From Chrysochromulina tobinii (Eukaryota > Haptophyta > Prymnesiales > Chrysochromulinaceae), in NCBI GenBank assembly GCA_001275005.1, contig JWZX01001440.1, positions 1 through 32,094 of the forward strand: DNA of 32,094 nucleotides. The letters run 5' to 3'. Shown in pieces: positions 1 to 32,094 of the stretch (positions are counted from its first letter, which is position 1; every line of letters begins with the position of its first letter). Made by a program: the position numbers and the translations under genes. The notes below the pieces were generated by a model. It did no database searches and was not told the DNA's origin. It saw nothing but the letters and a program-made list of their open reading frames with translations.

Positions 1-16
1 CCGCGCCCGCGCCCGT

Positions 17-51
<35 letters not shown>
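1..51. repeat. GCGCCC-type hexanucleotide repeat
   Basis: The first 50 bases are an almost pure run of cgcgcc/cgcccg units with one t interruption. In the minus-strand gene it encodes a Gly-Ala tract, so it is a coding low-complexity repeat. Confidence 0.7.
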
Positions 52-54
<3 letters not shown>

Positions 55-2047
55 TCCCGCGGCCCGCAGAGTACACTCCGAGCTCGGCGAGGCGCATCCG
101 GAGGTTGAGGAGCCCAGGATCGTTCTCCTTGGCGGCGGCGGCGGCGGCCGCGGCGGAGGCGGCGTTGGAGGGGGCGGCGGCGGCGTCTTCCTTCTTCTTG
201 TCGCCTGTGTTCAGAGGGAGGCCGAGGCTGAGCTTGAGTCGGGCCATCGACTCCTCAAGCGTCACTGGTGGGTAGCCGCCCTCCGACCCGACGTACTTCG
301 AGAGCGCGGCGTGCGGGTGCGATTGCGAGTACAGCCCACGTCGGTGAGTCTCCTTGGAGGGCGGGAGCGCGCCCGCCGAGCTGTTCCTGCCGCCCGATGC
401 CGCGTCGTCAGGAGCACTCGTCAGCAGCCAGCGCGCGTGCTCGATCGCGGGCTCGGCCGCCGCGGCATCGCGCGTCGCGTCGTCGACGGCCCTGGTGAGG
501 CGTAACGACGCGAGACGCGCCTCCTGCGCTTCGGACGGCTGCGCTTCGAGGAGTGCCCCGAGCATGTCGACGTCACCTGCCTTGGCGGCACTGCTGATCA
601 GAGTGCTCCGATCGGACGCACTCTCACTCAGCAGCTTCTTGAGCGTCGCCGCGTCCGCGCGCCTCGCAGCGAGACCGATGGCCTCCACCCGGCGCAGCGA
701 GGCGGAGTCGTCCTCCGAGCGAGACGCCCCGGCGGACTGCGCCCTGACGGGCGGCACGCCGAGGTGCCCAGCGACGACCACTTGAGGCGCCATATCGTCG
801 TCGGGCGCGCCGTAGGAAGTGGCGGCCGGCGCGGCGGCTGGCTGCGGGGCCCCGGCGCGCGCCTTGGCTGCCGCAGCCTCTTCAGAGGTGAGCTCAGTCA
901 CCACCTGCACCAGACCGCCGTCCGCCGGTGCGACCTTCTTCCTCTCCTCCTCCTTTTTCTGATCGGTCGCCTTCTTGTCAGCCTCCTTCTTGTCCTCCGT
1001 CTTCTTGTCCTTCTTCTCCGCCGTCTTTGCCGCGGCTGACTTCTCGTCGGATGTGAGCTCGGTCAGCCAGTCTGGCCGCCCACCTGGCGCGCCGAGTCCG
1101 GAGAGCACGGGCGCGGCAGGCGCCGACAGCCACACGGCCATCGTTCGGCCGCTGCTGCCGCTGCCGCTCGCTGAGCCGCTCTTGCCGGCGCCGCCGCCGC
1201 CACCGGCGCCGCCGATGCCGCCGATGCCGCTAGCTGTGCCGCTCTTGCCGTTACCAGCACTGCCGCCGCTGCCAGCACTGCAGCCGCTGCCGCTTGCGCC
1301 GAGGAGCTCCGCATGCAAATGATAGGCGCTCGGCACCGAGCCACTCGCGGACGGCTTGTCGGTGCCAATCTTGAGCCAGCTCAATGTCGCATGGTCGCCT
1401 CGCGCCTTGGCCCAGGCTTCGACGTTCGCGTCGCGCAGGTCCTCGAGGAGCTTCTGCTCGCGACGGCGCGCGGCGAGCTCGACGAGCGCGGGCACGGCAT
1501 GCGCGAGCGCCGGCTGTGTCAGGTGGCCCTCGGTCAGCACGCGATCATACTCAGGGTGCATGGCAGCGACGATATCATGGTCGCCCGCGAGCAGGGCCGC
1601 CTCGAGGCGCGCGCCGACGCAGACGCGCAGCTTCTTCTCAATCTCTGCGGGCTGCTTGGGCGGGTCCGGCTTCTTTGCGATTGGTGGAGGCTTCTTCGGC
1701 TCCTCCGGCTCGAACAGCCGCTCCGGACCGCTGGGCGGTGCGAGATCGAGCCGCGCGAGCGGAGTCGTGCGAGAGAGAGCGCGGGAAGAGGATGCGGAGA
1801 CCGCGTCGGCCAGTGCGATCAACCGCGTGACGAGCACGTTGAGACCGCGCTGTGCCGCGAGGCCGACCAGCTCCGCGGGCACGTGGTCGATCGAGGTCGC
1901 CACTGCGGGCTCCCGTCCCTCGCGCCACTCAGGGTCGAGCGTCCTTACTAGCTCGCCGTCTCCTTGGGCGGCTGCAGCTGCAGCGAGTGCCTGCAGCTCT
2001 GCTTGCAGCCGTCGCCGTGGCCCGTCCGACGAGCCGAGGCCGAGCAT
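1..2047 (-). CDS. Unrecognised Ala/Gly/Ser-rich protein, 3' end cut by window edge
   Basis: The minus strand stays open for about 682 codons from an ATG at 2047 to the left edge, so the C-terminus is missing. I do not recognise the family. In order there is a helical Ala-rich start, a Pro/Lys-rich hinge near residues 109-132 (motif EPEEPKKPPP), a helical segment, a Gly/Ser-rich linker near 249-299, a Lys/Glu-rich stretch near 334-374, and a helical segment near 449-495 (ATLKKLLSES then AAKAGDVDMLGALLEA) that looks like a degenerate ankyrin repeat. Near the edge come poly-Ala and a Gly-Ala tract made by a GCGCCC repeat. An in-frame stop lies 16 codons above the ATG, but the residues between them (DWWQTPAML) look protein-like, so an upstream exon joined near 2090 is possible. 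Overlapping plus-strand frames are composition shadows. Confidence is good for the strand, low for function. Confidence 0.6.
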
Positions 2048-2415
2048 CGCGGGGGTCTGCCACCAGTCGCGACGGGTGGCGCCGATTCGCTATTCATACC
2101 GGTACTTTCATGGAGCGTTGTGGCGGGCGCGCACGTCAGTGGCCGACTTTCTATTATGAAGTGGGTTCTTTCACTTTCGTACCAAAGCACTCGTCGATCG
2201 GGTTTCTAGACAAATTTGTCACTGTTCACAGCATGCCACCTCTACCGCCTCAGAAGGACTTGGACGAAACTCACGTTCACGATCACGTCTATTGGCCGTC
2301 TCGGCAAGACGCACAACCACCGGACTTGGACAATTGTCCCTACGTACCTTTTTGAAGTTAACGAACCTGGTACCGTACAGTCCGGACTACACTCCACGCG
2401 GCGCTACCGAGTCCG
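2048..2415. other. Intergenic, no gene seen
   Basis: Lower GC than the flanking genes. It separates the 5' end of the left-edge gene from the 3' end of the nuclease gene. It may hold the promoter or a first exon of the left-edge gene. I see no clear core promoter motif. Confidence 0.5.
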
Positions 2416-3255
2416 CTACGAGTGCTTGATCAAGGCTTCGCACGGCTTGAGATCGCCATCGCCGTCGAGCTTGGCCACGTCCCCATATGCCGGATAGTAC
2501 CTGTCGAACCAAGCCTTGGCCTCGTCATACGAGTCAAAGTCGGCGCAGTCCTTGACATCGCCAGGGTTGGCCTCGAAAGCCGCCACCTCCTTTGCCTCAC
2601 GCGCCGTGCTACGTTGCTGTTGCTGGAGCTTTGCCGAAGCTGTCTTCGTGGATGCAGGGCGCTGGTTTGCATTCGGGCCAAACCCTTTGCCTGCTGTGCT
2701 GCTGCTGCCGCCGCTGCTGCCGCTGCTGCCGCCGCTGCTGCCGGCATCAAAGCACGCGCCCCAAAGCCCAAGGCTCTCCGACTTGGCCTCGGCCTGTAGA
2801 CGGTTGAACATCTCCTGATTCCGGATGTTGGGCTTGTAGGCCTTCGCGCGTGCATAGCCTTTGCGAACCAGAAGCTCGTTGATCGACTCACCATCTTTGT
2901 ACAGGTACACGAGGCTGCGGCCAAACCGATCGAGTGGCTCCACGTCGGTGTCAAACTCCACCTCCGTGCCCGCCGGAAGAAGCCGCTTCATCTCTGCCGA
3001 TGCTTCCGGTCCAAAACACTGTGGAGGCTCCCCACGCTCTCGCTGGGCCGGAGAGACCGTCTCTGGCGTGTTGATTCCAAGCAGGCGGGCTCTTCCGAGC
3101 TTTTCTAGTATCACTGTGTCGCCGTCCACAACCCGCTCAATGTAATCCGTCTGCATAGACCATGAAGCTTGCGGTGACCATGCGATCGTCGCTGCGCCGA
3201 TGATCGCAATCAGCGTGCGCTGTGCGACATCGTTGAACAGCCCATTAACGCGCAT
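2416..3255 (-). CDS. Secreted/organellar staphylococcal nuclease-like protein with C-terminal Excalibur domain
   Basis: The 279-residue product starts at the ATG at 3255; the frame is open further upstream but without another ATG. A hydrophobic stretch near residues 15-26 (LIAIIGAATIAW) looks like a signal peptide or anchor. The nuclease (SNase/thermonuclease, OB-fold) domain spans about 37-168: VVDGDT holds the Ca-ligand aspartates, RLLGINTPE holds equivalents of catalytic Arg35 and Glu43, and DRFGRSLVY holds the Arg87 equivalent. One metal ligand is Asn (INTPE) where S. aureus nuclease has Asp; Asn also occurs in family members. A Gly/Ser linker near 171-185 leads to an Excalibur-type calcium-binding domain near 236-276, ending LDGDGDLKPCE with Cys at 237 and 272. 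Expected activity is Ca-dependent cleavage of DNA or RNA outside the cytosol. The nuclease-Excalibur pair is best known from bacteria, so transfer is possible. No intron is needed. Confidence 0.88.
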   Translation of the reverse strand: MRVNGLFNDVAQRTLIAIIGAATIAWSPQASWSMQTDYIERVVDGDTVILEKLGRARLLGINTPETVSPAQRERGEPPQCFGPEASAEMKRLLPAGTEVEFDTDVEPLDRFGRSLVYLYKDGESINELLVRKGYARAKAYKPNIRNQEMFNRLQAEAKSESLGLWGACFDAGSSGGSSGSSGGSSSTAGKGFGPNANQRPASTKTASAKLQQQQRSTAREAKEVAAFEANPGDVKDCADFDSYDEAKAWFDRYYPAYGDVAKLDGDGDLKPCEALIKHS

Positions 3256-4160
3256 TGCACTCGGGGCAGCCTGGCACTGGATCGGCGCTCCTCTGGTGTC
3301 TCTGGTAGTCGTCGATCCGTGCTGGAGGTCCGACACATCGGTGATACAATCTCGATTCCGGGTGCACAATCTCAAAGGTCACAAACACAATCACGCGTGT
3401 GGAGACTCTTACAGTCCCCCTCTCCCGTGCACCATTACACGCAAGTTGTGATTTTGTGTGTGCGAATGTGTGTGCGAATGTGAATGTGTGACTGTGTGAC
3501 TTCTAAACACGCACAAGGGACACAGGGCCGACGTTCCACGTTCGGTAAGACAGATTGAAATTTCAATTTGTGACGGTGCACCGTGCTCAGTAAGGATCTA
3601 GTAGGAACGCCCTGAGAGTGGACAATAGCTTCCGCGACCGTGTCTGATGAGAAGCACCAGGACAGCGGGTATAAAAGTACCTCAAATAGGTCAATTAGCA
3701 GTGTCATCTTGGATCTAGATCGATCCCATGCGCCGGAATGATGATGCATGATCATTCCGCTCGCTGCAGGAGATTGTGAAGCGAGGTCGGGCACACGCCG
3801 CTCGACCGCGCCGCGCTCGGGCACCCGGCATCCCCGCATACATGCACGGCACACCGCGTCGACACCGTCGCCCGATGCGATCGGATGCGCGCACACCCGA
3901 TCCACAGTACACACATCCCGCGCAAATCGAGTGCGGCCCTCACCCCACGGAGACCGTTCACGTTCACGTACAGTTAGCCCTCACGGCTACTAACTATAAT
4001 AGTACGAGTAGAAGCACAACCGCTGGCCCCGTGGATGCGTGGAGACGCTCACCAGACGGACGTCCGAGTGGCACACTCCTTCCGCCTATCTTGATAACGG
4101 CCGCTCATGCGGTGCGCGCCTGCTCCGTAAGCTATGCCAACTGCGACCAAGCTTCGCCAC
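3256..4160. other. Intergenic, no gene supported
   Basis: About 900 bp of mixed composition. It includes a TG-rich repeat near 3457-3500 and a TATAAAA at 3670-3676 on the plus strand with no convincing gene after it. Plus-strand frames near 3776-4615 are antisense to the coiled-coil gene. Probably holds the nuclease 5' region and the 3' region of the next gene. Confidence 0.5.
3457..3500. repeat. TG-rich 12-bp tandem repeat
   Basis: tgtgtgcgaatg occurs twice in direct succession (3457-3468, 3469-3480), followed by degraded copies (tgaatgtgtgac, tgtgtgac). Related CA/TG motifs (cgttcacacac) recur in other gene-flanking regions of the window. Confidence 0.6.
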
Positions 4161-4943
4161 TTAGTTGTCCTCGGCCTCGGATGTGCTCCCCTTGGCTGCC
4201 CTTGGCCGCCTGGCCGCCTTTTGCTTGTCTGCTGCCGCCGCCTTCTGCGCCTCGTCCGCCTTTTGCTCGGCCGCTGCCGCCGCCTTGTACGCCTCCGTCT
4301 TCTCTTGCTTGGCTGTTGCCGCCTCCTTCTGCGCCTCATCCGCCTTTTGCTTGGCCGCTGCCGCCTCCTTCTGCGCCTCCGTCTTCTCTTGCTTGGCTGC
4401 TGCCGCCTCCTTCTGCGCCTCCGTCTTCTCTTGCTTGGCTGCTGCCGCCTCCTTCTGCGCCTCGTCCACCTTTTGCTCGGCCGCTGCCGCCTCCTTCTGC
4501 GCCGCCTTCTGAGCATGGATCGCCCCAGCCGTCAAATTCTGGAGAATGGCCACCTCATTGGTCGACATTGCCAGCGCCAACTCCAGATCGATCCTTTTGT
4601 CGAATGCTTGCTTGAGCTCCTTCTGGGCAATGATCTTCCCCATTCGCATCTGAATCTCTTGAACGGCCATCTGAATCTCTTGAACGGCGTTGGGATTCGA
4701 GGCGACCATCGAGGTCGCGAGCACCAGGGAGCCCAAGACGACAAGCAGGATGCCGATGCAAGATTTGCTTCTGGAAGGCGCACCAACGCCGACATTCTGC
4801 TGCTCAGGGACCGGTTTAGCCGGCACTTTGTCCGCTTCGCCGTCGGTCGGGGGCGGCGCAACGCGTGATCGGACTTTCGAAGCACCGTCAGATTTGGGTG
4901 ACGACCGTGGCGGCGACTTGCTGCGTGAATGGGGCCCAGCCAT
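4161..4943 (-). CDS. Single-pass membrane protein with seven 14-residue coiled-coil repeats
   Basis: The 260-residue protein starts at the first ATG (4943). The cytosolic-type N-terminus (about 1-61) is rich in Ser, Pro, Arg and Lys. One membrane segment follows at about 62-82 (IGILLVVLGSLVLA). Next comes a 7-residue tandem duplication (AVQEIQM twice), a helical region, and seven consecutive 14-residue units of the type AQKEAAAAKQEKTE at about 148-245, ending in a basic then acidic tail. Fourteen residues is two heptads, so the array should form a long regular coiled coil or amphipathic helix; the composition also resembles group-3 LEA proteins. I recognise no named family. Structural or scaffolding roles are guesses. 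The lack of a cleavable signal favours a signal-anchor topology. Confidence 0.72.
   Translation of the reverse strand: MAGPHSRSKSPPRSSPKSDGASKVRSRVAPPPTDGEADKVPAKPVPEQQNVGVGAPSRSKSCIGILLVVLGSLVLATSMVASNPNAVQEIQMAVQEIQMRMGKIIAQKELKQAFDKRIDLELALAMSTNEVAILQNLTAGAIHAQKAAQKEAAAAEQKVDEAQKEAAAAKQEKTEAQKEAAAAKQEKTEAQKEAAAAKQKADEAQKEAATAKQEKTEAYKAAAAAEQKADEAQKAAAADKQKAARRPRAAKGSTSEAEDN
4209..4502 (-). repeat. Seven 42-bp coding tandem repeats
   Basis: 294 bp is exactly seven 42-bp units, each encoding AQKEAAAA(K/E)Q(E/K)xxE variants. Two adjacent units encode identical peptides, which suggests recent unequal exchange. Confidence 0.85.
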
Positions 4944-5460
4944 TGTGTGGGACACGCGAGCGAGGAGTCGATTGCACGATGAAACCCGGCCCAGAGGGGC
5001 CTTTTTTGACAAATTTGGGACAAACTCATGTAACGTCAATTTGCATCTCGGAAGACGATTCTTTGTCAATTTTGGGTTTCGAATAGGAAACTAGGCGCAG
5101 GATGCGCAGGAACTCTCACCCCCACTGCTAGCCTCGAGAGCACATTCGATAGGCTTCCGTTAGGTTGTCTGTTGTTTATGTAGTAACTGAACGCAGGAAG
5201 ACTCTCCACTCTCGATCACGCAGTCGTGAGCACTCTCCGCCTTACGAGCAATGAACCGTCTCGAACTTATGTCTCGCTCGCTTGTCCCTGCGGCTCTTCC
5301 AAGGGTCGTCTTCCCACAGACCGACGGAAGCAGTCGTCCATAGCCATTAATATTGGAGTGTCCTGTTTGGGGAGTTCCTCATCCGTGGGTTGGACACTCA
5401 TCACACCCCGGTGAGAACTGTGAACGCTCAGGCCTTAGACGAGGCGCGAGCGCGCGCGCG

Positions 5461-5482
5461 CGAGCGAGCGAGCGAGCGAGCG
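5461..5482 (+). repeat. GCGA microsatellite touching the HisIE start codon
   Basis: A cgag/gcga tetranucleotide run ends right at the ATG at 5483, preceded by a gcgcgc tract from about 5447. It lies in the presumed 5' leader, where length change could alter translation initiation. Confidence 0.7.
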
Positions 5483-7255
5483 ATGCTCATCCCAATCATA
5501 GGCTTCTCGCCCTCGGGCGAACCGCTGCTCGGCGACCAGGGCTTCGAGGTGGCGGATGTGCCATCCTTCGAGATTGTGCGCCGCCTTGGCGTCGCGTCAC
5601 CGCTTGTGCTCTGCCTGCCGGCTGAGCTGCTCAAGGCGCCGCCGTCGGAGGCAATCTGCGAGTTGATGCGCGAGACGACGACGGTCGTCGGCCCATTTGC
5701 GCTCGAGCGTGCAGACGAGGCGCGCGAGTGGCTGAGCATGGGCGCGCACTACGCCCTCTTCCTGCCGCCGGCCAATCTCGGTATCGGAGCTGAGTGTCCT
5801 CCGGCGGCCAAGCCGCTGGCCGAGGTCGTGAGGGCCGCGGCGGCTGAGGTGGCGATCCCGGCAGAGCGCATGATGCTGCTCGTCGACGTGCCGGCGCTCG
5901 AAAATGCGGCCGCGCTCGCGCGCTTCCAGGCCGACATCGAGTCCCTCGCGGCGCCTGCGGGCTCCGGCTGCTACGAGTGCTGCAAAAAGGAGACGTGTGG
6001 CGCCGTGTCTGGCGTGTGCGTGGTCGTGCCGCCGGGCACCTCGGAGAAGATCGAGGCGGATCTGCTCGGCGTTCTAGGCCCGCTCGCCGCGCGCGATCGG
6101 CTCCAGGTGTTCCTGGGCGGACTCTCGATGCTCACCTCGAGCGCGCAGCCAAGCTCGGTCGGGCACCTGCACCACTCGTTCGCAATCCACGCCCTCGGCG
6201 CCGCGACGCTCGCGGAGGAGGCAAACGTCGCGACGCCCGCGGGAGGCTTCGTCGGTGCGCCGCCCGTCGCCGTCGTCGAGCTGCCCGCCGCCGCTGCCTC
6301 GTTGTACGCCCTCTTCGCCGCCCCGGCGCTCGAGCTCGGCCCGGCGGTGGCCGCGTGCGTGCGCACTGACCGCTCGGATGGGTTGTTCCCGACACTTGTG
6401 CTCGAGGCGGACGGCGCGGCGCTCGGGCTGGTCTACTCGTCGACCCAGTCGATCGGAGCCGCGCTGCGCTGCGGTCGTGGAGTCTACTGGTCTCGCTCTC
6501 GCTCCTCGCTCTGGCGAAAAGGAGACACCTCGGGCGCGTGGCAGACGCTGCGTCGCATCCAACTGGACTGCGACGCGGACGCGCTCTGCTTCACAGTGAC
6601 GCAGCACGGCATCCCGCCCGCCTTCTGCCACAAGACGAGCCTCTCTTGTTGGGGACAGCCGACTGGCCTGCATGCGCTGCAGCTCACGCTCTTCGCGCGC
6701 AAGGCCTCGGCGCCGCCCGGCTCGTACACCAAGCGGCTCTTCGATGACGCGACGCTGCTCCGCAACAAACTCGTCGAGGAAGCGCAGGAGCTAGCGGAGG
6801 CCACCGAGCCCGACCACGTTGCCGCCGAAGCGGCGGACCTGATCTACTTCGCGATGGTGCGCTGCGTCGCGGCGGGCGTCGGCCTCCCGCAGATCTCGTC
6901 TCATCTCGATCGGCGCGCCCTCAAGCTCGAGCGCCGTCCTGGGCACTCGAAGGCGAGCCGCATTGCCGCCGGCGACGCCATCCTGAGCGAAGCCAAGGGC
7001 AAAGCTGGCGCCGCCCCCGCGAGCACGGGCGCTCTCGTGGGCGCGAGCACGGGCGCGGGGCGGGCGCGATGGCTGCCCGTGATCGCCTTCGGGGTGTACG
7101 CCCTCTACTTCGCGCCCGGCACGACGCTTGCCCTCGGGCAGGTGGGCCAGGCGGCGGCGGCGGCGGCGGCCAGCAAGGCAACGGCGGCGACCAACACGGT
7201 GGCGGCGGCGGCGGCGGCGGTGGCCAGCGCGGTGAGCCGCCGTCGTGGGCAGTAA
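5483..7255 (+). CDS. Bifunctional phosphoribosyl-AMP cyclohydrolase / phosphoribosyl-ATP pyrophosphohydrolase (HisI-HisE), fungal HIS4-like
   Basis: 590 residues from the ATG at 5483, the first ATG in frame. Residues 1-290 form a long N-terminal region like the divergent N-terminus of fungal HIS4 but larger, with a Cys cluster (CYECCKKETC, about 163-172). HisI occupies about 291-391: VRTDRSDG, LGLVYSS, GVYWSRSR, LWRKGDTSG, metal-site DCDAD (362-366) and zinc-type Cys in FCHKTSLSC (382 and 389). HisE occupies about 399-489: SYTKRLF, LVEEAQEL and EAADLIYF. Together they catalyse steps 2 and 3 of histidine synthesis. In fungi histidinol dehydrogenase follows; here it is absent. Instead there is an Ala/Gly linker, a hydrophobic segment near 530-552 (WLPVIAFGVYALYF) and an Ala-rich tail ending RRRGQ, possibly a membrane anchor or an artefact of an unspliced 3' intron. 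Domain calls are secure. Confidence 0.93.
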   Translation: MLIPIIGFSPSGEPLLGDQGFEVADVPSFEIVRRLGVASPLVLCLPAELLKAPPSEAICELMRETTTVVGPFALERADEAREWLSMGAHYALFLPPANLGIGAECPPAAKPLAEVVRAAAAEVAIPAERMMLLVDVPALENAAALARFQADIESLAAPAGSGCYECCKKETCGAVSGVCVVVPPGTSEKIEADLLGVLGPLAARDRLQVFLGGLSMLTSSAQPSSVGHLHHSFAIHALGAATLAEEANVATPAGGFVGAPPVAVVELPAAAASLYALFAAPALELGPAVAACVRTDRSDGLFPTLVLEADGAALGLVYSSTQSIGAALRCGRGVYWSRSRSSLWRKGDTSGAWQTLRRIQLDCDADALCFTVTQHGIPPAFCHKTSLSCWGQPTGLHALQLTLFARKASAPPGSYTKRLFDDATLLRNKLVEEAQELAEATEPDHVAAEAADLIYFAMVRCVAAGVGLPQISSHLDRRALKLERRPGHSKASRIAAGDAILSEAKGKAGAAPASTGALVGASTGAGRARWLPVIAFGVYALYFAPGTTLALGQVGQAAAAAAASKATAATNTVAAAAAAVASAVSRRRGQ

Positions 7256-7266
7256 GACGAGGGCGC

Positions 7267-7388
7267 AGCCCCCGGAAGCCACGAGATCAGCACCTCGCTC
7301 GCCGAGATCGCTTCTCGCGCAGCCCCGTGGCCACGGAGGCCACGAGATCGTATCTCGCGCACCGGGATCGCATCTCGCGCAGCCCCCC
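7267..7388. repeat. Two diverged copies of a ~61-bp repeat
   Basis: gccacgagatc followed by cgcgcagcccc-type ends recurs with an offset of about 61 bp (7278 and 7339). Each unit also holds internal gatcg(c/t)(a/t)tctcgcgc copies. Confidence 0.65.
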
Positions 7389-7449
7389 AGGAGGAGCGGG
7401 CACGCATGTTATGGCGTCGGCCGGTAAGCGGAGGCGGCGACGCCACGGG

Positions 7450-7515
7450 ATGGCGTCGAGGGACACGCATGCAAGTGCTCACCACGGCATCGCGCATGGC
7501 GTCGAGGGACACGCA
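7450..7515. repeat. 20-bp direct repeat, 46-bp spacing
   Basis: atggcgtcgagggacacgca occurs at 7450-7469 and 7496-7515, identical over 20 bp. Confidence 0.75.
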
Positions 7516-7634
7516 GGGACGTGGGGCGACTTTGCTTGGGAGGGCGTCTGGAGTGTGCGCGCCCCAGGAATCAGGCCCCCCTTCCCTGGCCGGCTGACTC
7601 ACGTGGTAGAGCGCAGCCCGGGTGTGGATGGTAT

Positions 7635-7672
7635 CCTGTAGACCTTTGGTGTCGTACCTGTAGACCTTTGGT
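7635..7672. repeat. 16-bp direct repeat
   Basis: cctgtagacctttggt occurs at 7635-7650 and 7657-7672 with a 6-bp spacer. Confidence 0.75.
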
Positions 7673-7888
7673 CAGCTATGGACAAGGAGTTATGTTGTCC
7701 AAAACGCAACCCAAAAGAGCGTTCTTCTTCTTGTGCGCGCCGTGCCAGCCCGCCGCAGCCCCGCAACAGGTTTTTCTTGACGTGCGTCAGGACCACGCGC
7801 AATCGCCAACGACAGTTCGACAGTCCGAAGAACCGGAAGGCGCGTCTTGACGATTGAACCAGCGAATAAAGAGGGTCTATAGAACGGC

Positions 7889-9286
7889 ATGCAGTCGATT
7901 CACAGGAAAGTCGCGGGATCAATGGCGCCTCGCGCGAGCAAGAGGCTCGCGTGGCCGTGTCTTGCTGGCGTGGGAGTCTTGCTGGCGTGGCTCGCATACC
8001 TTCCGAGGCCTCATGTTTCTGATTGGCTGATGGAGCTGCTGCTGCTCTTCGACCGCTGCCCGCCGGTCCATCTCCGGCGGGCGATCGCAGTGCTCGCCGT
8101 TGGCGACAATTACACTTCGGCCATCACTCATACCGTGGAGCCTGCGCACCAGCCACTCTATCCGCCGTGGCGACCTCTGCTGGCCGTTGAGCTCAAACGG
8201 AGCGCGGAGGACACAGTGATCTTTGACGCAGCAGGGCGCGAGCTTCATTGCTTAGCGTCCGTACCGCTCGGCACCGGCACCGGCAACGGCGTGTACGTGT
8301 ACGTCGCGCCGGCCGGGACGCTGTGGCAATGGCCAGCGGAGCACGTCGGCTTCGCTCGAGCGGCACGACTGCCTCCACTCCGCTTTGACGCGGATCGGCC
8401 GGAGGGCACATGGGAGGCAGGCCCTGGGAGCCCGCTGCCCGCTCTAGCATCGACGACGTCGCCCGCGGCTCTGCTGCCACCGACGACGGCACGGATACCG
8501 TGATGCTGCAGACCCTTCTCGACGTCGCCGCCGATCTTTCGTGCGCCTGGGCTGCTCACGGAGGCAGCCATGGATGCTCTGCTCGCGGCTGCGGCGCCCG
8601 GCCTCGCCAGGTCAACTGTGGGAGATCCGACGCAGACGCAAGCTCCGTATCGGCAGGTGGACGAGCGTCGCACCTCCCTCTCCGCGTGGATACACGGTTA
8701 CAATGACCCTCGCCACTCGCACTCGGTGGCCCGCGCGGTGCAGCGCCGTGTCGCCGCGCTGCTCGCTCTGCCCTCGGAGCGGCTGTGGCGCGGCATCGAG
8801 CCCCTCCTCGCCGTAGAGTACCCGGAAGGCACCTTCTACGAGCCGCATTTCGACTTTTTTGGTGGCGGCGGCGGCTCCGACAAGCTAAGCGAGCCCGCGT
8901 TCACGCCGCCACACGGCTCCAATCGTTTCGCCACGGTGATCGTGTACCTCACTAGCGCGGGCGAGCCTGGAGACGGCGGGTTCGTCAACGGCCACACCGT
9001 CTTCCCCTTTGCTGGGTTCGTCAACGGCTCCGACAGCCTCGATGGGGTCGCGTTCGCGGGCGCCGTACCGGGCGCACCCGCGTGCAGCTTCCCCGCGCCT
9101 TCGACGCCCAAGGCGGCGCGAGGCATGCTCGTCCAGCCGCGCCGAGGCGACGCGATCCTCTTTTATGACCAACGGCCAGACGGTAGCCTCGACGGCCGCG
9201 CCAGGCACGGATCGTGCCCCGTGGTGCGCGGGACCAAGCGAGTGATCAACGTGTGGGCTTGGAACCGAGACGTTATCTATCGATGA
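7889..9286 (+). CDS. Prolyl 4-hydroxylase-like 2-oxoglutarate/Fe(II) dioxygenase, two exons
   Basis: Proposed exons are 7889-8457 and 8512-9286, giving 447 residues; a second ATG at 7922 would give 436. A membrane anchor lies near residues 19-36 (AWPCLAGVGVLLAWLAYL), as in type II ER/Golgi P4Hs. The catalytic core is in exon 2: YEPHFDF supplies the iron ligands His (codon at 8846) and Asp (8852), TVFP and GDAILFY are family landmarks, ARHGSCPV supplies the distal His (9206) and GTKRVINVW the 2-oxoglutarate-binding Lys (9236). An insertion lies between TVFP and the distal His. Both exons are in one frame, split by a TGA at 8501 that the 54-bp intron removes, restoring the typical entry PPIFRAPGLLTEAAMDALL. 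The likely reaction is hydroxylation of peptidyl proline on secretory or cell-surface proteins. Exon 1 alone matches no domain I know. Confidence 0.85.
8458..8511 (+). other. Predicted 54-bp GT-AG intron in the dioxygenase gene
   Basis: It starts GTCGCC and ends ATGCTGCAG. It contains the only in-frame stop (TGA, 8501-8503) between the two halves. Its length is a multiple of three, so the frame is the same on both sides. Confidence 0.65.
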
Positions 9287-9350
9287 ACTGAGAGTAAGCG
9301 AGCAATCCACGTGTGGGCTTGGAACCGAGACGTGAGATCGTATCGCGATG
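9236..9350 (+). repeat. 60-bp tandem duplication covering the 3' end of the dioxygenase gene
   Basis: The last codons, the stop and a few bases downstream (9236-9295) recur at 9296-9350. gtgtgggcttggaaccgaga is identical in both and the copies differ at a few sites. The second copy lies past the stop and is a non-coding relic. Confidence 0.85.
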
Positions 9351-9682
9351 AAGCCGTGAGCGCGCGCGAAAACGCGCATGCGTGGCGCTGGGCCTCTCCG
9401 ATCGGGGAGACGGATCCGCTGGGCGCATTGAGTGCGTGGGAGGGACTCACTGTAGGTCTCTACAAGTGTGCCCGGCTTCTTTAGATGCACGTCCATGATC
9501 GATACTCGTGGATACATGTCCACCTAGGTTGTACACACGCGCTCTGAATCTCTCGCAGCAATCGAACCCCAAAATGAAAATGCAACCTTAGCGAGTGTCA
9601 CCCACAGCAGCCTCGCTCGCATCCTACTGTCTCTCCCGCTATGATGGCACTGAGACTCCGCCATCTGAATGAACCAACTCTA
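9351..9682. other. Intergenic, no gene seen
   Basis: Lies between the convergent 3' ends of the dioxygenase gene and the small minus-strand gene. No coding frame or repeat stands out. Confidence 0.5.
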
Positions 9683-10054
9683 TCAATTGTCGAGTCCTCT
9701 GTGTGCCGCTTGCCGCCAATCAATCTTCGCCTCCTCTTCTGCTTGTGCAGACTCCGCAGCATGATGATCCTCGCACGCAGCTTTGGCTTTGGCTTCTGCC
9801 ACGCCCTCGCGCAGCTCGAGAAGGCGGCGCACGTCATCTACGTTCCGTGTGAGCTCCCGGATTCCGGGAAGCTCAGATGCTAAGCTCACATGCAGCCGGG
9901 CTGGAGCTGGACTGGTCGGAGTGTTCTGCATCAGATGACGCGTCGACACGACCTTCCCCATCACATTGCCCTGTGGTATCAAAGACATCCTCGGGGTGAA
10001 TGCAGGCGGTGTTGCTACGAGCAGCGCTGCAAAAGGAGTCAGTAGCAGCCGCAT
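9683..10054 (-). CDS. Small protein with signal/plastid-targeting-like N-terminus
   Basis: 123 residues from an ATG at 10054. The N-terminus (MRLLLTPFAALLVATPPAFTP) is a basic residue plus a hydrophobic run, then PPA|FTP, which resembles the signal peptide plus Ala-Phe cleavage context of plastid-targeted proteins in algae with secondary red plastids. The remainder is hydrophilic, with a helical charged segment at about 60-112 (VRRLLELREGVAEAKAKAA) and a basic end. I recognise no domain. It could be a small stromal or lumenal protein, or a chance frame; the plausible leader and the helical body favour a real gene. Confidence 0.45.
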   Translation of the reverse strand: MRLLLTPFAALLVATPPAFTPRMSLIPQGNVMGKVVSTRHLMQNTPTSPAPARLHVSLASELPGIRELTRNVDDVRRLLELREGVAEAKAKAACEDHHAAESAQAEEEAKIDWRQAAHRGLDN

Positions 10055-10323
10055 CGTCGAGCTGGTGATCGTCGTGCAGGCCGCGGTGGCGTCCCGAAAG
10101 CGAGTGCGCTGGATGGAGAGAAGGCGTGGAAGAATTCTCAGTCTAACCTCAAAACATCTCGTGCCGCGAGATCGATCGTGAACAGTGTGGGCTCAAACCC
10201 TCCGGAAACTCGAAAACCCCAAGGTAATCGTGCGCGCGCGGCGCAATCTGCCTAAGTAGCCCGTCCCCCATCCCCCCGAGCCCGGTGTGTGCCAGCCATC
10301 CACTCCACTCCTCCTCGGTCTCT

Positions 10324-13313
10324 TCACAGCTCTTCTTCCTCCGTCTCCTGATCAGTCACACGCCCGTCGTCCTCGGGCGCGTCGACTTCCGCATCGGGAA
10401 GGCTCGCCGCCGCAGCCTCTGCCCGGTCTGAGAGCTGCTTGACCAGCGCTGGCGGGAAGGCGGTGGACTCGTACAGGATAGAGTGGCGCCTCTTGAGCAC
10501 GCCGGGCTGGTGCGTCGCCTGCCATCAAGAGCCATCAAGAGCCATCAAGAGCCATCAAGAGCCATCAAGAGCCATCAAGAGGCCATCAAGAGCTATCAAG
10601 AGCCATCAAGAGGCCATCAAGGTGGCGCACCTGGTCCGCCTTCTGGTAGCTCGCGCAGATGGTCGCCCAATCCAGATCCAAGCGCGGCCCGACGTAGACA
10701 GGGAACCGAGGATAACCGTTCTCCATCAGCTCGGTGAATCGGTAGGTCACGACCGAGCCGACGGGCGGTGGGCTCTTTCGGTCGTGATCGGTCAGACCCG
10801 AGCCGCATGAGAACTGGCGTCCGTCGGGCGTCTCGAGCGTGAGTGCACCTGTGCGGAAGGCAATCCGTTGCAATCAGTAGGAATCAGTTGCGATCAGCGG
10901 GCGTCTCGAGCGTGAGTGCACCTGTGCGGAATGAATTCTTGCCCGCGCCGCCCTCGTGACCCACCACCTTGGCCTCCTCATCCTTCTGACTTTTCACCTG
11001 GGGTCATCAAGCAAAATCAAGCGCAATCAACATCGATCGAATGCGATCAATGGCACTCAAGCGCACTCGAGCGCAATCAAGCGCAATGAAGAGCTCTAAT
11101 CACCTTGAGCAGTGCTTGCTCAATGCTCATACTGCAATCCAGTGCAATCAAGTGCACTCAAGCGCACTCAAGCGCACTCACCTTGAGCAGGTGCTTGCTC
11201 CGGCAGTGCTCATACTGCAATCCAGTGCACTCAAGTGCACTCAAGCGCACTCAAGCGCACTCACCTTGAGCAGGTGCTTGCTCCGGCAGTGCTCATACTT
11301 GGAGCCGGGCCGACGAAGCATCAGCCCCTCGCCCCCACAGGCCTCCACCTTCGCGAGCTCGGCGCTCACGTGCGCACGGCCGGTGCATGTGATCGCGCCG
11401 ACGGGCGCAGCGTATGGCGTGCCAACAGCGGGAATCGATGAACTGCTCGTGCCCGCGACGGCGCCGGTCGAGTGGCTTGTACCGGCCCCGCCGCCGCTGA
11501 CGGTTGATGCTGATGCTGATGCTGATGCTGATGCTGATGCTGGTGCTGCGATGGCAGGGGCAGGGGCGGGTGCTGCTGCGATGGCGGGGGAGGGGATGGG
11601 TTGGATGCAAGACTGTATGAACTTGAGCCGCTCCTCGTATGGCTTGTCGAGCGCAGGGGCATCGAAGACGAGGTACGTGACGTACTGCGCCCGAGATAAG
11701 GTCGGATGCAGTCAGAGGCAACATCTTCCAATCATCAGAGGTCCTCAGAGACAATGCAGTGGCCCTTAGTGGCACTCGGAAGCAATCATCAGCAATCAGT
11801 GGCAATCAGTGGCAATCAGTGGCCCTTAGTGGCACTCGGAAGCAATCATCGGCAATCACGGCTGCTCTCTCACCTGCCACAGGTCACCCGAGGAGGCGGA
11901 GCGAACAATGGAGAGGCAGCGACGGAACTGATGGCGTCCCGCCCACAGCTCGCCATCGAGGGGAGTCGAGGGCAGCCCTAGCTTGAACCACGCGGGCGCC
12001 GGAAACGCATTCCCATTACGCGAGTAGAAGTTGGTGCCGTCCCAATACCTGAAGAGTGAGGCAATCAGAGGTCATCGGAGGTCTCGTCAGAGGTCTCGTC
12101 AGAGTTCGATCTCGCCCCAGTACGCGCGCACGCCGTCGAGCTTCTCGGAGATCAGCCACCCAGTCGGATCCACCTTTTTCGCATCGTACTTGTCGGCGAG
12201 CATGACCTGAGTGGCCTCCGCGGCCGAGGCAGCGTTTGCGAGGACTTGCACCACCGGACCAGACCCTTTGGCTGCTAGGAGCGTAGCATGCATCGCGGCT
12301 CCTGGAGTCACCGGCCCGCCCGCCGCGGCGGCGCTTGCCGCCCAGATCGCCGCTGCCTTCGAGGGCGAGCCCTTGTGTGCCTTGGACGCGCCCGCAGGCT
12401 GTACAGGCAGATTGGCAGGGTCGATGAGGAGATAGGGCGTCACGTCAGGTGGAGCACCGAGGCGTACGGCCTCCTGCACGAAGCCCTCACTCACGACGAG
12501 CGTACCTGTGGGGAAGAGGGGCGCCGTGATGAGCACTTGCATGCAAGGCCTCCTCGGCAGAGCGTTGCGACCCTCAGTCACGACGAGCGTACCCTTGCGC
12601 ATGGCCTCGAGCACCTTGTTCGTCGGGTTGTCTGCCTCGGCGGCCGTCGTGATGAGGTGAGTCGTGTCGCGTGTCACGCCCTGCATGTTGACGGTGGCAC
12701 CTTGCGAGCGCAGCCATGCCCAGAACTGCTTGCGCACCATGGACATTTGGCCCGAGACGCACACCACCATCGAGCCCAAAGGCTTTCCGTGCGGCGGAGG
12801 AGGCAACGGTGCGGGCGGCAACGGTGCGGGCGGCAACGGTGCGGGCGGCAACGGTGCGAGCGGCAACGGTGCGGGCGGCAACGGTGCGGGCGGCACCGGC
12901 GCGGCCGCAGGAGGAGCAAGAACAGGATGAGGCGGCGGTGCTGGATGCGACGACGGCGCAGCTGCTGCGCACGATGCGTGGCTGTACGGGCACTTATCGC
13001 CATCCTTGCAGTATCCCTTGGCAAAGTGCTTGCAATGAACGGTCGCTGCACGCGGCTTCTTCGCGGGAGGCATTGCCGCTGCTGCGGGTGCCTGCTTCTG
13101 CCCCGTCAGCTGCTGGCGTCGCACAGAGCGGATGGTACCTGTCGATGTGTTTGTCTGCTTCATGTCCTGTAAGTCGATCATGTAGGTGCTGCCGGCCGCA
13201 TCGACTCTGACCGACTTCTCGCCGCGAAAGTGGGCTGCTTCCAGATGAGCGTTGTGCCCGCTGTCAAAGTTCTTCCACTTACCGTCGCTCAGCTCATATG
13301 CCCACTGCGCCAT
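10324..13313 (-). CDS. ATP-dependent DNA ligase with N-terminal WWE, CCCH zinc finger and BRCT domains (7 exons)
   Basis: Proposed exons: 13313-12593, 12505-12124, 12048-11874, 11684-11265, 10997-10922, 10848-10631, 10518-10324; 2187 nt, 728 residues, phases consistent. WWE domain 1-68 (QWAYELSDGKWKNF to TGTIRSVRR), a fold that binds ADP-ribose polymers. CCCH finger 94-112 (C-x7-C-x5-C-x3-H) after a basic PPAKKPRA. Pro-rich linker to about 175. BRCT from 181 (VVCVSGQM, THLITT, GTLVVSEGFVQEAV). Adenylation domain: motif I SEKLDG with the adenylated Lys at 362, motif III LDGELW, motif IV EGLMLR, motif V LLKVKSQ. OB domain: KSPPPVGSVVTYRF and RFPVYVG, as in compact bacterial/viral-type ligases. 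The tail is acidic (ETEEEEL). It seals nicked DNA, probably in the nucleus, and the WWE suggests recruitment to poly-ADP-ribosylated breaks. An Ala/Ser-rich insertion lies before motif IV. The gene is divergent from the 13454 gene, 140 bp apart. Confidence 0.9.
10519..10630 (-). other. Ligase intron 6 (112 bp), nearly all decamer repeat
   Basis: The donor is CAG|GTGCGCC and the acceptor GATGGCAG|GCGACG. It joins SYQKADQ to ATHQPGVLKRRHS, then the final exon to the TGA at 10324. The body is the decamer array listed separately. Confidence 0.82.
10521..10619. repeat. About ten copies of decamer gccatcaaga
   Basis: Six perfect 10-bp units at 10521-10580 are followed by about four variants (ggccatcaag, gctatcaaga). 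On the sense strand of the gene the unit reads TCTTGATGGC. Confidence 0.93.
10825..10931. repeat. Perfect 34-bp direct repeat, 73-bp period
   Basis: 10825-10858 and 10898-10931 are identical over 34 bp and contain AGGT on the minus strand. The 39-bp spacer is built of CTGAT(C/T)GCAA-like decamers. Confidence 0.92.
10849..10921 (-). other. Ligase intron 5 (73 bp) bounded by a perfect 34-bp repeat
   Basis: The splice sites lie at CACAG|GTGCACTC in each copy of the repeat, so the intron equals one repeat period. Splicing yields FRTGALTLETPDG; without it the frame meets TGA after ETPADRN. Confidence 0.8.
10998..11264 (-). other. Ligase intron 4 (267 bp) holding extra copies of the upstream exon end
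   Basis: The donor is CTCAAG|GTGAGTGCG and the acceptor ATGACCCCAG|GTGAAAAG. It joins LLK to VKSQKDEEAK (motif V). Two further copies of the exon end (YEHCRSKHLLK-coding) with their own AG before and GTGA after lie inside the intron. Confidence 0.82.
11104..11297 (-). repeat. Three tandem copies of an exon end plus splice donor
   Basis: Sense copies begin TATGAGCA(C/T)TG and end CTGCTCAAG: 11297-11265 (the coding copy), 11214-11182 (identical, 83-bp offset) and 11131-11104 (diverged, 5 bp shorter, 78-bp offset). The two downstream copies are each preceded by GGATTGCAG and followed by GTGA, so each could act as a small exon. Confidence 0.85.
11685..11873 (-). other. Ligase intron 3 (189 bp) with internal 60-bp duplication
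   Basis: The donor is CAG|GTGAGAG and the acceptor GGGCGCAG|TACGTC. It joins GDLWQ to YVTYLVFDAP. Inside, 11761-11797 repeats at 11821-11857 with a 60-bp offset, and ggcaatcagt decamers are present. Confidence 0.82.
12049..12123 (-). other. Ligase intron 2 (75 bp)
   Basis: It begins GTACTGGGGCGAG while the next exon begins GTATTGGGACGGC, a weaker duplication. Splicing joins DGVRA to YWDGTNFYSRNG across adenylation motif I. It contains a stop and tandem CCTCTGACGAGA units, and ends CTCTTCAG. Confidence 0.8.
12506..12592 (-). other. Ligase intron 1 (87 bp), starts with a copy of the next exon
   Basis: The sense strand begins GTACGCTCGTCGTGA and the following exon begins with the same bases; 22 of 23 positions match (12571-12593 vs 12484-12506). 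It ends CCCCACAG. It is a multiple of three without a stop, so retention would insert 29 residues into the BRCT domain and double GTLVV(T/S)EG. Splicing restores one copy. Confidence 0.7.
12806..12900. repeat. 15-bp coding repeat in the ligase Pro-rich linker
   Basis: ggtgcgggcggcaac units repeat in tandem and encode PLPPA repeats on the minus strand. Confidence 0.85.
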
Positions 13314-13453
13314 CCTTTTTGCTTGGTGATAGCGCGCCCGAGGGACCTTTACATGTCGTGCTTGGCAAGAGCGCTCGCAAAGAGTTGAAACCCGGAATCG
13401 CGCGAAGAACCAAGCCCCTGCATCAAGCGCTCAATCTTTGATAACCCCGGAGA
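13314..13453. promoter_or_regulatory. Short divergent promoter region
   Basis: Only 140 bp separates the ligase ATG (minus) from the first ATG of the plus-strand gene, so the two probably share a bidirectional promoter. No TATA box is visible. Confidence 0.4.
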
Positions 13454-14495
13454 ATGCACACGTTTCGCAGAAATCCGAGCTTCATCTCCCCAAATCGCCG
13501 ACACCGCCGCGTTCGTCGCCTCGCCTTACGCATCCGTCCGGCTGAACCGCCCTCTGAGAGAATGTCAGGCCGTGCCAAGGCACTCTCGGGGCGCAACACA
13601 ATGAGCTCGCTACCAGGCGGCATCTTCGCAAAGCCTCCCGAGTATGATGGCCAGCAGATCCTTGCACAGAAGCAGGCGATCGAAGGTCAGGTCAACGGTC
13701 GGTACAACACCTCGTCCATCGCCGGCGGCATCTTTGCTGCCGGCCAAGGCTCACCCGCCGCCGAGGGACTCTTTGCGGCTGGCGGAGCTCGACTGTCACA
13801 CACTGCTATGGGTGCCGGAGCACGGCCTCAGAGCGCGGCGGGGCGCCCCTATGTCAACGAGTCCTCGGTCTCCGGAGGCATCTTCGAGCGGGACGAAGCC
13901 CCGTCGGCGCCATACCCTGGTAAGCGTCTGTTTCCTCCCACCTCGGACCCGTCAGTGCCCACCAACTTCAGACCGCGCGATCCTGGTCCTATTCTCGGCG
14001 GCGGTGGCCATCGGCAAGCGTGGGCTACCCCTGATGCCGCGGGCGGCCGTTCCAGCAACGCTCACCAGCTCCAGAGCGTACCGATGCGTGGCAACCTGCA
14101 CGGCAGACAGACGCAGCCAAGCTCGGGCGACGGGGCGTTCGCTCGATTTCTGAGCGAACACAGCGGCAACGGTAGCAGTGCGAGCGCCCCAAGCAGCGAG
14201 CTCTTCGAGCGAGCGCCGTATCGGGCGTCGTCCTCGGACCGCTCGCTAGCTCAGAACGACGCCTTCCTTGAGGCGGTCTCGGCCGCCGAGGAGCGCGACG
14301 AGGAGGATCTGCAGACGCTGGCGCAGCTGCGTGAGCTCGCCGAGCAGGAGGAGATCATCGAAGCTGCAGCCGCTCAGTTGGCGTTCGAGCAGCAGCTCGG
14401 GCCTGCGGAACAGGAAGCCCTGCGGATGGCGATGCTCGAGCGCGTGCGACACAAAGCTCGGACACTGCAGCAGCAGATGATGCAAAATCAGATGC

Positions 14496-14528
<33 letters not shown>

Positions 14529-15118
14529 TGCAGATGACCCAAGGCGACCATCTGATGAGGGCAAAGATGCAGCGCCAGCAACAGCGGCACTCCTCAGCGT
14601 ACTCTGAGTACGAGAACGCGGGCGGCGACGGCGCCGCTCATGGCCCGCCGCCCGCCGGGAGCCGACCCGCAGGCGGGCCGTCCGGCCATCTCCTGCACGG
14701 TCTGATGCGCGGGACGCCGCCGCCAGCAAGCCGGGGCACGCCTGGAATGGGCACGCTCCCCGGGATCTTGGCGTCATGTGGCGAGATCGTGCAGGAGCTC
14801 CCAAACCCAATCAAGGGGCGCGGCGCATTCAACCCTGCGGCCGGTGCCGACGGCGCCATGCCCACCGGCTTCGACACAGCCGATGCGGCGGGCCAGGCTG
14901 GTGGCGCAGCTGGCTGGAAAGCGGGCGGCGGCGGCGTCGCTGGCGGCCAGCACTATGCTCAGCTGAGGCTCGAGCATTACCACTCGCCGGCGAAGCAGCC
15001 TCCGATTGGCAAGCTCAAGCCCTACCGACCAGAGTCGCAGGTGAGCTTTGGCGGGCCCGCACGCATCCTGTACCCGAGCTCAGACGTCATGATCCGCGGC
15101 AAGTTCCCGGGCTACTGA
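13454..15118 (+). CDS. Disordered Gln-rich protein with three SSxxGGIF motifs
   Basis: 554 residues from the ATG at 13454; an internal ATG at 13562 (MSGRAKALSGRN) gives 518 and may be the true start, since recognisable motifs follow it. Three spaced short motifs share SSxxGGIF (SSLPGGIF near 51, SSIAGGIF near 87, SSVSGGIF near 137), arranged like the short linear motifs of microtubule-binding proteins; that comparison is only by pattern. A long disordered region follows, then a charged coiled coil around 265-345 (EERDEEDLQTLAQLRELAEQ) and a Gln run of ten with flanking Met/Gln-rich sequence near 345-375. A Gly/Pro-rich tail ends in KFPGY. I recognise no family. The coding call rests on the long open frame, the clear protein-like motifs and the divergent partner. 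Confidence 0.75.
14496..14527 (+). repeat. CAG trinucleotide tract (poly-Gln)
   Basis: A cag run of ten units encodes consecutive Gln in the SSxxGGIF protein. Confidence 0.85.
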
Positions 15119-15436
15119 AACAGGTGGCCGTAGGAATGGCCGCGAATGGAGGGGAGCAGCGAGTCCCGAGTGGGAGCCGCACAAACAGCATGCGCGAGGA
15201 CGAATCACTCAGAGGGCCAAGCGCCCAGAGACGGTGTGTCAAGCTTTTGTCGGATGTTTGATGTTGTGAACGGCAGTTGATCGGTCATCATCTTTCAAGT
15301 TTCAACTTACATACTTACTTGAGCGCGGGGGGACCGCGACGAAACTGACTGATTTGCTGCATCAACTTACGATCAGGATCCGGCGGCAAGAGCAAGACGC
15401 TCACCCACAAGGTGTGGGCGCTCGGCCTCACGGTAC
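15119..15436. other. Intergenic, holds a dispersed repeat copy
   Basis: Contains the first copy of a ~97-bp dispersed repeat (15184-15280). The end of the region (about 15370-15436) could hold an upstream exon of the neprosin gene, whose predicted start lacks a signal peptide. Confidence 0.5.
15184..15280 (+). repeat. Dispersed ~97-bp repeat, copy 1
   Basis: Begins aacagcatgcgcgagga and ends gttgtgaacggcagttga. It matches 18144-18246 with several substitutions and small indels; ggtgtgtcaagctt and gtcggatgtttga are conserved. Confidence 0.85.
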
Positions 15437-17335
15437 ATGTTGGGGACCGCCGTGCTACACGATGGCCTCGCGATGCGTCCTCCCATGGGATTCAATTCTT
15501 ACATAGGGCCATCCGGTGGTTTCGTCTGCGTCCCATCCTACGCCACGCCTCTTGCAAAGCCGCCACCCATGGCGCTGAACGATCAAGGATCCTCTGAACT
15601 AAATCATCTCTGCCCTGAAGGCCAGCTGCCTCATCCCACAGCTTACAAGGCGCTCAAGAACCCACCCCCCGGCTGGTCGACCGTCGGCGCGGCTCAAAAC
15701 ACAACCGACACTGCTCCTCCGCACTACTTGTACAATTCGGCCTTCCAAAATTTTGGGAACGGCGTCTCCAGCGTGAACGGCTCCGTCGTCGTCTCTCAGC
15801 CGATCCTCGAGCCCGACGGCTCTTTGAGCGGCGCGCACTCCCTTGCCGAGATTGCCGTGCAGTCCGCCGATCTGCTTCAAATCGTCGAGGTTGGATGGAT
15901 TGTGGGCTATCAAGGTCAGTATCTCGGGCCAAGCCCGACGCTCTTCGTGTTCCACTGGGTCGACGGCGTGGAAACCTGTTACAACGGCTGCGGCTGGGTG
16001 CAAGTCTCCACGACCAGAGTGCCAGGCATGACTCTGGATCCCTCCTCCGCACCTCGCGAGCTCGGCATTCGGTACTTCGAGGGCAATTGGTGGGTCCTCT
16101 TCGACGGCGAGTACATCGGGTACTTCCCTGGCTCACTCTGGGCCGGGGTGCAGCCCAAGTTTGACAGTGCGCATGTGGCCCAGTGGTTTGGGGAGGTGGT
16201 GTCAGAGAAATTGATCAAACCGACGACGCAGATGGGTAACGGCATATTCGGCGACCAGGCAGGTGCATGCCATTGGAGCCACTTGTCTTACTCGCAAGGA
16301 GACAAAACCCATTGGGCAAACCCACAATATGATGTGACCGACCCGACGCTCTATAACATCGGTCATAAAGGCGTCGATCACGGGTATGCATTCGGTGGCC
16401 CGGGCTATGTGCCGCCAGCGCCGCCAGCGCCGCCAGCGCCGCCAGCATCGCCTCCGTCTCCGCCAGCGCCACCAGCGTCGCCTCCGCCTCCGGGCCACGG
16501 GTGCCACGCGGCGTACGCACCAATCGAGCCTGCAGGGATCGCGCTCGGCTGGTTTTTGACGATTGCCACGCTGCTTGCGCCATCGCCGCAATACGTGGCT
16601 CTGTGCCGAAGCCGCAGCTCACATGGCATCTCGCTGCTCACGCCATTGCTCAACCTGGTATACGGCGTGCTCAACTTATGCAGTGCCATCCTCACCAAGT
16701 GGCCCTCCATTCAGCGCTGTGGCGATTCGTCGTTAGCGGGTGCATTTGAAGCTGATGGCTGCGTGGATCAGCTCCTCGACGTGTGGCAAGTCGCGATCAG
16801 CGCGCTCGGCCTCTCTGTCATCTTGGCCTTGGTGGTGCTCTTCCCGCCGCACAACTTTGCCAAGGAGCGTGCGCTCGTTGTCGTCACGCTTTGTTGCCTC
16901 GCCCTGACCATATTTGCCGCGTGCTACCTCAGCGCTCTCAGCCCGTGCTCGGAGGCGAGCCACACGCTGTCGCAGACCTTTGCAGTGCTCTCCGCCCTGA
17001 TCGTCGTCGTGGCCTTCGCGCCGCAGCTGTACGAGACATGGAGGACAAGGGGAGCTGGCTCCCTCTCGAGCCTCTACTACCTTATCCAATCGATAGGCAC
17101 CGCTCTCGTGGTGGTCCTGCAGCTTGTCGCGCTGCGCGACTCGATCCTCGTGTGGGGTCCGAACTCAATCTCAATGGCCGTGCAGGGCGGCATCTTCTCG
17201 ATGCTCTGCTACTACCGCCGCTGTGCGGGCCGTCGCAGCGGAGGTACCACGGGCGCCGATCCGCTGCTCGTCGTGCAGGAGTCCGCGCAGGCCGCCGCCG
17301 CGGTAAACGTTGGGCGATGGGCGCCGCTGACGTGA
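15437..17335 (+). CDS. Neprosin-type glutamic peptidase domain fused to a PQ-loop membrane protein
   Basis: 632 residues from the ATG at 15437. Residues 137-285 carry the neprosin (DUF239) pattern: IVEVGWIV, a Cys pair in CYNGCGWVQV (181/185), SSAPRELGI, GNWWVLF, EYIGYFPGSLW, WFGEV and MGNGIFGD. Glu151 and Glu253 are candidate catalytic glutamates; the assignment is inferred. A PPAP/PPAS linker (324-353) joins a membrane part at 366-595 with about seven hydrophobic segments and two PQ-loop signatures, APSPQYVAL (384-385) and AFAPQLYETW (529-530), as in cystinosin/SWEET-like carriers. The product may place an extracytosolic peptidase on a lysosome-like or surface transporter. No signal peptide is visible at this start. 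Residues 7-20 (LHDGLAMRPPMGFN) resemble the N-terminus of GH27 alpha-galactosidases, so a missed upstream exon is possible. Each domain call is good; the fusion rests on one uninterrupted frame. Confidence 0.85.
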   Translation: MLGTAVLHDGLAMRPPMGFNSYIGPSGGFVCVPSYATPLAKPPPMALNDQGSSELNHLCPEGQLPHPTAYKALKNPPPGWSTVGAAQNTTDTAPPHYLYNSAFQNFGNGVSSVNGSVVVSQPILEPDGSLSGAHSLAEIAVQSADLLQIVEVGWIVGYQGQYLGPSPTLFVFHWVDGVETCYNGCGWVQVSTTRVPGMTLDPSSAPRELGIRYFEGNWWVLFDGEYIGYFPGSLWAGVQPKFDSAHVAQWFGEVVSEKLIKPTTQMGNGIFGDQAGACHWSHLSYSQGDKTHWANPQYDVTDPTLYNIGHKGVDHGYAFGGPGYVPPAPPAPPAPPASPPSPPAPPASPPPPGHGCHAAYAPIEPAGIALGWFLTIATLLAPSPQYVALCRSRSSHGISLLTPLLNLVYGVLNLCSAILTKWPSIQRCGDSSLAGAFEADGCVDQLLDVWQVAISALGLSVILALVVLFPPHNFAKERALVVVTLCCLALTIFAACYLSALSPCSEASHTLSQTFAVLSALIVVVAFAPQLYETWRTRGAGSLSSLYYLIQSIGTALVVVLQLVALRDSILVWGPNSISMAVQGGIFSMLCYYRRCAGRRSGGTTGADPLLVVQESAQAAAAVNVGRWAPLT

Positions 17336-17679
17336 CCCCACGCCTACAGCTGTACCCGGCTACGGTACCCGCTGGACCGAACCGCAAAGATGAGAGGTGT
17401 GTAAGAATTTGCACCGACACCGACACGTTCACACACGCGCTCATACCATGGTGGGTTCGGCACAGAAGCACAGGGGCGGGATTAGAAGGGCGAAAGGCCC
17501 ATCGCGAGCTTAAAGCTCATGGCGGGGGTGGCGAAAAGGACCGTGGTCGTGTCTGCCATGACGATGGCGGAGGAAATAGGATGTGTGGTGGTGCGCGAGG
17601 AATGTTTGGGGGGAGGATGGCGACAGGCCTTAGGCCCTTAGCGGTGTGTACTGCAGATCCGGTCGGGTGTGACATCGTA

Positions 17680-17705
17680 GTCTGATTGTTGTCTGATTGT
17701 TGTCT
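17680..17705 (+). repeat. TCTGATTGTTG tandem
   Basis: gtctgattgtt occurs twice in succession and begins a third time (gtctgag). It resembles the intronic decamers seen elsewhere in the window, but lies outside any gene I can support. Confidence 0.6.
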
Positions 17706-18143
17706 GAGCCCCGGCCTATACGTCGAAATACGTAACGAAACCTATCGACTAACCTATACTTTTCAACCATTCAACGGCTAAACGTCATGCTAAACGTGCA
17801 CGCAATGTCACCACCCTTCCCCACAGGGGGAGAGTGGGACCACCCTCGTCCCTCCTCTACGGGGGCGGCCACGACGTCCGCAACACCCGCCATACAACAG
17901 CAAAAGAAACGAAACCTCCCAACCCACCCCCCGTCGGGAAAGCGGGGTTCGAGGTGTGGGTTCTTACTAAGGGGGGTCTAGTTAGTGTGCGCCACTGCAC
18001 AGACCGTACCGTACCGTAGTACACGTCCATCCATTGCGGGGACGTATGTACGTCAGAACCTCGGGTGCGTGCGTGTTTTGGTATGGTCCGGTCACCAAAA
18101 GCAAACTTTCCTAAACGTGCACGCAACCTTATCCATACCAGCA

Positions 18144-18246
18144 TAAATAGCATGCGCGAGGATGAAACACGCTCAGAGGCCAGGCGCCCAGAGACGGTGT
18201 GTCAAGCTTTAGTCGGATGTTTGACGTTGTGAACGCGTGCAGTTGA
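18144..18246 (+). repeat. Dispersed ~97-bp repeat, copy 2
   Basis: Same orientation as 15184-15280. It lies 320 bp before the coiled-coil gene. The copies differ by scattered substitutions and short indels, so the duplication is old. Confidence 0.85.
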
Positions 18247-18562
18247 CAGTTCTGAGTTCAGCTTCAGGTCCGATGTGACATTGAAAAACAGGTGCAGTAT
18301 CATTGCGATGCGTCCTCCCTATGCAAACGTTTGGAAGGGTAGCTTGTTCCGTTACAAATCTCTCTGCCTATGCACACGAAATGTCCGTCCATAGCGACAG
18401 TGGCTCTCGTGCTTGGGGGTCCGGAGAGTGTGCGCGCGTTGTGTTGAACAGCAGCAGCACGAAATGCGACCACGCGCCGTAGCGGCACACCGATCCGGTT
18501 CACGATGTCGACGAAAGTGCGCATGAACCAACCACGAGCGACGCACACGGAGAACCAGCACC

Positions 18563-21500
18563 ATGCCAGCCGCCGCTGAGGATGAGCCCGATGAGTCGGA
18601 GCAGCCATTCTACTCTGCATATGGCAAGATCAGCAGCCGCTTCGGTGCCGACGCGAACGACGAGCCCACGGTCGAGGACCTGACTGCCGCAGACTTTCGG
18701 GAGGGTGGCAAGGTGCCAAAGATTGCTCCCTCGGAGAGCACAACGCTGACTCTATTCGTCGAGCGGTGCACGGCTAAGCGTCCGACCGAGACGCTCAAAG
18801 GTAGGAGCGAAAAGTACGACGAATGCCAGGCGGCTCTGGATGCCGCCTTCCGCGAGCACTTTGCCGACTGGAACCCGTCAGCAATCGAGATTGTGTCCAA
18901 TCCGAAGCCGGCGCAGTCACCGTACGTCTTCCTGCCGCCCAACCAGGCGTTTGCGTACAAGGGTCGCGTCAACAGCTTGGATGCTCCGCTATTCATCCAC
19001 GATCTCGGCCCGTCGACGCGACAGCAGCTCCTCGATGGCACTCTGGTCATCGATGCGTCCGACTTCCCGCCACAGCTGCTCAAGTACCCGCGTGTCGGCG
19101 CGTTCGAGGTCACCTACCAGCTTTACGATGGCTATCGGCCAATCGCGCAAAAGCTCGTCTTCTCCAAGCTCGCGACGAACACTTGGCCCTCTCCAGCCCA
19201 GTTGGTCAAGCGGATCGCGCTTCACGTGCAAATGGACCTATACCGGCAAAGTCGGTCGCACGCCAAGTTGGCCACCGATTTGCGCGCAAAAGCGGGCAAG
19301 TGTGCGCAGGAGCTTGCGGCGGCGCTAGGCATGATGCAGGAGCAGCAGCAGCGCGCCGAGGCGACCGCCGCGGAGCTCTCGGCAGCAGCTGACGCCGAGA
19401 GCGGCGGCGAAGGCGCTTCGGCGCTGGCGACGCTTCAGGAGCGCACGGCCGCCGAGCGCCAAAAGGCACTCGCAGCACGCTTCGCGTACGACAGGGTGCG
19501 CGTTCGGCACGCAGACCTGATAGCCAAGGCGGAGGTCGCCGAGGCACGGGTGGCGATGCAGACTGCCAAAAAGGAGCTAGTCGAGTGGGAGGCGTCGCAG
19601 AAGACGCTCGAGGATGCCTTGCAACGAGTTGAGGCCTTCGCCATTGCGGGCGATTCGAGCCTCGCGAGCGAGTTTCGCCAGCATGCACACGTCCTACGCA
19701 GAAACGCCGACCGCGAACTTGCCGAAGCGCGTGCCGCGCAGGAGAGCGCCACCAAGGAGCTGCTCGAGGCCATGCACGCCGACATGCGTGCCGCGGAGGC
19801 CAAGGAGGCGCTGTGCAGCTCCGCCGTCGCCGCAGCCACAGAGGCCGGTGCCGACGTCATCGAGATCGAACGGAAGCGCGCTGCGATGCTCAAGGCGCAT
19901 GAGGGCGTCGTCGAGGCGCGCGTGCGCATCGAGGATGCCGAGGCCCAAGCTGCGATGGCCGCCGCCGACATTGAGTTCAAGGAGGCGGTATCGGTGATGC
20001 TGCAAGCCAAGCTCGCGCGAAATGAGGCCATGTATGCTCCTTCCGGCGATGCCGAGGCTGCCGCCACCCACGCCGCCGAACTCAAGCAGAGAGCCCTCGA
20101 AGAGCTCCAGGACGCTCGCCAGCACCTCAATCGTGCGGCGAATGAGGCCATCGAGGCGGCCGAGGCTCGGCACGCCAAGGAGGTGTCCGAGGCCCAGCAG
20201 GCCAAATGGGACTTGACGGCCGCAGAAGCGGCGCTGACCGGAGGCACTCTTGGCGGCGCGAAGAAGACGGCACGGCACGTTGCGGACATGGAGCGGCTGC
20301 GCCAGATTGTGGAGCGCGAGAGCAGCCAAGCTGAGGTGTCCAAGCTCAACTTGCAGATCACGAGGCGGGAGCTCTCCGAAAAGCAAGCGGCCATCGAGGA
20401 GGTGGTCGAGAAGGCCTTGGCGGAGGAGGCGCAGGAAGCGGCCGAGCGACGCAAGCGGGAGCTCGCGGCGGCGGCCGTAAAGGAGCGTGACGAGGCCGAC
20501 GCGGCCATCGCCCAAGCCGCTCGCCTCGATGCGATGGCCGAGGAGGCGGAGAAGGCAGCCGTGGCGGCCACGCTGCGTGCGGGGGAGCTGGTGCGCCAGC
20601 ACGGGCGCCACAACCCGCTCTCCAGCTCGGCGCTCGCCTCCGAGCGCCAGGCGAAGGACGTTGCCTTTCAGCTACGGCGGGATGCGACTCAAGCCGCGGC
20701 GGCGGCGGAGCGGGAGCGGCTCGAGGCGGAGAGCGCAGAGATCAGCAAGGAGGAGATGGAGGCCGAGCTCGCGTACGAGCACTATCGCCTCGTGAACGTC
20801 AAGCTGGACGTCCAGCGCAACAACGTGATCAGTCTTCTGGAGCAGATGGAGGAGGTGGCCGCCACTGGCGAGCTCGAGCTCGAGCTGCGAGTCGCCGAGA
20901 CCGCCGCCGCTGCGCAGGCGGTGCTCGACAAGCTGGCCGAGCAGAGCGAGGAGGCGCTGCGCCAGGCGCGCAAGGAGTTGGAGGACGTGGCGGTGATACG
21001 CGAGCGCTTCGAGCAGCAGCAGCTCGCGTGTTCCGAGAAGCAGCTGTCCAAGCTGAGCAACCTCGCCGAGGACGCCGAGACGGCGGCCGAGGCGGCGAGT
21101 GCACACCTCGCCGAGGTGATGTCAGCCGTCGTGGTGAAGACGGCAGCTCTCAAAGAGGCCCAGGAGAACGTCCGTGCGGCAGAGGCTCGCACGTCGGGTG
21201 CTCGCGCGGCGCTTGCGAGCGTGCGTGCGCGCCTCGACCGCGAGCGAGACGAGTTTGGCGTGGCAGCGGTGAAGCGGCTGGAGGCGGCGAGAGAGATGAC
21301 TGGTGTGCTGGCCGAGCAGGTGGTGGTCAAAGTTGCGACGCTGGAGATGCAGCTCGAGGCGGCGCATCGCAAGGAAGAGATTGCGAAACAGCTGGACAAT
21401 CAAATCGCCGTGCGGAGCGCGAAGGCAGCGATCAAGCAGCTATCCACGCGGCTGGCAACGGCGGTGGCCAAGAAGGCTGAGGTCGACGCGCTGGTGATCG

Positions 21501-21868
21501 CGGCGGCCGACGCCGTCGAAGCAGGCATCCGAAAGCAAATGCGCAACGAGGCAGTGGCCGCCAGCACGATGGCGAGCGTTGCCGAGGCGATGGCTGCGAG
21601 AGCGGAGGCCGAGGCGAAGGCCGCGGTCGCGCAACACGCGAATGTCGTCAAGGACGCCACCGCCAAGGGCTATGCAAGCAGTGATGCAAAGCGTCAGGTG
21701 GACCTGGCAAAGCACTTGGAGAGGGCTGCGATCGCAAAGGCCGCTCGCAAGCGTGATCAGGCACGAGACGCTAGGTCGGAGGCGGAGGCGGCCGAGAAGT
21801 TGGCGTGTGGCAAGATTGAGGAACGAGTGCAGAGTCTCGCAGTCGAAAGAAGGAAGGAGCAACGATGA
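18563..21868 (+). CDS. Large coiled-coil protein with an N-terminal globular domain
   Basis: 1101 residues from the ATG at 18563 (context caccATGcc). Residues 1-228 are globular. Within it, 176-222 (PRVGAFEVTY then QKLVFSKL) resembles the C-terminal part of Rdx/SelW-like thioredoxin folds such as MIEN1, but I see no CxxC before it, so this is only a hint. From about 231 to 1095 the sequence is almost entirely Ala/Glu/Lys/Arg/Gln-rich heptad-like coiled coil, with breaks near 497-502 (YAPSGD), 556-570 (LTGGTLGGAKK) and 683-697 (HGRHNPLSSS). Such length and composition suit a cytoskeletal, flagellar or scaffold filament. There are no membrane segments and no intron is needed. The opposite strand carries long open frames caused by codon bias. 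I cannot name the family. Confidence 0.82.
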   Translation: MPAAAEDEPDESEQPFYSAYGKISSRFGADANDEPTVEDLTAADFREGGKVPKIAPSESTTLTLFVERCTAKRPTETLKGRSEKYDECQAALDAAFREHFADWNPSAIEIVSNPKPAQSPYVFLPPNQAFAYKGRVNSLDAPLFIHDLGPSTRQQLLDGTLVIDASDFPPQLLKYPRVGAFEVTYQLYDGYRPIAQKLVFSKLATNTWPSPAQLVKRIALHVQMDLYRQSRSHAKLATDLRAKAGKCAQELAAALGMMQEQQQRAEATAAELSAAADAESGGEGASALATLQERTAAERQKALAARFAYDRVRVRHADLIAKAEVAEARVAMQTAKKELVEWEASQKTLEDALQRVEAFAIAGDSSLASEFRQHAHVLRRNADRELAEARAAQESATKELLEAMHADMRAAEAKEALCSSAVAAATEAGADVIEIERKRAAMLKAHEGVVEARVRIEDAEAQAAMAAADIEFKEAVSVMLQAKLARNEAMYAPSGDAEAAATHAAELKQRALEELQDARQHLNRAANEAIEAAEARHAKEVSEAQQAKWDLTAAEAALTGGTLGGAKKTARHVADMERLRQIVERESSQAEVSKLNLQITRRELSEKQAAIEEVVEKALAEEAQEAAERRKRELAAAAVKERDEADAAIAQAARLDAMAEEAEKAAVAATLRAGELVRQHGRHNPLSSSALASERQAKDVAFQLRRDATQAAAAAERERLEAESAEISKEEMEAELAYEHYRLVNVKLDVQRNNVISLLEQMEEVAATGELELELRVAETAAAAQAVLDKLAEQSEEALRQARKELEDVAVIRERFEQQQLACSEKQLSKLSNLAEDAETAAEAASAHLAEVMSAVVVKTAALKEAQENVRAAEARTSGARAALASVRARLDRERDEFGVAAVKRLEAAREMTGVLAEQVVVKVATLEMQLEAAHRKEEIAKQLDNQIAVRSAKAAIKQLSTRLATAVAKKAEVDALVIAAADAVEAGIRKQMRNEAVAASTMASVAEAMAARAEAEAKAAVAQHANVVKDATAKGYASSDAKRQVDLAKHLERAAIAKAARKRDQARDARSEAEAAEKLACGKIEERVQSLAVERRKEQR

Positions 21869-22668
21869 CGTTGGTAGTACGGTAGCACGAATGAGTCGCA
21901 ATGTAGGAGTCAGTTATAGAAGAGTTGTTTGAGAGTCGCCTACCCTACGGCTGAGCGACCGGAGAACGAGCCCGGTCTGTAAGTAAAAGTAGTAATTCAC
22001 GCCTCCAGGCAGCGTACACGTCTCACGGCGAGCCCGGACCGGCCAATTGGGGCCGGCGCGGGCGCCACCGGACGCGAAAAGCGCGATGGTCCGAGCTCCG
22101 ACACGGTTCATATCATAACCATGTTCAACTTTTCACACGTCATATGTGAGTCTGAGGCAGCCATCAGGTGGTGGAATAAGAGAGTACGTCTACGTTTCTA
22201 GAAGTGCAGCGCATGTTCTGCGCTTCGTTGGGGGTACGCTTGGCGTGTGTGCGAGCATCGCGGACGAGGCAGGGGCGTCGCGTGCCAAAACGTGGCAGGA
22301 ATTGGCCAAGGACCCCTCGAGGTGACCTGCCTTTGGGGGTTGTGCGCGCCGTTCACAGCTGCCGTTCACACCCCGAAGCTTTCTTTCCTTATCGAGCGCG
22401 CGATGGCTGAGGAGAACCTTGTTTGCCAGTGCTGAGCAGTCGGCTTCGCCAGCGAGTTGGCTCATCGCGCGCTCCGTCGCTCTTCGTGCTAAACGTGCGT
22501 CGGTGCGATCGCTGCACGGTCACACCGCACCGCCTTCGCACACGGAATACATCGAGTCCGCTCCCTGGTAGGTGCTTTCTTCCACGGAGCCCGCGGGGCA
22601 CTTCTGCATCTCAGTGCTGCCGAATACACACGCTGCCTAAGCCTCTCTTCTTCTCTCTTGTTCGCAGG
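21869..22668. other. Intergenic; possible first exon of the WD40 gene near its end
   Basis: No gene supported in 21869-22400. A short possible exon at 22403-22428 (MAEENLVCQ) would splice in frame to 22668 through a 239-bp GT-AG intron ending GTTCGCAG. The donor is weak, so this is offered only as an alternative start. Confidence 0.4.
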
Positions 22669-24129
22669 ATGATCGCGATGCTCATCAACTGTGTAGCGGA
22701 GAAGACCAACGCCCACAGCGATAAAATCAACTCGGTCACCTTTTCGCCCGATGGCACGAAGATCGTGTCGGGATCGGCTGACGGGACGATCAAAGTCTGG
22801 GATTCGGGTGCGCTGCGCCCTCAAATCGCCCTTTCTTGGCCAAAACTGACGCCTGTGTTGGCTTGCCTGGCAGACAAGCTCGAGTTGCTGAGCGAGAAGA
22901 CGAACGCCCACAGCGACTACATCACGTCAGTCGCGTTTTCCCCAGACGGGGCCAAGATTGCGTCGGGATCGTACGACAGGACGATCATAGTCTGGGAATC
23001 GGGTGCGCCGGAGCCCTCAAAATCGCCCCTCCTTGGCCAAAACTGACGCCTGCTGGCTTGTCTGGCAGACAAGCTGGAGCTGCTGAGCGAGAAGACGGTC
23101 GCCCACAGCGACTGCATCAACTCGGTGACGTTTTCACCGGACGGAACCAAGATCGTCTCGGGATCGCACGACGGGACGATCAAAGTCTGGGATTCGGGTG
23201 CGCCGCGAGCTCAAAATCGCCCCTCCTTGGCCAAAACTGACGCCTGCTGACTTGTCTGGCAGGCAAACTGGAGCTGCTGAGCGAGAAGACGAACGCCCAC
23301 CGCGGTGCCTTAAAGGCAGTCGCGTGGGTCGCGTTTTCCCCGGACGGGACCAAGATCGTGTCTGCATCGGACGACAAGACTATCAAAGTCTGGGATTCGG
23401 GTGTGCCGAAGCCCTTAAAATCGCCTCTCCTTGGCCATAAACTAACGCCTGTTGGCTTGTCTGACAGACAAACTGGAGCTGTTGAGCGAGAAGACGAACG
23501 CCCACAGCGACTGCATCATGGTGGCGTTTTCCCCGGACGGGACCAAGATCGTGTCAGGATCGTGGGACAAGACGATCAAAGTCTGGGAATCTGGTGCGCC
23601 GAAGCCCTCAAAATTGCCCCTCCTTGGCCAAAACTAACGCCTGTTGGCTTGTCTGGCAGGCAAGCTGGAGCTGCTGAGCGTGAAGATGAACGCACACAGC
23701 CAAGAAATCACGTCGGTGGCGTTTTCCCCGGACGGGACCAAGATTGTGTCCGGATCGGACGACCAGACGATCAAAATCTGGGATTCGGGTGCGCCGGAGC
23801 CCTCAAAATCGCCCCTCCTTGGCCAAATCTGACGCTAGCTGGCTTGTCTGGCAGGCGCATTGGAGCTGTTGAGCGAGAAGACGGTCGCCCACAGCGACTG
23901 GGTCATGTCGGTCGCGTTTTCCCCGGACGGGGCCAAGATTGTGTCCGGATCGTACGACGGGACGATTAAAGTCTGGGATATGGTCAAGTGGTCTCGCAAA
24001 GATCATTTGATGTTCAATGATACCACCCAGCGATTCGTCTTGCTGCTGCTGTGGCTGAACAAATACAGTATGAAGTTTCCGGATGATGTGCTTGATCTAC
24101 TCATCGAAACTTGCTTGCAAAGCAGTTGA
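22669..24129 (+). CDS. Seven-blade WD40 repeat protein built from exon-intron cassettes
   Basis: Proposed exons: 22669-22807, 22874-23002, 23069-23197, 23263-23400, 23468-23593, 23660-23788, 23855-24129; 354 residues. Each exon encodes one WD40 blade of the form [22 protein letters not shown]..IVSGSxDxTIKVW(D/E)S, with His in AHS, Asp in SPDG/SxD and terminal WD or WE. All six introns are phase 1 (G|GT...AG). The first blade lacks KLELLS; blade 4 carries a three-residue insertion (LKAVAWVAF). After blade 7 a 46-residue helical tail ends IETCLQSS. Seven blades suit a closed beta-propeller used for protein binding. Variation is concentrated after AHS and around SxDx, on the surface where WD40 propellers bind ligands. 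A longer N-terminus is possible through an exon at 22403. No effector domain such as NACHT is visible upstream. The blade calls are secure; exact splice sites are inferred. Confidence 0.88.
22808..23854 (+). repeat. Six near-identical 65-67 bp introns between WD40 exons
   Basis: Introns at 22808-22873, 23003-23068, 23198-23262, 23401-23467, 23594-23659 and 23789-23854. Each starts GTGCG or GTGTG, contains cttggcca, a branch-site-like CTGAC or CTAAC about 25 nt before the end, and ends (T/C)TG(G/A)CAG. Several carry in-frame stops, which supports splicing. Confidence 0.85.
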
Positions 24130-24544
24130 GAGGTGTGGGGTGACGGCGGCTGGATGTGTCGCATCCGATCTGATCCACACGGGTCATGGCGCGCGCCGTT
24201 CTAGAGAGTCCTCGAGCAGTCGAATGATTCAGATTGACACGCATATGTTGACACAGGAACTTGTAAACTGCCTGTTAATTACTGGTACCACGTGCCCCAG
24301 GTATGGGGTACCACGCGAAAAATGCAATGCCAAATCCTGTCGTGTTAACGTTCACACACACGTTCACACCTCTTGCGGGGAGAAAAAACCGAGCTGAACT
24401 GTGTGTGGAGACCGCGCGCGTAAAACATGGGCCGCGTGCTCTTGAAGGAGCTCCGCAACGCGGCGCCGCGCGCGCCTTCCGACCGCCTTTCGACCGACAA
24501 CGTGCGACCACTGGTCCTCTGCAGGCTCTCACAGATAAATCCGA
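24130..24544. other. Intergenic, no gene seen
   Basis: Contains ggtacc palindromes near 24285-24312 and a cgttcacacacacgttcacac motif near 24350-24370. Probably the WD40 3' region and the promoter of the next gene. Confidence 0.5.
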
Positions 24545-27500
24545 ATGAGGCGGCGGAAAATCAAAATTGGGTGGCCACGGCACGTTCAGATGAGTTTGGT
24601 GCACGAACGGAGGGCGGAGGCGAGGGTTGGTGCGCAGCTGATGCAGGCGCTGCAGGCGCAGGTGGTACAACTGACGAACCGTGTTTCTACCCTAGACGAA
24701 GCTCTCCTTGCCGAGCGTCGGGAAAACGAACAGCTGTCTCAAGAACGAGCAGAACGGCTTCGGGCGCAGGCGGAGGCGTCTGAGAACGCGTTGCGCGACC
24801 AGTTCCGAGCACTGTCGGCTCGGGTAGAAGCGCAAGTGGATCAAGGCGAGAAATCTCTTCGAGACTATCCTTCTCAGTTACGTGCCCAGGCGGACGCGTC
24901 GGAGGGGGTGCTCCGGCAGGAGATTGCGCGCCTGCGCTCGGAGGCAGCCGTTTCGCTCTCCGCCGCCAGCCCAAACTCGAGTCGTCCCCCGACTGTTGCG
25001 GAGCTGGGCCTCCGAGTGGAAGCGCTCAAGCAGTTGAAGGAGAGTGGCGTTCCAGCCTTCCCAGCTAAGGAACTTGGGTATACGCTCATGGAGCTACGGC
25101 TTGCAGGCTACTCGTTTGCGGAAGTGAGGCTCATACCCGGGTATACGCTCGCCGAGATCAAGGCCGTTGGGTACGTCGAGGGCCTCAAGGCGGCCGGGAT
25201 TAAGTGTGACGACGCCAAGGCGGCCGGCTACACGCTCGCCGAGATGAGAGCGGGTGGCTTCACGTGCGCCGATGCCAAGACGGCCGGCTACACGCTCGCC
25301 GAGATGAGAGCGGGTGGCTTCACGTGCGCCGACGCCAAGGCGGCCGGGTTCGTCGAGGGCCTCAAGGCGGCGGGCTTCACGTGCGTGGAGGCCAAGGCGG
25401 TCGGCTACACGCTTGCGGAGATGAGAGCGGATGGCTTCACGTGCGCTCAGGCCAAGATGGCCAGCTACACGCTCACAGAGATGAGGGCAGACGCATACAC
25501 GTGCCTCGAGGCGAAGACGGCCGGCTACACGCTTGAGGAGATGAGAGCGGGTGGCTACAACTGCGCCGAGGTCAAGGCGGCTGGCTACACATGTGTCGAA
25601 GCCAAGGCGGCGGGCTACACGCTCAAGGAAATGAGGGGCGCTGCGCCGGCCGCCGGGCCTGCTACCAGTGGCTTTTCATTCGGTGCGCCACCTGCATCCG
25701 CTGCGCCCGCTGTGCCCGCTGCGCCGGCGACGGGGGGCTTTTCGTTCACTGCGGTCGGCAACCCGCCTAGCACTCCGGTCACCGCGCCTGCTACCAGTGG
25801 GTTTTCATTCGGTGCGCCCGCTGCGCCCGCTGCGCCGGCTGCGCCGGCGACGGGTGGCTTTACGTTTACTGCGCTCGGCAACACGCCTTGCACGACGACC
25901 GCCGCGCCTGCTACAAGTGGCTTTTCATTTGCTGCGCCAGCAACAGTTGGCAAAGGACGAGGACGAGGACGAGGCACCAGCACGCCGGCCTCCGCGCCTG
26001 CTACAAGTGGGTTTTCATTCGGTGCGCCCGCTGTGCCAGCGACGGGTGGCTTATCATTTGCTGTAGTCGGCAGCCCGCCTGGCGACCAAGCAGGGCCTCG
26101 CCCGTCTTTCAAGGCAAAGCGGCCCGCAAAACCAGCCTTTGGCAGCCCCGCCGCCGGCTCTGGTTCACCGCCGGCACCAACCACTGGAACTCTGGCGGCG
26201 GCAGTCCCTTTGTCAAACGCCGCCCTGGAAAAGCTACACACGGCGGTGAAGGAGAACCAGTTGGCCGATGTGAAAACTCTGCTCGCCTCGGGCTCAAACC
26301 TAGTCAACATGGCTGATGACAACGGGATGACGGCACTCATCTGGGCTGCATCCAAGGGCCATGGTGAGATGGTCGGAGTCCTCCTCGAATTCGGCGCGGA
26401 CAAGAAAGCGGTGACGAAAAAGGGCAATAACGCACTGCAGGCAGCCAAAATGGGTCAAGAACAGGCTCCCGGCGACGCGCGTTTCGACCATGCTATCCGA
26501 ATTCTAGAAGCCCCGCCCGGACTCAAGCTCGAAGGTGGCTCGCTGCCAGGAAATGCGGCCAAATACGGTGGCACCTACAAGCTTGATCCGAGGAAGCTTG
26601 TAAACGGCCGGCCCGCGTATCAGCACACGAGCGATGCAACTTGCTGGATTGCGTTCGCTGGAGACCGCTGGATGGGGCTGCCTGAGTCGCTACTTGGTGA
26701 GAAGAAGGGCTTCCTGGACCTAACAGACTCAGCTGCTGCTTCGCCCGACGTGAGTGCCAAGACATGGAAGGTGAGCGGCAGAGCGGGCTCTGGTTGGGTT
26801 GAGGCGCCGCAGCTCAAGTGCACTGCTTGGACGCCGCCGCCGCCGCCACTCGCCGCCGAGCCCGTCGGTGCAATGGCTGGTAGTTCGGCGGGCTTTTACA
26901 CATGCGCCGAGGCCAAGACGGCAGGCTTCACGCTTACTGAGATGAGAACGAGCGGGTACACATGCGCCGACGCCAAGGCGGCCGGGTTCGTCGAGGGCCT
27001 CAAGGCGGCGGGGTTCACTTGCCTCGAGGTGAAGACGGTCGGCTACACGCTCGCGGAAATGAGAGTGGGTGGCTTCACATGCGCCGAGGTCAAGGCGGCC
27101 GGGTACGTCACGGGCCTCAAGGAGGCCGGCTACACGTGCCTCGAGGTGAAGGCGGCCGGCGGTGGCTTCACGTGCGCCGACGCCAAGGCGGCCGGGTTCG
27201 TCGAGGGCCTCAAGGCGGCGGGGTTCACTTGCCTCGAGGTGAAGACGGTCGGCTACACGCTCGCGGAGATGAGAGTGGGTGGCTTCACATGCGCCGAGGT
27301 CAAGGCGGCCGGGTACGTCACGGGCCTCAAGGAGGCGAGCTACACGTGCCTCGAGGCGAAGGCGGCCGGCTACACGCTCGCAGGGATGAGAGCAGGCGGA
27401 TACAATAGCACCGAGGTCAAGGCGGCCGGCTACACACTTGCGGAGATGAGAGTGGGAGGGTACACCGAGGGCCTCAAGGCGCTCGGCTACACGTGCGCCG

Positions 27501-27979
27501 AGGCGAAGGCGGCCGGGTACGTCATGGGCCTCAAGGAGGCGGGCTACACATGCGCGGAGGCCAAGGCAGGCAATTACACGTGCGCTCAGGTCAAGATGGC
27601 AGGGTATACGCTCGCAGAGATGAGAGCAGCCGGCTTCACGTGCGCCGAGGCGAAGGCGGCCGGGTTCAATCCCAAGGAGTCCATGCAGGCTGGCTTCACC
27701 TACCAAGAGGGGCTTGCGGTGGGTTATCCTTCCCATATCGATGGCCATCCTACCAATGTTACGTCGTGGAACTTCGGTATGCAACCACCGCGACTCGAAT
27801 CGACGATCTCCCTCCCCGCGCTCCCACCGCCTCCGCGCGCGCGCCCCTCAGTCCAGCGTCCAATGAGGCGGGCCGCGGCGCTGCGTGCGGCCCGCGCCCT
27901 GCGTGCGGCTTGCTGGCGTAGTGACCCTTGCTGCAGACTCACGCCCGCTCGTGTGCGCGCATGGCGCAGGGGTTTATGA
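24545..27979 (+). CDS. Mosaic protein: coiled coil, decapeptide repeats, FxFG repeats, ankyrin repeats, more decapeptide repeats
   Basis: 1144 residues from the ATG at 24545. A coiled coil spans about 35-150. Block 1 of decapeptide repeats (about 176-365) has units such as AGYTLAEMRA and GGFTCADAKA; the second type resembles AGF/AGY-x-x-x-E-L/A-K decapeptides found in many protist proteins, function unknown. An Ala/Pro-rich region (about 366-540) carries GFSFGAP/GGFSFTA elements, the FxFG signature of nuclear-pore proteins. Ankyrin repeats lie at about 557-645 (NGMTALIWAASKGHGEMVGVLLEFGAD). A compact unnamed domain lies near 663-762 (YGGTYKLD, NGRPAYQH, WIAFAGDRWMG). Block 2 of decapeptides spans about 783-1062, then a Pro/Arg-rich tail of uncertain reality. 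It could be a pore-associated or scaffold protein; this is inference. One continuous frame links all parts. Confidence 0.8.
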   Translation: MRRRKIKIGWPRHVQMSLVHERRAEARVGAQLMQALQAQVVQLTNRVSTLDEALLAERRENEQLSQERAERLRAQAEASENALRDQFRALSARVEAQVDQGEKSLRDYPSQLRAQADASEGVLRQEIARLRSEAAVSLSAASPNSSRPPTVAELGLRVEALKQLKESGVPAFPAKELGYTLMELRLAGYSFAEVRLIPGYTLAEIKAVGYVEGLKAAGIKCDDAKAAGYTLAEMRAGGFTCADAKTAGYTLAEMRAGGFTCADAKAAGFVEGLKAAGFTCVEAKAVGYTLAEMRADGFTCAQAKMASYTLTEMRADAYTCLEAKTAGYTLEEMRAGGYNCAEVKAAGYTCVEAKAAGYTLKEMRGAAPAAGPATSGFSFGAPPASAAPAVPAAPATGGFSFTAVGNPPSTPVTAPATSGFSFGAPAAPAAPAAPATGGFTFTALGNTPCTTTAAPATSGFSFAAPATVGKGRGRGRGTSTPASAPATSGFSFGAPAVPATGGLSFAVVGSPPGDQAGPRPSFKAKRPAKPAFGSPAAGSGSPPAPTTGTLAAAVPLSNAALEKLHTAVKENQLADVKTLLASGSNLVNMADDNGMTALIWAASKGHGEMVGVLLEFGADKKAVTKKGNNALQAAKMGQEQAPGDARFDHAIRILEAPPGLKLEGGSLPGNAAKYGGTYKLDPRKLVNGRPAYQHTSDATCWIAFAGDRWMGLPESLLGEKKGFLDLTDSAAASPDVSAKTWKVSGRAGSGWVEAPQLKCTAWTPPPPPLAAEPVGAMAGSSAGFYTCAEAKTAGFTLTEMRTSGYTCADAKAAGFVEGLKAAGFTCLEVKTVGYTLAEMRVGGFTCAEVKAAGYVTGLKEAGYTCLEVKAAGGGFTCADAKAAGFVEGLKAAGFTCLEVKTVGYTLAEMRVGGFTCAEVKAAGYVTGLKEASYTCLEAKAAGYTLAGMRAGGYNSTEVKAAGYTLAEMRVGGYTEGLKALGYTCAEAKAAGYVMGLKEAGYTCAEAKAGNYTCAQVKMAGYTLAEMRAAGFTCAEAKAAGFNPKESMQAGFTYQEGLAVGYPSHIDGHPTNVTSWNFGMQPPRLESTISLPALPPPPRARPSVQRPMRRAAALRAARALRAACWRSDPCCRLTPARVRAWRRGL
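25076..25640 (+). repeat. Decapeptide-coding 30-bp repeat array, block 1
   Basis: Roughly nineteen 30-bp units encoding (A/G)G(Y/F)(T/S)(L/C)(A/x)(E/D)(M/A)(R/K)(A/T). The block 2 array lies at about 26895-27730. Confidence 0.85.
26963..27370 (+). repeat. Recent 210-bp tandem duplication within decapeptide block 2
   Basis: 26963-27160 and 27173-27370 are almost identical (including gttcgtcgagggcctcaagg and ggtcggctacacgctcgcgg) with a 210-bp offset, equal to 70 residues or seven decapeptides. Confidence 0.88.
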
Positions 27980-28775
27980 CTGGAATGGGAACGATTTGTG
28001 ATTGATAGGCTTCGCAGCCATGCCCGCCTGGGACAGCACCGCCGTGCCGCGATCCGTCCTCTATAGGGCGTGCTGGGCACCTAATGTTATCTGCGGCATC
28101 TGCGGCATCTGCGGCATCTGCGGCATCTGCGGAGCGAGAGGGTGGCCGCCGTTGCTGCCATGAGCCACGCGCCAAGCTGTGCAGGACGACAGAAAGAGCA
28201 AGAGCAAAAGATGAAAAGAACGATTGGACTTTGGCGCATCGTGAATGTTCGACAGTAATTGTAAACACCACGATCACTCGAGCACATAGAACAGAGTGAA
28301 AGTGTAGTAAGCCGTACGGCACACGACAGCTGTACTGTGTATTCGACGGGGTTTTGAAAAGCGTCCAGGATATTAAACATGCTCGATTTCACAGTTTAGT
28401 CACAGTAATCGCGATATATAACGGGATCCGATTTGATCCGATTGCCGTGCGCTCTGCGCGGTCCGGCGGGGTTTGGGGTTAGGGGAGTTAAATTACATTA
28501 TTTCGCTTTGCGGCGCGCGGAGGAGCGCCGGGCCGCCGCGCGCGACATCACCGTGTCGGATGCGATTTACTACTTTGATCTTTCTTCGCATAAACCGTAC
28601 TTGGTTGTACATGGATGTACTCCGAGTATTTTCAGCAGTTATCTCGGAAGTGCTCGCCCTCCTCGCGGGCCCGAGAGGCGAATCGGCTCTGGCGAGGGCC
28701 CGCTCGGCGCAACACCCGTCTCCACGCCCCGCTCGTCCTGAGACCCCATTCCATATGCACTCACGTCCCTTGTGC
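27980..28775. other. Intergenic, no gene supported
   Basis: About 800 bp between convergent genes. It holds a 9-bp minisatellite (28089-28133), a TA-rich spot (gcgatatataac near 28411) and a G-rich ggggtttggggttagggg near 28468. Frames near 28433-28829 lack an ATG and show no protein-like motif. Confidence 0.5.
28089..28133. repeat. Five copies of atctgcggc
   Basis: A 9-bp tandem repeat with the last copy ending cgga. Non-coding as far as I can see. Confidence 0.92.
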
Positions 28776-31700
28776 TCATCCCGCCGCCTCGCCCGTCGCA
28801 GGAGACGCACTGGAGGCACTGGAGGGTGACGCATGGGAGGGTGCGGGTGACCTCCCGCGGCGCCCACGGAATATGTGCGTCATCTTCCCGAGCGCCGCCA
28901 TTGAATTCCACATGTCTCGATAGTCGGGCGACATGCTCTCGGGCGCCAGTTCTGTGTCGCCCACTTCGAGAGGCGCTGGCACGTCCTCTTCGGCCTCATC
29001 CTCCCCAAGGACCTCGCCGCTGCCGACGGCGGCGGCTTCGGCGGCGGCTTGGGCGGCGGCGAGCTCGGCGGCCTCGACCGCCTCGGCGTCATAGTCAGAC
29101 GGCTTGTTCTCGAGCTTGAGTCCGTACGAGAGCATGATGGGACCAAGTCGCTCCTTGTGCACCACGTCTGCACCGCCACTCGCCGCAAGAAAGGCGCGCG
29201 TCACCTTGGCCTGCCGAACGGCCGCGTTCGAGAACTTGACCATGTGCGTGAACTCCTTGAGCTCCAGATGGCCGTCGCCGTTGAAGTCCCAGGTGCCAAA
29301 GGCGCGCAGCAGCATCTCCTCCTCGAGATCCATCAGCTTGTCCCAATGCTCGAGGGCGCGGAAGAGGAAAGAGTCGACGCAGACGCGCCCGACGGTCCCC
29401 TTGGCCGTTGGCTTCTTGCAGCTCAGGTCGTCGCCCACATTGATCTCCTTCACCTTCTGCTCGCCCTCCCCGCGCAACGACTTGCCGCTCTCATCGATCA
29501 TCTTATCGGCGGTGAGCGGAAGGTCCTTTTTAGCATGGTCCGTCAGCACGGCCTCGAGGGTCTTGATCGCGCGGATAATGTCCGCTTCCTTCTTCGGGTC
29601 CATCTGCACCGCCGCGAACTTATTCGCAGCGGGAGCTTGGGGCTCACCTTCTGCGCTCGCCTTCGCGCTCGCCTTCTGCTCCTTTAGGTAGCTGACCTGC
29701 TTATTGAGCCGCTCGATGATCCTCTCGAAGTAGGCTGCGGGGACCTTGAGCACGTCCGGCTTCGCATAGCACGCCCAGAAGGCATCACCCTTCATGCCCG
29801 ACAGATGGTCCTCCCGGCAGATCTTGACGAGCTGGCCCAAGACCTGGCGCATGAAGATGGCGGCCTGGTTTGAAAAGGGCTGGCTGGAGCTCTCGCCCTC
29901 GGCATCTCCGGGAACGAGAGCCGTCAGTGTGCGGAAGATCTCGAGCCGCGTGTGCGTCTCGGACGACTGCTTGAGCCCTTTGAGCGTATCCCGCAGATTC
30001 GCCTCGGCGATCTTCTTGAGGCCATACAGCTCGACGAACCGGTCCTCGACGAACTCGCCAAAGTCTTGATTGTCTTCCTCGGTCTCGCCTCGAGAAGCCA
30101 TCTCAAGCTCGTACTCGACACGCGCCTGTATGCAAGCACGTGCCCACTCAGAAGGCAATCAAGGGGCAATCAAGGGGCGACCCAGAGGGGCATCCAGAGA
30201 GAGCCACCCCGCGAAGGGACATCAGGGGCAATCAAGGGCAATCAAGGGCAATCAAGGGCAATCAAGGGCAATCAAGGGCAGTCAAGGGCAGTCAAGGGCA
30301 ATCAAGGGCATCCCGCGAAGGGACATCAGGGGTGGCACTTGCCTGCATCATCGTCCCCACCGTCTTGTGTAGCATCCAAGCGGGCACCGCCTTCGACCCC
30401 TTGAGCGAGGTGATCATCGGCTTGCCACGGTGACGCGAGCGCCGCTTCCGACCGTTGGCGCCCATGCCACCAGCGCCAGTGGCGCCATCGTCCTCATCAT
30501 CGCCAGACCTTCGCTTCTCATTCATCGCCTTCAGGTGGGCTGCCGAGTCCGCCTGTATCGAGATATCCCGAGTGCCCGGCCCGCCCGAGCCTTCAAAGAA
30601 CTCGGGGAAGCCCAGCTTCTCCATCATCTTCGACTTCTCCTCCTCCGACATGCTTGCAAACGCCTTGCGCTGCTCCTCCGTCATGCCCGCGAACGCCGCG
30701 CGCTGCGCCGCCGACATGGTCTCATACTTGGCGCGTTCCTCAGGTGAGAGCTTCTCGAGCTCCGCGGCGGGTAGGCCGCCAGCGTCGCCGCCGCCCCCTC
30801 GTCTCGAAGAGCCGCTCCCGCCCACCTTGATGGGCTTACCATCCGCGCCGATCATCTCGGGCACGCCCATCGTCTCCTTCATGTACGTCGCGCGCTCCTC
30901 GGCGCTCATCGACTGGTACGCCGCGCGAGCCTCCTCGCTCATCGAGGCGAAGGCCGCGCGCTCGGCGTCGCTCATATTCTCGTACAGCCGCTTCTGATCG
31001 GCGGGCAGCGCGGCGAGCGCCGCGGCCGAGAGGGGAGGGCCCACCACGCCCTGCTCACGCATCGCCTTGGCGCGCTCCTCGGGCGACATGGCTGCAAAGG
31101 CCGCGCGCTGCTCCTCGCTCATACCCGCAAACACTGCCTGCTCCGCCTCGCTCATGCTCTGGTACAAGGCCTTCTGCTCCGCGGGCAGCGCCGCAATCGC
31201 CGCAGCCCCGAGCGTCTCGCCCACGACGCCCATCTGTCGCATCATCTTCTTGCGCTCATCAGGGCTCATGGCCTGGTACGCCGCGCGCTCCGCGTCGGTC
31301 ATGTTCGCAAAGGCCGCCATCTCGGCTTTGCTCATGCCCGCCATCGTCGCGAGAAGGGCTGCCTTCTCCTCGTCGGACATGGACTCGAAGGCCTTCCGCT
31401 GCTCGTCGCTCATGCCCGCGTACGCCGCTTGCTCCTCGGGCGACATCTTCTCGTACATCGCGCGCTGCTCGGGCGTGAGCTTCTCGAGCTCTTCGTCCGA
31501 AAACCCGCTCGCTGCGCCCCGCTTCGGACGGGGCGCGCGCGGCTGCTTCATTCGGGCGGCGGCGGCTTTCTGCCTCGCCATCTCCTCCCCTTGCTCCCTC
31601 GCGAGCGCGTCGGCGGCGGCTTGCGCCGCTTCTCGCTTCTGCTGCTGCTCGAGCTCCCGCTGCTGCTTCTGCTCGTCCCACTGCAGCCGCTGCCGCCGCT

Positions 31701-32094
31701 GCGCCTCTGCCTGAGCCCTGCCGAGGCTCGCGTTCGCCGCGATGCTGTCCGCATGGGCCTCGGCGCTCTTGCGAAGGGCGGCGAGGGCGGCGGGGTCGAC
31801 CCGACCTGGGCGCGCGTTGTGCTCCTTGAGCTCCCGCAGCGCTCGCTCGCGTGCCCGCCGCTGCCGGACGTGGAACGGTGTGTCGTAGGAGAGGAGCGCC
31901 GCCCACGAGCCGGCGCTATCCGAGGCGCTGTGCCGCTGAGGGGTGACCAGACCTTGGCGGGGCTCCACGAGGGGGTTTGCGGTCGCGCGGTGCGCGCCGA
32001 GCGACCGGGCGAGCGGCAAGCGCGGCAGGGTTGGCGAAGGCGGCTGAGAGTTGAGCCTCCAGGCGAGCGGCGATCGGGCGCTCGGCCGGAAGGT
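28776..32094 (-). CDS. Met/Ser/Glu-rich repeat protein with C-terminal EF-hand, 5' end cut by window edge
   Basis: Proposed exons are >32094-30343 and 30125-28776, joined in phase 0; 1033 residues are visible and the frame is open to the right edge, so the N-terminus is missing. After a basic start, a Gln/Glu/Ala coiled coil spans about 110-185. From about 200 to 500 there are many 10-11 residue units such as MSPEEQAAYAG and MSDEQRKAFES, grouped into larger blocks of about 80-85 residues separated by QMGVVG/EQGVVG and ALPA(E/D)QK. A basic segment (GRKRRSRHRGKP) precedes the intron. Exon 2 is helical (FVELYGLKKIAEANLRDTL) and carries a canonical EF-hand loop DFNGDGHLELKE at 29253-29288. It ends in an acidic then Ser/Pro-rich tail. 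A calcium-responsive scaffold, perhaps ciliary, is a guess. I do not know the family. Confidence 0.8.
30126..30342 (-). other. 217-bp GC-AG intron with decamer repeats
   Basis: The donor is ATGCAG|GCAAGT, the usual strong context for a GC donor; the acceptor is TTGCATACAG|GCGCGT. It joins GTMMQ to ARVEYELEMAS in phase 0. Reading through would end at a stop within 17 codons. Confidence 0.8.
30156..30310. repeat. Decamer array gggcaatcaa
   Basis: About nine contiguous gggcaatcaa/gggcagtcaa units at 30224-30310, with a further pair of longer units at 30156-30176. The sense strand of the gene reads TTGATTGCCC. It resembles the arrays in the ligase introns. Confidence 0.92.
30590..31490 (-). repeat. 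Coding repeats MSxEExxAxxx
   Basis: Imperfect 30-33 bp units arranged in larger blocks of about 250 bp, coding for 10-11 residue amphipathic segments in the EF-hand protein. Confidence 0.75.

Follow-up and report, generated by a model that had tools for sequence, protein, structure and literature searches.

Ligase intron 4 of Chrysochromulina tobinii: a repeat-family insert between two copies of an exon segment

The origin of new spliceosomal introns is a long-standing question, and clear cases are few. The window analyzed here is a 32,094-nucleotide stretch of the haptophyte Chrysochromulina tobinii (contig JWZX01001440.1, positions 1 to 32,094, forward strand). It contains a DNA ligase gene in which the fourth intron is bounded by two identical copies of an exon segment. 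The locus raises the question of how this intron was born, and whether the duplicated exon accounts for all of it.

The ligase gene and its fourth intron

The assembly comprises 53.15 Mb in 2,253 contigs, and GC content along the window is 0.58-0.71. Rfam and tRNA scans of the window gave no matches. An ATP-dependent DNA ligase is encoded on the minus strand (13313 to 10324); Pfam identifies WWE, CCCH, BRCT, ligase, and OB domains in the spliced protein (BRCT slightly below the Pfam cut-off). Its top-scoring species-named relative among the matches listed is a Prymnesium parvum protein with 59% identity. The parts of the gene, all on the minus strand, are listed below with the evidence for each.

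12124..13313, minus strand: ligase exon 1, with WWE, CCCH zinc finger, BRCT, and the start of the ligase domain (ORF, Pfam, junction alignment)
12049..12123, minus strand: intron 1, 75 nt (frame, splice sites, junction alignment)
11874..12048, minus strand: ligase exon 2 (junction alignment)
11685..11873, minus strand: intron 2, 189 nt, with TGATTGC units and without a clear duplication of exon (splice sites, junction alignment, unit spacing)
11265..11684, minus strand: ligase exon 3 (junction alignment)
10998..11264, minus strand: intron 3, 267 nt, 83-bp tandem units (repeat search, splice sites, junction alignment)
10922..10997, minus strand: ligase exon 4 (junction alignment)
10898..10931, minus strand: 34-bp duplication, copy 1, made of the exon 4 end TTCCGCACAG and the first 24 nt of intron 4 (repeat search, splice sites)
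10849..10921, minus strand: intron 4, 73 nt, exactly one repeat period (repeat search, splice sites, junction alignment)
10859..10897, minus strand: 39-nt insert between the copies, four 10-bp units of the CTGATTGCNN family (consensus score against shuffles)
10825..10858, minus strand: 34-bp duplication, copy 2, made of the intron 4 end TTCCGCACAG and the start of exon 5 (repeat search, splice sites)
10631..10848, minus strand: ligase exon 5, OB domain (Pfam, junction alignment)
10519..10630, minus strand: intron 5, 112 nt, consisting largely of arrayed CTTGATGGCT units (repeat search, splice sites, junction alignment)
10324..10518, minus strand: ligase exon 6 to the stop codon (frame, splice sites, junction alignment)

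All five intron junctions agree with the 24 aligned relatives, some of which have small gaps close to junctions 3 and 5. Of 598 candidates for a second copy of the gene, 40 were scored, and no such copy, intron-bearing or intronless, was among them.

The direct repeat at 10825-10858 and 10898-10931 is identical over exactly 34 bp, with a mismatch on each side. A repeat search gives the pair as 41 nt at 93%, with a spacing of 73. Each copy has CACAG inside it and reads TTCCGCACAG/GTGCACTCACGCTCGAGACGCCCG on the minus strand. From the GT of copy 1 to the AG of copy 2 (10921-10849) is 73 nt, exactly one period. Unspliced, the frame reads FRTGALTLETPADRN and meets a stop 9 codons past FRTGAL. Removal of the 73 nt restores the conserved ligase, and the spliced FRTGALTLETPDGRQFSCGSGL is gapless at the junction against 23 of the 24 aligned relatives. 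The exception is P0019, whose alignment is lost right after FRTGAL. The sequence observation of the first-pass annotation holds. Exact one-period splicing, the reading that restores the ligase, is supported by these features of the DNA, and the AGGT within the repeat would give both splice sites. A chance repeat is ruled out by the perfect 34-bp match and by a 25-nt core that has no further occurrence in the 53-Mb assembly.

The insert and its repeat family

Between the two 34-bp copies lie 39 nt that are not exon, CTGATCGCAACTGATTCCTACTGATTGCAACGGATTGCC. The insert matches the period-10 consensus CTGATTGCNN at 29 of 32 informative positions, a score reached by 0 of 20,000 shuffles (shuffle maximum 21). 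The only other stretch of the window that scores as high is intron 2 of the same gene. Against the ligase coding sequence the insert matches at 20 of 39 positions, no better than shuffles (mean 19.5, maximum 24). Because it fits the family units and resembles the ligase coding sequence no more than shuffles do, more than half of intron 4 (39 of 73 nt) is not duplicated exon. The insert starts with a CTGATCGC unit and holds four units. It lacks the family end CCCTCATCAG, so it is assigned to the family by its 10-bp units alone.

The intron was originally proposed to have been born by tandem duplication of an AGGT-bearing exon segment. That proposal survives in part: AGGT lies in the duplicated segment, and the intron is one period long. 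An intron made of exon alone does not survive, since 39 of its 73 nt belong to the repeat family. Plain tandem duplication was therefore rejected, as family sequence separates the two copies. The potato paper PMC4974935, in the portion available, restates the Rogers AGGT model. Its case is similar in that AGGT in a duplicated exon yields GT and AG, one period is removed, and the peptide is unchanged. Unlike the potato case as excerpted, the copies here flank a foreign insert, so the intron is not exon alone.

An assembly error, or a frame-shifted gene that is not spliced, is hardly credible. An assembly slip would not place a 39-nt family insert between the copies, and the other four ligase introns show related 10-bp units and clean junctions. 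The 3' end of intron 1, CTGATTGCCTCACTCTTCAG, is close to the family 3' end, and the start of this intron, GTACTGGGG, weakly resembles the downstream exon GTATTGGGA (9/13, by eye). In intron 3, the 83-bp unit is composed of 33 nt of the exon end YEHCRSKHLLK and 50 nt of repeat array. The exon end and array (33 + 50 nt) are themselves duplicated, and the third exon copy is degenerate.

The repeat family is present throughout the assembly. There are 134 occurrences of three tandem TTGATTGCNN units (reversed pattern, 0) and 7,610 of paired TGATTGC units separated by 0-20 nt (control, 13). Units in the sampled loci are most often spaced by 10 (196 cases), followed by 20 (40) and 11 (35). Many arrays share a common 3' end, TGATTGCNNCCCTCATCAG, of which there are 1,342 exact copies in 53 Mb (control 0), or 1,364 with a spacer of 0-6. 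GT directly follows this end in 899 of the 1,342 copies. The genome holds many similar introns, as is characteristic of introners; judging from the samples described below, each copy probably lies in an intron. In a prokaryote collection of 257 billion bases (by its own description), the pattern of the 3' end matched 23 stretches, which were taken as chance and used as background. Viral contigs gave 2 stretches, also taken as chance, and no arrays. A search for relatives' DNA with P0001 found no related locus in viral contigs.

Exon duplications and predicted splicing at other loci

Two samples of the family were analyzed. The array sample is composed of 95 deduplicated arrays of at least 3 units, from L003-L034 and the window. 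Most of its loci were picked for strict arrays (L003-L022); L023-L030 are eight arbitrary 6-kb pieces, and L032-L034 come from the search for a second ligase copy. Arrays within 130 bp of a locus end were excluded, followed by left-flank duplicates (105 to 95). The eight arbitrary pieces, 48 kb in all, contain 1 array of at least 3 units, and for this reason most statistics come from loci chosen for the family. The terminus sample (L035-L094) was drawn from the first 100 listed matches of the terminus search. It comprises 66 usable termini in 58 of 60 loci, picked only by the family 3' end, with near-end or duplicated termini dropped.

Duplicated flanks are common in both samples. With units masked, a flank-to-flank direct repeat with a score of at least 14 is found at 45 of the 95 arrays, against 2 of 475 swapped-flank controls. 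At a score of at least 20, the counts are 32 of 95 and 0. Rows of the array sample are partly non-independent: grouped within 400 bp, they form 34/60 clusters at 19 loci. Of the 66 terminus-selected copies, 32 begin with sequence copied from the downstream exon, with the match anchored at the 3' splice site (swapped controls, 4 of 644). About half of the sampled introns of this family look built like ligase intron 4. The other 34 termini have no duplication at the threshold, and decay with age is one explanation for them.

The insert sets the boundary of the duplication, because similarity stops no more than 6 nt beyond the insert 3' end in 28 of the 32 terminus cases. The remaining 4 look like later duplications of the whole unit. 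Each of the 28 primary cases is at a different locus. Their duplicated exon is 12-44 bp long (median 20.5), their inserts are 19-97 nt, and in 7 of them the copy does not start with GT. These are exon-only lengths; terminus matching was done without unit masking, so the matched length includes units in 4 of the 28 and the unmasked range of 14-51 bp is too long. In the array sample, exon duplications reach 55 bp.

Perfect copies also occur in 9 of the 28 primary cases of this terminus-selected sample. The identity of the ligase copies had been taken as a sign of a very recent event, which is overstated. Identity at 34 of 34 positions bounds divergence only at ~8.4% (95%), and conversion between the 34-bp copies could keep them alike.

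The duplications also offer splice sites. An exact one-period GT..AG is possible in 23 of the 45 array repeats in sense, compared to 7 in antisense, and the other 22 have none. In the terminus set, the numbers are 25 of 32 in sense and 4 in antisense. Each case was assigned to one of three routes by the first qualifying position. Both sites lie in the exon copy, as in ligase intron 4, in 12 array and 7 terminus cases. The exon copy gives GT and the insert AG in 3 array and 17 terminus cases, and these roles are exchanged in 8 array cases and 1 terminus case.

In 21 of the 45 array cases the exon copy abuts the first repeat unit without a gap, compared to 3 of 206 control matches. This bears on the Rogers model in its remaining form, in which an exon segment with AGGT was first duplicated in tandem and the family insert was added later between the copies. 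The AGGT inside the 34 bp and the one-period intron agree with it, as do the other cases with both sites inside the repeat (12/45 and 7/32). However, a later random insertion is not expected to abut the first unit exactly, the ligase copies are not adjacent, and the same insert-bearing arrangement recurs at many places. We regard this order of events as highly unlikely.

The reading frame was tested in 48 one-period cases with a codon-usage score trained on window ORFs. The sequences flanking the spliced junction score best in the same frame in 35 of 48 cases (chance, 16), and the shifted frames account for 2 and 11. The sense strand is favored in 38 cases, and antisense scores higher in 10. 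Where the score is strong on both sides of the junction, the frame agrees in 9 of 9. Agreement is 23 of 28 for periods not divisible by 3, which require splicing to keep the frame, and 12 of 20 for those divisible by 3. Frame retention across the predicted junctions supports splicing, as far as codon usage can indicate it.

Routes of intron gain

Ligase intron 4 was probably formed when a piece of the repeat family was inserted in an exon and a 34-bp exon stretch was duplicated on both sides of it, and the same process probably made many other introns. A short family piece, built of 10-bp CTGATTGC-type units, would enter the exon, and the flanking exon stretch would be duplicated. The duplicated 34 bp contains CACAG/GTGC, so that the donor would come from copy 1 and the acceptor from copy 2. 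Candidate branch points may lie in the insert; CTGAT and TTGAT match the branch-point form yUnAy. Splicing would take out one copy and the insert, leaving the protein unchanged. A splice at any other offset within the repeat would leave an identical mRNA. Where the exon at the cut starts with GT, or contains AGGT, one period would be spliced and the insertion would be silent, so that selection could retain it. In the form commonest in the terminus sample, the insert would supply the acceptor CCCTCATCAG, and the duplicated exon only the GT. An insert of 19-20 nt could already bear a branch point and acceptor.

The family behaves like introners. As described in the accessible part of the survey PMC9860276, introners are many similar introns per genome, in which the target duplication donates one or both splice sites and the mRNA is unchanged. 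Here, the target duplication supplies splice sites as well (32/66 vs. 4/644; 25/32 vs. 4 antisense), and short inverted ends are possible (CTGAT...ATCAG, by eye). The duplications are longer than the 3-9 bp that the available text gives for some earlier families: 12-44 bp in the 28 primary cases, 34 bp at the focal locus, and up to 55 bp in arrays. Unlike the introners in that text, the body of this family is a variable array of 10-bp units, and some inserts are only 19-20 nt. The same source, as excerpted, describes a Chrysochromulina sp. family in which the duplications are 4 bp long, the element brings its own 5' splice site, and inverted repeats are absent. No published description of the present family was found in the open-access titles, abstracts, and passages covered; one is possibly in a supplement of PMC9860276.

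Introner elements of Amoebophrya (PMC7789003, in part) are likewise repeated introns with direct and inverted repeats. Their direct repeats, unlike those here, are only 3-5 nt; the inverted repeats are 8-20 nt, and the host introns are non-canonical. Rogers and Bendich, in the available part of PMC11782384, describe 4-30 bp repeats near splice sites (mean 11.4) in several intron classes.

Long, variable duplications of this kind are unusual for DNA transposons. They suit target-primed reverse transcription or staggered-break repair, and the defined ends CTGAT...ATCAG (a possible short inverted repeat, by eye) suit a small DNA element. The family is probably mobile; its machinery may be a transposase, reverse transcription, or break repair.

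In staggered-break repair, fill-in of a long overhang would duplicate the exon, and a fragment of intron or repeat would be captured, with the family as the usual, non-mobile filler. New introns of Daphnia also have exon-derived direct repeats at both ends (PMC4202315, in part), as the introns here do. The 12-44 bp range of the 28 primary cases is more in keeping with overhangs of variable length than with a fixed cut by a transposase. However, the exon-intron repeats in the available text on Daphnia are only 4-12 bp. The repeats here are longer, and their filler is one common family rather than unrelated DNA. Random filler would not have one common 3' end in 1,342 exact copies, nor would it begin at a unit boundary. 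Staggered-break repair is an unlikely source of these introns.

An RNA route would use intron RNA, perhaps a lariat tail from branch point to AG, which would be reverse-transcribed into a nicked exon, and the target duplication would give the donor. It would account for the common 3' end at AG (in a sample selected by that end), for the donor from the exon copy in 17 of the 25 exact-period terminus cases, for the long and variable duplications, and for inserts that begin right at a unit in 21 of 45 array cases. Inserts of 19-20 nt that run from TGAT to CAG, as would a tail of this kind, are found in three cases; at two of these, L044 and L094, the matched copy extends into repeat units. The insert appears to be delimited at both ends, and a short inverted repeat can be seen in CTGAT/ATCAG, which equally suits a DNA element. 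The 10-bp arrays are left unexplained. An RNA route is quite unlikely on this evidence.

In a more specific and distinctly improbable form, introns would multiply by copying their own 3' ends (branch point to AG, minimum 19-20 nt) into a cut exon. An exon duplication of ~12-44 bp would give the donor, and the CTGAT units would then expand as a 10-bp array. If true, lariat-tail copying would be intron multiplication without a transposon, and an exon site with GT at the cut would yield a silent intron.

Insertion of a family piece with duplication of the exon, the preferred reading, would bridge AGGT tandem duplication and introner insertion, two models that are usually separate. Either outcome could follow from the same duplication, depending on whether AG comes from the exon copy or the insert. 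One genome would then hold introns in large number, many of them still marked by a birth scar composed of an exon copy, an insert of one family, and a simple splice-site rule. Comparison of strains would reveal empty sites and give the rate of intron gain directly. Between the near-identical contigs C101 and C235, no presence/absence case was found. Apart from unshared ends and one single-base gap, they differ by 72 bp in the length of one array, and arrays may change length in this way after insertion.

Exon and array copies in the ligase gene and at a second locus

11100-11299, ligase intron 3: tandem repeat with an 83-bp unit

The 83-bp unit of ligase intron 3 is composed of 33 nt of exon end, equal to 11 codons and in frame, and 50 nt of array, equal to five of the 10-bp units. 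Since the repeat spans both the exon end and the array, the entire exon-plus-array unit was copied. Locus L010, on contig C235, contains several consecutive copies of an exon piece at one place (4764-5018, minus strand). These copies are separated by arrays and differ slightly from one another.

Contigs C101 and C235 (loci L006 and L010) are 99.8% identical across ~3 kb, and one array differs by 72 bp in length between them. The assembly includes some duplicate or allelic contigs.

Age of ligase intron 4

P0019 is a metagenome ligase relative that departs from the alignment right after FRTGAL, the position of intron 4. P0019 may run on into intron sequence at that site; if so, intron 4 would predate the species split.

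Candidate GC-AG intron and other repeats of the window

30342-30126 (-), putative GC-AG intron of a second gene, boundaries set by eye
24545-27979 (+), long ORF built of AGYTLAEMRAGGFTC-type repeats
22699-23979 (+), tandem repeats of 195 bp that code for WD40-like blocks, named by eye

The second gene seems to possess a GC-AG intron that starts with GCAAGT and ends with ATACAG. With these boundaries, splicing would join TMMQ to ARVEYELEM. Inside the putative intron lie a TTGATTGCCC array and a direct repeat of 20 bp. Within the AGYTLAEMRAGGFTC-type ORF, a 210-bp unit is duplicated at 97%.
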